A DNA stretch of 64,000 nt from an uncultured Poribacteria bacterium (GCA_951812525.1 OX638316.1:2660506-2724505), one strand, 5' to 3'; positions 1-64,000 are shown, numbered from the stretch's first letter. Numbers and translations: made by a program. Notes: generated from the letters alone by a model not told the origin.

Positions 1-2
1 TT

Positions 3-584
3 AGCGTTTTCGGAGACGATGTTGTAACAGACAGTCTGAAAGTCCGACGCGTAATGAACCGCGTCTCTGTCGAAGCCTCATTCTTCAAACGGCTCTCTTC
101 GGCAGAAAACCTGATTTACGCCGCCCGCCTCTACGGTATTTCCGCGCCGGAAGCCGAGCGAAAATCAAAGCAAATTTTGGAAAGGCTCGGTTTTGACCCA
201 AATCGGATGAACGAGGAAATGGAGCATTTGTCGCGTGGTATGCAACAGAAAGTCGCCATTGCACGCGCTTTGCTAACAACTCCCATGCTTCTCCTGCTCG
301 ATGAACCGACTACAGGACTCGATCCCAAATCTAAACGCGATGTGCAAGCCTTTATTGAGGAGATCCGTCAAGAACGAAACGCTGTCATTGTCCTAACGAC
401 ACACGATATGGCGGAGGCTGAGAGGTTATGCGATAAAATCGCTATTATCGACGGGGGACGGTTTATCGCCGAGGGAACAGTCGAGGAACTCATCGCCAGC
501 ACACCGTCACAGAACGGAGCACCCGCAACATTGGAAGATGTCTTTATCGCGCTGACCGGCAAAGAAATTGGGGAGGAAGAGTAA
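3..584 (+). CDS. ABC transporter ATP-binding protein (5' truncated)
   Basis: This is the ATPase subunit of an ABC-2 type exporter. The frame is open to the left edge, so the N-terminus with the Walker A loop lies outside the window. What remains has the ABC signature LSRGMQQK, Walker B LLLLDEPTTGLDP and the switch histidine in TTHDM, followed by a short C-terminal tail. The downstream permease begins four bases after the stop with its ribosome binding site inside this gene, so the two form an export pair. The substrate (drug, lipid or polysaccharide) cannot be told from sequence. Confidence 0.93.
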   Translation, partial: SVFGDDVVTDSLKVRRVMNRVSVEASFFKRLSSAENLIYAARLYGISAPEAERKSKQILERLGFDPNRMNEEMEHLSRGMQQKVAIARALLTTPMLLLLDEPTTGLDPKSKRDVQAFIEEIRQERNAVIVLTTHDMAEAERLCDKIAIIDGGRFIAEGTVEELIASTPSQNGAPATLEDVFIALTGKEIGEEE

Positions 585-588
585 AGCC

Positions 589-1395
589 ATGCTGAACCTT
601 GTCCGGGAGACCGTTGTCTCCTACGCCTTCATTGAACGCAACTTTAATCTCGTGAAGCGGTATCTCAGCTGGGAAATCCTCTTTTTCAGCTATTCCATTG
701 TCAATGCCCTAACAATCGGCTTGATTATGGTAGGACGCGGCAGCAGTGAAGATGTTCTTTATCTCGTCATTGGCGCATTAATCTGGGGATTTCTCTCCGT
801 CATGATGCGCGAGGTGAGCGATGCAATTACTTGGGAACGCTGGGAAGGCACGATCGAATATACCTTTATGGCACCGATTTACCGTATCACACATCTGGTC
901 GGTTCCTGTCTTTTTGCTATTCTGTATGGGCTGCTCCGAACAGGTTTAGTGCTGGCGATAATGCCGCTCTTTTTTGGCGAACACATCGACTTGGGAAGCG
1001 CGAATTGGCTAACAATGGCTGTTACTGTCCTTATCTCCAGCCTCTCTTTCATCGGCATCGGTCTAATGGCAGCGATCTTCCCGTTACTCTCGCCAGAAAA
1101 AGGGCAGGCTGCAACCGGCATTATCCAATCGTTCCTACTCTTGGTCTCCGGTATCTATTATGAAATCGACGTGTTACCCGAATGGGTTCAACCCATCTCC
1201 AAAATTTCGCCTGCTACCTACACACTCAAATCTATTCGAGAGGCGATGCTCCATAACGCGTCCATTGAGAGCCAGATGAGCAATTTATTGCTGCTGTTTA
1301 TCATCGGTGTACTACTCATTCCATTCGGATTTTGGGTCTTCCATCTCGGTGAAAAATATGCCAAACGCGTCGGTAGGCTTAAGAGAAGTGGGTAG
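589..1395 (+). CDS. ABC-2 type transporter permease
   Basis: This is a 268-residue membrane subunit that partners the upstream ATPase. About six hydrophobic segments are visible, beginning with the stretch near residues 25-55, and the last one lies near the C-terminus before a basic tail. The segment FLLLVSGIYYEIDVLPEWVQ is typical of ABC-2 permeases. I chose ATG 589 over an upstream TTG at 568 because GGGGAGGAAGAG stands just before it. The gene is translationally close to the ATPase. Family assignment is firm; the exported substrate is unknown. Confidence 0.9.
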   Translation: MLNLVRETVVSYAFIERNFNLVKRYLSWEILFFSYSIVNALTIGLIMVGRGSSEDVLYLVIGALIWGFLSVMMREVSDAITWERWEGTIEYTFMAPIYRITHLVGSCLFAILYGLLRTGLVLAIMPLFFGEHIDLGSANWLTMAVTVLISSLSFIGIGLMAAIFPLLSPEKGQAATGIIQSFLLLVSGIYYEIDVLPEWVQPISKISPATYTLKSIREAMLHNASIESQMSNLLLLFIIGVLLIPFGFWVFHLGEKYAKRVGRLKRSG

Positions 1396-1463
1396 GTGCT
1401 TAGTGCCTGATCTACGCTGAAGACCGCCTATATCTTTTCCCCTTATCTATCACGGAGGTGTCA

Positions 1464-4400
1464 ATGTCAGGATATTACAGATTTCCAACAATTTGTCAGA
1501 ATACTATTGTTTTTGTATGTGAAGATGACCTGTGGACAGTTTCAATTGAAGGCGGTATCGCTCGACGACTCACGTCAAATCTTGGTGCAGCAAGCTCCCC
1601 ATGCTTATCGCCAAATGGCGAATTACTGGCTTTTACCGGAAGTGAAGAAGGTCCACCGGAAGTTTATGTTATGCCTGCCCTCGGTGGTGAGGCGAAGCGA
1701 CTCACCTATCAAGGAAGCAACGCCGCCGTCGTTAACTGGGATAGCGATGGCAAGCATATCTTCTATTCAAGCGGTGCTGGCTTGGCGTTCAATCCGTTGA
1801 TTCCGTGGATATGGAAAATCTGTGCTGAAGGTGGCGAACCACAACGCCTCCCGTCCGGTCCCGCCAGTCACATTGACTTCGGCGATACGGGTGGAGTTAT
1901 CCTCGGTAGATTAACACGCGAACCCGCACGATGGAAACGTTACCGAGGCGGCACAGCCGGGCAACTCTGGATAGACACGCAAGGGGACGGACAGTTCCAG
2001 TCCCTCGCCCCTGTAGATAGCAACTTTACAACACCGATGTGGATCGGTGAACGTATCTACTTTATTTCTGACCATGAAGGGGTTGGTAATATCTATTCCT
2101 GCTTCCCCACTGGTGAGGATATCCAACGCCATACGCATCAGGATACTTACTACTGCCGTTCCGCCAAAACAGATGGGACGCGCATCGTCTACCATGCTGG
2201 CGCAGACCTGTTTGTCTATGACATCGAAAACGATACAGATACCCGCGTAGATGTCGAGTTTCGCAGCCCTCGCATTCAGAAACAGCGGAAGTTCGTCAGT
2301 GCCATGGGATACCTACGGGAGTATGCGCTAACCCCAGACGGACACGCATTGGCTTTGACAGTCCGAGGTAAACCCTTTACAATGGCGAATTGGGAAGGTG
2401 CAGTCCTCCAGCACGGCGAACGGAGTGGAACGCGTTACCGCTTTACAAAGTGGCTCAACGACGGAAAACGTCTTGTTACCCTTTCCGACGCCGAAGGAGA
2501 AGAAGCACTTGAAATCCACACCCGCGACGGCAGTGCAGACATCGTCCGACTTGACGCGCTTGACATCGGTCATGTTCGACATCTCACAGTCGCCCCACAA
2601 ACTGGAGACGACAAGAATGACCGTTTGCTGCTGATTAATAATCGTCTTGAGCTTTTGTACGTTGATCTTGAAACGCAGGAGATGCGAGTGCTTGACAAAA
2701 GCCACTATCAGAGCATCCAAGGCGCAACTTGGTCGCCTGACGGTGAATGGTGTGCATATAGTTTCCCATCCACAGAAACCACGCGTTCCATTAAACTCTG
2801 CAAGATCGAAACGGGTGAGACCTGGCTTGTCACCCAGCCTGAATTTAGTGATTACGCGCCAGCGTGGGATCCTGATGGAAAATACCTCTATTTCCTCTCT
2901 CGTCGCGAATTTACGCCAATCTACGATGCACTCCACTTTGATCTCGGTTTCCCTGCAGCAACGCGTCCGTTGTTGATAACCTTGCAGAAAACTTTAGGGA
3001 ATCCGTTCGTACCGGAACCTCGTCCGCTTGATGAAGAGAAGGAAGGTAAGGACCTGGAAAACGAGGAGGAGCAGGACGAAGGTGCCAACGAGCAATCTGA
3101 AAAAGAGACGAAGCCGATCACCATAGACCTCGACGGAATTTCACAACGTGTCGTCGCCTTTCCTTATCCGCGGGGGCATTATGGACAGATTGCCGGTATT
3201 GAAGGCAAAGCGATCTTCACGTCCTTTCCTTCACAGGACGCGCTGGATCCTTCGGATGATGACAGCGATACGGCAAGAGGCAGACTTCACGCCTACGACT
3301 TCAAGGAACAGAAAAAGGAGACGCTCGTATCAGGTATTAACGACTTTCAGCTCTCTCGAGATCTGAAAACCCTTGTGTACGCTGGCGGAATGCGGTTGCG
3401 CGTTATCAAGGCTGGTAAAAAAGCGGAAGGCGACTCGAAATCTGGACCTAAAGGTCGCCCGAGTCGCCAGAATGGTTGGATTGACCTCAGTCGCGTCAAA
3501 GCCGCTGTCATCCCCACAGCCGAATGGCATCAGATGTATCGAGAGGCGTGGCGGCTTCAGCGAGATTACTTTTGGACAGAAGATATGTCCGGCGTGGATT
3601 GGGAGCATGTCTATCAACGCTACCTACCACTACTTGACCGAATTGCGACACGTGGCGAGTTTTCTGACCTCATGTGGGAGATGCAGGGTGAACTCGGTAC
3701 TTCACACGCCTATGAATTAGGAGGTGATTATCGGAGATCACCAAATTATGCACAAGGGTTTCTCGGCGCAGATTTCACTTATGACACTGAGAGCGAAGGA
3801 TACCGGGTTACACACATTCCCCAAGGCGATGCTTGGGAAGCAACGAAGGATTCACCGCTGAATGCACCCGGGATTAACGTCCGTAAGGGTGATGTGCTGC
3901 TTGCTATCGGAGGACAACGCCTCAGTGAAACCGTTTCGCCGGGTGAACTCCTCGTGAATCTCGCAAACCAGGAAGTTCAAGCCACGTTCCAAAACGCCGA
4001 AGATGGCGAAAAACGCGTCGCTACGCTCAAGGTACTACGAAGCGAAGGCGAGCTGCGGTATCGTGAATGGGTGTCGCGCAATCGGCAGTACGTCCACGAA
4101 AAAACGGATGGTAAAGTCGGGTACCTCCATATTCCAGATATGATGCGGCGGGGGTACGCTGAGTTTCACCGCGGTTTTCTCGCCGAGGTAAGTTATCCGG
4201 GTTTGCTCGTTGATGTCCGCTGTAACAGAGGTGGGCATGTTTCGCAGCTACTTTTAGAGAAATTAGCCCGTCGTCGTATCGGGTATGATATTCCGCGATG
4301 GGGAACACCACATTCATATCCAGATGTTTCAGTCCTCGGTCCGATGGTAGCAGTCACCGACGAGAACGCCGGCTCCGACGGTGACATCTTCTCGCACTGT

Positions 4401-4733
4401 TTCAAACTCATGGAGTTAGGCTTACTGATCGGGAAACGCACATGGGGCGGTGTTATCGGTATCTCACCACATCAAAGCTTTGTAGATGGCGGCAGGACCA
4501 CGCAACCCGAGTATTCGTTCTGGTTCGTCGATGTCGGCTGGCGCGTTGAGAACTACGGCACCGACCCGGATATCGAAGTAGACTATCGTCCGCAAGACTA
4601 TGCGGCAGAAAGCGATCCGCAGTTAGATCGGGCAATAGAGGAACTCCTCCGGCAGATAGAAGAGAATCCACCCGAAGTCCCTGACTTCGGCGACCGCCCG
4701 CGTCTGACGCTACCTACGTTACCGAAGCCGTAG
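1464..4733 (+). CDS. Tricorn-type protease (S41 family)
   Basis: This is a cytoplasmic tricorn-protease homologue of 1089 residues, near the length of the archaeal enzyme (about 1070), with no signal peptide. Order of parts: N-terminal beta-propeller repeats of WD40-like type (residues 1-500), an acidic low-complexity linker (about 524-552), a second propeller segment, a helical domain, a PDZ-like domain and the C-terminal S41 core. The catalytic tetrad is intact: Ser747-His748 in GTSHAYE, nucleophile Ser971 in NAGSDGD and Glu1029 in VENYGTDPD. These match Ser745, His746, Ser965 and Glu1023 of Thermoplasma tricorn with only small offsets. Known tricorn degrades peptides downstream of the proteasome. 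The start is ATG 1464 behind CGGAGGTG. Confidence 0.93.
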   Translation: MSGYYRFPTICQNTIVFVCEDDLWTVSIEGGIARRLTSNLGAASSPCLSPNGELLAFTGSEEGPPEVYVMPALGGEAKRLTYQGSNAAVVNWDSDGKHIFYSSGAGLAFNPLIPWIWKICAEGGEPQRLPSGPASHIDFGDTGGVILGRLTREPARWKRYRGGTAGQLWIDTQGDGQFQSLAPVDSNFTTPMWIGERIYFISDHEGVGNIYSCFPTGEDIQRHTHQDTYYCRSAKTDGTRIVYHAGADLFVYDIENDTDTRVDVEFRSPRIQKQRKFVSAMGYLREYALTPDGHALALTVRGKPFTMANWEGAVLQHGERSGTRYRFTKWLNDGKRLVTLSDAEGEEALEIHTRDGSADIVRLDALDIGHVRHLTVAPQTGDDKNDRLLLINNRLELLYVDLETQEMRVLDKSHYQSIQGATWSPDGEWCAYSFPSTETTRSIKLCKIETGETWLVTQPEFSDYAPAWDPDGKYLYFLSRREFTPIYDALHFDLGFPAATRPLLITLQKTLGNPFVPEPRPLDEEKEGKDLENEEEQDEGANEQSEKETKPITIDLDGISQRVVAFPYPRGHYGQIAGIEGKAIFTSFPSQDALDPSDDDSDTARGRLHAYDFKEQKKETLVSGINDFQLSRDLKTLVYAGGMRLRVIKAGKKAEGDSKSGPKGRPSRQNGWIDLSRVKAAVIPTAEWHQMYREAWRLQRDYFWTEDMSGVDWEHVYQRYLPLLDRIATRGEFSDLMWEMQGELGTSHAYELGGDYRRSPNYAQGFLGADFTYDTESEGYRVTHIPQGDAWEATKDSPLNAPGINVRKGDVLLAIGGQRLSETVSPGELLVNLANQEVQATFQNAEDGEKRVATLKVLRSEGELRYREWVSRNRQYVHEKTDGKVGYLHIPDMMRRGYAEFHRGFLAEVSYPGLLVDVRCNRGGHVSQLLLEKLARRRIGYDIPRWGTPHSYPDVSVLGPMVAVTDENAGSDGDIFSHCFKLMELGLLIGKRTWGGVIGISPHQSFVDGGRTTQPEYSFWFVDVGWRVENYGTDPDIEVDYRPQDYAAESDPQLDRAIEELLRQIEENPPEVPDFGDRPRLTLPTLPKP

Positions 4734-4768
4734 TACAAGCAAACTCCAGTTTTCCCTTAAAATAGGTA

Positions 4769-4790
4769 GGCGAGGTTTCCTAACCTCGCC
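4769..4790. repeat. Palindromic repeat (GGCGAGGTT family), convergent gap
   Basis: A perfect 9-bp stem, GGCGAGGTT and AACCTCGCC, closes a TCCT loop between the convergent tricorn and EamA genes. No T-run follows, so it is not a textbook intrinsic terminator. The 16 bases GGTAGGCGAGGTTTCC recur exactly after the acetate kinase gene near 17833, which marks this as a dispersed element. It could still act as a bidirectional stop. Confidence 0.65.
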
Positions 4791-4902
4791 GATCTTCTAC
4801 TACAAACCTATTTTCTTTCTTACAGGGGAGCAATATATCTATAGCAAAATGTCCGTCAAACCACGCACTCCAGAGGAGTGCTATACCTATGGATTGAACA
4901 CC

Positions 4903-5823
4903 TCACCCCCGCATATTCACCAAATAAATCCCAGCCGCCACCAGCGCAGCACCCCCCAACAAACTCAACGTCAACTCATCGCCTAAAATCAGGTGGCTAA
5001 ACAGCACACCCGACAAAGGTGTCGCAAAAAAGAGCACAACGAGTTTACTCGCACTATACCGTTCAAGTATAGATGTCCACGCCAAAAAGCAGAAGCCCGC
5101 GATAACCCCGCCTTGATACAGCAGTGCCAATGCCGCAGAAAGCGTCAACTGCATCGGTTCCCCGCGTTCGAGAAGTAAACTTATGGCAACATAGACTGGA
5201 AGACTCAGCGTTAAGAGCCAAGCAAGGAGTCGATACGGATGAATAGACTGAATTAACAGTTTTGTCACGACAACACGTAGTCCCAAAAAACATCCACTGA
5301 CGAGCACAATGAGATCCCCGATGACACTTGATTCACCTTGCCCAAGTTTCGGGGCAACGACTACAAAAACACCACTAAAGGCAACAATAATCCCCAATGT
5401 TTTCGTAACAGAGAGCCGTTCGCTGGGAATCCAAAGGTGCGCGAATAGGGCGGTAAAAAAAGGATAGACATTGATAAAAATCGTTGAACGAGAGGCTGAC
5501 GTGTATAGGGTGCCGGTATTTAAGGTGATAATCTGGAGTATGAAAATCGTGGTGAGCAAAAGCAATCGCGGTAGCTCGCCGCGACGCAACCGAAGTGGAA
5601 TGCGACGAAAAAGTGCCCAGCCACCAATGACAACAAGCCCGATTACGAAACGGAAAAATGCCAGTGCCATTGGTGGAAAGTCTTGCAAGCCGACTTTGAT
5701 GGCAAGCGAATTCCCGCCCCAAAGAAATGCGAGGAGCAAAGCTAGGGCGATGATTTTCCCCTGCGGCTCCTCGCTCATCACTGCTGGTCTTGGCGATGTC
5801 CCGATGGTCTCTTTTTTATTCAA
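4903..5823 (-). CDS. EamA/DMT family transporter
   Basis: This is an inner membrane transporter of the drug/metabolite (EamA) superfamily, up to 306 residues, with two homologous halves of five hydrophobic helices each. The first half starts at IALALLLAFLWGGNSLAIKV and the second near GDLIVLVSGCFLGLRVVV. The substrate is unknown; relatives export amino acids, nucleobases or metabolites. The start is uncertain. TTG at 5823 gives the longest form, while ATG 5778 (MSEEPQGK) fits the usual family N-terminus better; neither has a strong ribosome binding site. It lies just downstream of a PhyH gene on the same strand and may be cotranscribed with it. Confidence 0.85.
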   Translation of the reverse strand: MNKKETIGTSPRPAVMSEEPQGKIIALALLLAFLWGGNSLAIKVGLQDFPPMALAFFRFVIGLVVIGGWALFRRIPLRLRRGELPRLLLLTTIFILQIITLNTGTLYTSASRSTIFINVYPFFTALFAHLWIPSERLSVTKTLGIIVAFSGVFVVVAPKLGQGESSVIGDLIVLVSGCFLGLRVVVTKLLIQSIHPYRLLAWLLTLSLPVYVAISLLLERGEPMQLTLSAALALLYQGGVIAGFCFLAWTSILERYSASKLVVLFFATPLSGVLFSHLILGDELTLSLLGGAALVAAGIYLVNMRG

Positions 5824-5878
5824 AAGAACTTGATGTCCTCGTTGGAGGGTTTCCTTCTCTGAGAAGTAGGCACATTAA

Positions 5879-6682
5879 TCAATCGTAGGCACCCGGACGG
5901 TGGTTACCCATTAGGCGCTGTTGGCGTTCCGTTGCAATTTCCAAGATGCTGTCATTGAACTGGAACCGATTCAGATAGGGTGGATATTTCTGGGTTATCA
6001 TCCGATTCGCGTAATGCACCTGTAGTAGATACCGAGTCTGATCGCTCCGATTCGCTGTGCCTCGGTGCCAGACCTCACTTCGGAAAATCACAACATCACC
6101 AGCATTGCAAAGAATACTCTTTTCTGTGGCTCCCTTCCATTCCGCTTCGCCATCAGGGCGGCGTCCAGAAAAATGGCTGCCCGGAACGAACTTCGTTGGA
6201 CCGAGATCTTCGTAGAGATCGTCCAAATAATAGTGCGCCGTCGAGATGAAAATCGGGACCTTGACGCGTGAATCTTCCAAGATATCCGCTGGAAGTGGGA
6301 TAGGCAGCCAATCTGTGTGCAACCCTTGATCAGGACGACCCGGGCCTGTTACCCATGCCGTCATACCGATGACATGGCAATCTTCACCGTGTACTGCCTC
6401 TGCTAACTCAATAACCGCGGACATGTCGAGATATTGTAGGAAAACCGGATCGCGGTTGAAGGCGTTATTAATATGTTTGTTGAGGAAACCATTCCCATTT
6501 TCTGGCGTACCGTGTTTGTCAAAACTCTCAGGAATTGCAGTTAACTTATCCATCGCGGCGCGAAGCTCCGCAAGTTGTGTGCCTTCAATAACCTTCGGTA
6601 GGTAGGCATATCCATCTTCCTCCATCGCCTTGACTTGGTTCTCAAGGTCAGGATAGGCTACAAGGGGTAAGGCTTGGCTCAT
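5879..6682 (-). CDS. Phytanoyl-CoA dioxygenase family protein
   Basis: This is a 267-residue Fe(II)/2-oxoglutarate-dependent oxygenase of the PhyH family. The facial triad is complete: His122 and Asp124 in GLHTDW and distal His206 in EVWHRG. Arg217 (DQTRYLL) is placed to bind 2-oxoglutarate, and the PGSH turn is at 167-170. The substrate cannot be read from sequence; members hydroxylate many small molecules besides phytanoyl-CoA. The ATG has AAGGAG eight bases upstream, and a near-consensus promoter stands at 6733-6761. It is divergent from infA. Confidence 0.9.
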   Translation of the reverse strand: MSQALPLVAYPDLENQVKAMEEDGYAYLPKVIEGTQLAELRAAMDKLTAIPESFDKHGTPENGNGFLNKHINNAFNRDPVFLQYLDMSAVIELAEAVHGEDCHVIGMTAWVTGPGRPDQGLHTDWLPIPLPADILEDSRVKVPIFISTAHYYLDDLYEDLGPTKFVPGSHFSGRRPDGEAEWKGATEKSILCNAGDVVIFRSEVWHRGTANRSDQTRYLLQVHYANRMITQKYPPYLNRFQFNDSILEIATERQQRLMGNHRPGAYD

Positions 6683-6732
6683 TATTTTTCTCCTTATTAG
6701 AAAAAATGCAAAGGTGAATCTCCTACTTGTGA

Positions 6733-6761
6733 ATTTTACAACTTTTATACGTCGATGTCAA
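6733..6761 (-). promoter_or_regulatory. Sigma-70 type promoter for the PhyH gene
   Basis: On the minus strand TTGACA (6761-6756), a 17-bp spacer and TAAAAT (6738-6733) stand about 50 bases before the start codon at 6682. The boxes match 11 of 12 consensus positions. Confidence 0.75.
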
Positions 6762-6780
6762 CTTTTTTCCGAACAATTCG

Positions 6781-6811
6781 TTGACAAAGTACATCCAAAT
6801 TAGTGTAAGAG
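6781..6811 (+). promoter_or_regulatory. Possible promoter for infA
   Basis: A perfect TTGACA (6781-6786) lies 61 bases before the infA start. The -10 box is weak (TAAGAG at 6806 with a 19-bp spacer, or TGTAAG with 17), so only the -35 element is convincing. It is divergent from the PhyH promoter 20 bases away. Confidence 0.35.
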
Positions 6812-6846
6812 TAACAAAGCATTATCACAAAAAGGAGAAAGAAAAA

Positions 6847-7110
6847 ATGAAAAATGAAAACATAACGCCCGAAACCTCTGAATCCACTAAAGAGACAGCT
6901 ATCCGTGTGCTTGGAACAGTATTAGAATCCCTACCAGGTAATCTATTTCACGTGAAATTGGAAGATAACGATTACAAAGTTGTAGCATATCTTGCTGGTA
7001 AACTCATGCAACACAAAATCTGGGTCCTTCCCGGCGACCATGTTACCGTTGAGCTTTCTCCGTATGACCTCACGCGTGGACGCATCGTCTGGCGGAACCC
7101 CGGTGGTTAA
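6847..7110 (+). CDS. infA: Translation initiation factor IF-1
   Basis: IF-1 binds the A site of the 30S subunit during initiation. The 87-residue product is an S1-like OB-fold, recognised by [18 protein letters not shown], the AGK turn and [20 protein letters not shown]. The usual length is about 72 residues, so this form carries an N-terminal extension of roughly 14 polar residues (rich in E, T and S). ATG 6847 is chosen because AAGGAGAAAG precedes it. The next genes are rsgA and an acetyltransferase on the same strand. The first, RsgA, also works on the 30S subunit. Confidence 0.92.
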
Positions 7111-7208
7111 CACCTCCCGCGATGGACGCGATTTCATAAGGAATTCTGAGTTTTACCGATCGCGTCTACGCGCCTCTGAAAAGGAGCGAATCGCCTGTTT
7201 TCCTTAAC

Positions 7209-8237
7209 ATGCGCAAGACTACGCGCCTCCAACAGGTAAATCTAACTATGGAAGGCATTGTAATAAGAGCGCGCGGGGGCGCATACCAAGTACAGGTCGG
7301 CAATCAATCCTATACCTGTGCCGTGCGCCACCAACTCATTGAAGATGAAAAACGGAGACTCGACGAAACAAAAGAGATGCCGTACGTCGATTTAGTCGCA
7401 GTCGGCGACCGAGTACGCATCTCTACCACTGATTCCACACCCGACAGTGGGTACATTGAGGAATGTCTCCCGCGCGATACCCAATTCGGACGCATCCGTA
7501 TGGACGGTTGGCGGCAGGTCATTGTTGCCAACCTCGATATGCTACTCATCATTTTCGCCGCCCGCCACCCCACCCTCAAACTTCGCATGCTTGATAGATT
7601 CCTCGTCACCGCAGAGGCATCTGATGTTGAACCCGTCATCTGTATCAATAAAATCGACTTAGCAAAATTAGAGAATGTACAACGCCAGCTCAATTTATAT
7701 GAAGAATTAGGCTATAAAGTGGTTTATACAAGTAGCGTGACTGGTAGCGGGGTTGACAAATTGCGGGAGGTGATGCAGAATAGAATTTCAGCGATTGTAG
7801 GCTCATCTGGAGTTGGAAAGTCTTCTCTCCTCAATGCATTACAACCCGGACTCCAACTCCGCATAGGCGAAGTGGATGACCGCATCCACAAGGGTCGGCA
7901 TACGACAACCGAAGTTATACTATTACCGCTCGAATTCGGTGGATTCGTCGCCGATACCCCTGGCATCCGAACGCTTGGTTTGCTTGAAATTGATGACGAA
8001 CAGGGCTTAGATATTCATTTTCCGGAAATGCGTGATTATATCCCAGAATGCAGATTTGCCGCTTGTACACACCAACACGAGCCAGACTGTGCCGTTAAAC
8101 GTGCAGTTGCGGCAGGGCATATCAATCCACTCCGGTATGAAAGTTATCTCCGGATCTCCGGATTTAAGGAAGGGAGATATGAACGAAACTCAGATAAAAA
8201 ACGAACCGACCGAAACGCCCGACGACGCAAACGCTGA
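7209..8237 (+). CDS. rsgA: Small-subunit biogenesis GTPase RsgA
   Basis: This is a circularly permuted GTPase that checks late maturation of the 30S ribosomal subunit. In the 342-residue product an N-terminal OB-fold comes first (about 14-95), then the G motifs in permuted order: NKID at 147-150 (G4), GSSGVGKS at 198-205 (G1) and DTPG at 249-252 (G3). A zinc knuckle of spacing C-x4-C-x-H-x5-C follows at 281-294, exactly as in RsgA/YloQ. No clear ribosome binding site precedes ATG 7209; ATG 7248 (MEGIVIR) is an alternative start that matches the OB-fold boundary. The 3' end overlaps the next gene. Confidence 0.95.
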   Translation: MRKTTRLQQVNLTMEGIVIRARGGAYQVQVGNQSYTCAVRHQLIEDEKRRLDETKEMPYVDLVAVGDRVRISTTDSTPDSGYIEECLPRDTQFGRIRMDGWRQVIVANLDMLLIIFAARHPTLKLRMLDRFLVTAEASDVEPVICINKIDLAKLENVQRQLNLYEELGYKVVYTSSVTGSGVDKLREVMQNRISAIVGSSGVGKSSLLNALQPGLQLRIGEVDDRIHKGRHTTTEVILLPLEFGGFVADTPGIRTLGLLEIDDEQGLDIHFPEMRDYIPECRFAACTHQHEPDCAVKRAVAAGHINPLRYESYLRISGFKEGRYERNSDKKRTDRNARRRKR

Positions 8238-9006
8238 TCCGCAAAAGTGGGCAGCTGCTATTCAGAACTTGCTTCGCATTATTGAGAGAAGTGAACAAAA
8301 GCTTGGATACTTCCAAAACCGAGTGAAGCAGGCAAAATTTATGGATCGTCCGAATCAGCAGATGCTTCGTGCTGCTGGTGCCCAAGTAGGTGCGCACTCA
8401 GCACAGTTAGAAGGGCTGCGTAGTGAATTGTACCAACTCGAACGGCTCTATAGCGGTGGGATCCACTTCCGGCAGACCACGGAGAACGAAATACGCCGAA
8501 TTTGGGCGTGGGTAAACCGTCCTGCCATCAGGAAATACCTCTACGCGTCACGGGTCTCCTTTGAAACCTTTCGGGAGGATTGGCACCGTTGGGTAGCAGC
8601 AGAGCAGACACACGCTCTTGCTGTTGAACTCCGTACAACTCGGCTCCTTATCGGATTCATGCTTCTCCAGCACGATGGAAAAACCGTTAGGATCAAGTTC
8701 GTCGTTATTCGACCCGATTATCGCGCCCGCGGGTACGGCACGGATACACTCATTGAAGCCACTCGCTACGCTTTTGAGCAACTTGGTGCTGAGCACATCA
8801 CGCTACAAGTGTCCGTTGACAACGGTCCCGCACTCATCTGTTTTGAGAACGCAGGATTCCGGTACCTCGGTTATACGGAAACCTCCGCTCAGATTTACAC
8901 TATGGGTATTGAGCGCAGCGAATGGGAAGGCAACAAACCGATAGACGAGGAAGCGTCCCCACCACTCAGCGCACCTCTCGGAGCATTCTTTGATGAGGAA
9001 AAGTGA
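8179..9006 (+). CDS. GNAT family N-acetyltransferase with helical N-terminal extension
   Basis: This is a 275-residue protein. Residues 1-110 are charged and helical (possible coiled coil around 25-95). The rest is a GNAT domain of the RimJ/RimL type, with the acetyl-CoA pyrophosphate loop RARGYG in VVIRPDYRARGYGTDTLI and the beta-bulge region FENAGFRYLGY. ATG 8179 is supported by AAGGAAGGGAG and lies inside the 3' end of rsgA, so the two are translationally coupled. Relatives acetylate ribosomal proteins, antibiotics or small amines. The coupling suggests a ribosome-linked role, which is inference only. Confidence 0.82.
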   Translation: MNETQIKNEPTETPDDANADPQKWAAAIQNLLRIIERSEQKLGYFQNRVKQAKFMDRPNQQMLRAAGAQVGAHSAQLEGLRSELYQLERLYSGGIHFRQTTENEIRRIWAWVNRPAIRKYLYASRVSFETFREDWHRWVAAEQTHALAVELRTTRLLIGFMLLQHDGKTVRIKFVVIRPDYRARGYGTDTLIEATRYAFEQLGAEHITLQVSVDNGPALICFENAGFRYLGYTETSAQIYTMGIERSEWEGNKPIDEEASPPLSAPLGAFFDEEK

Positions 9007-9018
9007 CTTTTCTATACT

Positions 9019-9045
9019 ACCAGCGAGGTTCTCTACCTCGCTGGT
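9019..9045. repeat. Palindromic hairpin after the acetyltransferase gene
   Basis: A perfect 11-bp stem ACCAGCGAGGT/ACCTCGCTGGT with loop TCTCT lies 13 bases after the stop codon. It shares the GCGAGGT core with the palindromes at 4769 and 17833. No T-tract follows. It may work as a transcript end or be a REP-like repeat. Confidence 0.6.
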
Positions 9046-9230
9046 CACCAGATATAAATAATTCTAAAACCTACCATAAATAACCCTAATTTTTTTTGAA
9101 AAAAATACGCAAAAGTGCATCCGAAAATGTATATAAACGAATCATTGTCATTTTTTAAATGGCGATGGTATCCTATTGCCGCTGTGTTGCGGAAAAAGGA
9201 GGAATTTGTTATGTTAGCAAACCAGAGGAG

Positions 9231-9279
9231 GTGTGACACTTAGTGTTACGCCCTTGTGGTGTGACACTAAGTGTCGCAC
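9231..9279. promoter_or_regulatory. Pair of palindromic sites forming a larger inverted repeat
   Basis: Two copies of a 15-bp dyad, TGACACTTAGTGTTA (9234-9248) and TGACACTAAGTGTCG (9262-9276), stand 28 bp apart centre to centre. Because each copy is itself a palindrome, the arms GTGTGACACTTAGTGT and ACACTAAGTGTCGCAC also pair over 15 of 16 positions as a hairpin with a 17-base loop. The arrangement fits a tandem operator for a dimeric repressor or a structured RNA; no cognate regulator is identified. Confidence 0.45.
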
Positions 9280-9519
9280 TCTTTGGAAAGGGACGGGGGG
9301 CTGAAACCCCTCTGTCCCTCATTTTGGATATATGCTGTTGTTGGGGTAGGTTGGAGAATGCTTTGTGCCTCACACATTGAACCAAATTTTTGTAGCATAT
9401 TTTTTTATTTTTTGGTATACTATCACAAACGGTTCGCAAGAGGCATACTTCGTTGAAAGATCATCGATACTCTTGCCCCATTCCAAACCATAAGCACAAA
9501 TAAGGAGGAGGTACCTATT

Positions 9520-9603
9520 ATGCTAAGTTTGAGCCACGCTACACTTCGTCTGAACACATTTAGTCCACGGCGATGGTGCCTCTGCCAATTATCGACGATT
9601 TGA
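9520..9603 (+). CDS. Possible 27-residue leader peptide
   Basis: ATG 9520 has one of the strongest ribosome binding sites in the window (AAGGAGGAGGT, nine bases upstream). It opens a 27-codon frame, MLSLSHATLRLNTFSPRRWC and seven more residues, ending at TGA 9601-9603. The stop lies in the loop of the hairpin 9574-9624, just before the sigma-like gene at 9656. This arrangement resembles a leader that controls the gene behind it. The peptide has no recognised domain; it is also possible that the frame is a relic. Confidence 0.4.
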   Translation: MLSLSHATLRLNTFSPRRWCLCQLSTI

Positions 9604-9624
9604 TTGAAAATGGCATAGGCACCA
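9574..9624 (+). promoter_or_regulatory. Stem-loop between leader ORF and sigma-like gene
   Basis: GGTGCCTCTGCC (9575-9586) pairs with GGCATAGGCACC (9612-9623) over 11 of 12 positions plus one flanking T-A pair. The loop is 25 bases and holds the stop codon of the upstream short ORF. A ribosome finishing the leader would cover the left arm, so the structure could couple leader translation to the next gene. Confidence 0.4.
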
Positions 9625-9655
9625 GTCGCCTCACTCTTGAGGAGTCGCTCTATCT

Positions 9656-10030
9656 ATGCCTGAGTTTAATCCTGATTTTTGGGAAATTCCGGTCCCACCG
9701 GAATATTTTGATCAGCTCACTACAGAGGACTATCTCTGGTATCGAGCCCCTGATGATGGATATATCATCGCCCGTCGTCTCAAGCGGCAAGCGGTCTTGG
9801 AACAGATTCATCAAATTATCGCGAACAACCTAACCCACCGCCAAGCCGAGTGTGTCCAACTCTACTTCTATAACGGCAAAACCCAAGAAGAGATTGGCTA
9901 CATCCTCGGTATCTCTCGACGTGTTGTGAGCCAACACCTCTTTGGCATCACACGAAACGGAAAGCAGATAGGCGGCGCGATTAACAAGATCCGCAAGATG
10001 TGCCGAAAACAGGGAATAGAATTCCCATAG
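9656..10030 (+). CDS. Small sigma-70 region 4-like HTH protein
   Basis: This is a 124-residue DNA-binding protein. Residues 1-55 are acidic and unlike known sigma regions (MPEFNPDFWEIPVPPEYFDQ). Residues 60-105 form a sigma-70 region 4 type helix-turn-helix: LTHRQAECVQLYFYNGKTQE, then EIGYILGISRRVVSQHLFGI. The C-terminus is basic (NKIRKMCRKQG). Region 2, needed to bind core polymerase and melt DNA, is missing, so it is more likely a regulator than a complete sigma factor. It has GAGGAG 12 bases upstream and follows a leader ORF and hairpin. I recall similar small proteins as frequent in Poribacteria; that is memory, not a search. Confidence 0.75.
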   Translation: MPEFNPDFWEIPVPPEYFDQLTTEDYLWYRAPDDGYIIARRLKRQAVLEQIHQIIANNLTHRQAECVQLYFYNGKTQEEIGYILGISRRVVSQHLFGITRNGKQIGGAINKIRKMCRKQGIEFP

Positions 10031-10075
10031 TTCTAAAGACTAGTCTACATATCAGGCCCATAAGTGCAGTTCAAC

Positions 10076-10106
10076 GCGAGAGGTAACTTCAACAGTTGCC
10101 TCTCGC
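10076..10106. terminator. Stem-loop after the sigma-like gene
   Basis: GCGAGAGGTAACT and AGTTGCCTCTCGC pair over 13 positions (one G-T) with loop TCAAC, 46 bases after the stop codon. There is no T-run, so an intrinsic terminator is uncertain; the strong stem could still mark the transcript end. Confidence 0.4.
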
Positions 10107-10151
10107 TTGGAAGCACTTCTGTCCTGCCTATCGCGTTGCTATCGACGCTCG

Positions 10152-10186
10152 TTGACCACTGATTGCTGTCTGCTGATTGCCAACCG
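10152..10186. repeat. Heptanucleotide (CTGANNN) tandem array, locus 1
   Basis: Five 7-bp units run head to tail: TTGACCA, CTGATTG, CTGTCTG, CTGATTG, CCAACCG. The same period and core appear at 21573-21607, 43841-43861 and 43922-43942, so this is a dispersed short tandem repeat. Confidence 0.55.
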
Positions 10187-10272
10187 TCAAAACATACACC
10201 TTGCGAAAAAAGAATATCCGTGATACTGTACCCCATATCATTACTGGTATTTTTGCCGAAAAGGGGAAAACT

Positions 10273-11460
10273 ATGGCGGTTCGGATTGCGATTATCGGTT
10301 GTGGCGGGATGGCAAATGGTCATCTTAACGCCTATCTTACAATTCACCAAATAGTGCCTGGAAAAGTTGAACTCGTCGCAATGTGCGATGAGGTAGAAGA
10401 TCGTGCTGATCAGTTTGCCGAGCGGGTCAAAGAGGTAACAGGCAAAAAACCCGAGATATTTCAGGACACCGATGAGATGCTCGCAAAGGCAGATTTGGAT
10501 GGTGCAGACATCTGCACTTCACACGCGCATCATCATATCAACGCAATAAAGTGCCTCAACAGTGGTGTCAACGTCATGGTAGAGAAACCGATGGGTGTTA
10601 CCGTCAAAGCGAGTCACGCAATTATTGCTGCAGCGAAAGCCAATAACAAAATCGCGGCGACCGCTGAAAATATACGTCGGATGCCGAGTCGGCGCACAGC
10701 AGAATGGCTGATGAACGAAAAACAGATGCTCGGAGACCTGCGGATGTTCTCCGCGCAGCACGCCAGTTATCGAGCACCCAATCCACAAAGCGATTGGCAC
10801 TGGCGACTCGACTTAACGCTCGGTGGCGGCGGTATGGTGATGGACTCTGGCGCGCACTATTGTGATACCATACGCTACCTCTTCGGCGACCCGGATACCG
10901 TTTATGGACGGGTGTGTCAGTTTGAAGACCTGAAAGTTACCAAAGCCGGAGAGATTGTCCAGAACGAGCAGGAGGACACTTGGGTTGCCACGATCAACTT
11001 CAAAAGAGGCGTAATCGGGCTTTGGACGTGTACATGGGCAGCAGTCGGTCACGATTTCCATCACGTCGTCTACTACGGTAGCGAGGGGTGTCTGCTCGAT
11101 GACGGCGACATTTTCCACGGTCCCTTTGATGGTGCAGAAGTCATCCTCAAAGACGGCACGCGCCATAGCATGGAAAGTCTTATCGCCGAATATATGGCAA
11201 GCCTCTCAGATGAAGAGAAAGAACAACTTTTCCCTCATAATTTTACTGACGGTGTTGTACTGGAATGCCATGATTTTGTGGATGCGATAGCGAACAACCG
11301 TCCTCCCGAACTCGATGCCGAGGTAGGACTCCGCGCAAAATCAATCTGCGAAGCGATTTACGAATCTAATGCATGCGGACAGGCTGTAGACTATGAAGAG
11401 GTAGTGGCTGGAAATATTGAAGTTTACCAGAAACCGATCAACGAACGGTGGAACCTTTAA
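10273..11460 (+). CDS. Gfo/Idh/MocA family oxidoreductase
   Basis: This is a 395-residue NAD(P)-dependent sugar or polyol dehydrogenase-like protein. A Rossmann domain with the nucleotide loop IGCGGMANGH starts at residue 6. The EKP motif (VEKPMGVT), whose lysine is catalytic in the family, and a C-terminal alpha/beta domain with the Gly-rich strand LGGGGMVMDSGAHYCD follow. ATG 10273 is preceded by AAAAGGGGAAAACT. It is cytoplasmic. The gene runs directly into an MFS transporter (TTG start one base after the stop), suggesting uptake or export of its substrate; the substrate is unknown. Confidence 0.9.
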   Translation: MAVRIAIIGCGGMANGHLNAYLTIHQIVPGKVELVAMCDEVEDRADQFAERVKEVTGKKPEIFQDTDEMLAKADLDGADICTSHAHHHINAIKCLNSGVNVMVEKPMGVTVKASHAIIAAAKANNKIAATAENIRRMPSRRTAEWLMNEKQMLGDLRMFSAQHASYRAPNPQSDWHWRLDLTLGGGGMVMDSGAHYCDTIRYLFGDPDTVYGRVCQFEDLKVTKAGEIVQNEQEDTWVATINFKRGVIGLWTCTWAAVGHDFHHVVYYGSEGCLLDDGDIFHGPFDGAEVILKDGTRHSMESLIAEYMASLSDEEKEQLFPHNFTDGVVLECHDFVDAIANNRPPELDAEVGLRAKSICEAIYESNACGQAVDYEEVVAGNIEVYQKPINERWNL

Positions 11461-12750
11461 TTGTCCAAACAGGAACGCTCTCCAGTAGAACCTACGGAGG
11501 AACATCAACGGGAGATTGGGAAACCGGTCGGATATTTTGAACTCCTCCGCCGCAATCCCAACTTTCGTTATCTCTGGGGCGGACAGGTCGTCAGCCTACT
11601 CGGGGACTGGTTCAACATTATCGCATCTGCGATATTAATCGCTGAGCTAACCGGATCTGGACTCGCAGTAGGTATCCTGTTTGCCATCCGGATGTTAGCA
11701 CCGTTTTTCATTGCACCGCTTGCTGGGATATGTGCAGACCGCTACAATCGGAAACACGTCTTAATCATCACCGACGTCGTGCGCGCTTTTATCGTTTTCG
11801 GGTTTCTTTTCGTCCAAGACGAAAGCGATGTCTGGCTCCTCTATACACTCTCGACATTTCTATCTGCAGTAAGCGGTTTCTTCAGTCCTGCCCGGAGCGC
11901 GATTTTACCCGATGTTACTTCTGCCAGAGAACTCGGCACCGCTAACACTCTCGGTGCCGTGACATGGTCTGTGATGCTTGCTGTTGGTGCTGCTATCGGT
12001 GGTATAACAACAGGTCTCTTTGGCAGCCAAACAGCTTTTGTTATTGATGCATTCACCTTTTTCGTTTCAGCTGCTTTTCTGCTGCCAATTAAACTACCCG
12101 GTCCCTCTTCCGCGGCATCGCGGAGTCCCTCCCAAGCAAGGTTTACAGCCTTGCGTTACATGCTCCAACGCCCCGATATTCTTTTCATAGCACTGCATAA
12201 AGCAGCAATATCTCTATTGCTGTCCTCCGGTGTTCAGATTGTACTGATTGAAATTTCTCAGAATTATTTCGTTATAGGAGTTGGAGGCGCGATCAGTTTA
12301 GGGATGATGTACTGTATGAACGGTGTTGGTAGTGGAATGGGACCGATCCTCGCGCGACGTTGGACCGGCGATAGAGACAAACCGCTGCGAATAAGCATCA
12401 GCATCGGTTACGTAATCGCTTCAGTTGGGATAGCTATCCTCGCACCTCTTTTTAATTTTGAAACTGTCCTTATCGGTGGGTTTGTCCGAAGTGTCGGAGG
12501 TGGGATTGTATGGGTCTTTTCAACGCAGCTACTGCTCCAGAGCACCCCGAATGAAATTCGAGGGAGAGTTTTTGGGACCGAGTTTGCTCTCTTTACGCTC
12601 ATGGGCGGTGCCAGTTCAATGATCGTTGGTGCGTTGTTAGATCAGTTTCCCATAGGTTCTGTTATATGGGGAATGTCAGGTCTATCGCTTATTCCGGGAG
12701 TGCTCTGGCTGTTGTGGTATGTACGTTATAATCGAATGAAATCGAGATAA
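11461..12750 (+). CDS. MFS transporter (EntS/MFS_3 type)
   Basis: This is a 429-residue inner membrane protein with about twelve hydrophobic segments, beginning at VVSLLGDWFNIIASAILIAE. It has the loop 2-3 signature in ICADRYNRKHV (GxxxDRxxRr type) and the strand NTLGAVTWSVMLAVGAAIGG. This pattern belongs to the EntS/MFS_3 group, which exports siderophores, macrolides and other metabolites. Start TTG 11461 immediately follows the TAA of the oxidoreductase, and no ATG occurs near the N-terminus. The two genes are surely cotranscribed. Substrate unknown. Confidence 0.88.
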   Translation: MSKQERSPVEPTEEHQREIGKPVGYFELLRRNPNFRYLWGGQVVSLLGDWFNIIASAILIAELTGSGLAVGILFAIRMLAPFFIAPLAGICADRYNRKHVLIITDVVRAFIVFGFLFVQDESDVWLLYTLSTFLSAVSGFFSPARSAILPDVTSARELGTANTLGAVTWSVMLAVGAAIGGITTGLFGSQTAFVIDAFTFFVSAAFLLPIKLPGPSSAASRSPSQARFTALRYMLQRPDILFIALHKAAISLLLSSGVQIVLIEISQNYFVIGVGGAISLGMMYCMNGVGSGMGPILARRWTGDRDKPLRISISIGYVIASVGIAILAPLFNFETVLIGGFVRSVGGGIVWVFSTQLLLQSTPNEIRGRVFGTEFALFTLMGGASSMIVGALLDQFPIGSVIWGMSGLSLIPGVLWLLWYVRYNRMKSR

Positions 12751-12789
12751 GGACCTGTGGGAATGAAGTATCGCTTCGCAGACAAACGT

Positions 12790-13380
12790 CTATTCTTTCC
12801 ATCGTTGGATTAATTTCGTATCTATGCCAAACTGGTCTAATATTTTTGTCACGACGAAGTTAAACATATCATCCACCGTTTTTGGGAAGTGGTAAAGTCC
12901 CGGCATCGCCGGTAAAACGCACACTCCCATCCGCGACAACTTGAGCATATTTTCTAAATGAATAGAACTCAAAGGGGTCTCGCGCGGCACAAGCACAAGT
13001 TTCCGATTTTCCTTGATACACACATCGGCGGCGCGCTGGATCAGGTTCCGTGATATACCCGATGCAATAGAGGCAATGCTTCCCATACTACACGGCACTA
13101 CAATCATCCCCTCAGTACGGAAAGAGCCGCTGGCAATTGAAGCACCAATATCCGATTCGTGATGGTAGACAACTCTCGGTGAAGGAACACCAATAAGCGA
13201 TTCCAACTTAAAATTATCAAGATCTATCTCAATCTGAAGTTCTTCTGACAAAGCACGCGCTCCGGACGAAGAAATCGTCAAGTGTACCTCTATATCCTCG
13301 TGCTGCGTGAGAACTTCGAGTAGTCGGACACCATATATACCCGCACTCGCACCAGTTATCCCTACAATTAATCTTTTCAA
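12790..13380 (-). CDS. ubiX: Flavin prenyltransferase UbiX
   Basis: UbiX joins dimethylallyl phosphate to FMN and makes the prenylated FMN cofactor of UbiD-type decarboxylases. The 196-residue protein shows the flavoprotein loop VGITGASAGIYGVRLLE, the segment VVPCSMGSIASIASGIS and the late motif LVLVPRETPLSSIHLENML, all diagnostic of UbiX/Pad1. Start TTG 13380 is preceded by GGAG. A UbiD partner is not in the window, so the substrate of the decarboxylase stays open (ubiquinone or menaquinone pathway, or aromatic acid use). It is transcribed from a good promoter at 13449-13476. Confidence 0.93.
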   Translation of the reverse strand: MKRLIVGITGASAGIYGVRLLEVLTQHEDIEVHLTISSSGARALSEELQIEIDLDNFKLESLIGVPSPRVVYHHESDIGASIASGSFRTEGMIVVPCSMGSIASIASGISRNLIQRAADVCIKENRKLVLVPRETPLSSIHLENMLKLSRMGVCVLPAMPGLYHFPKTVDDMFNFVVTKILDQFGIDTKLIQRWKE

Positions 13381-13448
13381 TTGTTAATTTCTCCTTGAAA
13401 GAAATTCCCCTCAATTTCAGACAGTCTGGGCACTTACCAAGCGTACCT

Positions 13449-13476
13449 ATTATATCTATTCTTCATAAAAATTCAA
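13449..13476 (-). promoter_or_regulatory. Promoter for ubiX
   Basis: On the minus strand TTGAAT (13476-13471), a 16-bp spacer and a perfect TATAAT (13454-13449) give a start site about 60 bases before the ubiX TTG. Confidence 0.65.
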
Positions 13477-13724
13477 GGGTAAACCATCTGCATACAACGC
13501 CTATTTACTATGAACTTTTCATAGTAACCTTCAGGGCATCCTTTCCCAAAAAGCACCTAAAACCCAGTCATCACGTATGTTTGTAGCCTCTTTCCAAGTC
13601 TATCACTTTTCCAATTCTACTATGAAAACTGTGAAATTAAAGACGTTTCCTGCAAATCCTCTAATCCTGCAAATCCTGATTCAGACAAACTGACAGCCCG
13701 TGTAGAATGCATGACCAATCCTAC

Positions 13725-13753
13725 TTGACAGAAAAGCACATAACAGGTAAATT
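13725..13753 (+). promoter_or_regulatory. Promoter for the aldolase-PhyH-amidohydrolase operon
   Basis: TTGACA (13725-13730), a 17-bp spacer and TAAATT (13748-13753) lie about 60 bases before the start at 13812. Confidence 0.6.
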
Positions 13754-13811
13754 AAGCACAGAAATCTGTTCCTATAGAATGTGCTTGTCCGCCCATATCA
13801 CGAGGAAGACT

Positions 13812-14855
13812 ATGAACATTGCTGACTTAGATACACCTACGCTCGTTGCAGATTTGGATGTACTTGAACGGAACATTGACGGTATGGCGACACACTGTCG
13901 TCAACTCGATATTCCACTCCGCGTTCACTCTAAAACTCACAAGGTCCCAGAGATTGCTAAATTACAAATCGCCGCCGGTTCCCAAGGCATCACCTGTCAG
14001 AAATTGGGCGAAGCGGAGGTAATGGTGGATGCCGGAGTTGACAACATTCTGATTCCGTATAATATCGTCGGCAAACCCAAACTAAAACGGTTAACTGCAC
14101 TCGTCCAACGAGCACGAATTACCGTCGCGCTTGATTCTGAAGAGACCGCAACGGGTATCTCTCAGCAAGCAATCGCTGACGGCTGCGTTGTGTCTGTTAT
14201 CGTGGAACTCGATACCGGAAGCGGACGTTGTGGCGTACAATCACCTGCGGAAGCACAACGCCTCGCACAGCAGATTATGAAAATGCAAGGTATCGATTTT
14301 CAAGGCGTGATGACGTATCCAAGCAATATCCGAGCGAAACCCTTTATTTCAGAGACGCTTGATCGCCTAACGAGCGACGGAATTCCAGTCAACATCATCA
14401 GTGGCGGTGGGACAGGCGCAGAAGCAGCATCAAAAGAACTCGGCTGCACAGAAACCCGTAGCGGATCTTACGTCTACGAAGGCATGAAGCGCGTCGGCAA
14501 CTCGGAAATGCTAACGCCTGAACGGTGTGTGCTCCGCGTAATCACAACCGTCGTCAGCACACCAACCCCCGAACGGATTATTATTGATGGCGGACAAAAG
14601 ACGTTTGCCAGTTATCCACCAACCCCTTATGGGTATATCATTGAACATCCAGATGCTAAGATTTACGGCATGTCGGTTGAGCATGGACATGTCGATGTCA
14701 GTGAATGTTCACACCGATTTAAAGTCGGCGAGTTGCTCTCCGTTATTCCACTCCACCAAGGGATGACAAGCAACCTTCACAATGAGCTCGTAGGTATTCG
14801 AGGCGATAAAATTGAGTCAATTTGGCAGATCGCAGGCAGAGGCAAGGTTTTTTAA
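13812..14855 (+). CDS. D-threonine aldolase / D-serine dehydratase-like PLP enzyme
   Basis: This is a 347-residue fold-type III PLP protein (alanine racemase N-terminal barrel plus DSD1-type C-terminal domain). The PLP lysine is Lys41 in RVHSKTHK, and a Gly-rich phosphate loop ISGGGTGAE follows. In known members a C-terminal P-x-H-x-C/D site binds Zn or Mn. Here the aligned stretch is PLHQGMT, so His is kept but Cys/Asp is Gly, and metal use or reaction may differ. ATG 13812 is preceded by CGAGGAAG. It heads a run with a PhyH dioxygenase and an amidohydrolase (gaps of 25 and 17 bases), which suggests one amino-acid or hydroxy-amino-acid pathway. That pathway is unproven. Confidence 0.82.
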   Translation: MNIADLDTPTLVADLDVLERNIDGMATHCRQLDIPLRVHSKTHKVPEIAKLQIAAGSQGITCQKLGEAEVMVDAGVDNILIPYNIVGKPKLKRLTALVQRARITVALDSEETATGISQQAIADGCVVSVIVELDTGSGRCGVQSPAEAQRLAQQIMKMQGIDFQGVMTYPSNIRAKPFISETLDRLTSDGIPVNIISGGGTGAEAASKELGCTETRSGSYVYEGMKRVGNSEMLTPERCVLRVITTVVSTPTPERIIIDGGQKTFASYPPTPYGYIIEHPDAKIYGMSVEHGHVDVSECSHRFKVGELLSVIPLHQGMTSNLHNELVGIRGDKIESIWQIAGRGKVF

Positions 14856-14880
14856 TCTGAGTAATCAAGAGGGTGAAATC

Positions 14881-15597
14881 ATGATTCTACCGACGCCAGA
14901 GCAGAAAGAACAGTGGGAAGAAGAGGGGTATCTCGTCTTTGAAAACGCAATTCAAGGTGAAGATCTCAAGCGACTTCAATCCGCCTTTGATTATTGGGCA
15001 GATGCGTGTAAAGAGGACTGGTTGGATAGAGTTGAAGCGGGTGATGCTGCCGCAACCTTTTATGACATCCCAAGCCCGTTTGAAAAAGATTCAATCTTTA
15101 TAGATATTGTCGATTATTCAAGCTACTACGGCGCATTGATGGAGTTCACAGACCACGACCTGATTATATTGGCACCGCAGGTTCGTACCGTAGCTCCCTG
15201 GCCCGTAAGTTATACCGGATGGCACCCGGATGTGCCACAAAGCAATCCGCTCCACATTAAGGTGCAGATCTATGTGAACGATGTCGCTCCCGGATGCGGC
15301 GAATTCGCTTTTGTGCCTCGTAGCCACAAACCAGGTGCTGGTCCCTATACACGTCCCCTTCGCCAAGAGAGTATGCCGGGGCATAAAACTTTTTCGGGGA
15401 AAGCAGGAACGGCGATTATGTTCAACTCCTACGGGTGGCATGTGTCAATGGACAACGCTTCGGATGTCCCGCGGAAATCGATCATACTGATTTATGAGAA
15501 GCGGACACCTGGACGTATTGGACCGGAGCAGTTTGCATCCATCGCATCCAACTGCCAAACCCCGGAGCGTCGCAAATTGTTTAGTTTGGGCGACTAA
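14881..15597 (+). CDS. Phytanoyl-CoA dioxygenase family protein
   Basis: This is a 238-residue Fe(II)/2-oxoglutarate oxygenase. The metal triad is His115 and Asp117 in GWHPDV and His187 in YGWHVSM, with Arg198 (VPRKSI) for the co-substrate. The FVPRSH turn at 145-150 replaces the usual PGSH. ATG 14881 has AGAGGGTGAAATC upstream. It sits between an aldolase-like PLP enzyme and an amidohydrolase in one operon, so its substrate is probably an intermediate shared with them. Substrate unknown. Confidence 0.88.
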   Translation: MILPTPEQKEQWEEEGYLVFENAIQGEDLKRLQSAFDYWADACKEDWLDRVEAGDAAATFYDIPSPFEKDSIFIDIVDYSSYYGALMEFTDHDLIILAPQVRTVAPWPVSYTGWHPDVPQSNPLHIKVQIYVNDVAPGCGEFAFVPRSHKPGAGPYTRPLRQESMPGHKTFSGKAGTAIMFNSYGWHVSMDNASDVPRKSIILIYEKRTPGRIGPEQFASIASNCQTPERRKLFSLGD

Positions 15598-15614
15598 TCA
15601 GAGGAGGTCATCCT

Positions 15615-16508
15615 ATGCCACGAATTGATGCGCATCTGCACGTATTCACAAAAGCCTCTCCTGAATTTCCGCGGGAGACATCCGATGTCTGGCCACCCGA
15701 ACGAGAAGAACCCGTCGAAAAACTGTTAGGCGAGATGGAGAAGAACCAGATTGATCAAGCAGTCCTCGTCCAAATGGCTGGCACGAGTTTGGATGAGCAC
15801 CGCTACCTCCTGCAATGTCTTAAGGATTACCCGAATCGCTTCTTAGGGATTGGGCTTATTCCACAAGGACATCCGAATCCTGCGGAACACATGGCGCAAC
15901 TGACAGATAGCACCGGGATTATAGGGTTTCGACTCTCCACATTTGGCGGACCGCGTGATATTTTCGCGAAGATGGATGTCAGCGAGTTTGAGACTTATCC
16001 TATCTGGCAATACGCTGCTGAACACGATTGTGTACTTTGGCTCTATCCGCAGGCTATTGAGGCACATCTCCTTCCATACCTGATACGGGCATTTCCACAG
16101 GTGCGTGTCGTGCTGAATCACCTCGCTATGACTCCAGGCAAAGGTAAATTCAGTTGGGATGAACTTGGGCGTCCACAGATTCAGGTAACAAGCTACAATC
16201 TCGCTATGCACACCACATATCGGTTAGCGCGATTTGAAAACGTTACCGTGCATCTCTCCGGTCAATACGCATTCAGCAAGGAAGGGTTTCCATATCAAGA
16301 TTTGGCGGGATGGCACCGAAATCTCTTCAACGATTTTGGACCAAAACGGCTGATGTGGGCAACCGATTTTCCATGGATCTTGGAAGATCCGGGCTACGAC
16401 AAACTCACAACTATTATCGAAAAACTGCTGCCCAATTTATCTGAACCAGAGTTAGCAGACATTATGGGTGGGAATGCAAAACGATTCCTACGTTTTCCTG
16501 ACCTGTAA
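15615..16508 (+). CDS. Amidohydrolase 2 family metal hydrolase
   Basis: This is a 297-residue TIM-barrel hydrolase or decarboxylase of the amidohydrolase-2 group. The metal motif is at the N-terminus (DAHLHVF, His7 and His9). A barrel histidine lies in VVLNHLAMTP, and the late aspartate is in MWATDFPWI. Relatives hydrolyse lactones or decarboxylate aromatic acids. ATG 15615 has an ideal ribosome binding site (AGAGGAGGTCATCCT). It is the third gene of the operon starting at 13812. The specific reaction cannot be named. Confidence 0.87.
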   Translation: MPRIDAHLHVFTKASPEFPRETSDVWPPEREEPVEKLLGEMEKNQIDQAVLVQMAGTSLDEHRYLLQCLKDYPNRFLGIGLIPQGHPNPAEHMAQLTDSTGIIGFRLSTFGGPRDIFAKMDVSEFETYPIWQYAAEHDCVLWLYPQAIEAHLLPYLIRAFPQVRVVLNHLAMTPGKGKFSWDELGRPQIQVTSYNLAMHTTYRLARFENVTVHLSGQYAFSKEGFPYQDLAGWHRNLFNDFGPKRLMWATDFPWILEDPGYDKLTTIIEKLLPNLSEPELADIMGGNAKRFLRFPDL

Positions 16509-16514
16509 TTACTT

Positions 16515-16600
16515 TAGTTTCTTGTGGGAGGGGTTTGTAACCCCGACGTTTTATGTCATCAATCACTAGTTTCTTGTGGGAGGGGTTTTCAACCCCGATG
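16515..16600. repeat. Tandem pair of 34-bp hairpin repeats
   Basis: Two copies of a 34-bp unit (16515-16548 and 16567-16600, period 52) read TAGTTTCTTGTGGGAGGGGT and 14 more bases. They differ at only three positions, two of them in the hairpin loop. Each copy holds GGGGTT and AACCCC as a 6-bp stem. They stand in the leader of acetate kinase, between it and the amidohydrolase gene. The changes in the loop with an intact stem point to selection on structure or to a copied element. Confidence 0.7.
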
Positions 16601-16625
16601 CCTTTTGATAGGAAAAACAAATTAC

Positions 16626-17819
16626 ATGCGCATACTCTGTGCGAACGTAGGGAGCACCTCGTTCAAATACCAAATTATTGATATAGAGACTACAACCTCA
16701 CTTGTCAAAGGAGGTGTAGACCGAATCGGCGATTCCCCATCAGCCTTTACGCACGCCGTGCCGGGCAAACCAAGCGTTGAAGGCGAAATAGACGCACCGA
16801 CCCATACAGACGCAATTGCCCACGCCATCCGCCTAATCACCGATGCTGAAATCGGATGCCTCGCAAACTTGGAGCAGCTCGACGGTGTCGGATTCAAAAC
16901 GATTCTGGCAAAAGGATACTGGCGTTCAGCAAGGATTACTGAAGATGTGATAGCCGCACTTGAGGCATCAACCCCACTTGCGCCGATGCACAATCCTGCT
17001 TATATTGCTTCTATCCGTGCCTTTCAGGAACTCCTCCCCGCAACCCCGCTTGTTGCTGTTTTCGAGACTTGGTTTCATCAGACGATCCCAGATTATGCTG
17101 CTGAATTCGGTGTTCCACGTTTCTGGGTCGAGCAACACGACATTCGCCGATATGGATACCACGGTGCCTCGCACCGATATATTTCGGAACGGGTGCCGCA
17201 ACTGCTCGGACGGGAATCCGCGGAGGGACTTCGCGTTATCTCTTGCCACCTCGGTGGAAGTTCTTCTCTCTGTGCTATCAAGGATGGAAAGTCCATTGAT
17301 ACATCAATGGGTACCTCAACGCAGTATGGAATGATTCAATCCACTCGGTGCGGTGAACTCGATGCGTTTGCTGTGCTCTATATGATGGATAAGGAAGGTT
17401 TTTCTACTGATGAAATCCGTCGTCAGCTGATTGAGGATTCCGGTGTGAAGGGTATTTCCGGCACGAGTGGCGATATGCGTGATGTCGAAGCAGCGATAGA
17501 AGTGGGGGACGACAAGGCGCGTCTGGCACTGGATACCTATGTTTACGGCGTGAAAAAATATATCGGCGCGTATATCGCCGCGCTCGGTGGGGTGGATGTC
17601 ATTGCCTTTGCCGGGGGTATCGGGGAGAAGGGGGCAATAGCGCGTGCGAAGATTTGTGAAGGGTTAGAGTGGTGTGGGATTCATTTGGATCCGGTAAAAA
17701 ACGAGCAAGCCACTGGCGAAACCCAGATCTCGGCTGACAACAGTCGTTCCAAAATCCTGATTGTTGCCACGAATGAGGAACTCATCGTATCGCGTGAAAC
17801 CGCGCGTGTCCTAAGCTAA
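16626..17819 (+). CDS. ackA: Acetate kinase (acetokinase family)
   Basis: This enzyme interconverts acetyl phosphate plus ADP with acetate plus ATP. The 397-residue product shows the acetokinase signatures: NVGSTSFKYQ at the N-terminus, RRYGYHGASHRYI in the middle, the nucleotide loop CHLGGSSSLCAIKDG, ISGTSGDMRDVE and FAGGIGEKG. ATG 16626 is preferred because the upstream in-frame extension is only repeat DNA. No phosphotransacetylase adjoins it. Propionate or butyrate kinase activity is possible. It is separated from the upstream operon by the tandem hairpin repeats. Confidence 0.92.
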   Translation: MRILCANVGSTSFKYQIIDIETTTSLVKGGVDRIGDSPSAFTHAVPGKPSVEGEIDAPTHTDAIAHAIRLITDAEIGCLANLEQLDGVGFKTILAKGYWRSARITEDVIAALEASTPLAPMHNPAYIASIRAFQELLPATPLVAVFETWFHQTIPDYAAEFGVPRFWVEQHDIRRYGYHGASHRYISERVPQLLGRESAEGLRVISCHLGGSSSLCAIKDGKSIDTSMGTSTQYGMIQSTRCGELDAFAVLYMMDKEGFSTDEIRRQLIEDSGVKGISGTSGDMRDVEAAIEVGDDKARLALDTYVYGVKKYIGAYIAALGGVDVIAFAGGIGEKGAIARAKICEGLEWCGIHLDPVKNEQATGETQISADNSRSKILIVATNEELIVSRETARVLS

Positions 17820-17832
17820 CCTCATCAATCAA

Positions 17833-17857
17833 GGTAGGCGAGGTTTCCAATCTCGCT
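17833..17857. repeat. Palindromic repeat (GGCGAGGTT family) after ackA
   Basis: GCGAGGTT and AATCTCGC pair over seven of eight positions around TCC, 13 bases after the ackA stop. The left 16 bases GGTAGGCGAGGTTTCC are identical to those at 4766-4781. Confidence 0.6.
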
Positions 17858-18019
17858 GTGCACAATAGACGTAGGTTGGGTTGAACGGATATTACCAGAG
17901 TACTTACGATTCAAAGATGGCTAATGTTTGTTCTATGCCCTCCATTTCAAAGATGCTGAGTGAAACCCAACATTTTTTCTATATATAGATCCTTAATCGA
18001 ACTCAGGTGTAAATAAACT

Positions 18020-18033
18020 CGGCTTATAAGCCG
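18020..18033. repeat. Perfect 14-bp palindrome
   Basis: CGGCTTATAAGCCG stands about 35 bases before the sialidase-like start. It may be an operator or a small hairpin in the leader; no regulator is known. Confidence 0.4.
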
Positions 18034-18068
18034 GAAATTATTATAAATAACGGAGAAAGAAAATTAAA

Positions 18069-19157
18069 ATGCGACAAGTTACAATCTATCGCGAACCCGG
18101 TCGCTATGCTGGCTGGCCAGCGAATTACGGCATTTGGGCATGGGACAACGAAATCGTTGTCGGATTTACTGTTGGGTATCACAAATCGGATGCGGGTTTC
18201 CATCGCCGAGACCGGGATAAACCGTTTGTGGGGATGCAAGCACGAAGTTTAGATGGCGGTGAAACGTGGGACATCTCCGAAACGCCCTGTCGCCTGCCTG
18301 CCAGAGGTACGCTGTCCGCAGATGAACACGTCGAAGAACGGCATAGACTGGAAGCGGAGGCTTCATTCGAGACACCACAGCGCATCAATTTGACGCACCC
18401 AGATTTTGCAATAATGTGCAGCAGATCCGGACTAAGAGCTGGAGCCTATTCGTGGTTTTATACCTCTACAGACCGATGCAACAGTTGGGACGGACCCTTC
18501 CGACTCCCGATGTTCGACTATACCGGCATCGCTGCTCGAACAGATTATCTCGTCTCAAGCCCAGATGAATGTACCTTGTTCCTCACTGCGTCAAAATCTG
18601 ACGGTGAGGAGGGCTTAATATTCTGTGCCCATACAACTGATGGCGGTGAATCCTTCTCGTTGCTGTCTCAGATTGGACCGGAACCCAAAGGGTTCGCAAT
18701 TATGCCCGCAAGTGTGAGGTTATCTGATTCAAGAATTCTGGTAGCGGTTCGCTGTCGTGCCGATAGTGATTACGCAAATCCAGACTGGCAAAAATGGGAA
18801 AACTGGATTGATCTCTACGCCTCAGATGACAACGGACAGACGTGGAATTACATGAATCGACCTGTAGACAATACAGGACGTGGTGGGAACCCGCCGACGC
18901 TAACCCGACTTCACGATGGAAGGTTGTGTCTTATCTACGGTTATCGGGATGCGCCACATCGGATGTGCGCCAAGTTAAGCGGTGATAATGGCGAGACATG
19001 GGGTGAAGAAATCGTACTGCGCGATAATGGTGGAGACCACGACATCGGTTACCCACGGACAGTCCAACGTCCCGACGGGACCATAGTAACCGCCTACTAT
19101 TTTGATGAAGAGCCAGATGGGGAACGCTTCATTGAGGCGACGTTGTGGAAGCCGTGA
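18069..19157 (+). CDS. BNR-repeat sialidase-like protein
   Basis: This is a 362-residue six-bladed propeller of the exo-sialidase superfamily. Four Asp-box motifs are visible: SLDGGETW, TTDGGESF, SDDNGQTW and SGDNGETW. No signal peptide is evident, so the protein appears cytoplasmic. The catalytic Tyr/Glu and Arg triad of true sialidases cannot be confirmed by eye; many poribacterial relatives are simply annotated exo-alpha-sialidase. ATG 18069 is preceded by ACGGAGAAAG. The gene ends exactly where the minus-strand PQQ-like propeller gene ends, tail to tail without a gap. Confidence 0.8.
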   Translation: MRQVTIYREPGRYAGWPANYGIWAWDNEIVVGFTVGYHKSDAGFHRRDRDKPFVGMQARSLDGGETWDISETPCRLPARGTLSADEHVEERHRLEAEASFETPQRINLTHPDFAIMCSRSGLRAGAYSWFYTSTDRCNSWDGPFRLPMFDYTGIAARTDYLVSSPDECTLFLTASKSDGEEGLIFCAHTTDGGESFSLLSQIGPEPKGFAIMPASVRLSDSRILVAVRCRADSDYANPDWQKWENWIDLYASDDNGQTWNYMNRPVDNTGRGGNPPTLTRLHDGRLCLIYGYRDAPHRMCAKLSGDNGETWGEEIVLRDNGGDHDIGYPRTVQRPDGTIVTAYYFDEEPDGERFIEATLWKP

Positions 19158-20477
19158 TTATTTTCTGTCTGAGCGCAGGTTAAAGCAGACCAGACGATCT
19201 TTGCCTCGAACATATAACAGCCCGTTTGATAAAGCAGGTGCTGACCATGCCGGATATTCTATGAATTGTCTTCCATTTTCGTCTCTGGGAACTGCTTCAG
19301 AGAGGATGTCCATCTTTTCAGGTGTGCATTTGAGCAGCATCATCCGTCCGTATTCACCGAGGTAGATGAAATAGTCATTCACCCAGAGGAGTGAAGCGCG
19401 TTCGTTAACGCGTTGTGCCCATACGACCTTACCTGTTTTGAGTTCTACACACCGAAGTTCCCCACCAGAAGAATGTCTTGAGCTACAACCGTAGAGGTAG
19501 CCCTCGTGATGGATCGCGGTGTTCCAGTGCAGTTTCATTGATTTCTCGTGGCGCGGCGAATCTTTCCAAACAACTTTGTAGCCCCCCGGATACACTTGGA
19601 GAACAGAGCTGCCGACCTCGTAAGATTCACTGATGAAGACGAGATCGTCTGCAACGACAGGAGATGAGGCGTTGACAGATTCAATCCTTGAGCAGCGCCA
19701 TGGATAGTAGAAGTCAAGTTTCCCGGTTGTCGGTTCAAAACCGACGAGTCCACTGCGGGCGAACATGAATCCCCAACGCCGTCCATCAATTGTTGCCGTG
19801 ATGAGACTGGCGTAGCTCGCTAATTCATCAACGATTTTATAAACCACCTCGCCAGTGTGTTTATTGAATGCGACGATACCGGTGCCGTTTGGTGGAGGTT
19901 TACCGTCTGATGCCCAAATGTTTTTCGGCGTTTCCGGTGGAGAACCGCCAATTTGGGCAATGAGTAGATCGTCTTCAACAATGGGTGTTGAAGCCGTCCC
20001 GAAGAAGTTTTGAACTACGTTAAAACGCGCCGCCGTATCCACCTTCCATAATAGGGTCCCATCCGAAACGCTCAGACAGTGCAACTTTCCCTGAACCCCG
20101 AAGATATAGACCCGTTCTCCATCAATGACGGGGCAAGACCGCGGTCCATTGTTGTATCCGTACATATCTTCGTAGTCTGTGGGGTACTCAAATCGCCAAA
20201 GTTCCGTACCGGTGTCGCTTTCCATACAGGTGAGGCGCGCCATGTCGCCATGTCGCGCGAATATAAACAATCGACCATCTGCGATGGTGGGTCCCCCGTA
20301 GCTGGTGCCAATCTTCTTATGCCAAACAACCGAGGGACCTGTGTTTCTCCATGGCGCGATGTCTGTTTTCTCTTGCGATTTGCCGTTTCGCGCTGGACCG
20401 AGAAAGTCGTTCCAATCTGCCGACACGATTAGCGGGAGACTAAGTAGGATTAAAAAGACTCGCGCAAATGTCCTCAC
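19158..20477 (-). CDS. Exported PQQ-like beta-propeller protein
   Basis: This is a 439-residue protein with a signal peptide (ARVFLILLSLPLIVSA, cleavage near residue 20) and an eight-bladed quinoprotein-like propeller. Repeated blade motifs include DTGTELWRF, GTLLWKVD and TGKVVWAQ. No PQQ or metal ligands of true dehydrogenases are recognised, so it is more likely a PQQ-like scaffold. Start GTG 20477 overlaps the TGA of the upstream mannonate dehydratase gene (GTGA), with GAGGAGGT before it, so the two are translationally coupled. Role unknown. Confidence 0.82.
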   Translation of the reverse strand: MRTFARVFLILLSLPLIVSADWNDFLGPARNGKSQEKTDIAPWRNTGPSVVWHKKIGTSYGGPTIADGRLFIFARHGDMARLTCMESDTGTELWRFEYPTDYEDMYGYNNGPRSCPVIDGERVYIFGVQGKLHCLSVSDGTLLWKVDTAARFNVVQNFFGTASTPIVEDDLLIAQIGGSPPETPKNIWASDGKPPPNGTGIVAFNKHTGEVVYKIVDELASYASLITATIDGRRWGFMFARSGLVGFEPTTGKLDFYYPWRCSRIESVNASSPVVADDLVFISESYEVGSSVLQVYPGGYKVVWKDSPRHEKSMKLHWNTAIHHEGYLYGCSSRHSSGGELRCVELKTGKVVWAQRVNERASLLWVNDYFIYLGEYGRMMLLKCTPEKMDILSEAVPRDENGRQFIEYPAWSAPALSNGLLYVRGKDRLVCFNLRSDRK

Positions 20478-21493
20478 CCAGCGACCTCCTCGTTAGCCCG
20501 CTTCACGAGTGCGTTCATATAGGCGATCGTATATGCCGTTCCAACCTTGTGGTCGTCCCCCATTTGTGGAATGTGGTCAGGAATCAGGACACCGTTGAAG
20601 TTGACTTCACGGAGTGCTTTCGCCACTTCGTACATATCCTGATAACCGTTATCCACGAAGGTCTCAACGAAATGCGGAAGTGGTTGATCTACATTACGGA
20701 AATGGACTTTGAAAATTTTGCCCCGTTCGCCGAAGTAGCGGATTGACTCAACCACATCTCTACCCATGAGTTCTCCGCCTTCTAACCAACAGCCGACGCA
20801 GAAGCACATACCCACATTTGGACTATCGGCGATTTCAAGGGCGCGTTTATAGCCCTCAAAACTGCTAAAGATACATCTCGGAATGCCAGCAAGATCCACT
20901 GCCGGCGGATCGTCAGGGTGGATACCGATCATCACACCGGCTTCCTCAGCGACCGGTGCTGCCTGTTTGATGAAATACGTATAGTTATCCCAGAGTTCCT
21001 CTTCACTAAATTCACGTCCATGCGAAAGCGGCATCGGGTACAGTTTTCCACCCCAATGTCCCTCTTGGGCAGTCTCAAGGTTGAATCCCCTCGCGCTTGC
21101 GCCACCACGGGTCGTTTCGCGTTCGGTGCTCCAGATACCGTTACCCATGTGAGCGTAGGTCGTATACGGAATTCCCGCTCTACCGAGATCACGAATGTAC
21201 CGCTTGTATTGTTCAATTTTCGCATCTCGGTTTTCCAAGTTAAGCACTATCCCGTCCTGATTGTGGACATCGCTGTTGCCAAACCCGTAAATCTTGAGTC
21301 CTGCATTCTCGAAAATCTCGCGACGGCTCATGAAATAATCGTAGTTTGCATTCTCGCCGTTCGTCCAGAGGACAACGTATTCGACATCCATCTGCTTAGC
21401 AAGCTGTAAATCAGCCTCACTCGGTTCCGGGGACATCTGTGCCGTAACTTTCATACCAGGTTCAATCTTGCTTAACGGATTCTGAGTTGCCAT
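20474..21493 (-). CDS. uxuA: Mannonate dehydratase (UxuA family)
   Basis: This is a 339-residue TIM-barrel protein matching D-mannonate dehydratase, which turns D-mannonate into 2-keto-3-deoxygluconate in hexuronate breakdown. UxuA metal ligands are present: His in GIHPDDPP, Cys in MCFCVGC, His in KVHFRNV and Asp in IPDHIP. The segment TTRGGASARGF is also characteristic. ATG 21493 follows GGAGG. It neighbours sulfatase and sialidase-like genes, so uronate-rich sulfated glycans are a plausible source of substrate. The E. coli enzyme is longer (394); short forms occur in Firmicutes. Confidence 0.8.
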   Translation of the reverse strand: MATQNPLSKIEPGMKVTAQMSPEPSEADLQLAKQMDVEYVVLWTNGENANYDYFMSRREIFENAGLKIYGFGNSDVHNQDGIVLNLENRDAKIEQYKRYIRDLGRAGIPYTTYAHMGNGIWSTERETTRGGASARGFNLETAQEGHWGGKLYPMPLSHGREFSEEELWDNYTYFIKQAAPVAEEAGVMIGIHPDDPPAVDLAGIPRCIFSSFEGYKRALEIADSPNVGMCFCVGCWLEGGELMGRDVVESIRYFGERGKIFKVHFRNVDQPLPHFVETFVDNGYQDMYEVAKALREVNFNGVLIPDHIPQMGDDHKVGTAYTIAYMNALVKRANEEVAG

Positions 21494-21515
21494 TTTATGC
21501 CTCCATTTTTTATTC

Positions 21516-21607
21516 GCTGTCGGTTATCAGCGTTTGGTAAAGAGATTCATCTGTTAAGCCAACGGTTATTTTCTGACTGCTGATGGCTGAAAGCCGACTG
21601 CTAACAA
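21516..21607. repeat. Heptanucleotide (CTGANNN) arrays facing each other, locus 2
   Basis: The plus strand has five 7-bp units at 21573-21607 (CTGACTG, CTGATGG, CTGAAAG, CCGACTG, CTAACAA). The minus strand has CTGATAA and CCGACAG at about 21530-21517. The two arrays point toward each other across about 40 bases and fill the gap between the sulfatase stop and the uxuA start. Confidence 0.55.
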
Positions 21608-23005
21608 CTATTCCTCATCGCCTGCCTCTGCTTTGAGTCGATAGAGTTCTGCTGTCAGTTCAGTAACAATATCTGCGTATGCGGGATCGTCGTAGACGCT
21701 GCACATTTCATTCGGGTCCTTCTCCAAATCAAAGAGTTCCCATTCTGGTTCTTTCGGTTCATCGATGGATCCGGTTGTACCGAGTGCTTCGCCGTAGTAA
21801 TAGATGAGTTTATAGCGATGTGTCCGTATCCCGTAGTGCGCTGGGACATAGTGATGTGTGAGGTGCATCCAGTAACGGTAGTACATTGATGTCCGCCAAT
21901 CGTCCGGTGTTTCGCCATTAAAAATTGGACGTAGGCTCGTGCCTTGCATATCATCTGGAATAGAGACTCCCGCGTAGTCAAGCCAGGTCTCTGCGAAATC
22001 TATGTTCAACGACATGGCATCGGATGAACTGCCCGATTGGATCTCACGCGGATAGCGGACAAGGAAAGGCATCCGTAAGGATTCTTCGTACATGAACCGT
22101 TTGTCATACCAACCGTGATCGCCTAAGAAGAACCCTTGGTCAGAGGTATAGATGACCATAGTATCGTCGGCGATGCCTTCAGCATCTAAATAATCGAGCA
22201 TCCGTCCGACATTATCATCAATTGAGGCGACACACCGGAGATATTCTTTGATATACCGCTGATACTGCCAGTTTGCCAACTCCTTCTCCGATAATCCTTC
22301 AGGCGGCGGACCAAGTGTATCAATTTTCAGGTCACTTTCGGTCATGTGTCCGAAGACACGCATCTTCGCATCCTTCGCAGCGTTTGAACGGTTCGCATAA
22401 TCGTCGAAAAAGTTATCCGGCATCGGCACATCCTCGTCCTCGAACATGTGCGCATGCTTCTCATCGGAGTCCCACGGACGGTGTGGTGCCTTGTGATGAC
22501 ACATCAGGAAGAATGGTCGCTCCTTGTCCCGATTTTGCAGCCATTCCAACGAGAAATCGGTAATGATGTCTGTGGTATAACCTTCATGCGTTTTCTCACC
22601 ATCGGGTTCAAGCATCACCGGGTCGTGATAGAGTCCTTGTCCAGGTAAAACGTTCCAGTAGTCAAAACCGGTTGGATCCGCATTGCCGCCGTGTCCGAGA
22701 TGCCATTTGCCCACCATCGCTGTCTGATAGCCGTCTGCTCGGAGCATCTTCGCAACGTTCGGTCTTCTGCCGTCGAGGGGGTCCGACAAGGTCTTGACTC
22801 CGTTGAGGTGGCTATGTTTACCCGTCAAAATGTTCGCACGACTCGGCGTGCAAATGGAGTTCACACAGAAGCAGTTTTGGAGAATCATGCCGCCATCTGC
22901 GATACGATCGAGATTCGGTGTTTGGTTAATCCGGCTCCCATAACTGCTGATAGCATGTGATGCATGGTCGTCGGACATAATGAATAGAATATTAGGTCTG
23001 CTCAA
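21608..23005 (-). CDS. Type I sulfatase
   Basis: This is a 465-residue arylsulfatase-family enzyme that hydrolyses sulfate esters. The formylglycine motif is Cys52 in CTPSR. Metal ligands are in FIMSDDH at the N-terminus and SDQGFFLGDHGWYDK near 290. I place the start at TTG 23005 (MSRPNILF) because AAGGAGGAACAG stands just before it; a longer reading would run into the next gene. No signal peptide is seen, unlike many secreted sulfatases. Cys-type sulfatases need a radical SAM or FGE maturase, which is not in the window. A likely target is sulfated host or algal glycan (inference). Confidence 0.9.
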   Translation of the reverse strand: MSRPNILFIMSDDHASHAISSYGSRINQTPNLDRIADGGMILQNCFCVNSICTPSRANILTGKHSHLNGVKTLSDPLDGRRPNVAKMLRADGYQTAMVGKWHLGHGGNADPTGFDYWNVLPGQGLYHDPVMLEPDGEKTHEGYTTDIITDFSLEWLQNRDKERPFFLMCHHKAPHRPWDSDEKHAHMFEDEDVPMPDNFFDDYANRSNAAKDAKMRVFGHMTESDLKIDTLGPPPEGLSEKELANWQYQRYIKEYLRCVASIDDNVGRMLDYLDAEGIADDTMVIYTSDQGFFLGDHGWYDKRFMYEESLRMPFLVRYPREIQSGSSSDAMSLNIDFAETWLDYAGVSIPDDMQGTSLRPIFNGETPDDWRTSMYYRYWMHLTHHYVPAHYGIRTHRYKLIYYYGEALGTTGSIDEPKEPEWELFDLEKDPNEMCSVYDDPAYADIVTELTAELYRLKAEAGDEE

Positions 23006-23090
23006 CTGTTCCTCCTTATATTGTGAACGGAGATACATATAAAAAAATGGGAGATTTGTCAAAACCTCGTTGCAGAATGAACTAAAATAC

Positions 23091-24119
23091 CTATTTTGCC
23101 TTAATTTCTTCCCAAGCGCGATTATAGTGCCGCGTAAAATCACCTTGATCTCTCAGCCATTCAAGGGATTCCAGAACCTCTTTCGGTGGATAGATGAATT
23201 TGTGTTCCCGTAGATGCTCTGGTAAATATTCTTTCGCCGTAGGCACGCAGGTCCCATATTTCGTGAAAGCGGTAATTTTAGCGTTGACCTCAGGACGCAG
23301 GAGATAATTGATAAACTGCTCAGCGAGTGCTTTATGCGGTGCGGATTTCGGAATGCAGACGGCATCAATAAACTGGCTGGAGCCTTCTTTCGGGATAATA
23401 TATCGAATCGTGGGACGGGTTTCAGTCGCCCGGAACGCGTCTCCACTCCAACAGTGCGCCATAACGACATCGCCTGCAATAAGAAGCTCTTCCGCTTCGC
23501 TCTTGTACTGTTTGACGAGGGGCTTTTGTGTTATGAGCTTCTCTTTCGCCGCTTTGATTTCGTTCGGATCGGTTGTATTGAGACTGTATCCGAGCATCTT
23601 AAGTGCAGCACCGATCGTCTCGCGCTGGTCATCCAGCATGCTGAATTGGTTCTTATATTGCGCATCCCAAAGCACTGACCAACTGTCGGGATCAGGCGAA
23701 ACTACTGCTGAATCGTAGGCAATGCCCGCCGTACCAAATGTATACGGGACAGAATATCGATTTTCAGCATCGAAGTACTTGCCAAGGAAGAGCGGACTGA
23801 TGTTCTGAAAGTTAGGGATGTTATCTCGATTCAATTCCGCTAACAGATTCTGTTTGATTAAAATTGATACCATATAATCGGACGGCATGATAATGTCGTA
23901 CCCCGTCGCACCTGCCAACAACTTCGCCAAGAGATCCTCGTTACTGGCGTAGGTATCGATGAGAACGCTCGCCCCGTATTCCTTTTCAAATCCCTCACGG
24001 ATATCATCGCTGACGTAACCTGCCCACGTAAAGACATTGAGTTGCTTCTTTTGTCCATTGCTATCACCGATGAAGAGTGCGAGAAATATCAATGCTAAGA
24101 GGATATATTTGTTACGCAT
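23091..24119 (-). CDS. potD: Spermidine/putrescine-binding protein-like (PotD family)
   Basis: This is a 342-residue periplasmic solute-binding protein. The signal peptide is residues 1-22 (YILLALIFLALFIGDSNG). PotD-type motifs follow: LNVFTWAGYVSDDI, then LAKLLAGATGYDIIMPSDYM and the polyamine pocket stretch VPYTFGTAGIAYDS. ATG 24119 has ACGGAGCAAAT upstream. No PotA, PotB or PotC genes adjoin it, so the binding protein is separated from its transporter, or serves as a sensor. A 10-bp inverted repeat lies just upstream. Confidence 0.85.
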   Translation of the reverse strand: MRNKYILLALIFLALFIGDSNGQKKQLNVFTWAGYVSDDIREGFEKEYGASVLIDTYASNEDLLAKLLAGATGYDIIMPSDYMVSILIKQNLLAELNRDNIPNFQNISPLFLGKYFDAENRYSVPYTFGTAGIAYDSAVVSPDPDSWSVLWDAQYKNQFSMLDDQRETIGAALKMLGYSLNTTDPNEIKAAKEKLITQKPLVKQYKSEAEELLIAGDVVMAHCWSGDAFRATETRPTIRYIIPKEGSSQFIDAVCIPKSAPHKALAEQFINYLLRPEVNAKITAFTKYGTCVPTAKEYLPEHLREHKFIYPPKEVLESLEWLRDQGDFTRHYNRAWEEIKAK

Positions 24120-24171
24120 ATTTGCTCCGTTAGTATCTGTGCTATGATTGTTGCTTGTAGATCGTGCTGGA

Positions 24172-24209
24172 CAGGACGATTGTATTTACGAAAAAACAAA
24201 ATCGTCCTG
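24172..24209. repeat. Inverted repeat upstream of potD
   Basis: CAGGACGATT (24172-24181) and AATCGTCCTG (24200-24209) form a perfect 10-bp stem around an 18-base loop holding a run of A. On the minus strand this lies 50-90 bases before potD. It may be an operator, a transcript end for the rhodanese gene, or a dispersed palindrome. Confidence 0.45.
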
Positions 24210-24272
24210 CCTATTCAATACCAACTTGTTGACAAGGTCTATTATCTATGCTAATCTACCTCATAGAGGCAC

Positions 24273-24638
24273 TTATTCATCAGACCCTTCGGTTGGCAAT
24301 CCTTCGGCTTTCCAACCCCGGAAGCCTCCAGTTAACACGGAAACGTTTTCATAGCCCATGTTTTTTAAGGTATGTGCGGAAAGTGTCGCACGGGTCCCGC
24401 CGCCGCAGTACGTGACGATATGCGTGTCGGCGTCAGACGCAACTTCGTCAATGTCAAGTTCAAGATATCCGCGCGGGAGTGAAACCGCATTCGGCAGGTG
24501 TTCTTCTTCGTAGTCTGATTCGTCACGAACATCTAAAATAACAACGGATTGCTCTGTCTCCGTGAGTTCGTCAGCTGAGATGTCCCCAACGTTTGCTTTT
24601 GCTTCTGCAACCAGTTGCTCAAGGGTTTTTAATGGCAT
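24273..24638 (-). CDS. Rhodanese-like sulfurtransferase
   Basis: This is a 121-residue single-domain rhodanese. The active-site loop is YCGGGTRA with Cys78, and the conserved entries ILDVRDESDY and EEHLPNAVSLP are present. It moves sulfane sulfur between carriers in the cytoplasm; the partner is unknown. ATG 24638 is preceded by TTGGAGGAAAATT. It has its own promoter at 24722-24750 and precedes potD. Confidence 0.9.
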   Translation of the reverse strand: MPLKTLEQLVAEAKANVGDISADELTETEQSVVILDVRDESDYEEEHLPNAVSLPRGYLELDIDEVASDADTHIVTYCGGGTRATLSAHTLKNMGYENVSVLTGGFRGWKAEGLPTEGSDE

Positions 24639-24721
24639 AATTTTCCTCCAAAATATTTAAAGACTGCTGATTGAATTTGAGGGAATTTTGGCGTGGTTGT
24701 AGCCAAAACGAGTCTTTGCAA

Positions 24722-24750
24722 AATATAGCATAATGTGGTGGATGCGTCAA
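24722..24750 (-). promoter_or_regulatory. Promoter for the rhodanese gene
   Basis: On the minus strand TTGACG (24750-24745), a 17-bp spacer and TATATT (24727-24722) place the start site about 75 bases before the ATG at 24638. Confidence 0.65.
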
Positions 24751-24823
24751 CATTTTTCGGTGGGTTTCGCAAGTCTGAGTGCGCGATCGGGAGATTGCTT
24801 TTATAGAAAGAAGAGGAGAAAAA

Positions 24824-25267
24824 ATGGAACTGCTTAAAAAGTCTGTTCAGTCTGTGCTTGAGAAAGATCGGATTGGGAGTCCAGTATTCCTACGGTGTGT
24901 GCTTCACATCGCTGGTGAAGGTCAGAATCTGCTATCACCAGCAACAGAGATGGCTGCGCTCGCAAATGAGTGGATACCCTCTCCACCCGCTCGCGTCTAC
25001 GCACAGGGCAACGCAGGGACAACGCAAGTTACAGTAATGGTGCATTATGAGGGCGGACAGATGGCACTGTTGAGTGTCAATCGGGTTGATGTAGAAACCG
25101 CAATTGACATTATGTTAGTTGGTAATAAGGGGGTCATCTACCATGAAACGCCGATCGGTAGACATTACCCGAATGCCATTCCGCCGGAGTTCGGAGATTC
25201 AGGTGAACTCACAGATGCCATCACACAGTCACTTGAAAGCGGTCAACCTATAACTTTGGAGGGCTAA
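24824..25267 (+). CDS. Small protein resembling a lone Gfo/Idh C-terminal domain
   Basis: This is a 147-residue protein without recognised catalytic motifs. Its middle (VTVMVHYEGGQMALLSVNRV, then IMLVGNKGVIYHETPIGRHY) resembles the beta-sheet domain of Gfo/Idh/MocA oxidoreductases, where an open sheet measures gain of function on glycan or sugar; the Rossmann half is absent. ATG 24824 has AAGAGGAGAAAAA upstream. The next gene, two bases after the stop, is a full Gfo/Idh protein, so the small protein is probably a partner or accessory subunit. The domain call is by eye. Confidence 0.6.
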   Translation: MELLKKSVQSVLEKDRIGSPVFLRCVLHIAGEGQNLLSPATEMAALANEWIPSPPARVYAQGNAGTTQVTVMVHYEGGQMALLSVNRVDVETAIDIMLVGNKGVIYHETPIGRHYPNAIPPEFGDSGELTDAITQSLESGQPITLEG

Positions 25268-25269
25268 AC

Positions 25270-26415
25270 ATGCAACAGAACGGAAAATACGGTGTTCTTT
25301 TGCTCGGTGGACATCGCACACATCAAGAGAATTACGCCTCGAATTTCGCACAAGATGAACGCTGTCGACTGGTAGCATTTGCAGATGAACCGGATGCGCC
25401 ACCGGTGCGGATTGAGTTGGCACGTTCCCTCGCAGCGGAGTTAAATCTGCCATTTATCCCTGATCTTGATGCCGCACTGGCACGCGAGGATGTACATATT
25501 GTCAGTCTCTGCACAGACGTGGAACGCCGCGGACGCATAGGCGCAAAGTGTGCGGAGGCTGGAAAGCACGTCTATCTTGACAAACCGATGGCACTCAACG
25601 CGGAAGATGCCCAAAATATTGTCGCAGCTGTGGCGAAAAACGGCGTGAAGTCTCAGATGTTTAGCAACATTTATAGTACGTGGGCGCGCACGGTGCAGCA
25701 AGCATTGACGAGTGAAAGTATTGGAGAGCTTCAAGCGATTCATTGCGATGTCTTGTTCTCCAAGGGACATCCCGGCACCGCCCCTGTTGGAGAAAAGAGA
25801 ATCCAAAAACCCACGCTGGAACGCTACAGTTTCGTTGAAGCCAAACCAGAGATGTTCGATGTTGGCGTTTATGCAGTGTCTATGGTGAATTGGTTAACGC
25901 AGAAACGCGTACAGCGTGTGTTCGGTGGAACGGCAAACTATTTCTTTCAGGAACATCGCAACTGTGGTCTTGAGGATTTCGGTGCCTTAGTCTTGGATTT
26001 AGAAGATGGGATAACCGCAACAATTGTTGGTGGACGCTACGGTTGGCAGAGTCACGCACAGGGTGGCGTTCGGAAGGTTCATCTCATTGGTACTGAAGGG
26101 TCTTTGACGTTTGATGCTTCAGCAAATCGCTTGGAGGTCTTTGCTGCTGAACCGGCGTTTGAACCACCATCACCACACCCGCTCGACCCGATGGGGATGT
26201 GGAGTAGCACACAAGCAGGGATTGGGATGCAGCCTAAACAGCAGTGGATAGATGTCGGTAGCGCGGACGATGGGCAACGAGAATTCAGCGCGTTTGTGGA
26301 TTGTGTTGAGAGTGGGGTCGAAAGTGAGATGAACGCCGAATTTGCAGCGCATTCCGTCGAGACTATCTGCGCTGGGTATCGTTCAGCAGCGACTGGAGAG
26401 GTAATCAACCTCTAA
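25270..26415 (+). CDS. Gfo/Idh/MocA family oxidoreductase
   Basis: This is a 381-residue Rossmann-fold oxidoreductase. The dinucleotide loop is altered to LLLGGHRTH near residue 10 rather than GxGxxG. The catalytic motif reads LDKPMAL (DKP in place of EKP), and the C-terminal sheet is present. It follows the small protein at 24824 by two bases with GGAGGG as its ribosome binding site. The unusual loop raises the question whether NAD(P) binding is normal. The last 11 bases overlap the end of the minus-strand AAA+ gene tail to tail. Confidence 0.85.
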   Translation: MQQNGKYGVLLLGGHRTHQENYASNFAQDERCRLVAFADEPDAPPVRIELARSLAAELNLPFIPDLDAALAREDVHIVSLCTDVERRGRIGAKCAEAGKHVYLDKPMALNAEDAQNIVAAVAKNGVKSQMFSNIYSTWARTVQQALTSESIGELQAIHCDVLFSKGHPGTAPVGEKRIQKPTLERYSFVEAKPEMFDVGVYAVSMVNWLTQKRVQRVFGGTANYFFQEHRNCGLEDFGALVLDLEDGITATIVGGRYGWQSHAQGGVRKVHLIGTEGSLTFDASANRLEVFAAEPAFEPPSPHPLDPMGMWSSTQAGIGMQPKQQWIDVGSADDGQREFSAFVDCVESGVESEMNAEFAAHSVETICAGYRSAATGEVINL

Positions 26416-28228
26416 CACCCATCACTTCAAGTTGTGCAATCTGTTTCACCCACGATTCTCGGATTTCTGGAGAATAGTCGCACGGGAGTAAGGATTTTCG
26501 TGTGCAATTGACGAGGGCTTGCAAGGTTTGGTAGCGTCGAATCGGACCGAGGTCCGGTAGAATCCGATCTTCAACGACAGCGATGATTTCATCAAGGGTC
26601 AGTTTAGCCGCACCGTCTGATGTTTTTGACGGACGACTCGCGCGAAGACTGGCAGCCTCCAGATCCGAACGCAGCGATGCAAAACTCGCAGCGGAATAGT
26701 CCTCGGTCAGATCCAAAAGCCGTTCAACAACTTCCTTGGAAAGTGGAGCATCAACAACTTTCGCAAACGTCCACCGAAGGAAAGCCTCGCGGTCCTCATC
26801 ACTCGGATCCAAGACCGGAACGACCATATCGCCAACTCTGCCTTCTCGCCGTAGGTCAGGTGAGAGGTTATAGATACGCGCAGTCATCAAGAGCCACGTG
26901 ATATTGCCGCGAAGTTGTGGGTCCGACATCATTGCCTGTATCTTTCCGGTCAGACGCCGTTCTGTGCTATGTGCGTCCTTTCCGACATCGCCGAATTGTG
27001 TGTCCGCTTCATCGACGAAGATAAGCACCTTCACAAGTGCCATCAGCAATCGTCTAAGTCGTTCAAAGATGACATCCGTTTGTCCGAACCACATACTCCG
27101 AATGTTCTTAAGTACAAGGACAGGGATATCGAGTTCACCTGCAAGTCCCTCGAAAATAAAGGTTTTTCCACTGCCGATGGGACCACAAACGCTCATGCCG
27201 GAGATGGCATCGGTGCCCGTCGAGGTGATGCGCGGAATTAACTGTGTCTTGAGAAAATCTACTAGTCTCTGGTTACCAACGATGTCTTTGAGGCTGTGCG
27301 TAGGCTTTTTAAACTCTACTACATCCTCACCTAACTGTCCTTGGATAAATTCTGACACTTTTATGATAACATCATCGGGTTGCAATTTCTCACCAGAGTA
27401 GCGGGCAGAGAGAAGCAGCTGGCGCAATGCCTGTATGGATAAACCTGCTGTGAGCATCGCAAGTTGGGATTGCGTCCCCCAAAGGTTTAACGGTTTTTCC
27501 ACCAATTTCGGTGTGTTGTTGAACCACGAAATGAAATGCTGGCGTTCCGGTAGCCCTGGTGCTGGAATTTCAACGGTGATCACCTGTGGCAGTCTGATAA
27601 TTCGGGAATTCACGAGACTCGCAGATTCTGTGATAAAGATGACAGTGTCGCTACCGTTCATGAAATTCGAGTCTGAGATCCAATCTTGAACGATGCTGAC
27701 CCGATGTCTGTCTGGAAGTGACAAACTCCGAATTTCACCTTCTGGCAGCAGCATATCTGCCGCTTCAATGAGGATTATCAGCTTTTCTGAGAGCAGTTTC
27801 TCTCCCTGTGCGTTCGTGCTTCGGGAGAGCAGGCAGAACTGACGTAGGAGTTCGAGAGCCAAGGTCGGACTGCCGATTGCATCGTTCATATATTGCGTAA
27901 AAGATGCATCGGCAGGTGCTGTGATAGGGTCTGGTGTTCCGGTGGAATGTGGTGTGCTTATATTGGCGTTTATGTTGAGGTCCGACTCGGTTGTCCCTCG
28001 CCATAGATTAAACGCTTCCTCAACTTTTTCCCGTTCGGTTTTCTGTGCAAACCGTATCGGTCCGTTAAGTTCGTAAACTATCAGGATGAACCCAGGAATG
28101 TCCCAACTGCGGGTTAAAAAGGGGACGAGTGGAGTGTAGTCCGTATCCTCTGCCTCGCGTGTGAAGAAGAGATCGTGGATATTTCCAGACAGGACGAGAC
28201 TCCGAGACGTTCCAGAATTGATAAGCAT
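26405..28228 (-). CDS. AAA+ ATPase with a degenerate first domain, next to PspA
   Basis: This is a 607-residue cytoplasmic protein. The C-terminal AAA+ module has Walker A GPIGSGKT (349-356), Walker B VLIFVDEAD (401-409), a sensor region WLLMTAR (445-451) and an arginine-finger box SPDLRREGR (456-464) as in CDC48/Vps4/Ycf46-type classic AAA proteins. The N-terminal half has Walker B-like LIILIEAAD (151-159) and sensor-like DTVIFITES (194-202) but no Walker A. This two-part plan recalls Ycf46. The gene lies 93 bases after a PspA/IM30 gene on the same strand, so remodelling of PspA polymers is a reasonable guess. The start has only a weak ribosome binding site. Confidence 0.82.
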   Translation of the reverse strand: MLINSGTSRSLVLSGNIHDLFFTREAEDTDYTPLVPFLTRSWDIPGFILIVYELNGPIRFAQKTEREKVEEAFNLWRGTTESDLNINANISTPHSTGTPDPITAPADASFTQYMNDAIGSPTLALELLRQFCLLSRSTNAQGEKLLSEKLIILIEAADMLLPEGEIRSLSLPDRHRVSIVQDWISDSNFMNGSDTVIFITESASLVNSRIIRLPQVITVEIPAPGLPERQHFISWFNNTPKLVEKPLNLWGTQSQLAMLTAGLSIQALRQLLLSARYSGEKLQPDDVIIKVSEFIQGQLGEDVVEFKKPTHSLKDIVGNQRLVDFLKTQLIPRITSTGTDAISGMSVCGPIGSGKTFIFEGLAGELDIPVLVLKNIRSMWFGQTDVIFERLRRLLMALVKVLIFVDEADTQFGDVGKDAHSTERRLTGKIQAMMSDPQLRGNITWLLMTARIYNLSPDLRREGRVGDMVVPVLDPSDEDREAFLRWTFAKVVDAPLSKEVVERLLDLTEDYSAASFASLRSDLEAASLRASRPSKTSDGAAKLTLDEIIAVVEDRILPDLGPIRRYQTLQALVNCTRKSLLPCDYSPEIRESWVKQIAQLEVMGVRG

Positions 28229-28321
28229 TCCGGCTTCTGTACGGAATGTATAGGTCGGGCTTTTAACGGCTATAGATTATCGCCCCCTTCTGTCTTGTAT
28301 GGTAAGTCTGCAAGGATCGTG

Positions 28322-29158
28322 TTATAACGGGAGTTCAGAATCCGAATCCGTTTTCGACTTCTCGGGTTCAGTCTTCGTCTGTGTATCAGTCTGCTGTGCC
28401 CCGAAAATCAAGGCATCAAATTCGTTGGAAGCAGCAGAAGATCGCGCTGCGGTGAGAAATTCTTCCTCTTCGTTTTTTGAATCCGTTCCAGCCAATTCCT
28501 GTGCGACTGTTGAACGCGCTTTCGCTTTCTCACGTATTTCACGCATCCGGGTCAGTTCGGCAGAGGTGCCATCCATGCTGATACCAGACAGCATATCGGC
28601 GATTTCCTCTTGTTCTCGGGCGGTGATTAGGTCCGCAACCGCCTCGGATTGTTCCGACTTAATCTTATCTAAATCGCGGTGTAAGGTGGTAATCTGAAGC
28701 TTATGGGACTCGATATCAGCTTGTGCGCCTGCAATCTCGTTTTCCAGTTCCGTAATACGGCCAGTATTCTCCACCAAACTGGAATTGAAGTCTTGATAAG
28801 CAGTGACACATCGCGTATACTCGGCGTGTACTTTAATTTCTTCTTGTGATAAACCTTCGCCCTGCAACGCGGCGGCAGTCTGCTGTGCCTTGGCAATCGC
28901 TCCAGTTTTTAGTTCCTCCAACCTATCGACTTCGTCGGTAAGATTTTTGACCGCGGTTTTTTTCTGTTCAACGAGTGCAATAAGTTGTCCGATCGCTTGC
29001 TTATAGCGTTGGATGTTCCCTTTTTTGTCGTTGATGATGTCTTCGTAAGCTCCTCTAACCGCTTCAGGGTTTTCCATCATTCTATCCGCGGATTCATGTG
29101 CGCGACCTGTCAATGTGTACCAGATAGCCTTGAAAAATCGTGTGAATCCATTTGCCAT
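28322..29158 (-). CDS. pspA: PspA/IM30 family membrane-remodelling protein
   Basis: PspA and Vipp1 are bacterial ESCRT-III relatives that bind stressed inner membrane and form rods or rings. The 278-residue product has an amphipathic N-terminal helix (MANGFTRFFKAIWYTLTG), then long coiled-coil helices across residues 25-200, including MENPEAVRGAYEDI, a PspA hallmark. An acidic, unstructured C-terminal tail of about 40 residues is extra. ATG 29158 follows TAGGAG. No PspF, PspB or PspC gene is nearby. The partner downstream is an AAA+ ATPase, and the promoter appears to be sigma-70 type, not sigma-54. Confidence 0.92.
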   Translation of the reverse strand: MANGFTRFFKAIWYTLTGRAHESADRMMENPEAVRGAYEDIINDKKGNIQRYKQAIGQLIALVEQKKTAVKNLTDEVDRLEELKTGAIAKAQQTAAALQGEGLSQEEIKVHAEYTRCVTAYQDFNSSLVENTGRITELENEIAGAQADIESHKLQITTLHRDLDKIKSEQSEAVADLITAREQEEIADMLSGISMDGTSAELTRMREIREKAKARSTVAQELAGTDSKNEEEEFLTAARSSAASNEFDALIFGAQQTDTQTKTEPEKSKTDSDSELPL

Positions 29159-29276
29159 TGTTATTTCTCCTATTGAGGCTGTGTCTTAGAAGTGCAGCCT
29201 TCCTGTGTTGGTTTGCAAGTTATGCCAATGCCACTTCGCACGGCTTTGCACCGCGCCCAGACACTCATAATACCGT

Positions 29277-29305
29277 ATTATAACATATTTTATACATAAT
29301 CGCAA
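29277..29305 (-). promoter_or_regulatory. Promoter for pspA and the AAA+ gene
   Basis: On the minus strand TTGCGA (29305-29300), a 17-bp spacer and a perfect TATAAT (29282-29277) predict a start about 110 bases before pspA. Confidence 0.65.
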
Positions 29306-29425
29306 AGAAATTTCATGTATGCATTTATTGGTAAAAGTCGGATAACAACAAAAAACTATACTCACATTCAAAATGATATGGTTAGCAATGAGAATTAATC
29401 GTCTATAAGACATGCTAAATTCTGA

Positions 29426-29454
29426 TTGACATGAAGCAGGTATTCAAGTAAAAT
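29426..29454 (+). promoter_or_regulatory. Near-consensus promoter for the membrane protease gene
   Basis: TTGACA (29426-29431), a 17-bp spacer and TAAAAT (29449-29454) lie about 26 bases before the predicted ATG, counted from the expected start site. Confidence 0.75.
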
Positions 29455-29486
29455 AGACCCTAAACACGACTTCTAATCTTCAAAAG

Positions 29487-31916
29487 ATGCACCTTAAACC
29501 TATGATACATAGGGCATTCTCATATTGGTTATGGTTCGTTGCATTCGGGGTATTAGCGCTCGTCCTTGCCAATCTGCCTCTGTTTGACATCCTCGCTTTT
29601 GAGTTTTGTGCCGTAATGGCACTCTGTATCTCTTTTGCAGGCGCACATCTGGCACTAACAACACTGCAGCAAATGAAGCGGGACCCTGAGGCGCTTGTCG
29701 GTTCATCCAGACAAATTGTCTTCCGGTGTTTCTGGAATGCACTGGTATTTAACGCCAGTCTGCTCGTGCTACCACTCGGCATAATTTTGCTGAACGCTTT
29801 CCGTGCTAAAAATTGCAATTTTGCTGAAGGGTTCCTTTTTTTCGCTATTCTGCCGCTAATCAGTAGTGTGTACGCGACAGCAGCAGGTGTGTTTTTTGGG
29901 TTCTGGATTAAAAGACGGTGGTTAGCATATCTAGCGTATCTCGGCTATCTCGTACTTTCTGGTATCCCAGTGGTTATCAATCTGATATTTCATCCACCGG
30001 TATTCGCATATCACCCGACTTTCGGGTATTTTCCAGGACCGATCTACGATTTCGTTATTCCTATAACGGGTACACTGCTAATTGCCCGCGCGGAAACGAT
30101 CCTCTGGGCACTCCTATTTTTGGGGCTTACCACCACCATCTGTGAGGTGAGCAGGGGAACAGGATTAATGCCGCACCTGCGGTGGCGTAAACTTCTTGGA
30201 CCGTTTACAAAGCGTGTACCACTCTATCTGTTAATCATTGGCTTACTGGGTTTCCAATTTTACGCAGGTGCGTTGGGAATTCGTCCGACACGCGGGGATG
30301 TCGCACGAGAACTCGGAGGTTTCCGAGAAACAACACATTTTGAAATTTTCTATGCCCGTGAACTTGAGGCTGAGATTGAACGGATTGTCGACGATTGCGA
30401 ATTTCAATACGCCCAATTATCTGCTTATCTTATGCCTGACGGTGCTACGCTGCCTTGGAAGGTTCGCGCGTATATCTATGCCTCGCCCGAACAGAAAAAA
30501 CGGTTGATTGGTGCCCGACATACATCCGTAGAGGATCCATTCGGGTACGGATTTCACATCCATACGCAAGGTTTTCCGCATCCGGTGCTAAAACATGAAT
30601 TAGCACACGTCTTTACTGTGCCTTGGTCACCTCTGAAAGTGAGTTTGAAGATAGGACTTCATGAAGGGATTGCCGTGGCTGCGGATTGGGATGAAGGCAG
30701 GCTTACCGGACATCAGTGGGCGAAAGCGATGCGGCAAATGGAGATTGCACCGCCCTTATCAGGAGTCATGGGGTTCGGGTTTTGGGGGCACGCAGGGGCG
30801 CGGAGTTATCTGCTGGCTGGTTCCTTCGTCCGATTTCTTGTTGACACCTACGGCATAGAAAAATTTAAGGGTGTGTTTCCTACCGGTAATTTTGTGAAGC
30901 ATTACGGGAAAGACTTATATTTACTGGAATCAGAGTGGATTAAATTTTTGGAAAATATCCCTTTGGAAGACGACGATATTGCCTATGCAACGTACCGTTT
31001 GCAGGTGCGGAGTGTTTTTGAACGGGCATGTGCCCATGAAATGGCTGTCTTACGGGATACCGCGTGGCAAGCGTATGTCCGAAAAGATTTTATCACCGCC
31101 GAACAAACCTTTGAAACTATGCTGTCCGTTGAACCTAACAATTTGAGCACGCTATACGGCTTAATGTACAGTGCCTATCGAGGTCAAGATTATGACAAGG
31201 CACTGTCGTTAGCAGCTCGCATCGCAGGTGAGGAAGACACACGCTTTAGTCCAGAGGCGATCCTGTTGAAAGGGGACATCCACTGGCTCAGGAATGACCT
31301 CAAAAAAGCACTGGACGTGTATAATTCGCTTGAAACTGAATATGAAACAATTGAATTAAGGCGTGTTAAACGAATTGTAGCACTTTCCTATTCGGATACA
31401 ACACCAACGAATTGGAATCCGCAAGTGACTCGGATAATGCAAGGGAACACCTCCTTAAGAGACATGCTTCGTGTTGTGCTGGTAGAATCAAAAGATGCCG
31501 CGGAAAAGATGGAGCACTTATCAATCTGCATACAAACCGCACCAGATATGTGGTTGGCGTATCTTTTAGCTGGTGAATTGCTTCGTGAGGAAGAGGCATG
31601 GCAGAGCAGCAATCGATATTTCCAACAAGCGGCAGCACTCTTAGAAAAATCGAAGATTGTGGATGAGGATTCACCGAAAATATCGGTGCCTTTACAGTTG
31701 ACCTCTCGACAACACCAGAGCCTTGCCTTAGAGATACAGAGAACAATAGGGACTAACGCCTACCATCAGAAAGATTACGAGACTGCAGCAAAAGCGTTCT
31801 CCACGATTGCAAAAAACGAAGCATTGCCCTTTGGAACTACACTAAAAGCAGATGAATGGCGACAGCGATGTCAGTGGGCACAGCAGACGCAGCGACAGGA
31901 TGCCATGAGACCGTAG
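29487..31916 (+). CDS. Membrane zinc peptidase (MA-like) with TPR tail
   Basis: This is an 809-residue protein. Residues 10-265 hold about seven hydrophobic helices. A gluzincin-like domain follows with His370-Glu371-Leu-Ala-His374 (HELAH) and a third ligand candidate Glu393 in LHEGIA, the pattern of the peptidase MA family. Residues about 505-800 carry TPR-like helical repeats (YVRKDFITAEQTFETMLSVE and others). It is likely an inner membrane protease whose TPR part binds partners; the side of the membrane is uncertain. No ribosome binding site precedes ATG 29487, and ATG 29502 (MIHRAFSYW) is an equal choice. Confidence 0.8.
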   Translation: MHLKPMIHRAFSYWLWFVAFGVLALVLANLPLFDILAFEFCAVMALCISFAGAHLALTTLQQMKRDPEALVGSSRQIVFRCFWNALVFNASLLVLPLGIILLNAFRAKNCNFAEGFLFFAILPLISSVYATAAGVFFGFWIKRRWLAYLAYLGYLVLSGIPVVINLIFHPPVFAYHPTFGYFPGPIYDFVIPITGTLLIARAETILWALLFLGLTTTICEVSRGTGLMPHLRWRKLLGPFTKRVPLYLLIIGLLGFQFYAGALGIRPTRGDVARELGGFRETTHFEIFYARELEAEIERIVDDCEFQYAQLSAYLMPDGATLPWKVRAYIYASPEQKKRLIGARHTSVEDPFGYGFHIHTQGFPHPVLKHELAHVFTVPWSPLKVSLKIGLHEGIAVAADWDEGRLTGHQWAKAMRQMEIAPPLSGVMGFGFWGHAGARSYLLAGSFVRFLVDTYGIEKFKGVFPTGNFVKHYGKDLYLLESEWIKFLENIPLEDDDIAYATYRLQVRSVFERACAHEMAVLRDTAWQAYVRKDFITAEQTFETMLSVEPNNLSTLYGLMYSAYRGQDYDKALSLAARIAGEEDTRFSPEAILLKGDIHWLRNDLKKALDVYNSLETEYETIELRRVKRIVALSYSDTTPTNWNPQVTRIMQGNTSLRDMLRVVLVESKDAAEKMEHLSICIQTAPDMWLAYLLAGELLREEEAWQSSNRYFQQAAALLEKSKIVDEDSPKISVPLQLTSRQHQSLALEIQRTIGTNAYHQKDYETAAKAFSTIAKNEALPFGTTLKADEWRQRCQWAQQTQRQDAMRP

Positions 31917-32044
31917 CCTTAAATTCACAACTGAGGTCTCAGATTGGTTTTGATTTCAACTAAAATTGCCAAATCTTCGTCTAATTGAGAGCGACCTAAT
32001 AACGGACTTTTACTATCTTAATCCTTAAAATCAAAGGAGTTGTT

Positions 32045-33964
32045 ATGAAACTTTTCGTGCCGGGCAGAATTTGCCTGTTCGGAGAACACAGCGATTGGGC
32101 AGGCGGGCACCGGCGGAATAACGCAGCCCTCGAAAAGGGCTATACGTTAATAGCCAGCACGAACCAAGGTGTATACGCCGAGGTTAAGCCGCATCCGACC
32201 TGTCTGATTTTGAGGACAACTCTCAGTGATGGTACCCACCAGGGTCCCTATAGCCTGCCTATGGAGGGGACTGCCCTCCTCGCCGAAGCTGAAAAAGGTG
32301 GGTTTTTTAGTTATGCTGCCGGGGTCGCATATCAAATTTTAACCAACTACCGCGTCCAAGGGCTGGAAATTGATAATTATCTCACCGATTTACCCGTCAA
32401 AAAAGGTTTGTCTTCAAGTGCTGCCATCAGTGTATTGGTAGCACGTGCTTTCAATCGTACGTATGACCTTAAAATGACAACTCGCGGTGAAATGGAATAT
32501 GCCTATCTCGGCGAAACGACAACCCCTTCACGCTGTGGACGGATGGATCAGGGATGTGCCTACCAACAACCTATCCTCATGACGTTTGACGGAGACCGTA
32601 TTGATGTTCGAGAACTCAGTGTTCCAAAAGACATGCACCTTGTAATTGTTGACCTCGGTGCGGGTAAAGATACACGTCTGATATTGAACCAATTAAATCA
32701 CTGTTATCCATTCGCTGAGAGCGAATTAGATAAAAATGTTCAACACTATCTCGGTCCACTAAGCGCACAGATTACGCAAGAGGCATATCAAGCACTGCGG
32801 GACGGAGACGCAAAAACAGTAGGCAAACTCATGACTCGCGCACAGATGGAGTTTGACAAACACCTAATTCCAGCATGTCCATCGCAATTAACGGCACCCG
32901 TTCTCCACAAAGTCCTCAATTATGAACCCATTCAACCCTATATCTGGGGCGGTAAAGGGGTCGGCTCGCAAGGCGATGGATCCGCTCAATTCATCGCAAA
33001 GGATGAAGATAGCCAACAGAAGATTATTGAGATTATTGAACGTGATTTAAATATGTCGTGCCTGAAGTCGGTTATCGAAGCACGCAGACATGTCCGTAAA
33101 GCCATAATTCCCGCTGCTGGATTTGGCACTCGACTTTTCCCTGCTTCAAAGGCGATGAAGAAGGAGCTTTTCCCTGTCATTGACAGTGATGGGCGTGCCA
33201 AGCCAGCAATTATGGCAATCGTTGAGGAAGCGGTAAACGCCGGAATCGAGGAGGTATGCCTTATTGTCCAGAGTGGGGATATAGAACTTTTTGAGTCCTT
33301 TTTCAAAATGCCGCCTCGGATTGAGCACTTTAACAAACTCAGCAAAGAGAATCAGGCGTACTGCAATTATTTACTCGAACTTGGAAGCCGGGTGACATTC
33401 GTTACACAAGACGTTCAAGAGGGGTTTGGACATGCCGTCTACTGTACACGAGAATGGGTTGGCAACGAGCCTTTTTTGTTGATGCTCGGTGATCATCTCT
33501 ACAGTTCGGATGGAACGGACTCCTGTGCGAAACAGGTTTTGGATGCCTATGCACAAGTCGGACACAGCGTCGTTGGGGTACAGGAAACACCGATTGAAGA
33601 ACTCTCAAACTTTGGTTGCGTTACGGGTGTATGGAAGGAAGAAGGATCAATGCTTTCGGTGACAGAGATTTACGAGAAGCCCGATCCTGAGTATGCAATG
33701 GAACATCTACACGTTGATGGAATGGATATAGACTACTTTTTGACTGTGTTCGGCATCTATGTCCTTCAACCACAGATTTTCGAGTTTCTCGAACAGAACA
33801 TCGCCCATAACCTGCGTGAGCGTGGTGAATTCCAACTCACTTCCTGTTTAGATGAATTGCGGAAGGCGGATGGTTTTTCAGGGTATGTTGTTAAGGGACA
33901 CCGATTTGACATCGGTCTCCCTGAGGAGTATCGGCAGACAGTTATTGGTTTCAGGGACGCATAG
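32045..33964 (+). CDS. Bifunctional GHMP sugar kinase / nucleotidyltransferase fusion
   Basis: This is a 639-residue fusion. The N-terminal half (1-345) is a GHMP kinase of the galactokinase group: GRICLFGEHSDWAGG, the ATP loop PVKKGLSSSAA and the catalytic Asp in CGRMDQG. The C-terminal half (about 352-639) is a GalU/RmlA-type nucleotidyltransferase: KAIIPAAGFGTRLFPASKA, then LMLGDHLYSS with the metal aspartate and YEKPDP. The plan is sugar to sugar-1-phosphate to NDP-sugar in one chain, as in FKP (L-fucose), but the domain order and the sugar differ. ATG 32045 has AAAGGAGTTGTT upstream. The sugar and nucleotide are unknown. Confidence 0.88.
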   Translation: MKLFVPGRICLFGEHSDWAGGHRRNNAALEKGYTLIASTNQGVYAEVKPHPTCLILRTTLSDGTHQGPYSLPMEGTALLAEAEKGGFFSYAAGVAYQILTNYRVQGLEIDNYLTDLPVKKGLSSSAAISVLVARAFNRTYDLKMTTRGEMEYAYLGETTTPSRCGRMDQGCAYQQPILMTFDGDRIDVRELSVPKDMHLVIVDLGAGKDTRLILNQLNHCYPFAESELDKNVQHYLGPLSAQITQEAYQALRDGDAKTVGKLMTRAQMEFDKHLIPACPSQLTAPVLHKVLNYEPIQPYIWGGKGVGSQGDGSAQFIAKDEDSQQKIIEIIERDLNMSCLKSVIEARRHVRKAIIPAAGFGTRLFPASKAMKKELFPVIDSDGRAKPAIMAIVEEAVNAGIEEVCLIVQSGDIELFESFFKMPPRIEHFNKLSKENQAYCNYLLELGSRVTFVTQDVQEGFGHAVYCTREWVGNEPFLLMLGDHLYSSDGTDSCAKQVLDAYAQVGHSVVGVQETPIEELSNFGCVTGVWKEEGSMLSVTEIYEKPDPEYAMEHLHVDGMDIDYFLTVFGIYVLQPQIFEFLEQNIAHNLRERGEFQLTSCLDELRKADGFSGYVVKGHRFDIGLPEEYRQTVIGFRDA

Positions 33965-34033
33965 CAAGCGGATTTCCGTTTTGTGGATCTGGATGGATCG
34001 TAAATCCTTACTTATACCGACGCACTGGTTTTC

Positions 34034-37000
34034 TTAGGATGCTTCAGGGATCCTGACAACAACGATTGTCATGTCATCATATTGCTCCGCCTCTCCAACG
34101 AAATTGTGGACATCGGCGACGAGGTGCTGAACTACGTCTTCTGCACTGCAACTATCAGGAAGTCGCGAAATCGATTCCTTTAAACGGTCAGTTCCATACA
34201 TCTCCTCTTCTGCATTGAGTGCCTCAATGAGACCATCCGTATGGAAAATTAAAATATCGCCTTCGCTTAAATTGAAGGTAATGGATTCGTACTGCACGGT
34301 TTTCATACTGCCCAGCGGGAGGTCACTGTTCTCAATCTCAATTATGTCGCTACCACGCTTGAGAACAGGATACGGTTGCCCACCGTTGGCATAGTCAATC
34401 TGCCTTTTAGTCTCATCAAGAATTGCCAGGTTGAGGGCAATGAAGCTCGGACCATACATGCGTGGTGCTAAGCCAGCATTGAGATCGCTCAGAATGACAT
34501 CTGCCTCGGATTTGAAACGTGAGACTTCATACAACATCCCGTTTGTTAGCACTGCATTCATTGCGCCGCGCAGCCCTTTTCCTGCGGCATCTGCCACCGC
34601 AATCGCTGTCTGTCCATTCGCTACGGTGACATAATCGAAGAAATCGCCGCCGACCTGCGTTGCGGGCACCGACATTCCCGCTACATCAAACCCTTTCGTA
34701 TCTGGTGGCTCTGTAGGCAAAAGCCCCATTTGGATATTCTGTGCCTCGCTCAATTCAGCGCGAATACGGTTCATTTCCGATTCTTCCCTTTGCCGGACTT
34801 CATGGCGCAGCTGCAACGTATGCCGTCGATTGACAATTAACCGACCCAGCAAAGCAAAAACGACGGTTATGAAAATAAGCGTCGGTAGATATGTACGCCA
34901 TCGCGTCCAGAGCGGTGGTAAGATATTGAAGTCCACTACTGCAGGCGGATGGGTGTAGGGCCACCCTTCGCGGAATGCCTTAACAAGAAAACTATAATTC
35001 CCAGCTTTGAGACCGGTGTATCGGATGCGCAACGTACCTTTCCGGTTTTGGAGTGCCTGTGTAATGCCACTATCACTCAGAGGTTGTACATCCACCGACG
35101 TGAATGTAGTCGGGTTAATCCACTCACCAGGTAAAGTACCCGTATTGGTTGTTAAAAGCGAAAACATATCTGCCGAAACATTAGTCCATTTAGGGGTATC
35201 CAATCCGATTAATCTAAATTGATATGAGAGACCTTCTCGAAGTGGGCTAATACCCTGCACATCAAAGATGATATTTTTGGTGCCGCGTGCCGGTAATGTT
35301 AGATTGGATGAAAGTTGGGTGTAAATTTTGTCAGCCGCCAAAGCGGTTAACCGACAAAATGGAAGTCCGCCGCGTGTAGGTGTGTATTGCGTAGCACCAC
35401 CTTCAGTCGCAAACCAGATGTCTTGCTGTGTAGATTCATAAAGTTTCCAGATGTTATTATGCGCTAAACCGTCTTTTGTTGTGAGTGTGTAGAAAGTCTC
35501 ACCGTCATATCGGACAGTGCCTCCACCCCTTGTCGCAAACCAGATGTTACCACGACTGTCTTCCATTACATCGCGCACGTTATCTACAAGGAAACCATCT
35601 TTTGTTGTATACGTTATAAGTCTTTTTCCATCGTAGCGGACCACCCCATGAGATGTTGCCAGCCAGAGAACTCCGTCCTGAGAAACCAATGATGCATTTA
35701 CTGGCGCAAGTTCGATATCCACCGTTGTGACTAACTTCGTGCCTTGGTAGGTATTAAGTGCATCTGAAAAGAGAAAAGTGATCCGGTTATTTTGCTGGGT
35801 CGGGTCCTTCCAGACTGCCAGTGGTGGTGAGCTAAACTCTCCCTCGAGAGGGAGTGGTTCACCAAGCTCAGTATCACTCCAAAGTATCAGTTTTCCTGTT
35901 ACGGAGTTGAAGAGCCATTTACTGCCTAACGCCGACTTTAACAGTGTTGTCGCTTTAAGTGGAACGGTTTCCGGCTCAATGGCACGGGTCCTGGGCGTTG
36001 ATAGATGAATCTTTTTCGGATAGCGCAATACCTTTCCATTGCCAAAGTGCACCCATAGTCTGTCATCGGGGTCTCTATACAGTGCAGTGATAGGTGCTTC
36101 ACCGTGGTCTATCTCTGAAGTTGTGCCAAAGAGAATTCTCTGGAAACCAGTTTTTGTAATTCGTAACAATCCGCTGGTATCCGCTTTAAAAAGGTGTCCC
36201 CCAAAAGCAAGCCATCGATGTTCTTCTTCAGTAACGAGGACTTCAGGATTAATATCTGCCCCTTCTCCACCAGGACCGATCTGTGCCTGAATGGATATAG
36301 AAACGCCATCAAATTTTCCATTTGCGTATCGGAAGAAGGTATAGCGCGTAAATCTTCCATGCAACCTTGGATCTACAAAGTTAACAAACCAGATGTGTCC
36401 ACCGACTTCAAATATTTTTACGATTTCAGTCCGAAAGCCAAGACGAGTTTGCTCTTCATTTGTAGCGTTGACCTGCGCAGAAGATACAGCGTCTTGTATA
36501 AAGTTTAACCCCAAAGAATCTGTAGTGGTTTCTTCTGTATCGGCATTATAACGCGCAACACCGCCAAGCACACTGAACCAGAGATAACCGCGACTGTCTT
36601 CGTATATCATCCTCACTCGGTTAGTACCGATCCCAGCATGTGTACTAATGGCAGGGATTGGATCAAATGCTGTCGCGCCGTTGTTGTGTCCAAACCACAA
36701 TTTGCCATCAACAGCCTCAAAAATCGTGTGAATCTGATCGTTTTCAAGTCCGCTGCTGGTGGTATAAGAAATCGGTTCGAGGTCGGCATTGTATTGCTGG
36801 GGCCCGTGTTCGTTGGTAAACCATAGATTGCCCCAAGCATCTTCTGCCTCAAGGTATCCAGACAAGTTTGCACCTGTACGCAGCCGCGAACCGTCCCACC
36901 ATCTTGTAGTATGTTCATCACTAAACCAGACTCTACCTCGCGAATCACTCCGGATTGTTGTAGGTTTTCGAGTTGCAGTTGACCCCAAAGACCTACGAGG

Positions 37001-37954
37001 CGTTGATCCTCTGTATGCCCAGGGCAAAGGGAGAATCTGTTCAAAGTTTTTGCCATCAAACCGCAGAAGGAGATTATAGCCGCCGAACCAGATGTTTCCT
37101 GCAGCATCTTCGGTTATTGCCTCGATCGCACCAACAGCACGCAGATCTGACATATCGTAACGGGCAAACCCACTGCTTACTTGCATACGTGGTGTACCCT
37201 CATCTGTTTTATCGCTGGCATCATCACTTAAAGATTCGCGTACCCAACGACTTTCTCGGAAACTCAGAATCACACCCGTTTGTTCCTCTTCGCCTTCATT
37301 CCCCGCGAGCCAGAGTGTCCCATTTTCACTTTCAAAGATAACATTTATTGTCAAATCTGTTGAACGGAGCAAATCTTCGCCTACGATTTCGTTCGGCTGT
37401 GCTTGCGGTGGTCGTTGCGCATCTGGGGCAACATATTTCGTGAGTCGCTGATTTTCACCAACCCATACGTCACCGAGTCGATCAACAATCAATGAATTGC
37501 CATTGCCAATCAGACTGATTGAGGTGCCATCAAATCGGCTCACCCGTCCTTCCCTTTCTGAAAGCATCCGCGTGAGGAACCAGATATGACCCCACTTATC
37601 CTCGACGATTTGTAGCGTTCGACCGAGCAGCGCACCTGATTTAACTTTATCAGAAGGTGCTGCGTCCAAAGTGTTCAGGGACCCAGCATAAGGCTCGAAC
37701 ATATTGCCATCAAATCGGCTTACCCCATTCTGATCGGAACCAAACCAGAGCATACCTCGACTGTCTTGGAAAATAACAGGGACGACCGGACCTACCAACC
37801 CATCAGCAACTGTGTAGGTTTGCACCTGCTCAGCCGCTTGGAGGTCAAGACAGGCAAAAAACACAGCAAGGATTGCAGTAAGAATCAAGATGGAGCTTTT
37901 TGCTGGAGTCAGCACGTTTCTGGAGCTTGCTAAGTTGAGATCAGTGTATAGCAT
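34034..37954 (-). CDS. Reg_prop propeller / SpoIIE-family protein phosphatase
   Basis: This is a 1306-residue sensor phosphatase. A signal anchor at residues 21-41 leads to a large periplasmic part with about a dozen two-component-regulator propeller repeats (units such as DSRGNIWFATRGGGTVRYDG). A Y_Y_Y domain follows (about 900-990), then a transmembrane helix near 1010-1030, a coiled coil and a PP2C-like SpoIIE domain from about 1075. Phosphatase metal motifs are VGGDFFDY, ADAAGKG, HTDGLIEA and DDMTIVVV. Known relatives dephosphorylate anti-sigma factor antagonists. No such partner adjoins it. The start has only a weak ribosome binding site. Confidence 0.9.
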   Translation of the reverse strand: MLYTDLNLASSRNVLTPAKSSILILTAILAVFFACLDLQAAEQVQTYTVADGLVGPVVPVIFQDSRGMLWFGSDQNGVSRFDGNMFEPYAGSLNTLDAAPSDKVKSGALLGRTLQIVEDKWGHIWFLTRMLSEREGRVSRFDGTSISLIGNGNSLIVDRLGDVWVGENQRLTKYVAPDAQRPPQAQPNEIVGEDLLRSTDLTINVIFESENGTLWLAGNEGEEEQTGVILSFRESRWVRESLSDDASDKTDEGTPRMQVSSGFARYDMSDLRAVGAIEAITEDAAGNIWFGGYNLLLRFDGKNFEQILPLPWAYRGSTPRRSLGSTATRKPTTIRSDSRGRVWFSDEHTTRWWDGSRLRTGANLSGYLEAEDAWGNLWFTNEHGPQQYNADLEPISYTTSSGLENDQIHTIFEAVDGKLWFGHNNGATAFDPIPAISTHAGIGTNRVRMIYEDSRGYLWFSVLGGVARYNADTEETTTDSLGLNFIQDAVSSAQVNATNEEQTRLGFRTEIVKIFEVGGHIWFVNFVDPRLHGRFTRYTFFRYANGKFDGVSISIQAQIGPGGEGADINPEVLVTEEEHRWLAFGGHLFKADTSGLLRITKTGFQRILFGTTSEIDHGEAPITALYRDPDDRLWVHFGNGKVLRYPKKIHLSTPRTRAIEPETVPLKATTLLKSALGSKWLFNSVTGKLILWSDTELGEPLPLEGEFSSPPLAVWKDPTQQNNRITFLFSDALNTYQGTKLVTTVDIELAPVNASLVSQDGVLWLATSHGVVRYDGKRLITYTTKDGFLVDNVRDVMEDSRGNIWFATRGGGTVRYDGETFYTLTTKDGLAHNNIWKLYESTQQDIWFATEGGATQYTPTRGGLPFCRLTALAADKIYTQLSSNLTLPARGTKNIIFDVQGISPLREGLSYQFRLIGLDTPKWTNVSADMFSLLTTNTGTLPGEWINPTTFTSVDVQPLSDSGITQALQNRKGTLRIRYTGLKAGNYSFLVKAFREGWPYTHPPAVVDFNILPPLWTRWRTYLPTLIFITVVFALLGRLIVNRRHTLQLRHEVRQREESEMNRIRAELSEAQNIQMGLLPTEPPDTKGFDVAGMSVPATQVGGDFFDYVTVANGQTAIAVADAAGKGLRGAMNAVLTNGMLYEVSRFKSEADVILSDLNAGLAPRMYGPSFIALNLAILDETKRQIDYANGGQPYPVLKRGSDIIEIENSDLPLGSMKTVQYESITFNLSEGDILIFHTDGLIEALNAEEEMYGTDRLKESISRLPDSCSAEDVVQHLVADVHNFVGEAEQYDDMTIVVVRIPEAS

Positions 37955-38061
37955 AAGCTTTTTTTAACCAGATCATTTCATGGTCTTATCATGGGTATAT
38001 CCGAGTCAAGTTTCTGGATCACGGGTACAATCTTCCGAACCAGAGAAGCGATAGGTCATCG

Positions 38062-38086
38062 CTATAAGGCGCGATGTAACTTATAG
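38062..38086. repeat. Short inverted repeat before the SpoIIE gene
   Basis: CTATAAG and CTTATAG pair over seven bases around an 11-base loop, 43 bases beyond the dapL stop. It is weak as a terminator and has no T-run. Confidence 0.3.
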
Positions 38087-38128
38087 GATTCCGCTGTATT
38101 CGTATCAATTCAGGAATGGCTCTAATGA

Positions 38129-39304
38129 TTAGTGCGCAAAATCACGAATCCGTGAAATCGCTTCATCGATTACCGAATCTGGGTACGTAAGAGAGATACG
38201 GAAATAACCCTCGCTCCACTGTCCATACCCAAGCCCTGGTGTCACCACAACCCCTACTTCTTCAAGGAGGGCTGTTGCAAAGGCACGACTTGAACCGTTG
38301 AAACGCTGTGGAACCGGTGCCCAAATATATATCGTTGCTTTCGGTTTTTCAATGTCCCATCCGCTATCTGTAAGCGCATCCACCACCATGTCTCGTCGTC
38401 TTTGGTAAACGGCGTTTATTGGAGGTGTGATTTCGTCGGTTATTGAAAGTGCCTTCGCACCGGCGAATTGAAGTGCGCGGAGGGAACCGTTATCTATATT
38501 ATCTTTAACAGTTTTAACGGCATTGACAGCCGTTGGATTACCCACGACAAACCCTAATCGCCATCCGGTCATATTAAACGCTTTACTCAACGAGAAGAAT
38601 TCAACGGCTACTTCGGCGGCACCGTCTACCTGCAAGATGCTCGGTGATCGGTAACCGTCGTAGGTATTTTCGCTATAGGCGTTGTCGTGCGCGATCAAAA
38701 TGTTGTTTTGCCGCCCAAATTCTACAGCACGCTGAAAAAAATCAAGGTCCGCGGTCGCTGTCGTCGGATTGTTTGGGTAATTAATCCACAACACTTTGGC
38801 GAGGCGTTTTATTTCATCAGGAATAGCATCGAAATCGACATAGAAGTTATTTTTTCGCAGAATCGGAGCATAGTAAGTCGTCGCGCTCGCAAAAACATGT
38901 CCAATGTTATAGGTGGGATAGCCAGGACTTGCCGCGATACCAATATCGCCGGGATTAAGTATTCCAAGTGCTAATTTGACAATGGCATCTTTACTTCCGA
39001 GTGTTATTGCAACCTGATCATCGGATAATGGAACACCATAGCGATGTTGGTAAAAATCACAAACCGCCTGTGGGAAGTCGTCAACCGGACTGTCACACCC
39101 GTAACGGTGGCGATCGGGGTCCTTTGGATTTTGAATTGCGTGTGTCAGACTTTCGACGACTGAATCCGGAGTCGGGATATCCGGATCGCCAATCCCGAGG
39201 CTAATCACATCAACGCCTCGTGCTTGTGCCGCCTGCATTTTTTGTCGTATATCCACAAAAAGATAAGGTGGAAGTTTCTGTAACCTTTCTGCGATTGTAA
39301 TCAA
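38129..39304 (-). CDS. dapL: LL-diaminopimelate aminotransferase
   Basis: DapL turns tetrahydrodipicolinate directly into LL-diaminopimelate, replacing three enzymes of the standard lysine and peptidoglycan route. The 391-residue class I aminotransferase shows the DapL stretch ISLGIGDPDIPTPD. Other landmarks are GSKDAIVKL and NYPNNPTTATA, and the PLP lysine sits in SLSKAFNMTGWRLGF. I choose TTG 39304 (MITIAERL) because AGGAGAACAATC stands before it. Two dapB genes lie upstream on the same strand, so this is a diaminopimelate cluster with two unrelated genes in between. Confidence 0.85.
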   Translation of the reverse strand: MITIAERLQKLPPYLFVDIRQKMQAAQARGVDVISLGIGDPDIPTPDSVVESLTHAIQNPKDPDRHRYGCDSPVDDFPQAVCDFYQHRYGVPLSDDQVAITLGSKDAIVKLALGILNPGDIGIAASPGYPTYNIGHVFASATTYYAPILRKNNFYVDFDAIPDEIKRLAKVLWINYPNNPTTATADLDFFQRAVEFGRQNNILIAHDNAYSENTYDGYRSPSILQVDGAAEVAVEFFSLSKAFNMTGWRLGFVVGNPTAVNAVKTVKDNIDNGSLRALQFAGAKALSITDEITPPINAVYQRRRDMVVDALTDSGWDIEKPKATIYIWAPVPQRFNGSSRAFATALLEEVGVVVTPGLGYGQWSEGYFRISLTYPDSVIDEAISRIRDFAH

Positions 39305-39372
39305 GATTGTTCTCCTAATTCCGTATTTTCGTAAACACACGCGATGTCAAATCGTGTGTGAAGGTAAAAAAA

Positions 39373-40116
39373 TTATTTGAGTTGAAGGATTGTCTGTTGG
39401 GTTTCGCTGAGGCTTTCCATAACGTTAGGACTAAAGTGCAAGCCTTGACCACCCCAGTCTGGCATATACCCGATACTGTAGCAATAATAAAGCGTCCGCC
39501 GCGGTTTACCAGAGACGTTGATAACAGACCCGTGCGTTAACGCCTCCGTAAAGATAATAGCGTCGCCTGCCTTTGCGGGGATTGGGGTCAGCACAGGATT
39601 GTCATCCGGATGCCCTCCCCAAGGCTTTGGGAAATTACTCTTGTGTGCTCCGGGTATAACGGCAAAGCACCCGTCTTCTACATCACAGTCCAGCATTGGG
39701 AAGACTGCTTTTGTTAAAGTGGATACCATCTCCCCGTTTCTACAGTGATACTGGCATTTCGGGATAATCGGTGTGCCATGCATGTGCAGTCCGGTATAAC
39801 CGCCACCCCACCGGTAAATCGTGTAGGTATGATTGAGTCGATACGGACCGCCTGTTACGCCATGGACCACGTCCAGCACCTCTGGAATGTCAATCAGTGT
39901 GTTGAAGAGACTATCCGCTTCCAAAATGTTGGAGATATAAAGCTCCTTTTCTGTTCGCTGTGTCCCAAGGCACAGTGGTGGCGGATAATCCTCAGGTGGC
40001 ATCTGCTCATATTGATCCAGCACCTCGTTGCAGGAATCGATAACCGTTTGAGGGATGACACCCTTTAATACAATGAAACCCTGCAAGTCAAATAGGTATT
40101 TTTGTTCGTCCGTCAT
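39373..40116 (-). CDS. PhyH family protein with altered metal motif
   Basis: This is a 247-residue PhyH-like protein. The expected H-x-D of the iron triad reads His111-Met-His113 (GLHMHGTP). Distal His195 (ALTHGSV) and Arg206 or 207 (KPRRTLY) are kept, and the PGAH turn stands 48 residues on. Losing the carboxylate is known from non-haem iron halogenases, where chloride takes the place of Asp, but those have Ala or Gly. The protein could be an altered oxygenase, a halogenase-like enzyme or inactive. ATG 40116 follows AAGGAAAAACAGC. It is located between the Ycf48-like gene and dapL. Confidence 0.82.
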   Translation of the reverse strand: MTDEQKYLFDLQGFIVLKGVIPQTVIDSCNEVLDQYEQMPPEDYPPPLCLGTQRTEKELYISNILEADSLFNTLIDIPEVLDVVHGVTGGPYRLNHTYTIYRWGGGYTGLHMHGTPIIPKCQYHCRNGEMVSTLTKAVFPMLDCDVEDGCFAVIPGAHKSNFPKPWGGHPDDNPVLTPIPAKAGDAIIFTEALTHGSVINVSGKPRRTLYYCYSIGYMPDWGGQGLHFSPNVMESLSETQQTILQLK

Positions 40117-40148
40117 GCTGTTTTTCCTTATAATGTGCTTCCTAACAT

Positions 40149-42221
40149 TTACGGAACGGCTTCATATCTGAGAATTGTTCCGTTTTGACCAACTACCCAT
40201 CCACTGTCTGAATTACTCACATAAATAGCTTTCAAATCTGTTCGCGTGTCTGTGCGCTGGGGACGCCAATTCTGTCCACTATCTTTTGTGTGTAGCACAA
40301 GCCCTTCTTTTCCGACGATCCAACCTTTTGTTTCAGAAATAAAAAACACATCGTCAAGGAAATTGGCTGTATGACTCTCTTGGCGATGCCATGTTTTCCC
40401 ACCATTCTCTGTATGAAGAATCAGTCCATCCATGCCTAAACTACGCAGGTCCAGTCCGACCACCCATCCCCTGTCTGCTGTGACGAAAGTAACGGCATCT
40501 AACAAAAAAGATGAATAACTCCTGCTGATAGAGGCAAGGTTCCAGTGTACGCCGCCATCGAGTGTAGAAAGGATTGTACCACTCATGCCAACTGCCCAAC
40601 CGCGCTGTTTTGAGGTAAAGTGAACGTCAAAGAGATTCCAAGTCGTTCCACTCTCTTGGCGTTGCCATGTTTGTCCGCCATCCTCTGTATGAATGATTTC
40701 ACCCGCACTCCCGACGCACCACCCGGTATTTTCGTCTATAAAGAAAACAGCAAGGAGTTCTTGCGTTGTCCCGGAGGCTTGGCGTTGCCACACGCTTCCG
40801 CCATTTGTCGTATGCAAGACCACTCCGGCTTCCGCAACTGCCCACCCTTTTTGTGGAGACACAAAGTGCGTCGCACCGAAACATTCGGTCGTACGGCTGT
40901 CTTGGGCATCCCATACAGACCCGCCGTCTTCGGTTCGTAGTATCGCACCTCGATCACCGACAACATACCCCTCTGTTGAAGAGACAGCACAAACATCCAC
41001 AAGAAGGTGGCTCGGACTCGATTGTGATTCCCATGTTACACCCGCGTTCCGGGTGTGTAAGATTGTGCCGTTCTCACCGACTACCCAACCGAGTTGTTTA
41101 GAGATGAAGTCAACACCTAACAGGACAGCGTCAGCACTGTTGTGAAAACGCGGACCGCCACGTTGATGTTTCCATTTTCCTTTCCCGCCAGAAGAGGTAT
41201 GGAGAATAACGCCTAAGTCGCCGACAATCCAGCCGTTCTGGGAATCTGTAAAGTCGATGTCGTAAAGTGTAAAGGTGTGTAGCGGTTCATTACCGAGATA
41301 CTCTGGCTGTCCATAACTACTTGTATGTCGTTGATTGCTGCCGTGTGTGATGAATTCCCACGTCTTGCCACCGTCGTTTGTCGTGAAAACACTCCGCTGA
41401 TCACCCACAACCCACCCCGTCTCTTTATCTATGAAGTGGAGATTAAAGAGAGCTTGTTCTGTCGAAAACTGCACTTCCCAAGTCTCTCCACTATCCACTG
41501 TTCGATAGATGTAGCCGGAGTGTTCGCGCTTTGTAGCTTGTGAGTTTCCTAATGTTGGCGTGTTGTAGGTGATAATCCATCCTTGGTTTTCGTCTACAAA
41601 GTAGACACCTTTCAAGGACTTTCTTTCAAAGACGCTTGCGTCAACCTTGGTGAAGGTTTTACCACCGTCGGTTGTTTTCAGCAGTGTCCCCCAATCCGCT
41701 ACGATCCAACCTGTAGTTTCGCCTATAAAAATGTTGTGTAGGTTATGTTCCGTGCCTGTTTCAATATGATCCCACGTCTGACCGCCATCAGTAGTGTGGA
41801 TGAGTGTACCGCTTTCACCAAGGCACCATCCCTCTAATGCAGAACGAAAATAGACATTACGTAGAGGTTTATTGAAAACGCCGCTACTTTGCTTGTGCCA
41901 CGTTTGTCCGCCGTTATCTGTATGAATGATGAGACTCTCGGCGTCCTCTGTGAAATCTTGACCAGGTATTACATCTACAGCGTTGCCGACTGCCCAACCT
42001 GCCTGTTCAGAGATAAAATGAACGTCATAGAGATGCGAACTCCAGTCGCCTTCCATGACGGTTTTCCATTCGTATTGGATCTGTCTTTTCGACGTAGTAT
42101 CTTCGCAACCGACAATAGAGAATAGGATGCTGGTAAGCACCACAACAGGCGCGAAAAGTCCTCGCGATCCTTGTTTCAAGGTCCAATTAACGATGGTTCT
42201 GAAAAAGGATTTCGCTGACAT
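40149..42221 (-). CDS. Ycf48-like 14-unit propeller lipoprotein
   Basis: This is a 690-residue exported lipoprotein. A hydrophobic stretch leads to the lipobox SIVGCEDT. The rest consists of 14 Ycf48/BNR-like units, each with a GW(A/V/I)VG turn and many with HTxDGGxTW. Typical units are GWAVGMSGTILSTLDGGVHW and GWVVGENGTILHTRNAGVTW. Ycf48 assists photosystem II assembly in cyanobacteria; here only the fold is shared. ATG 42221 is preferred over an upstream in-frame TTG because of AAAGGATT; even so it overlaps the end of dapB by 35 bases. Likely two stacked propellers; ligand unknown. Confidence 0.82.
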   Translation of the reverse strand: MSAKSFFRTIVNWTLKQGSRGLFAPVVVLTSILFSIVGCEDTTSKRQIQYEWKTVMEGDWSSHLYDVHFISEQAGWAVGNAVDVIPGQDFTEDAESLIIHTDNGGQTWHKQSSGVFNKPLRNVYFRSALEGWCLGESGTLIHTTDGGQTWDHIETGTEHNLHNIFIGETTGWIVADWGTLLKTTDGGKTFTKVDASVFERKSLKGVYFVDENQGWIITYNTPTLGNSQATKREHSGYIYRTVDSGETWEVQFSTEQALFNLHFIDKETGWVVGDQRSVFTTNDGGKTWEFITHGSNQRHTSSYGQPEYLGNEPLHTFTLYDIDFTDSQNGWIVGDLGVILHTSSGGKGKWKHQRGGPRFHNSADAVLLGVDFISKQLGWVVGENGTILHTRNAGVTWESQSSPSHLLVDVCAVSSTEGYVVGDRGAILRTEDGGSVWDAQDSRTTECFGATHFVSPQKGWAVAEAGVVLHTTNGGSVWQRQASGTTQELLAVFFIDENTGWCVGSAGEIIHTEDGGQTWQRQESGTTWNLFDVHFTSKQRGWAVGMSGTILSTLDGGVHWNLASISRSYSSFLLDAVTFVTADRGWVVGLDLRSLGMDGLILHTENGGKTWHRQESHTANFLDDVFFISETKGWIVGKEGLVLHTKDSGQNWRPQRTDTRTDLKAIYVSNSDSGWVVGQNGTILRYEAVP

Positions 42222-42996
42222 CGTGCAATCCTTTAGGGGCATCAACGACCCACCTTGCTGCGCGAATCGCACCTTTAGCAAACGCTTCTCGGCTGTGAGA
42301 GCGATGGATGACGCTTAGTTGTTCACCCGCGGTTGCAAATAACACAGTGTGTTCACCCGCAATGTCTCCGCCACGGATCGCATGCGTCCCGATTTGCTGC
42401 TGAGGTCTCGGTCCAACAATACCGTGACGACCATAAACACCTGCTTCTGACCAGTCACGCCCCAGTGCTGTCGCAATAGCCTCCGATAAATGGAGCGCAG
42501 TACCACTTGGAGCATCTACCTTGCGATTATGATGGGTCTCTATTGATTCAATATCGTAATCATCACCGAGGGCTTTCGCAATTAATTCCAGTGCTTGAAT
42601 CATCACATTGACACCGAGACTCATATTCGGTGCCATCACACAGCGAATCTCTGACGCAAACGCTTTTACCGTTGCCAGTTCATTGGGATTGAAACCCGTT
42701 GTGCCGATCACCATTGCTTTATCGACATTGACAACTTGCCGCAGGTGCTGCACGGTCGGTTCTGGCTTTGAGAACTCGATAACAACGTCCGCACTTTCAA
42801 GCACACCGTCAAGTTCACCTGTGACAGGCACGCTAATCTCGCCAATACCAGCAACAACACCAGCATCATGACCGATTTGTGGGTGTCCGGGATATTGAAT
42901 AGCCCCGACAAGTTCCATATCGGTTTGTTGGGTGATGCCGTGTGTGATACATCGACCCATACGACCACAGACACCGGTGATAGCTACACGAATCAT
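42187..42996 (-). CDS. dapB: 4-hydroxy-tetrahydrodipicolinate reductase, copy 1
   Basis: DapB reduces the product of DapA to tetrahydrodipicolinate with NAD(P)H. The 269-residue product has the nucleotide loop GVCGRMGR, GTTGF, and the catalytic box ETHHNRKVDAPSGTA with both the acid histidine and the lysine. It aligns without gaps to the copy just upstream (43030-43833), with about 77% identity by hand count. AAGGAAATCGGCG precedes the ATG. The gap between the copies is 33 bases. Its 3' end overlaps the start of the Ycf48-like gene. Confidence 0.95.
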   Translation of the reverse strand: MIRVAITGVCGRMGRCITHGITQQTDMELVGAIQYPGHPQIGHDAGVVAGIGEISVPVTGELDGVLESADVVIEFSKPEPTVQHLRQVVNVDKAMVIGTTGFNPNELATVKAFASEIRCVMAPNMSLGVNVMIQALELIAKALGDDYDIESIETHHNRKVDAPSGTALHLSEAIATALGRDWSEAGVYGRHGIVGPRPQQQIGTHAIRGGDIAGEHTVLFATAGEQLSVIHRSHSREAFAKGAIRAARWVVDAPKGLHDVSEILFQNHR

Positions 42997-43029
42997 CGCC
43001 GATTTCCTTGAGCGGACGGTAAGCTCGTA

Positions 43030-43833
43030 TTATTTTTGAAAAAGGACTTCACTGACATCGTGCAATCCTTTTGGAGCATCGATGACCCACCTCGCTGCCC
43101 GAAGCGCACCTTTGGCGAATGCCTCTGGACTGTGTGCGCGATGGACGACGCTTAATTGTTCACCCTCAGTTGCAAACAACACGGTATGATCACCCGCGAT
43201 ATCACCACCACGAACTGCATGGATGCCAATCTCCTGCTGCGACCTTGCACCAACAATACCGTGGCGACCGTAGACACCTACCTCTGCTAAATCACGTCCT
43301 AATGCTGTCGCAACAGTCTCCGCTAAACGGAGCGCAGTACCGCTTGGAGCATCCGCTTTGTGATTGTGGTGTGCCTCTATTACCTCAATATTGTAATCAT
43401 CACCGAGGGCTTTCGCAATTAATTCCAATGCTTGAATCATCACATTGACACCGAGACTCATATTTGGTGCCATTACGCATCGGATCTGTGACGCAAGTGC
43501 TTTGATATTAGCAAGTTCATCAGCGTCGTATCCGGTTGTAGCGATTACCATTGCTTTGTCGGCAGCGACAACCTCTCGGAGGTGCTCCAGGGTCGCTTCT
43601 GGGCTCGAGAACTCGATGACAACATCCGCACTTTCAAGCACTTCCGCAAGTTCTCCTGTAATGGCGATGCCAGTTTCGCCAATACCAGCAACAACGCCAA
43701 CATCACTCCCAATTTGCGGGTGTTCGGGGTATTCGATCGCTCCAACGAGCTCCATATCGGCTTGTTGGGAAACGCCTTGGGTAATGAGCCGTCCCATGCG
43801 GCCGCATGCCCCGTTAATAATTACACGAATCAT
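43030..43833 (-). CDS. dapB: 4-hydroxy-tetrahydrodipicolinate reductase, copy 2
   Basis: This is the second copy of DapB, 267 residues. The loop is GACGRMGR and the catalytic box EAHHNHKADAPSGTA is intact. The usual GTTG turn reads ATTGY, one glycine changed to alanine near the cofactor. Region 43393-43471 is nearly identical in bases to 42556-42634 of copy 1 (two differences in about 79), far above the rest. It is preceded by AGAGGAAAATTT, itself next to a heptanucleotide array. Two working copies may differ in cofactor (NADH or NADPH) or regulation. Confidence 0.95.
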   Translation of the reverse strand: MIRVIINGACGRMGRLITQGVSQQADMELVGAIEYPEHPQIGSDVGVVAGIGETGIAITGELAEVLESADVVIEFSSPEATLEHLREVVAADKAMVIATTGYDADELANIKALASQIRCVMAPNMSLGVNVMIQALELIAKALGDDYNIEVIEAHHNHKADAPSGTALRLAETVATALGRDLAEVGVYGRHGIVGARSQQEIGIHAVRGGDIAGDHTVLFATEGEQLSVVHRAHSPEAFAKGALRAARWVIDAPKGLHDVSEVLFQK

Positions 43834-43840
43834 AAATTTT

Positions 43841-43942
43841 CCTCTGGTTATCGGTTATCAGTAGGAGACTATTAGTAGAGCGTGTAGTGATACGGGCATT
43901 CTCATCCGCACAAAATTCTTACCGATAACTGACAACTGATAA
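43841..43942. repeat. Heptanucleotide arrays in inverted orientation, locus 3
   Basis: Units CTGATAA, CCGATAA and CCAGAGG run on the minus strand at 43861-43841. CCGATAA, CTGACAA and CTGATAA run on the plus strand at 43922-43942. The outer arms GGTTATCGGTTATCAGT and ACTGACAACTGATAACC pair over 14 of 17 positions around about 66 bases. The left array ends at the dapB ribosome binding site; the right one ends at the cytochrome c stop. Confidence 0.55.
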
Positions 43943-43948
43943 CCATTT

Positions 43949-44902
43949 TCACTTCAAGGTCAGCAGATATGCCAAAAGGTCATGCATCTGCTTCACTGAA
44001 AGAATATCTGCAAAGTTTTCGGGCATAACACCTGCTTGTGGTGTACTAGTAGCCCTTATATCCTTTTTGTAGTAAGTTGTCCACAACTTTCCTGATTCAT
44101 CAAGTATTTGTACAACATCAGGATTCTCTCTATCTCTGTGATCGTACAGATACTTTTTCCTACCGGTGACTTCTTCCCCATCTATAGTGAGGAGCGTGAT
44201 CATTTCATATTCAGGCGCGATATAGGCACGTGGATTGAGAATAGACTCCACAATGAATTGCAAGGAACGCGTGCTAGCGATGTCAGTCAAATCGGGACCT
44301 ATCTCGTGCCCGGTACCTGTAGCACCTCTGCCGTGAACTGTATGGCATTTACCGCAAGCGTATCCATCGGAGAAGAATATTTCCTCTCCGGCTTTGACAT
44401 CACCATCCATATAGGGCATAAATTCCTCGTCAGACTTTATCTCATCCAAGGAAATGCCTGCCGCTTTTGCTTGTTCCGTGCGGAGATAACCGACAATCAT
44501 ATCAATCGCCTCGTCGGAGAGTTTGTCACCGAATTTTTGCATCTCGGTTCCAGGACGACCATCGAATATGGTTTGATAGATACCACTATCTGTCCATCCA
44601 TAGAGCCATTCTGCTTTGAAGAGATCGGGTGCTTGTCCACCACGAGTGCGTCCAGCGTGACAGTTCCAACACATCAAACGAAAATAAAACGCACCATCTA
44701 TGACATCTTCATCATAATTGACTTCACTTGGTGCTGCTGGTGCAACGTCCACCTCCAAGTCTTGCGCATGAAGAAAGAAGTTCACACCTGAAAAGCAAAG
44801 GAGAATGCCCAACACTATGTATAGGGTAGAAGTTGTACGCTCAAACATTTTGGACGCGCGCTTATAAAGCGCGCCTATAAAGCCACAAGTAGAGTGTATC
44901 AT
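43949..44902 (-). CDS. Di-heme cytochrome c with Planctomycete-type heme domain
   Basis: This is a 317-residue exported electron carrier, probably the acceptor for the quinoprotein dehydrogenase two genes upstream. A membrane anchor or signal (TLYIVLGILLCFSGVNFFLH) precedes two heme sites: CWNCH at 78-82 and CGKCH at 183-187. The C-terminal part (HEIGPDLTDIASTRSLQFIV and onward) matches the heme-binding domain common in Planctomycetes. ATG 44902 overlaps the upstream TGA (ATGA) and has AGGAGG ten bases before it. ATG 44849 (MFERTTS) is the alternative; a palindrome lies between the two. Confidence 0.88.
   Translation of the reverse strand: MIHSTCGFIGALYKRASKMFERTTSTLYIVLGILLCFSGVNFFLHAQDLEVDVAPAAPSEVNYDEDVIDGAFYFRLMCWNCHAGRTRGGQAPDLFKAEWLYGWTDSGIYQTIFDGRPGTEMQKFGDKLSDEAIDMIVGYLRTEQAKAAGISLDEIKSDEEFMPYMDGDVKAGEEIFFSDGYACGKCHTVHGRGATGTGHEIGPDLTDIASTRSLQFIVESILNPRAYIAPEYEMITLLTIDGEEVTGRKKYLYDHRDRENPDVVQILDESGKLWTTYYKKDIRATSTPQAGVMPENFADILSVKQMHDLLAYLLTLK
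44857..44875. repeat. Palindrome at the start of the cytochrome c gene
   Basis: GCGCGCTT and AAGCGCGC pair perfectly around ATA. In the frame from ATG 44902 it is translated as part of GFIGALYKRASK, between the start codon and the signal sequence. It may be a REP-like palindrome caught inside a gene end. Confidence 0.5.
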
Positions 44903-45780
44903 TTCTTGTCATCCTCCTGAAACGGAGCGAAGTAAGGTAAATGGTACTTCTGAGAAAGTCCTTTCAATTTTTCCTCACTCCATTTCTGTTCGATAATTGT
45001 GTTAACAGCGTCTTGAAGTGCCTGTGTGTCTAACTTTGGCGTATTTTTGCTAAAAGCAATGGAGACGTTCCAGCGCAGACGAGGCGGAGGGATGTAACTA
45101 TCAACAACCTCTAATTCCGGATAGGCAGTCTCTGTTTGTGCTGCTCGCTGAATTCGTGAGCCTTTTTCAATCAACCAACCAGAGTTTGCCCACATACATC
45201 CGTAAGCGATTTCCCCTTTCTGTAGCGCATCCAGAACTGCAATTTGCGAGGGGTAGATACGTCGGTTATAGCCGGTTTGTCGAAGCACATCACTTGCAAT
45301 TGATCCGGCTTCTGTCCCAATGGTTTCCAATTTGATGTCTTCCAGCGTTTTCGGTGACTTTTGCAAATCCTTCCGCTTTATCAATACATAACCGGTGCCG
45401 TAATACGGTTTTGAAAAGTCAACGCGTTTACCTAACTGGACCGCTTCGCTCATAGCACGCTCTTCGATAGGAATTCCGATGACACAGTCACAGTGTCCGC
45501 GTAACATATCGGCGAGCAAGCTATCTCGGAGCGTGTTAAGCCAGTGGAGTTCCAACTTAACCCCTAATTCCTCTGCCAATAGATGTGCTATCTCAACATT
45601 TAATCCAGGAAGGTCTGGATCGGCATTCGAATACGGCAGATTCCGGACATCCATGCAGACTGTTAACACGCCTTTTTTTTCAATCTCTTCCAAGGCATCG
45701 TCTGCGTCTGCGTCTGCATTGTGCAACATCAAAACGGGCAGCGTAAAAAGCAAGATCCACAAAAGAATACGGTACCTCAC
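44899..45780 (-). CDS. Quinoprotein-associated solute-binding protein (MxaJ/XoxJ-like)
   Basis: This is a 293-residue periplasmic protein of the family that accompanies PQQ dehydrogenases. A signal peptide (ILLWILLFTLPVLMLHNADA) leads to a two-lobe binding fold starting at KGVLTVCMDVRNLPYS, with GHCDCVIGIP and DFSKPYYGTGYVLIKR. MxaJ/XoxJ proteins bind the dehydrogenase and may help to load its cofactor or metal. I choose GTG 45780 because AGGAGGTGTGCGCT precedes it; an ATG at 45801 overlaps the stop of the dehydrogenase gene. It lies between the dehydrogenase and cytochrome c. Confidence 0.85.
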   Translation of the reverse strand: MRYRILLWILLFTLPVLMLHNADADADDALEEIEKKGVLTVCMDVRNLPYSNADPDLPGLNVEIAHLLAEELGVKLELHWLNTLRDSLLADMLRGHCDCVIGIPIEERAMSEAVQLGKRVDFSKPYYGTGYVLIKRKDLQKSPKTLEDIKLETIGTEAGSIASDVLRQTGYNRRIYPSQIAVLDALQKGEIAYGCMWANSGWLIEKGSRIQRAAQTETAYPELEVVDSYIPPPRLRWNVSIAFSKNTPKLDTQALQDAVNTIIEQKWSEEKLKGLSQKYHLPYFAPFQEDDKK

Positions 45781-45800
45781 AGCGCACACCTCCTGTAACA

Positions 45801-47528
45801 TTATTCAAAAAGCGCGAACACGAAGAGCGTTCCCCCGTTGCGGGCGTTAACTTCAGCATATTTCACAGCACCCGATGCTATAGCGACGTATTGGACCCCA
45901 TCAAGTTGATAGGTAATCGGTGGGGCGAGAACCCCTGATCCAGTTTGGAAGTCCCAAAGCACTTCGCCGGTTTCTGCTGATAGTGCCATAAATCTCCCCT
46001 CTAAATCACCCGCAAAAACGAGACCGCCTGCTGTTGTGAGGCAGCCACCCCATTGTGGGAAGTTCGTTTTGTGCCGCCATTTGATTTCACCCGTGGAAAC
46101 ATCAATCGCGCTAATATGACCCCACATTATCATGTCGCCGTCATCGTCCTTTTCTGCTGTCATGCCGCTTCCGACGTATGGTAAGCCTTTTATATAGAAA
46201 ACGCGACCTTGATGGTAGGAACCACAGAGTTCCAGCGATGGGACATAAAGGTAGTTTGTGAGAGGATTATAGGCTGAAGGTGGCCAATTCTTCCCACCTT
46301 CAACGCCAGGGCAGACGCGAATCGTTCCTTCTTCCGTGGTAAACACCCCAGGTTTGACAGTAGGTCTGCCGTTTTCGTCGAGACCTGCAGACCAGTTAAT
46401 TTCGCAATACGTGCTTGCATATAAGAATTTACCGTTGGTTCTATCAAGCACATAAAAATAGCCGTTACGGTTTGCTTGCATCAATGCTTTAGTCGGTTTC
46501 CCATCAACTTCCATGTCAATCAAGACAGGCTCACTCACGCCGTCCCAGTCCCATACATCGTGCGGTGTGGCTTGAAAGTACCAGTTGAGTTCTCCGGTAT
46601 CAGCGTCTAGTGCGACAATGCAGTCAGTATAAAGATTATCTCCCCTGCGGACAGCGCCGTTCCAATCCGGTGCTGGATTACCCGTTCCCCAGTAGACGAG
46701 GTTCAATTCTGGATCGTACGAACCTGTGACCCAAGCCGATCCGCCACCTGTCATCCATGAATCACCTGCCCATGTGTCGCCGCCGGGTTCGTCTTTTGTA
46801 GGAACTGTGTAAAACCGCCATGCTTGCTCACCCGTTTCAGCGTAATAGGCATCGATGTAACCTCGAATGCCATATTCTGCACCTGATATGCCAACAATGA
46901 CTTTGTCCTTGACTACTAACGGAGCAACGGTCAAAGATTCAGCATTGGTTGGGTCTCCGACGACTCGATCCCACAGCACTGTCCCGGTCTTCACATCGAG
47001 CGCGAGGAGATGGGCATCAAGGGTCGTCCAAAAGATTTTATCCCCTAAAATGGCGGCACCTCGATTAACCATGCCGCAGCAAATAGCGAGACCGTCCTGG
47101 AGTGGATAGTTGTATCGCCACAATTCCTTACCAGTCCTTGCATCTACCGCATAGATACTGCTATAGGGAGTGGTGATAATCATGATCCCATTAACAACAA
47201 GCGGAGTACATTCAAACTTATCGAACTCTGTTCCAATTTGAAATGCCCATTTCGGGACGAGTTTTTTGACATTTTCGGTATTAACCTGCGTCAATTCACT
47301 GTATCGCCAACTTCTGTAATCGCGTCCATACATCAGCCAGGATTCAGGATCGTCTTGTGATGAAAGTAGCATCTCATTGGTAACTGGCTGGAAATTATTC
47401 ACATCTGTACCGGCTGTGATAGTACTCGGTATCGCAACAAATACTAAAGCTGCTACAAAAATCGCAAAACTCACGCGTCTCGCGTATAGGCAGCAGCTCG
47501 TTGCTTTGGAGAAAGTGTACCCTTTCAT
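45801..47528 (-). CDS. PQQ-dependent alcohol dehydrogenase, lanthanide-type motif
   Basis: This is a 575-residue periplasmic quinoprotein of the methanol/ethanol dehydrogenase family with no cytochrome domain. Landmarks, numbered from ATG 47528: vicinal disulfide Cys150-Cys151 in AICCGMVNRG, metal ligands Glu218 (SGAEYG) and Asn284 (GTGNPAP), catalytic Asp327 and a second Asp329 in HDVWDWDG. The second Asp is the mark of lanthanide enzymes such as XoxF, ExaF and PedH; calcium enzymes have Ala or Ser there. Asn-to-Asp spacing (43) equals that of XoxF. A signal peptide (VSFAIFVAALVFVAIPSTITA) is present. AAGGAG precedes ATG 47528. The alcohol is unknown. Confidence 0.92.
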   Translation of the reverse strand: MKGYTFSKATSCCLYARRVSFAIFVAALVFVAIPSTITAGTDVNNFQPVTNEMLLSSQDDPESWLMYGRDYRSWRYSELTQVNTENVKKLVPKWAFQIGTEFDKFECTPLVVNGIMIITTPYSSIYAVDARTGKELWRYNYPLQDGLAICCGMVNRGAAILGDKIFWTTLDAHLLALDVKTGTVLWDRVVGDPTNAESLTVAPLVVKDKVIVGISGAEYGIRGYIDAYYAETGEQAWRFYTVPTKDEPGGDTWAGDSWMTGGGSAWVTGSYDPELNLVYWGTGNPAPDWNGAVRRGDNLYTDCIVALDADTGELNWYFQATPHDVWDWDGVSEPVLIDMEVDGKPTKALMQANRNGYFYVLDRTNGKFLYASTYCEINWSAGLDENGRPTVKPGVFTTEEGTIRVCPGVEGGKNWPPSAYNPLTNYLYVPSLELCGSYHQGRVFYIKGLPYVGSGMTAEKDDDGDMIMWGHISAIDVSTGEIKWRHKTNFPQWGGCLTTAGGLVFAGDLEGRFMALSAETGEVLWDFQTGSGVLAPPITYQLDGVQYVAIASGAVKYAEVNARNGGTLFVFALFE

Positions 47529-47605
47529 ATTCCTGACTCCTTGTTTTAACAATAATACAATCCCAATTCTCTACCCTTTTAGCAATCAACATATAAGGAA
47601 ACGTT

Positions 47606-47638
47606 AGGTATCTTACACTGTTTCAGGAGTAGATACCT
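47606..47638. promoter_or_regulatory. Inverted repeat upstream of the quinoprotein gene
   Basis: AGGTATCT (47606-47613) and AGATACCT (47631-47638) form an 8-bp inverted repeat with a 17-base spacer, about 80-110 bases before the dehydrogenase start. Position and spacing would suit a regulator site, for instance metal or alcohol control; no matching regulator is seen. Confidence 0.4.
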
Positions 47639-47784
47639 CAAGTGTTAGTTTACTAAAAATCGGATTTTATGTAAAGCCTAAAAATCTTTCAGACTTTCAA
47701 ACGGGATGTTGTGTTTTAGGTATGGTAGAAATGAGTCACGATAGGGCGTTAGAAAAGAAGTTGTCTGTTATGATGCTGTTAGAT

Positions 47785-48678
47785 TTATCCTAACTTAGCC
47801 TGTTCTCCGGCATGATAAGAGCTCCGTACCAAGGGTCCAGATTCCACATGTCGAAACCCCATCTCTGTGCCAGCCTCTTTAAGCTCGTCGAATTCTTCAG
47901 GGGTATAGTAACGCTGAATCGGTAAGTGCCGTGAGGAGGGTGAGAGATATTGCCCGATCGTGAGAATGTCACATCCGGTATTGCGGATGTCCTGCATCGT
48001 CTCTAAAAGTTCTGTCACTGTCTCGCCTAAGCCCACCATGAGTCCAGACTTTGTAAGCATCTGTGTATCAAGCTGCTTGACGATTTGGAGGAGCGTTAAG
48101 GTCTGTTGGTAGTTGGCGTACGGACGGACGCGGCGGTAGAGACGCGCCACGGTCTCTGTGTTATGATTAAGCACCTCAGGACGTGCTTGCACGATGACTC
48201 GAAGTGCTTCCCAATTCCCCTCAAGGTCCGGAATGAGAACTTCGACTGTACATCCAGGTTGTTTTTTTCGAGATTCGGCGATACATTCGGCGAAAACCTT
48301 CGCACCACCATCCGGTAGATCGTCCCGATTGACAGAGGTAATAACCACGTGCTTGAGTTGTAAATGAGCGACAGCCTCACCGATGCGTCTCGGTTCATCA
48401 ATGTCAACAACACCACCGGGCATGCCTTTCTTGACGGCACAAAACATACAACGCCGTGTACAAACATCTCCTAATATCATGAAAGTAGCGGTACGGCTGT
48501 TCCAGCATTCGCCGATATTCGGACAGCGCGCTTCTTCACAGACGGTGTGGAGCTTCAAGTCGCGCATTAATTTTTTTAGTTCAGCGTAGTGCCCACCACC
48601 AGGGATCCGTGCCTTAATCCATGCCGGATGGCGACCTGGCTGTCTATTTGTGTCAACGATTGGGAGGGTTTTAAGCAT
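47785..48678 (-). CDS. lipA: Lipoyl synthase
   Basis: LipA is a radical SAM enzyme that inserts two sulfurs into octanoyl groups on lipoyl domains. The 297-residue product has the auxiliary-cluster cysteines 47, 52 and 58 (CEEARCPNIGEC) and the radical SAM cysteines 73, 77 and 80 (CTRRCMFC). VNRDDLPDGGA and the C-terminal arginine-serine motif SGPLVRSSYHA complete the family set. It starts 36 bases after tRNA-Sec on the same strand and closes the lepA-lepB-selB-selC-lipA run. Confidence 0.96.
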   Translation of the reverse strand: MLKTLPIVDTNRQPGRHPAWIKARIPGGGHYAELKKLMRDLKLHTVCEEARCPNIGECWNSRTATFMILGDVCTRRCMFCAVKKGMPGGVVDIDEPRRIGEAVAHLQLKHVVITSVNRDDLPDGGAKVFAECIAESRKKQPGCTVEVLIPDLEGNWEALRVIVQARPEVLNHNTETVARLYRRVRPYANYQQTLTLLQIVKQLDTQMLTKSGLMVGLGETVTELLETMQDIRNTGCDILTIGQYLSPSSRHLPIQRYYTPEEFDELKEAGTEMGFRHVESGPLVRSSYHAGEQAKLG

Positions 48679-48714
48679 CGTTTCGATCCTGACTTTTCCG
48701 CGCTGCTATCAAGA

Positions 48715-48808
48715 TGGCGGGAGAGGGTGGGAGTCGAACCCACCTATCCACTTGCATGGACAAGCCGGTTTTGAAGACCGGTAGGGCCACCGGACCCTAT
48801 CCTCCCCC
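48715..48808 (-). tRNA. selC: tRNA-Sec (anticodon UCA)
   Basis: This is the selenocysteine tRNA, 94 bases with encoded CCA (48717-48715) and discriminator G 48718. It has the tRNA-Sec special shape: an 8-bp acceptor stem (GGGGGAGG with CCTCTCCC, one G-T), a long D stem (TAGGGTC with GGCCCTA, loop CGGT), anticodon stem CCGGT/ACCGG with loop CTTCAAA, a long variable arm (TGTCCA with TGGATA) and T arm GTGGG-TTCGACT-CCCAC. The long variable arm resembles tRNA-Ser, but the UCA anticodon and the 8-bp acceptor stem with selB next to it settle the call. It lies 19 bases behind selB. Confidence 0.95.
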
Positions 48809-48827
48809 ATGTTTAAATCTTGCAAAA

Positions 48828-50768
48828 CTATGTCTGCAAATGCCGCGAATGCAATCTTCGGACGTTCTCGTCTCGGATCGTGATGTTTTGACTATCACAA
48901 TACTCTAAGAACGGCACCGCATATTTTCGAGAGGTCTGTGCGAGTTCGCGAAATTCCGCAACAGTTATTATATCATTTTTACGAAGGTAAGTAATTAATA
49001 ATTGCTGTGTCTCTTCAAGAGCGGATTTGTGAATGAAGAAATCGTCTGCTATCTTTACGAATTGTTCCAAGCGTAGCAACGCAAAAAAAGTCGATTCAAG
49101 CACTTTGGGCGTATATTCCGGGAGTAGCCTACCGAGTTCATTAAGCGTTGGCGTGTGAATACCAGATTCTAAGAATAACTTTTCTAACGTCTCTTTAGCG
49201 GTTTCTTCTTCTTGCGAAAACTGAATCTCATGAGAACTCAAGCGGAGGAGATTTCCATCTTTAACGAGTTGACGCTCGGCAATGAGTTGATTCTCTAGTT
49301 TCTCAAAGCCGATTTCGTCCAACTCAATCTCATTGCGAAGTTGAGTGGCGTTTTTGCCCGGGAGCAGTGGCTCTGCTGTATGGAAATTAGCTAAGGTATT
49401 TAATATTTTCTCTTTGGTTTTCGCAGTTCGTGAAGCATCGGAGACTAAAGGAGTTCTACCCGATTTATCCCAGCGTACAATTTTTTCATCGTCTTCTAAA
49501 CCGTTTAAAATCGCTTTCATACTCAATTGTGAATGCGGTAGATAGTAGTGAAGGAAAGACGCTGGCACACAAAGTGTCTCGCTATTTTCGAGGACGATGT
49601 TAACGATCTGAGCGTTATCAGCCTCTTCCCATTGTGCTAGAATGGTTGTCGTTTCCGGGGTAAACCGTTTGTGCTTGGGGGCAAAGGGATTGATTACCTC
49701 ACCGCCACCGACGGTATGTTGCGCTGAAAAATCCCGTAAAATGAGGCGGTCCCCCCTAAACGTTAGGATCGGTTGTTCTAAGCGAAGTTGGACTTGCACA
49801 GTATCTCCGGGTAAAATCGCCTCGTCAACCAGCAAAATCAATCGACAAAATATCTCACGGGTCCCCAGGTACGCCCGCAAGCGACTCCAGTGTTCCAGTA
49901 TCCTTGGAAACGATGACAAAACTCGTAATGACACGTCTATGTTATCAGTTACTTGAGAAAACTCGGTTGGACAGAGTACATCGCCGCGTTGGATGTTTTG
50001 AACAGAAGTGCCAGACAGGTTGAGTGCTGTTCTTTGACCCGCCTGAGCGACGGATGCAGGTTCATTATGCACCTGTATACCGCGCACCCGTACAGGTTCG
50101 CCTTGTGGGAGGGTAACCATTCGTTGATCGCGGTTAATGGAACCGCCGATAAGGGTGCCAGTAACAACAATACCAAATCCTTGCACGGTGAAAACCCTGT
50201 CAACGTATAGCCGCGGAATGCCGTCGCTCTCCTCGACTTCTGTTGCGAGTGCGACCTGTTCAACAATAGTTTGCTTTAGCGTATCGATGCCAGCACCCGT
50301 TATTGAGGAGACACTAACGGTAGGAATTCCTTCTAGGGTTGTGCCAATAAGCATTTCCTGCGTCATTTCTGTGGCTTCCGCCAACTCGTCGGGGGTTGCC
50401 AAATCCGATTTTGTCATGACGAGGATGCCATTTGAAATGCCTAACAAATCCAAGATTGCCAAGTGCTCAAGCGTCTGTTCTTGAACCCCTTCCTTCGCAT
50501 CCACCACAAAGAGAACGATATCCATTCCGTAAGCACCGGAGAGCATGCTTCGGATAAATTTCTCGTGTCCGGGGACATCAACGATGCCGGCGCGTGAGTT
50601 ATCCGGCAAATCAAAATAAGCGAAACCTAATTCAATGGACAGACCGCGTTCACGTTCTTCCTTAAGCCGGTCTGTCTCCATACCGGTAAGAGTGCCAATG
50701 AGAGCAGTTTTCCCATGGTCAACGTGTCCCGCTGTTCCGATAATGAGGTGTCGATTATCTTGATGCAT
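48828..50768 (-). CDS. selB: Selenocysteine-specific elongation factor SelB
   Basis: SelB brings Sec-tRNA to UGA codons marked by a SECIS hairpin. The 646-residue product has an EF-Tu-like GTPase part (GHVDHGKT near residue 14, DVPGHEKF and TKSD), beta-barrel domains and four C-terminal winged helices. The last of these (ITVAEFRELAQTSRKYAVPF, then LEYCD) carries the SECIS-binding signature. The tRNA gene follows directly. SelA and SelD are not in the window. Gap to lepB is 32 bases. Confidence 0.96.
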   Translation of the reverse strand: MHQDNRHLIIGTAGHVDHGKTALIGTLTGMETDRLKEERERGLSIELGFAYFDLPDNSRAGIVDVPGHEKFIRSMLSGAYGMDIVLFVVDAKEGVQEQTLEHLAILDLLGISNGILVMTKSDLATPDELAEATEMTQEMLIGTTLEGIPTVSVSSITGAGIDTLKQTIVEQVALATEVEESDGIPRLYVDRVFTVQGFGIVVTGTLIGGSINRDQRMVTLPQGEPVRVRGIQVHNEPASVAQAGQRTALNLSGTSVQNIQRGDVLCPTEFSQVTDNIDVSLRVLSSFPRILEHWSRLRAYLGTREIFCRLILLVDEAILPGDTVQVQLRLEQPILTFRGDRLILRDFSAQHTVGGGEVINPFAPKHKRFTPETTTILAQWEEADNAQIVNIVLENSETLCVPASFLHYYLPHSQLSMKAILNGLEDDEKIVRWDKSGRTPLVSDASRTAKTKEKILNTLANFHTAEPLLPGKNATQLRNEIELDEIGFEKLENQLIAERQLVKDGNLLRLSSHEIQFSQEEETAKETLEKLFLESGIHTPTLNELGRLLPEYTPKVLESTFFALLRLEQFVKIADDFFIHKSALEETQQLLITYLRKNDIITVAEFRELAQTSRKYAVPFLEYCDSQNITIRDENVRRLHSRHLQT

Positions 50769-50800
50769 CAGTATTCACTACAACGTTTTTGGATCACACA

Positions 50801-51568
50801 TCACTGATGTGCATGGATAAGTTTGCCGATTCGATTATACCTGACGTTCCCTGCCAATTTCCACACTTCCCATAGTTTCGCTGGACGAGAATCAAACGAC
50901 CAGTATACCATGAACGCTTGCCCTTTGATATCGTTTACGTCCACCGGTCCCCAGGAACGACTATCGCTACTCTGATCCCGGTTATCACCCATCGCGAAAA
51001 CCATACCTTTTGGAATAGTAAACGGTTTGCCCTCAGGGAATTGGCGTTTAAATTGGCTTGCGGTTAAGGCATAGTCGGAGAACGCTTCGTTATCGGGCAA
51101 ATACTCCGGCTGACGGAAGGGCGGGAAATTGCCTCTTCTAAAGTGGCTAAACGTCATGTGTTTCGTATAATCACCATCGTCAACTGCTTCGCCGTTCACA
51201 TAAAGCGTATCACCACGGGTTTCAATTGTATCCCCTTCAACGGCTACGATGCGCTTGATAAAATTGCGTTCTCGATCATGCGGTGGGATAAAAACAAAAA
51301 CGTCACCACGCGCCGGCTTATGGAAATTAAAAACCTTTATTTCGGTGCCGGGGATTCTAACACCGTAGATAAACTTGCAAACAAGGATTCGGTCTCCGAT
51401 GAGGAGCGTGTCCTCCATCGAGCCTGACGGAATTTTAAAGGCTTCTACAACAAAAGGGCGTATGAACCCAAAAACAAGAATCAGCGCAACAACAATTACT
51501 TGAGTATATTCCCATACGACGGTTTTTCGAAATTTTTGCCATTTAGATAACTGGATGTCGGAACTCAT
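50801..51568 (-). CDS. lepB: Signal peptidase I
   Basis: LepB cuts signal peptides from exported proteins on the outer face of the inner membrane. The 255-residue S26 serine protease has one N-terminal anchor (VIVVALILVFGFIRPFVVEAF), nucleophile Ser50 in PSGSMEDT and general base Lys105 in FIKRIVAVEGD. The late box MGDNRDQSSDSRSWGPV is diagnostic. It stands 88 bases after lepA, a classic neighbour in many bacteria. Confidence 0.95.
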   Translation of the reverse strand: MSSDIQLSKWQKFRKTVVWEYTQVIVVALILVFGFIRPFVVEAFKIPSGSMEDTLLIGDRILVCKFIYGVRIPGTEIKVFNFHKPARGDVFVFIPPHDRERNFIKRIVAVEGDTIETRGDTLYVNGEAVDDGDYTKHMTFSHFRRGNFPPFRQPEYLPDNEAFSDYALTASQFKRQFPEGKPFTIPKGMVFAMGDNRDQSSDSRSWGPVDVNDIKGQAFMVYWSFDSRPAKLWEVWKLAGNVRYNRIGKLIHAHQ

Positions 51569-51656
51569 AGTGTGATGAAACCGCTATTGATAAAACGGCG
51601 AACTCCTTTCTTCAATGTAGGAAAGATTTTGAACTTATCGTGTTTCTTGAGTCGTA

Positions 51657-53462
51657 TCATTCTTCAGTCGCAAGCATTGCTGTAAATGCTTCTTGTGGGA
51701 CATCAACGTTGCCAATCTGTTTGAGCCGTTTTTTACCCTCTTTCTGTCTTTCGAGCAATTTCCGTTTTCGTGTTACATCGCCGCCATAGCATTTCGCAGT
51801 AACGTTTTTTCGTAGGGGACGCACTGTTTCACGAGCGACAATTTTGTTGCCAATCGCTGCTTGAACTGGAACTTCAAACATCTGCCGTGGAATTAATTCT
51901 TTCAATTTACTAACTAACGCTTTTCCACGTGTCTCTGCTGTGTCTCGCGGTAAGATGGTAGAAAGAGCATCTACAGGTTTACCATTCAGCAGGATATCCA
52001 GTTTGACAAGTTTTTCGGTTTTGTATTCGCCGATGTCATATTCTAACGAACCGTATCCGCGTGTCAATGACTTAAGTTTCGGATAGAAGTCCATCAGCAT
52101 TTCACTGAGCGGGAGTTCATAGAGTAATTGCACACGCGTTGCGTCTAATTGGTTCATCCGTTTGTATATACCCCGACGCTTCTGACAAAGTTCCATCGCA
52201 TTTCCAATATACTCACGCGGCACGATGAGGTCAATATTCACGTATGGTTCTTCAATACGCTCGATATCATTAGGTTCTGGAAGGTGTGCTGGATTGTCAA
52301 CCGACACATACCCACCGCTTTTCAGATGAACACGGTACATGACACTGGGTGCAGTCCGAATAAGCGACAGACCGAATTCCCGTTCAAGGCGTTCATGAAT
52401 AATCTCCATGTGGAGCAAACCTAAAAAACCGCAACGGAATCCAAAACCGAGTGCGACAGAAGTTTCAGGCTCAAAATTGAACGAAGAATCGTTGAGTCGT
52501 AGTTTATCGAGTGCTTCACGCAGCGCATGGAATTGATTCGTGTCTGCCGGATAGAGACCGCTGAACACAAGCGGTTTCATCTCGCGATAACCCGGCAGCG
52601 GAGTCGCTGTCGGTTTCTTGTGATGTGTGATTGTATCGCCAATTTTTGCTTTGTCAATCTCCCGAATGCCCGCAATCAGGTATCCGACTGCCCCGGTGTC
52701 GAGTTCGGTTGTCGGTTGCATCTCTGGCGTAAAGATGCCTACCTCCTCAATTTCGTAAGACCACCTTGTCTCCATGAGTTGGATCTTCTCTCCCGGCTTC
52801 ACACTACCGTCAACAATTCGCGTATACATAATGACCCCGCGATAGTTATCGTAGACGGAATCAAGTACCAGTGCTTTTAGTGGGGCATCCGTCTCACCGA
52901 CGGGAGCAGGAATGCGGTTGACAATTGCATCGAGTATAGCAGGGATACCAATTCCCATCTTGGCACTAATGAGGAGGGCATCGTCAGCGGGAATACCAAT
53001 TACTTCTTCTATCTGACGTCTGGCTTCATCGGGTTGTGCCATTGGTAAATCGATTTTGTTGACAACTGGAATAATCTCAAGATCGTTATCAATTGCGAGG
53101 TAAGCGTTAGCAAGCGTCTGCGCTTCGACGCCTTGGGCAGCATCAACGATTAAAATTGCACCTTCACACGCAGCGAGACTACGCGATACCTCGTATGTAA
53201 AATCGACGTGGCCAGGTGTATCAATCAGATTAAGCTCGTAGTGATTTCCATCGGGGGCGGGGTAGTGGAGTTTGACGGCGGTCGCTTTAATCGTAATACC
53301 GCGCTCACGTTCCAGGTCCATCAAATCGAGCACCTGTTCGCGCATCTCACGTTCTGCGAGTGTGTTGGTGTGCTCAAGAAGCCGATCACTGAGTGTGCTT
53401 TTCCCGTGGTCAATGTGCCCTAAAATACAGAAGTTCCGTATGTTTTCAAGATTCGTTGGCAT
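51657..53462 (-). CDS. lepA: Elongation factor 4 (LepA)
   Basis: LepA is a ribosomal GTPase that acts in initiation or back-translocation. The 601-residue product has GHIDHGKST at the N-terminus, [14 protein letters not shown], and the LepA-specific C-terminal domain ([20 protein letters not shown]). The start ATG 53462 has no ribosome binding site. The upstream promoter places the transcript start about three bases before it, so the mRNA is probably leaderless. It heads the lepA-lepB-selB-selC-lipA unit. Confidence 0.96.
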
Positions 53463-53471
53463 AATATAAAT

Positions 53472-53501
53472 ATTATATCACAGCTTTTGTCAGGTTGTCC
53501 A
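53472..53501 (-). promoter_or_regulatory. Strong promoter giving a leaderless lepA mRNA
   Basis: On the minus strand TGGACA (53501-53496), an 18-bp spacer and a perfect TATAAT (53477-53472) stand only nine bases from the lepA ATG at 53462. A start six or seven bases after the -10 box would leave a leader of about three bases. Confidence 0.7.
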
Positions 53502-53562
53502 TAGAATTCCCTTGTCTGTCGGCAACATTTTTTGTGCATCTTGCATTTTTCTTTTGGGGAAA

Positions 53563-53582
53563 GCGCGATCATCAGATCGCGC
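53563..53582. repeat. Palindrome between lepA and the DUF1080 gene
   Basis: GCGCGATC and GATCGCGC form a perfect 8-bp stem around ATCA. It lies 60 bases upstream of the lepA promoter and 40 bases beyond the end of the DUF1080 gene; no T-run. Confidence 0.55.
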
Positions 53583-53623
53583 CTGCACACAATCAAAGGA
53601 GCTACAAACCGCTATGAATGTTC

Positions 53624-54232
53624 CTATAGCGACTTGACTTTGATGTTTCTACACCAGATTTTCCCACCGTGATCTTGGATGCCAATGTGTCCACTTCGCG
53701 GGAAATCTTTGAGAGCAATGCCGAACTTATTCCGACTCCCATCAGGATTTTGGTGGGGTGTATCCCATTCGTCTAAGTCTGCTCGGACAATTTCCTCGCC
53801 GTTAAGTGCCACAGCGATAATACTGCTATCACACGTGATGATCATCTCATTCCACTCGCCAGCCGGTTTACAAGTGTTACGGGTCGGTCCCAAGGCATCA
53901 TAAAGGGCACCACAGTCGTGGGTATCGGTAGGTTCTTTACCGTGTGTATCCAAAATTTGGATTTCGAGCCCGCTCTGAACGGCGTCTTCGAGATCTGCCC
54001 ATCGGACGAAAATGCCGCTGTTGACTTTCGGCTCGGTTTTGTATTCAAGGGACAACGTGAAATTATCGTAATGTTGTTCGGTATAGAGATATTTTCCGCC
54101 CTGAACGGTGCAGAGAATACTACCGTCGTCAATAACCCACCCTTCGGCATTTCCAGTGGCTCCCCAACCGTTGAGTGTTTCACCATCAAAGAGGGATATC
54201 CACCCCTCAACTTTCTCTTTTTCTGTTAACAT
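53624..54232 (-). CDS. DUF1080 (3-keto-disaccharide hydrolase-type) protein
   Basis: This is a 202-residue jelly-roll protein of the DUF1080 family: WISLFDGETLNGWGATG near the start, YLYTEQHYDNFTLSLEYKTE, GIFVRW in the core and GHIGIQDHGGKIWCRNIKV at the end. Several members cleave 3-keto-glycosides made by Gfo/Idh enzymes. No signal peptide. ATG 54232 is preceded by GGGGAAAT; a longer reading upstream lacks support. It follows the phosphonoacetate-hydrolase-like gene on the same strand. Confidence 0.85.
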   Translation of the reverse strand: MLTEKEKVEGWISLFDGETLNGWGATGNAEGWVIDDGSILCTVQGGKYLYTEQHYDNFTLSLEYKTEPKVNSGIFVRWADLEDAVQSGLEIQILDTHGKEPTDTHDCGALYDALGPTRNTCKPAGEWNEMIITCDSSIIAVALNGEEIVRADLDEWDTPHQNPDGSRNKFGIALKDFPRSGHIGIQDHGGKIWCRNIKVKSL

Positions 54233-54289
54233 ATTTCCCCGCTTGTAGCTGCATAGGCACGGTGCTCTGACGTGCATCACATCAAGTGT

Positions 54290-55486
54290 CTAACGCAGAC
54301 TCTCTAAGAATAATCTTCCAACATCAAGATTATATTTAAAATCTGTTGCCGGCCAAGGGCTGTTATAGCCAATGATCGGCACATAACTTTCGTGACGTGA
54401 ACCGTGTGAACGCACGGTGGTTGGCTCTACTGTCACTTCCAACTCTCCAAAAGTGGTTGTTTTATCTGCTAGCACGAAGATGTCACCGATCCGCTCACGG
54501 TGGAGTCGAAATGTGCTTGCAGCATCTTTCGCAGAATATGCTTCTTCGACTCCGGGTGTGTTCAGAAGCGTCTGAATTGCTTTCGGCATATCAGCACTGT
54601 TTTCGAGGAACACGTATGCAGCACCACCCAAGTTGCCATGATGTGCAACGTACCGATCCTTGATAATCGGGATAGCACTTGCAGGGATACCGTGATCTAT
54701 CAGCAGGCGTCCCGGGTCCAGTGCAGTGGTTTTGGCTAACATCCCGTGATCTGCCGTGATATAAACCTCGCGTTCTGGGTCATCATCAATAATGTCCCCA
54801 ATGATCTTGTCCAATTCTGCGAGATGCTGCTGAGACAAGTCAGCATCCGGCGCGTATTTGTGTTGAACCCAGTCCGTTGTCGAGCAATAAATCAGTTCTG
54901 GATCGTGCCTACGTATGGTTTCTCGGACGGCGCGAAGTAACCACCAGTTAATTTCAACAGAATAAATTGGCTCGATGGGTCCAGCGATCTGAATGTATTC
55001 AGGTGGTGGGTCTTCAGCCGCAACGGCAATATCGGTGCCGGTTTCCAACATCCGTAGCAGCTTTTTCTTCGTTACAAACAAAGCAGTTTTATCGGCGAAT
55101 TTGGAGGCTTTTGCCACCTCAAAAAGCGTTGGGGCAAGCAAAAAACGGTTATCTTCAACAAATTCACCTATGCCAGTTATTCTATCTACGTGATAGTTCG
55201 TCGTGATGCCGTGCGTTTCAGGAAACGTTCCGGTTGCAATGCTCACATTATTGACGTTCGTGACGGACGGAATAACAGCGTTGGCGTGCTGATAGAAACC
55301 GGTTTCTGCCAATTTTCGGATATTCGGAGTGTCGCTTGCGGTGAGGTAGTCGTGGCTCCCCGCATCAATACAGAGGATAAATATCTTGCGTCTTTTCACG
55401 CTGCGTGTGTTGCTCCCATCGTCAGGGGTCCTGATACTTTGAAACCTGTCTATCTGTGAAGAGAATTGTAGCAGCAGTCCACTCAA
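54290..55486 (-). CDS. Alkaline-phosphatase-fold hydrolase, phosphonoacetate hydrolase-like
   Basis: This is a protein of up to 398 residues with the alkaline phosphatase fold. Nucleophile Thr76 lies in IPSVTNVNNVSIATG, the PhnA/nucleotide-pyrophosphatase motif. The metal ligands are Asp41 (CIDAG), the Asp in TTDWVQHKYAP, ADHGM and the late SHGSRHE. PhnA splits phosphonoacetate to acetate and phosphate, and the motif fits that enzyme best. Start is uncertain: TTG 55486 has no ribosome binding site, and GTG 55399 (VKRRKIF) agrees better with family starts. No other phosphonate genes are near. Confidence 0.8.
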   Translation of the reverse strand: MSGLLLQFSSQIDRFQSIRTPDDGSNTRSVKRRKIFILCIDAGSHDYLTASDTPNIRKLAETGFYQHANAVIPSVTNVNNVSIATGTFPETHGITTNYHVDRITGIGEFVEDNRFLLAPTLFEVAKASKFADKTALFVTKKKLLRMLETGTDIAVAAEDPPPEYIQIAGPIEPIYSVEINWWLLRAVRETIRRHDPELIYCSTTDWVQHKYAPDADLSQQHLAELDKIIGDIIDDDPEREVYITADHGMLAKTTALDPGRLLIDHGIPASAIPIIKDRYVAHHGNLGGAAYVFLENSADMPKAIQTLLNTPGVEEAYSAKDAASTFRLHRERIGDIFVLADKTTTFGELEVTVEPTTVRSHGSRHESYVPIIGYNSPWPATDFKYNLDVGRLFLESLR

Positions 55487-55522
55487 ATTGCAAGATTTTT
55501 TCTTTCAATTTGGGATTTTAGA

Positions 55523-55551
55523 TTGTTATTTCAACAGAGATTTGATATAAT
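55523..55551 (+). promoter_or_regulatory. Promoter for the HEAT/TPR gene
   Basis: TTGTTA (55523-55528), a 17-bp spacer and TATAAT (55546-55551) predict a start about 27 bases before the ATG at 55585. Confidence 0.65.
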
Positions 55552-55584
55552 TAACTTAAATCAGCAATATAGTGAGGTCTAACT

Positions 55585-56238
55585 ATGCATAGGAGCAACG
55601 GATTTTCCGAATTAGCCAAGCTGATGTTCAAGAATTCGGGCGACGAGGAAAGAATCAAGCGGCTTCTGAGTGCTGGCTATTCAGAGGCAGATTTGATAGC
55701 CTATCTTCATAGCAAAGACCCGCTGCTAAGACGCGCCGCCGGATTTGCGCTTCGATTAGTCGGTAGTCCGGAGGTGATTCCTGAACTCATAGAGGCACTC
55801 AAGAACAACGACCGCGGGACACGCTTTAATGCTGAATACGCCTTGTGGGAAATCTGGTCGCATTCCGGTGATGACACCGTTGATGTCATGCTCTCAGATG
55901 GAAAAAATTTACTCAAAAATGAGGCGTATCAACAAGCCGTTGAGCTTTTCACCACAGTCATTGAAACAGATCCAGGTTTCGCTGAAGGCTATAACCAACG
56001 CGCAATCGCCTATTTCATGCTTGAGGAATGGAGTAAAGCAATCCGTGATTGTAAGCAGACTGTCGCCCTTAACCCGCATCACTTCGGTGCGTTCGCTGGA
56101 ATGGGACACGTTTACGTCAGACTCGGTAAAATTGAAGAAGCGATTGATGCATATAAGCAGGCGTTAATTATTAACCCAAACCTTATCTCTATTGCTGAGG
56201 CAGTTTTACGACTCCACAGCCAGGCTGAAGACAAATAA
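55585..56238 (+). CDS. HEAT and TPR repeat protein
   Basis: This is a 217-residue all-helical adaptor. Residues 30-95 look like HEAT repeats (DPLLRRAAGFALRLVGSPEV, then DRGTRFNAEYALWEI). Residues 105-210 hold three TPR units (NEAYQQAVELFTTVIETDPG and similar). It has no signal peptide or catalytic motif, so it probably binds partners in the cytoplasm. It is the first gene of a plus-strand run with a membrane protein, glmM and yvcK. Function unknown. Confidence 0.85.
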   Translation: MHRSNGFSELAKLMFKNSGDEERIKRLLSAGYSEADLIAYLHSKDPLLRRAAGFALRLVGSPEVIPELIEALKNNDRGTRFNAEYALWEIWSHSGDDTVDVMLSDGKNLLKNEAYQQAVELFTTVIETDPGFAEGYNQRAIAYFMLEEWSKAIRDCKQTVALNPHHFGAFAGMGHVYVRLGKIEEAIDAYKQALIINPNLISIAEAVLRLHSQAEDK

Positions 56239-56247
56239 AATCAGTTT

Positions 56248-57042
56248 ATGAATACGGCTATATGTGATCGAAACCGCTTCCTAAAGACACTTTTTGTTTG
56301 TATTGCGACAGCAAGTTTTTTGCTCTGGGCAATCTATCAGCTATTACTGCAAGCGCAACTCGGTCTACCTGTGGAATGTTTCTTTATCGCACAGATATGC
56401 GTTGTACTTCTGGTCTCTCCCTATCTCGCTGCCTACGCTATTCATACCGGTTTCCTTACTACTCGTCCTGACTCGCCGTCTGCAAGTTCTGCTACGTCGC
56501 TATTGAGACTCAGCCCTATGTCTTCTGGATGGCATCTATTGCGGACGCTTCTAATAAGTCAGATACCCTTACTATGCTGGGTGTTTGTATCGACCGTTAT
56601 CGTTCTTTTTTTCACGAATACCCCGTTCACGAAGATATTTCAGATGTTCACTCTATTGGGGATTTATAGTGTGTCGGCGGCGGCTGTTGGAATGTGGGGT
56701 GCGAGGGGCTTCAAGGATGCACTTTTCGGAGTGGAATGTGCCTATCTCTTATGGTGTGTATTAATTGGTGGAGCATTTTTGCTGGTACCCGTGGATCGTT
56801 ACATGGGCAATATTCAACCTATCATTCCGCTGGTGCTTCACCTCAATCCGCTCACTGCTGTCTGCTATATCTTTAATATGGACCCTTTTCACACGCCTTT
56901 AATCTACGATTTGACACCGGTTCCGTCGTATTTGTACGCCTATACGCCGTGGTATATTGTCGGTTTCTGGCAGCTTCTCATCGGTATCTGCTGTTTTTTA
57001 GGGGCGTGGCGAATATCCGATGCTTATAGACGTGTTTTGTAA
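56248..57042 (+). CDS. Multi-pass membrane protein (ABC-2 permease-like)
   Basis: This is a 264-residue protein with about six hydrophobic segments, the first at CIATASFLLWAIYQLLL and the last at IVGFWQLLIGICCFLGAWRI. The middle, beginning SGWHLLRTLLISQIPLLCW, resembles ABC-2 type permeases, but no ATPase gene adjoins it. The gap to the upstream gene is nine bases and to glmM 26 bases. ATG 56248 has no clear ribosome binding site. Function not established. Confidence 0.75.
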   Translation: MNTAICDRNRFLKTLFVCIATASFLLWAIYQLLLQAQLGLPVECFFIAQICVVLLVSPYLAAYAIHTGFLTTRPDSPSASSATSLLRLSPMSSGWHLLRTLLISQIPLLCWVFVSTVIVLFFTNTPFTKIFQMFTLLGIYSVSAAAVGMWGARGFKDALFGVECAYLLWCVLIGGAFLLVPVDRYMGNIQPIIPLVLHLNPLTAVCYIFNMDPFHTPLIYDLTPVPSYLYAYTPWYIVGFWQLLIGICCFLGAWRISDAYRRVL

Positions 57043-57068
57043 ACGTCGCATCCCGCAGAGAGAGTTTT

Positions 57069-58469
57069 ATGGCTAAAGTAGAAAAACCGATTATTAGTGT
57101 TTCAGGTGTCCGTGGCGAGATTGGGGTTTCGCTTGATGTCAGAGTTATTACGCGGTTCGCTATGGCTTTTGGAACCTTTGTCGGTGGTAGAACAGTAGTT
57201 GTCGGGCGAGATTCCCGGACCTCCAGTCCAACAGTCCGGCACGCAGTACTCGCTGGGCTTTTTGCCACCGGATGCCATGTCATTGATGTAGGAATTTGTC
57301 CAACGCCGACGATACTTTTGATCGCAAAGGCACTCCAGGCACAGGGAAGCATTACCATCACAGCCAGTCACAACCCAGTCGCTTGGAACGGAATCGAATT
57401 TGCCGCTGCATCCGGAAATCTCTTGACACAGACGGAACGTGATGCGTTGATGCAGATTTATGAAACAGAAGATTTTGCACTTGCCCCATGGAACGAACAA
57501 GGAACACTTGAGGAATACGGAGCAGCAATAACGTATCATCTGGAACAGATTCTATGTTCTCCTTGGCTCGCGCCCGATGTAATCCGAAACGTTGGCTTAA
57601 AGGTTGTCCTTGATTGCGGGAACGGCGCAGGAAGTGTCGTGAGTCCATCCCTATTACGAAAGCTCGGTTGTCGGGTTGTAGAGCTTAATTGTGTCGCGGA
57701 TGGGCACTTTCGCCGTTCTGCCGAACCTACACCTGATGCGTTGGACGAACTGTGTGAAACGGTTCGCGCCTCTAAGGCGGATATTGGCTTTGCCCATGAT
57801 GGTGATGCTGACCGGCTTGTTGTTGTTACAGAGCGCGGTGTCCCGTTAAATGGTGAATGGACGCTCGCTTTTGTCGTTGACTTTATCCTCAGTAAGACGA
57901 AAGGTGATGTCGTCGCTACGGTATCAACGAGTCGGATGTTAGACGATATTGCTGCGAAACACGGTGTCGCGTTCCACCGTACAAAAGTTGGCGTCGGATG
58001 GGTCGTTGAGAAGATGCACATAACTAACGCAGCTGTCGGTGGGGAAGGCACTGGTGGCGTTATCTATCCTAATATCCACTATACGACAGACGGTATTACA
58101 TCTATTGCCGCAATTGTTCAGTACCTCGCCGAGTCTGGTAGCACAGTCACGCAGCTTGTGGAAAACATGCCGCAATATCAGATGTGTAGAAAGAAATTGG
58201 AAATTTCATCACAAGAACTCGCAGCACGTCTTGTTGATCTCACGTTGAAAGTTTATGATGAGGAAGGTGCTATAGGAAAGGAACCTCTGCTTGAGCTAAC
58301 GGACGGTGTTAAGCGCGTCTGGAGTGATCGATGGGTGAATATCCGTCCGTCGGGCACAGAACCGGTAATTCGGGTTTTCAGCGAGGCACCGACTTTTGCA
58401 GAGGCGGAGCAGTTGTGTGACGAAACGCTTGAAACCCTATCAGTGTTAATGAAACAGATTTCGTGTTAA
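57069..58469 (+). CDS. glmM: Phosphoglucosamine mutase / phosphohexomutase (GlmM type)
   Basis: This enzyme moves phosphate between C6 and C1, in the GlmM case on glucosamine for UDP-GlcNAc. The 466-residue product has SVSGVRGEIG at the start, the phosphoserine loop TASHNP (Ser100), the metal loop HDGDADR and the phosphate-binding RPSGTEPVIRVF near 425-437. By eye it is closest to GlmM/archaeal-type mutases, though phosphomannomutase activity is possible. The next gene encodes YvcK, called GlmR in Bacillus for its role in amino-sugar synthesis, which supports GlmM. Confidence 0.85.
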   Translation: MAKVEKPIISVSGVRGEIGVSLDVRVITRFAMAFGTFVGGRTVVVGRDSRTSSPTVRHAVLAGLFATGCHVIDVGICPTPTILLIAKALQAQGSITITASHNPVAWNGIEFAAASGNLLTQTERDALMQIYETEDFALAPWNEQGTLEEYGAAITYHLEQILCSPWLAPDVIRNVGLKVVLDCGNGAGSVVSPSLLRKLGCRVVELNCVADGHFRRSAEPTPDALDELCETVRASKADIGFAHDGDADRLVVVTERGVPLNGEWTLAFVVDFILSKTKGDVVATVSTSRMLDDIAAKHGVAFHRTKVGVGWVVEKMHITNAAVGGEGTGGVIYPNIHYTTDGITSIAAIVQYLAESGSTVTQLVENMPQYQMCRKKLEISSQELAARLVDLTLKVYDEEGAIGKEPLLELTDGVKRVWSDRWVNIRPSGTEPVIRVFSEAPTFAEAEQLCDETLETLSVLMKQISC

Positions 58470-58586
58470 CTCCGTTATCTATTGTATATGTTGTCAAGCC
58501 TTGCAAAGGCGAAATGGTTATATGTCGCGGAAACCCTAAAGTTCCCACCAGTTCCTATAAGGTCCGCGTTTTAGTATGGAGAAATT

Positions 58587-59831
58587 ATGGCTTTGAAACT
58601 TGCCTGCATCGGAGGAGGCAGTGGCTTATCCGCCTTGCTTAGTGGTATTAAACACTATGCCGATCTGGGAAAAGGTAAAGATAGTATTATTGATTTGGAT
58701 AGTTTGGCGGCAATCGTTACCGTCTCTGATGATGGCGGAAGTTCAGGGCGGCTCGTTGAAGAGTTTGATATGCTACCACCCGGTGATATTCGCAGACTTC
58801 TGTTTACCTTATCCGATGCTGATGAACTCGCAGGACTTTTTGAATATCGTTTTTCGAGCAATGGTGAACTTGGTGGGCATACCGTCGGAAATCTCTTGTT
58901 AACGGCATTGACAGAGAAATTTGAAGGTAACTTTCCCAAAGCAATTCAAGCCGCCTCAAGGTTACTCTCAGTTCGAGGGCAAATTATTCCCGTCACATTG
59001 GATTATACCGTTTTATGCGCAGAACTCGCAGACGGGGAGGTTGTCCGAGGGGAATCCACTATACCCATAAGGGAAAATCGTGAACCGATCAAGCGCGTCT
59101 TTTTTGAACAGCGCGAAAATGGCAAAACGCATCACGCTACTGATGAGCTTTATGAATGTCAAGCGCATGAAGGTGCTATAGAGGCACTCATTAATGCTGA
59201 CGTGATTATCATCGGTCCCGGTAGTCTTTACACCAGCATTATGCCAAACCTGGTTATTAAGGGTGTTGTCGAAACAATCCAACGTTCAGATGCTATTAAA
59301 ATCTATGTCTGTAACGTCATGACGCAGCCCGGTGAAACCGACGGTTATGCCGTTACCGATCATGTCAATGCTATCTGGGATCACGCGAAAATTCCATTGG
59401 ATTATGTCATAGTGAACAACCAACCCGCTCCAACGGAGATTATGCAAGAGTATGTCCGCAAAGAATTGGTTTCGCAGTTAACGCGAATTCGTTCACTTTC
59501 GGAAGAAGGACTTTCAATGCTCTATGAAGATACCGAACATCTTATGGACGTCATGAACCTTGCGAAGGACATCTCATCGTTATCCGTTGAAACGGTGCAG
59601 GTCGCAGACGCTTCAAAAGTACAGGTTTCCTATAATCGTGAACAGGAAAGTCTTGAAGAGGAAGGAATTTCTGTTATTGAAGCGGACCTCATTCGGGATA
59701 TGGTTGTCACTGAATTTGGGACTTGGTTGGGCGGCGTTCAAATGAATGTTATCCGCCACGATCCCGAAAAGTTGGTCCGCTCCTTGGTTAAAATCTTTGG
59801 GAATCACCCAAAACTCCAAGAATCGGTCTAA
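58587..59831 (+). CDS. yvcK: YvcK/GlmR family gluconeogenesis factor
   Basis: This is a 414-residue Rossmann-like protein of the YvcK/CofD group. Landmarks are CIGGGSGLSALL, TVSDDGGSSGRL, PPGDIRRLLF and LGGHTVGNLLL. In Bacillus it binds UDP-GlcNAc and stimulates GlmS; in other bacteria it affects cell shape. It is not a CofD transferase (the length and the SDDGGSS box fit YvcK). ATG 58587 follows TATGGAGAAATT. It lies 117 bases after glmM. Confidence 0.93.
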   Translation: MALKLACIGGGSGLSALLSGIKHYADLGKGKDSIIDLDSLAAIVTVSDDGGSSGRLVEEFDMLPPGDIRRLLFTLSDADELAGLFEYRFSSNGELGGHTVGNLLLTALTEKFEGNFPKAIQAASRLLSVRGQIIPVTLDYTVLCAELADGEVVRGESTIPIRENREPIKRVFFEQRENGKTHHATDELYECQAHEGAIEALINADVIIIGPGSLYTSIMPNLVIKGVVETIQRSDAIKIYVCNVMTQPGETDGYAVTDHVNAIWDHAKIPLDYVIVNNQPAPTEIMQEYVRKELVSQLTRIRSLSEEGLSMLYEDTEHLMDVMNLAKDISSLSVETVQVADASKVQVSYNREQESLEEEGISVIEADLIRDMVVTEFGTWLGGVQMNVIRHDPEKLVRSLVKIFGNHPKLQESV

Positions 59832-59851
59832 AAAGATTCGTGATCTTCGAG

Positions 59852-60043
59852 TTAGCGTTGTGATTGCTTAGAAGGGGCAGTCCCTTTGGCAGCAATCTGG
59901 TCGGCGAATGTATCACAAATCTGGGACAAATTGTCAATGAAAAATTCCCAGCGCAATTCATCTTGACGTGCTTTCGCTATCGCGAGGCACAAAGCCGTTT
60001 CATATAAAGATGGACGATTCTTACGGATGTCAGTGGATTTCAT
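59852..60043 (-). CDS. Small hypothetical protein (63 residues)
   Basis: The frame encodes 63 residues with mixed charge and a helical look (SLYETALCLAIAKARQDELR). There is no membrane segment or motif I recognise. ATG 60043 has AAAGGGG eight bases upstream, and TTGGCA (60104-60099) with TAGATA (60080-60075) may be its promoter. It faces yvcK with a gap of 20 bases. The ribosome binding site argues for a real gene; function unknown. Confidence 0.5.
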   Translation of the reverse strand: MKSTDIRKNRPSLYETALCLAIAKARQDELRWEFFIDNLSQICDTFADQIAAKGTAPSKQSQR

Positions 60044-60200
60044 AACTTTACCCCTTTCTAAGAAGTAGATAGATTATCTAAAAAAAATTAAATATAAATG
60101 CCAACTTAACGTTTAAACGAAGTTTGACGGAAAAAGGTTACATTTTTTCAACAACAAAACAATTTTAATTCCCGCAGTCATACCAGTAAATCATTTTTGG

Positions 60201-60229
60201 GGCCTTACTATAAGGTTCTTTTTTTATTT
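60201..60229 (+). terminator. Rho-independent terminator
   Basis: GGCCTTA and TAAGGTT pair around CTA (five standard pairs and two G-T), followed by C and seven T. It would end the yvcK transcript after running antisense to the small gene at 59852, or end an unknown short RNA. Confidence 0.55.
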
Positions 60230-60516
60230 AATGATGCAAGAACCGTGCCATACTCACAAATGACTCTACAATGCGTAATTGGTAAGAAAAACTGTTAGAT
60301 AGTAGGCATGTCTGCCTGTTTTTTACGCGATCTCGGTCTGTTTTTCGCACGCTGTTCCGAACGTGAGTTTATGTAAAAACGTAAGTTTGGTACCGAACGA
60401 AATTCTTTCTATCTTATTAGATACAACTTAAGGGCAAAAAGGTTGCAATAATTTTCAGAAAAGTAAAAAACTTCCTTTATCTGACAGCTATTCCACTGAT
60501 AACTCTTGTGGAAATT

Positions 60517-60545
60517 TTGACTTTATCCCGTTTTAAGGGTATAAT
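60517..60545 (+). promoter_or_regulatory. Promoter for glnS-gltX
   Basis: TTGACT (60517-60522), a 17-bp spacer and a perfect TATAAT (60540-60545) predict a start near 60552, leaving a leader of about 98 bases. Confidence 0.75.
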
Positions 60546-60649
60546 TATAGAAAGATATTCCAGCCTTTATTAACACACTGCTTCACAAGAGCGGTAGTCT
60601 CTGCGATACGTCCAAATGGACTATGTTGTATGGTGATATGGTGTAAAAT

Positions 60650-62365
60650 ATGAAGCATTCAGATCCCCCGATAAAAGAAGACGCTAACAAACCTTCCGAC
60701 ACAAATTTTATCCGTCAAGAGATTGACAAGGACCTCCAGACTAACAGATATGACGGTAAGGTCCATACGCGATTCCCACCAGAACCGAGTGGCTACCTCC
60801 ATATCGGGCACGCCAAGGCTATCTGTATTAGTTTCGGTATTGCTGAGGATTACAACGGACTTTACAACTTACGATTTGACGATAGCAACCCACTCACAGA
60901 AGAGAGCGAATACGTAGAGGGTATTAAACGGGATGTGCGTTGGCTCGGATTTGATTGGAAAGACCGAGAGTATCACGCTTCAGACTATTTTGAGACGCTC
61001 TATGAATATGCCGTCAAACTCATAGAGAAGGGGAAAGCCTACGTCTGCGATTTGTCACCCGACGAGACCCGCGCCTATCGCGGCACCTTAGTCGAACTTG
61101 GAAAAGATAGCCCCTATCGAAATCGATCGGTTGATGAAAATTTAGAATTGTTCCGCGGAATGCGAGATGGTGAATTCCCAGATGGTGCTCGCACGCTTCG
61201 CGCAAAAATTGATATGTCAAGCCCGAACCTGAATATGCGCGATCCCGTGATGTATCGTATTCTTCGTGCGCATCACTACCGACACGGGGACACATGGTGT
61301 ATCTATCCCACCTACGATTTCACCCACGGACAATCTGATTCGATTGAAGGTGTAACACACTCGCTATGTGACGTTCAGTTTGAGGACCATCGTCCACTTT
61401 ACGACTGGTTTTTGGAGTCCTTGGAGATTTATCAACCTCGACAGATCGAATTCGCAAGATTGAATCTGACCTATACCGTGTTAGGGAAACGGAATCTCAA
61501 AGTCCTTGTCGAAGAGGGACACGTCAACGGATGGGACGATCCGAGGTTACCTACACTTGCTGGGATGCGCCGCCGCGGGTATACGCCTGAATCTATCCGA
61601 GATTTTTGCAACCGCATCGGTGTTTCAAAGGCTGATAACCTCATTGAGATGGGGCAGCTTGAGTATTCTATTCGGAATGACCTAAATCAACGCGCACCGC
61701 GCGTCATGGTTGTTCTCAATCCGGTTAAGGTTATTATTGATAACTATCCGGAAGGACAGACCGAAATGCTTGACGCTGAGAATAATCCCGAAGACGAAAA
61801 CGCAGGGACACGGGAGATCCCGTTCTCACGGGAGATTTACATTGAGCGTGAAGATTTTATGGAAGATCCGCCTCGAAAATTCTTCAGATTGGCTCCCGGA
61901 CGAGAAGTCCGACTTAAACATGCCTATTATATCCAGTGCGAGCGGGTCGTCAAAGATGAAAACACCGGCGAAGTTATTGAGATTCATTGCACTTATGACC
62001 CAGAAACGCGCGGTGGCTGGTCCGATGATGGACGTAGAGTGAGAGGAACATTGCATTGGGTCTCTGCAGAGCACGCTGTTGATGCTGAGGTACGTCTCTA
62101 CAATTCGCTCTTTACCGAACGCGAACCCGAGAACGCAGCAGGAGATGCTGACTGGATGCAATTCCTCAATCCGAACTCCTTAGAGATTCTACACAACTGC
62201 AAAGTTGAACCGAGTCTCGCTGATGCAGAGTCCGAAAGCCGGTATCAGTTTCTCCGGATGGGCTATTTTTGTGTGGATCCAGATACGACATCAGAGAAAT
62301 TAGTGTTCAATCGTACAGTACCACTGAGGGATAGTTGGGCAAAGATTCAGAGAGGACAGAAATGA
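60650..62365 (+). CDS. glnS: Glutaminyl-tRNA synthetase
   Basis: GlnRS charges tRNA-Gln with glutamine. The 571-residue class I enzyme has the HIGH box (GYLHIGHAK), the GlnRS stretches NLRFDDSNP and [20 protein letters not shown] and two C-terminal beta-barrels for the anticodon. The KMSKS loop is LGKRNL where E. coli has MSKRKL; the second lysine position is kept. It overlaps gltX by four bases (ATGA). The ATG has no clear ribosome binding site. Having GlnRS suggests direct Gln-tRNA formation rather than only the amidation route. Confidence 0.96.
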
Positions 62366-63840
62366 ACGACACACCAAACGGCACAGCAGCCCTTGTAGGA
62401 GATCAGATCCGTGTCCGGATGGCACCCTCACCCACGGGCTATTTACATATCGGCGGTGCACGAACGGCACTCTTCAATTGGTTGTTTGCCAAACACCACA
62501 GCGGCAAGTTTATCCTCCGAATTGACGATACCGACATGGCGCGCTCCACTGATGAATCTATGCATGAAATTTACGACGCTTTGAGATGGTTGGGCATCAA
62601 TTGGGACGAACACTATGTCCAGTCGGAGCGAAGAAGTATCTATGACGGTTACGTCGAAAAATTGCTTGAAAGTGGCAACGCATATCACTGCTATTGCACA
62701 CCTGAAGAGCTGGAGGAGATCCGCACACAAGCTCGCCTTGATAAGCAGACGCGTTCCTACGATGGAAGATGTCAACACCTATCGTCGGAAGCCGTAGAAC
62801 GCTTTGTCGCCGAAAGCAGGAAACCGACCGTGCGTATAAAGATGCCTGATACACCGATTCGTATTGACGACATCGTTCTCGGTTCACGCGTTATTGATCC
62901 TGCTACCTTAGAGGATGAGGTAATTGTACGTTCAAATGGGATGCCGAACTACAACCTAACATCAATTATCGACGATGCAGAGATCCAAATAACGCACGTA
63001 ATCCGCGGCACAGAGCATCTCAACAATACGCCGAAGCAAATTGCAATCGCAAATGCCCTCGGTCTAAAGGTTCCGCAATTTGCACACATTCCGCTCGTCT
63101 TGGATAGTAGTGGCAGAAAAATGAGTAAACGTCATCACGGCGACCTTGTTGCCGTTAACCGTTACCGTGAGCAGGGATATCTCCCTGAGGCGATGCTAAA
63201 TTTCGTTGTTCGACTTGGCTGGTCCTATGACGACAAACAGGAGATTTTTTCTCTTGATGAACTTATTGAGAAGTTCGATATCGCACGGATTGGCAAAAGT
63301 GGCAGCGTCTTTGATATTAAGAAACTAGAGTGGCTCAACTCCCACTATATTAATCAGCTTGATATAGCAGCACGGACGGACGCAGTGATCCCGTTCTGGC
63401 AAAAAGAGGGGCTACTGGATGATGCGACAGAGGATCGCGACCGACTGGAAAGTATTGTGGAAGCGATAGGCGAACGCCTCACAACCCTACAGGACATCAT
63501 TCCACAAACTCGCTATTTTTTTACCAATCCCGATGGATACGACCCGAAAGCAGTCAAAAAGTGGTGGGGAAATTCAGAAGAGAAGAGAGGGAAAACGAGC
63601 GAGATTCTGACGACTGTCTTACAAATTTTGGAAGAAATACCTACATTTAACCTACAAACAATTGAAGCGGCAATTTGGAAATACACGGATGAGAACAACA
63701 TCAAACGCGTCGCGGCGATGCAAGCGTTGCGAATCGCTCTGACAGGAACGTCCTTCGGGCCGAGTCTCTTTGATATTGTTGTGCTGCTCGGCAGAAACGA
63801 AACTTTAAAACGGATCCCAAAGGCGATAGCGCATTTATAA
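62362..63840 (+). CDS. gltX: Glutamyl-tRNA synthetase
   Basis: GluRS charges tRNA-Glu. The 492-residue class I enzyme has [20 protein letters not shown] at the N-terminus, [22 protein letters not shown] and the KMSKR loop ([12 protein letters not shown]), then the helical anticodon domain. ATG 62362 overlaps the glnS stop and has AGAGGACAGA just before it. The order glnS-gltX links the two related synthetases in one transcript. Confidence 0.96.
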
Positions 63841-63879
63841 GGCATTGCGGCGTGAATAACCTCTATAAGGGGGTCACTC

Positions 63880-64000
63880 ATGGCAGCAAATCTCGCTATA
63901 TGTGGTGGTAAACGGACTGTCCCTGATGGGCTAATTCAACCGTGGCCACAAGTTACCCAATCCGACAAAGACGCGATTGCCGAGGTTATCGCCTCCGAAA
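63880..64000 (+). CDS. DegT/DnrJ/EryC1/StrS aminotransferase (3' truncated)
   Basis: Forty complete codons are visible before the right edge: MAANLAICGGKRTVPDGLIQ, then PWPQVTQSDKDAIAEVIASE. The opening LAIxGGKxT and the later WPQVTQSDKDAIAEVI match the N-terminus of the DegT family of PLP enzymes that aminate nucleotide sugars or act in other amino-sugar steps. ATG 63880 follows AAGGGGGTCACTC and lies 39 bases after gltX. The PLP lysine is beyond the edge. Confidence 0.75.
   Translation, partial: MAANLAICGGKRTVPDGLIQPWPQVTQSDKDAIAEVIASE

Follow-up and report, generated by a model that had tools for sequence, protein, structure and literature searches.

The stretch of DNA analysed here (the window, 64,000 nucleotides; GCA_951812525.1 OX638316.1:2660506-2724505) belongs to an uncultured Poribacteria bacterium, the genome of which is a single 5.06 Mb contig with a completeness of 96%. 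Its minus strand carries three overlapping genes, for a PQQ alcohol dehydrogenase (ADH), a MxaJ/XoxJ-like protein (J protein) and a diheme cytochrome c. The features of this locus are as follows, with positions counted from the first nucleotide of the window and the evidence in brackets.

47785-48678 (-): lipA-like gene (lipoyl synthase), the upstream flank, which is outside the system and marks the site (Pfam, synteny)
47647-47675 (-): promoter-like sequence TTTACA-N17-TAAACT upstream of the operon (recurrence across genomes)
45801-47528 (-): ADH (P0001), 575 aa (TIGR03075, PDB alignments, residue map)
47076-47081 (-): codons 150 and 151, the vicinal Cys150-Cys151 (position derived from the start codon at 47528)
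46875-46880 (-): codons of Ala217 (calcium-type) and Glu218 (metal ligand) (counted back from the same start codon)
46539-46553 (-): WDWDG, codons 326-330, with the catalytic Asp327 and the extra Asp329 (counted back likewise)
44899-45801 (-): MxaJ/XoxJ-like periplasmic binding protein, SBP_bac_3 (TIGR03871, PDB matches to XoxJ and MxaJ)
43949-44902 (-): diheme cytochrome c (P0003) (two CxxCH; a cytochrome-cL/CcoP-like first domain and a Kustd1711/TIGR02603-like second domain)
43030-43833 (-): dapB, the downstream flank, outside the system and the first of two tandem copies (Pfam, synteny)

Adjacent genes share 1 nt (TAATG) and 4 nt (ATGA), and their order is kept in the Poribacteria copies with enough flanking sequence. 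Since the three-gene arrangement is conserved in these copies, it is not due to chance, and the overlapping run described in an earlier note on this DNA has been confirmed. The Poribacteria origin conjectured there also agrees with the closest named relatives of the ADH, which are Candidatus Poribacteria MAGs with at most 94% protein identity. The promoter-like sequence matches the consensus no better than chance and recurs at the equivalent position in many carriers and deletion strains; we count it as evidence because of this conservation across genomes and not because of its consensus score. The tandem dapB genes adjoining the operon (42187-42996 and 43030-43833, both on the minus strand) encode proteins with 77% identity, and some relatives have one dapB only. 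A 710 aa YCF48/BNR-repeat protein is found at 40149-42281 (-); its ORF, taken from a TTG start, overlaps the end of the second dapB by about 95 nt, and the real start probably lies further inside.

Active site, placement and metal of the dehydrogenase

The ADH scored 649 bits against TIGR03075 (curated cut-off, 480) and is the sole protein of the genome above this cut-off, while it scored 523 bits against the acido-empty quinoprotein family TIGR04528, below the cut-off of 650. Its N-terminus resembles a secretion signal. In a residue map built against PDB reference sequences, the PQQ/metal site is complete, comprising E106, C150-C151, R156, T200, S215, E218, W266, N284, D327, R354, N414 and W493 together with D329; the choice of these positions follows general knowledge of methanol dehydrogenase structures. 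The Asp327-x-Asp329 motif reported previously was exact, WDWDG being residues 326-330. The PQQ site is complete in 16/16 Poribacteria rows, apart from one row that is truncated at two positions, and D327 and D329 are present in every one of the 16. The dN/dS of 0.056-0.070 indicates strong purifying selection. Judged by these characters, the protein is a PQQ alcohol dehydrogenase with a complete predicted active site.

In two trees, the Poribacteria ADHs formed one fully supported clade beside Acidobacteriota and Gemmatimonadota sequences and apart from XoxF/MxaF, PedH/ExaA and type II ADHs; the branch joining them to the nearest Acidobacteriota group has moderate support (91/75). Membership of XoxF/MxaF and of PedH/ExaA (PedH/ExaF type 2b) was rejected by AU tests (p = 0.0019 and 3e-5, respectively), and the ADH therefore belongs neither to XoxF nor to ExaF/PedH. 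The clade could correspond to a published ADH type missing from our reference set (e.g., 6a, 6b).

Uncharacterised full-site PQQ-ADHs of Acidobacteriota and Gemmatimonadota are 46-51% identical to the Poribacteria ADH and have the same Cys/Glu/Asn/Asp/Asp set, whereas their residue 217 is mostly Gly instead of Ala, and no XoxJ-like gene was matched within their fetched flanks. The best solved relative is PedH/ExaF, a lanthanide ethanol dehydrogenase of PQQ-ADH type 2b (453 bits, about 45% identity), in which the metal ligands including the extra Asp are the same. It differs in having Gly217, and a plasmid relative of its clade neighbours the small cytochrome c-550 PedF; a further difference is that no PQQ synthesis was found in the Poribacteria genome. 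The XoxF-XoxG-XoxJ system has the same kinds of genes (dehydrogenase, J-like binding protein and cytochrome c) and D-x-D, but the Poribacteria ADH lies outside its clade and has Pro287 in place of Thr, and the J protein is below the family cut-off. The TIGR04528 proteins belong to the same wider clade and keep WDWD; unlike these degenerate relatives, the Poribacteria ADH has retained both the Cys pair and the Glu ligand. As a side observation, many quinoproteins at the loci L061-L102, mostly of Acidobacteriota, have WDWD without the Cys pair and the Glu ligand. In a Planctomycetota relative (L052, 7233-9989), one ORF of 918 aa matches both dehydrogenase and cytochrome, and this genome has a strong pqqC.

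The earlier claim of rare-earth-dependent alcohol oxidation was upheld in part: the PQQ site is complete and has the extra Asp, but residue 217 is of the calcium type and D-x-D is not diagnostic alone. Position 329 is Asp in all four lanthanide references and Ala, Ser or Thr in seven calcium references. Position 217 is Gly in the four lanthanide references and Ala in 16/16 Poribacteria sequences, as in MxaF, and Gly before the Glu ligand is a correlate of lanthanide enzymes with no proven requirement. Pro287 is common to PedH, but also to MxaF. Both the Cys pair and the metal-ligand Glu have been lost in 43 of 71 relatives with D-x-D, a proportion that describes sequences fetched with peptide patterns including PHDVWDWD and is no census. 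Because relatives in which the rest of the site has disappeared still show the motif, it is not diagnostic by itself, and D-x-D counts may overstate lanthanide use; in metagenome surveys, such counts can include proteins without the rest of the PQQ/metal site. The literature reads D-x-D as indicating lanthanide binding that is at least facultative, and 14 of 33 marine phyla are already reported to have lanthanide-type PQQ dehydrogenases (PMC11996626), so that one more phylum adds to a pattern already described. In our search, which covered part of the literature, Poribacteria and lanthanides were not named together in any paper. Lanthanide use by the Poribacteria ADH is likely, though unproven.

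Partner proteins and PQQ supply

Of the NCBIfam families, the J protein best fits the MoxJ-like one associated with quinoproteins, TIGR03871, at 69.7 bits (cut-off, 212); its score against TIGR03870 was 49.3 bits (cut-off, 258), so that it is below both cut-offs. Its PDB matches include XoxJ (6onp, 38.8 bits) and MxaJ (9ism, 27.4 bits). The MxaJ/XoxJ-like assignment of the second gene is thus supported by its best curated family, though below the cut-off. Its structure model is poor (pLDDT 45).

The cytochrome P0003 (317 aa) has heme motifs CWNCH at 78-82 and CGKCH at 183-187, a first domain similar to cytochrome cL and CcoP, and a second domain matching TIGR02603 over residues 167-314. This agrees with the earlier description of an unusual protein with two hemes and a domain common to Planctomycetes, unlike the small single-heme XoxG in size and architecture. 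The invariant Met121 and Met293 are likely to be the distal heme ligands. Among solved structures, that of Kustd1711 from Kuenenia, an anammox bacterium (PDB 7ZS0), is the closest, with E-values of 1e-40 by sequence profile and about 1e-12 by fold search; both proteins have two heme domains, the C-terminal one is homologous over its full length, and the Met of the second heme of Kustd1711 is also conserved in P0003. The two proteins differ in the first domain, which is cytochrome-cL/CcoP-like in P0003, and in genomic context, Kustd1711 being in the nxr (nitrite oxidoreductase) cluster and P0003 with a quinoprotein (PMC11791136). The hemes of Kustd1711 are of high potential, about +350 mV, and tuned by calcium ions, one beside each heme, which are held by backbone carbonyls and a heme propionate (PMC11791136); because of this mode of binding, a calcium site is unreadable from the side chains of P0003. 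Many ADHs of Acidobacteriota and Gemmatimonadota likewise adjoin a diheme cytochrome related to P0003, upstream of the ADH in those loci and downstream in Poribacteria. Since it stands directly upstream in many acidobacterial relatives, the pairing is shared by the wider clade.

The absence of PQQ synthesis genes noted earlier for the window holds there and extends to the whole genome, in which no pqqB, pqqC or pqqE was found over the curated cut-offs; the search covered these three genes. A PqqE candidate at 1.69 Mb (122 vs 381 bits) is a radical SAM protein without recognisable pqq neighbours, and a pqqB match (45 vs 245 bits) was too weak to be accepted. In the phylum, pqqC is absent from 84 of 85 genomes. 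A Planctomycetota genome served as positive control; its pqqC was detected at 322 bits by the same search, which shows that the method works. The sole pqqC-like match in the phylum is a partial PqqC/TenA-like sequence below the cut-off at a contig edge (L136 3-398 (-), G015:C569); the genome in question is also the only one from another family in which the dehydrogenase occurs. The best local match to E. coli PqqU was 30 bits, with no clear homologue, and there were 16 TonB-receptor matches in the genome. It is established that PQQ is scavenged by bacteria which need the cofactor without producing it (PMC12124388), and many XoxF-bearing MAGs are without PQQ synthesis (PMC10875860). The missing pqq genes, together with strong purifying selection on the ADH (dN/dS about 0.06), suggest that PQQ is scavenged; apparently it is not made by these sponge-associated Poribacteria and is presumably taken from neighbours.

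Distribution and loss of the operon

The ADH is found in 27 of 85 genomes of the phylum, 26 of them in the genus of the window (38 genomes) and one in another family. In the genus carriers with enough flanking sequence, the operon is between lipA and dapB, and in several non-carriers lipA is directly beside dapB. In four of the latter (L140, L141, L146 and L147), of which two belong to the same genus and two to further genera of the family, the lipA-dapB spacer still contains the 3' end of the cytochrome gene (E-values from 7e-40 to 7e-13), and the promoter-like site is still present in three of these spacers (L140, L141 and L146), now facing dapB. From these relics at the lipA-dapB site, the sequences indicate that the operon was present in the ancestor of the family and has been repeatedly deleted. 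The two relics of the same genus have similar left ends and may represent one deletion event. Recent gain by transfer, considered from the 27/85 distribution, was rejected for the family, as remnants of the last gene occur at this site in non-carriers. The copy in the other family, with an ADH 80-83% identical, is on a short contig without lipA and dapB flanks.

Proposed function and its alternatives

We consider it rather probable that the operon encodes a periplasmic alcohol-oxidising chain which uses PQQ and a metal, probably a lanthanide, and that the operon dates from the ancestor of the family, with repeated deletion since. The ADH would bind PQQ together with a metal ion, which is probably a light lanthanide with E218, N284, D327 and D329 as ligands, and would oxidise a small alcohol or aldehyde. 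The XoxJ-like protein would help to load or activate it, and the diheme cytochrome would accept electrons singly, through its cytochrome-cL-like first domain and Kustd1711-like second domain, and pass them on to the respiratory chain. Because the genome has no recognisable PQQ synthesis, we infer that the sponge or fellow symbionts would be the source of scavenged PQQ. Repeated deletion is as expected for a conditionally useful trait. We count in favour of this reading the full site, TIGR03075 above and TIGR04528 below the cut-off, the low dN/dS, D329, the gene order, the absence of pqqC, known scavenging, the homology to Kustd1711 and the cytochrome relics, and against it A217, P287 shared with MxaF, D-x-D in degenerate relatives, the lack of a clear PqqU homologue, the J protein with its low score and poor model, and the lack of Fae.

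If the ADH were calcium-dependent, the second Asp would be a clade-wide relic or structural feature and not a lanthanide ligand, and A217 as in MxaF would be in line with this; because WDWD has outlasted the Cys pair and the Glu ligand (now Asp or Gly) in fetched relatives, Asp329 would be conserved there for a reason other than the PQQ metal. We regard this as unlikely, since Asp329 occurs in none of the seven calcium references and in all four lanthanide references, and D-x-D is taken in the literature as at least facultative lanthanide binding (PMC11996626). A PQQ-free propeller without redox cofactor, like the acidobacterial "empty quinoproteins" (TIGR04528), would explain why no PQQ genes exceed the cut-offs in the genome and no pqqC is found in the genus, and it is consistent with the 523-bit match and with acidobacterial relatives, many of which have lost the site and most of whose tested genomes lack pqqC. 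Every PQQ/metal residue is nevertheless kept under strong purifying selection, the family scores point to TIGR03075, and coupling to a diheme cytochrome and a XoxJ-like gene makes little sense without redox chemistry, which makes this alternative quite improbable. A true XoxF methanol dehydrogenase supporting methylotrophy, to which the xoxF-xoxG-xoxJ kinds of genes and D-x-D could be attributed, is hardly credible given the rejected XoxF/MxaF grouping and a cytochrome unlike XoxG. A search of 83 genomes of the phylum found no Fae; this speaks against a formaldehyde route of the Fae type, though not against other substrates.

Compared with the earlier note, the chain proposed here adds apparent PQQ auxotrophy, kinship with Kustd1711 and repeated loss of the operon. 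We tentatively suggest, as a possibility that we hold with some reserve, that an ancestral alcohol-oxidation operon depends on two scavenged cofactors, PQQ from the community and a lanthanide from seawater, and passes electrons to a calcium-tuned diheme cytochrome; it would be a cross-feeding trait in the sponge holobiont, and the deletion of the operon is visible in genomes without it. If this is true, a candidate phylum of sponge symbionts would join the rare-earth-using bacteria with an enzyme outside XoxF and ExaF/PedH, and PQQ would become a candidate for a shared nutrient inside sponges.
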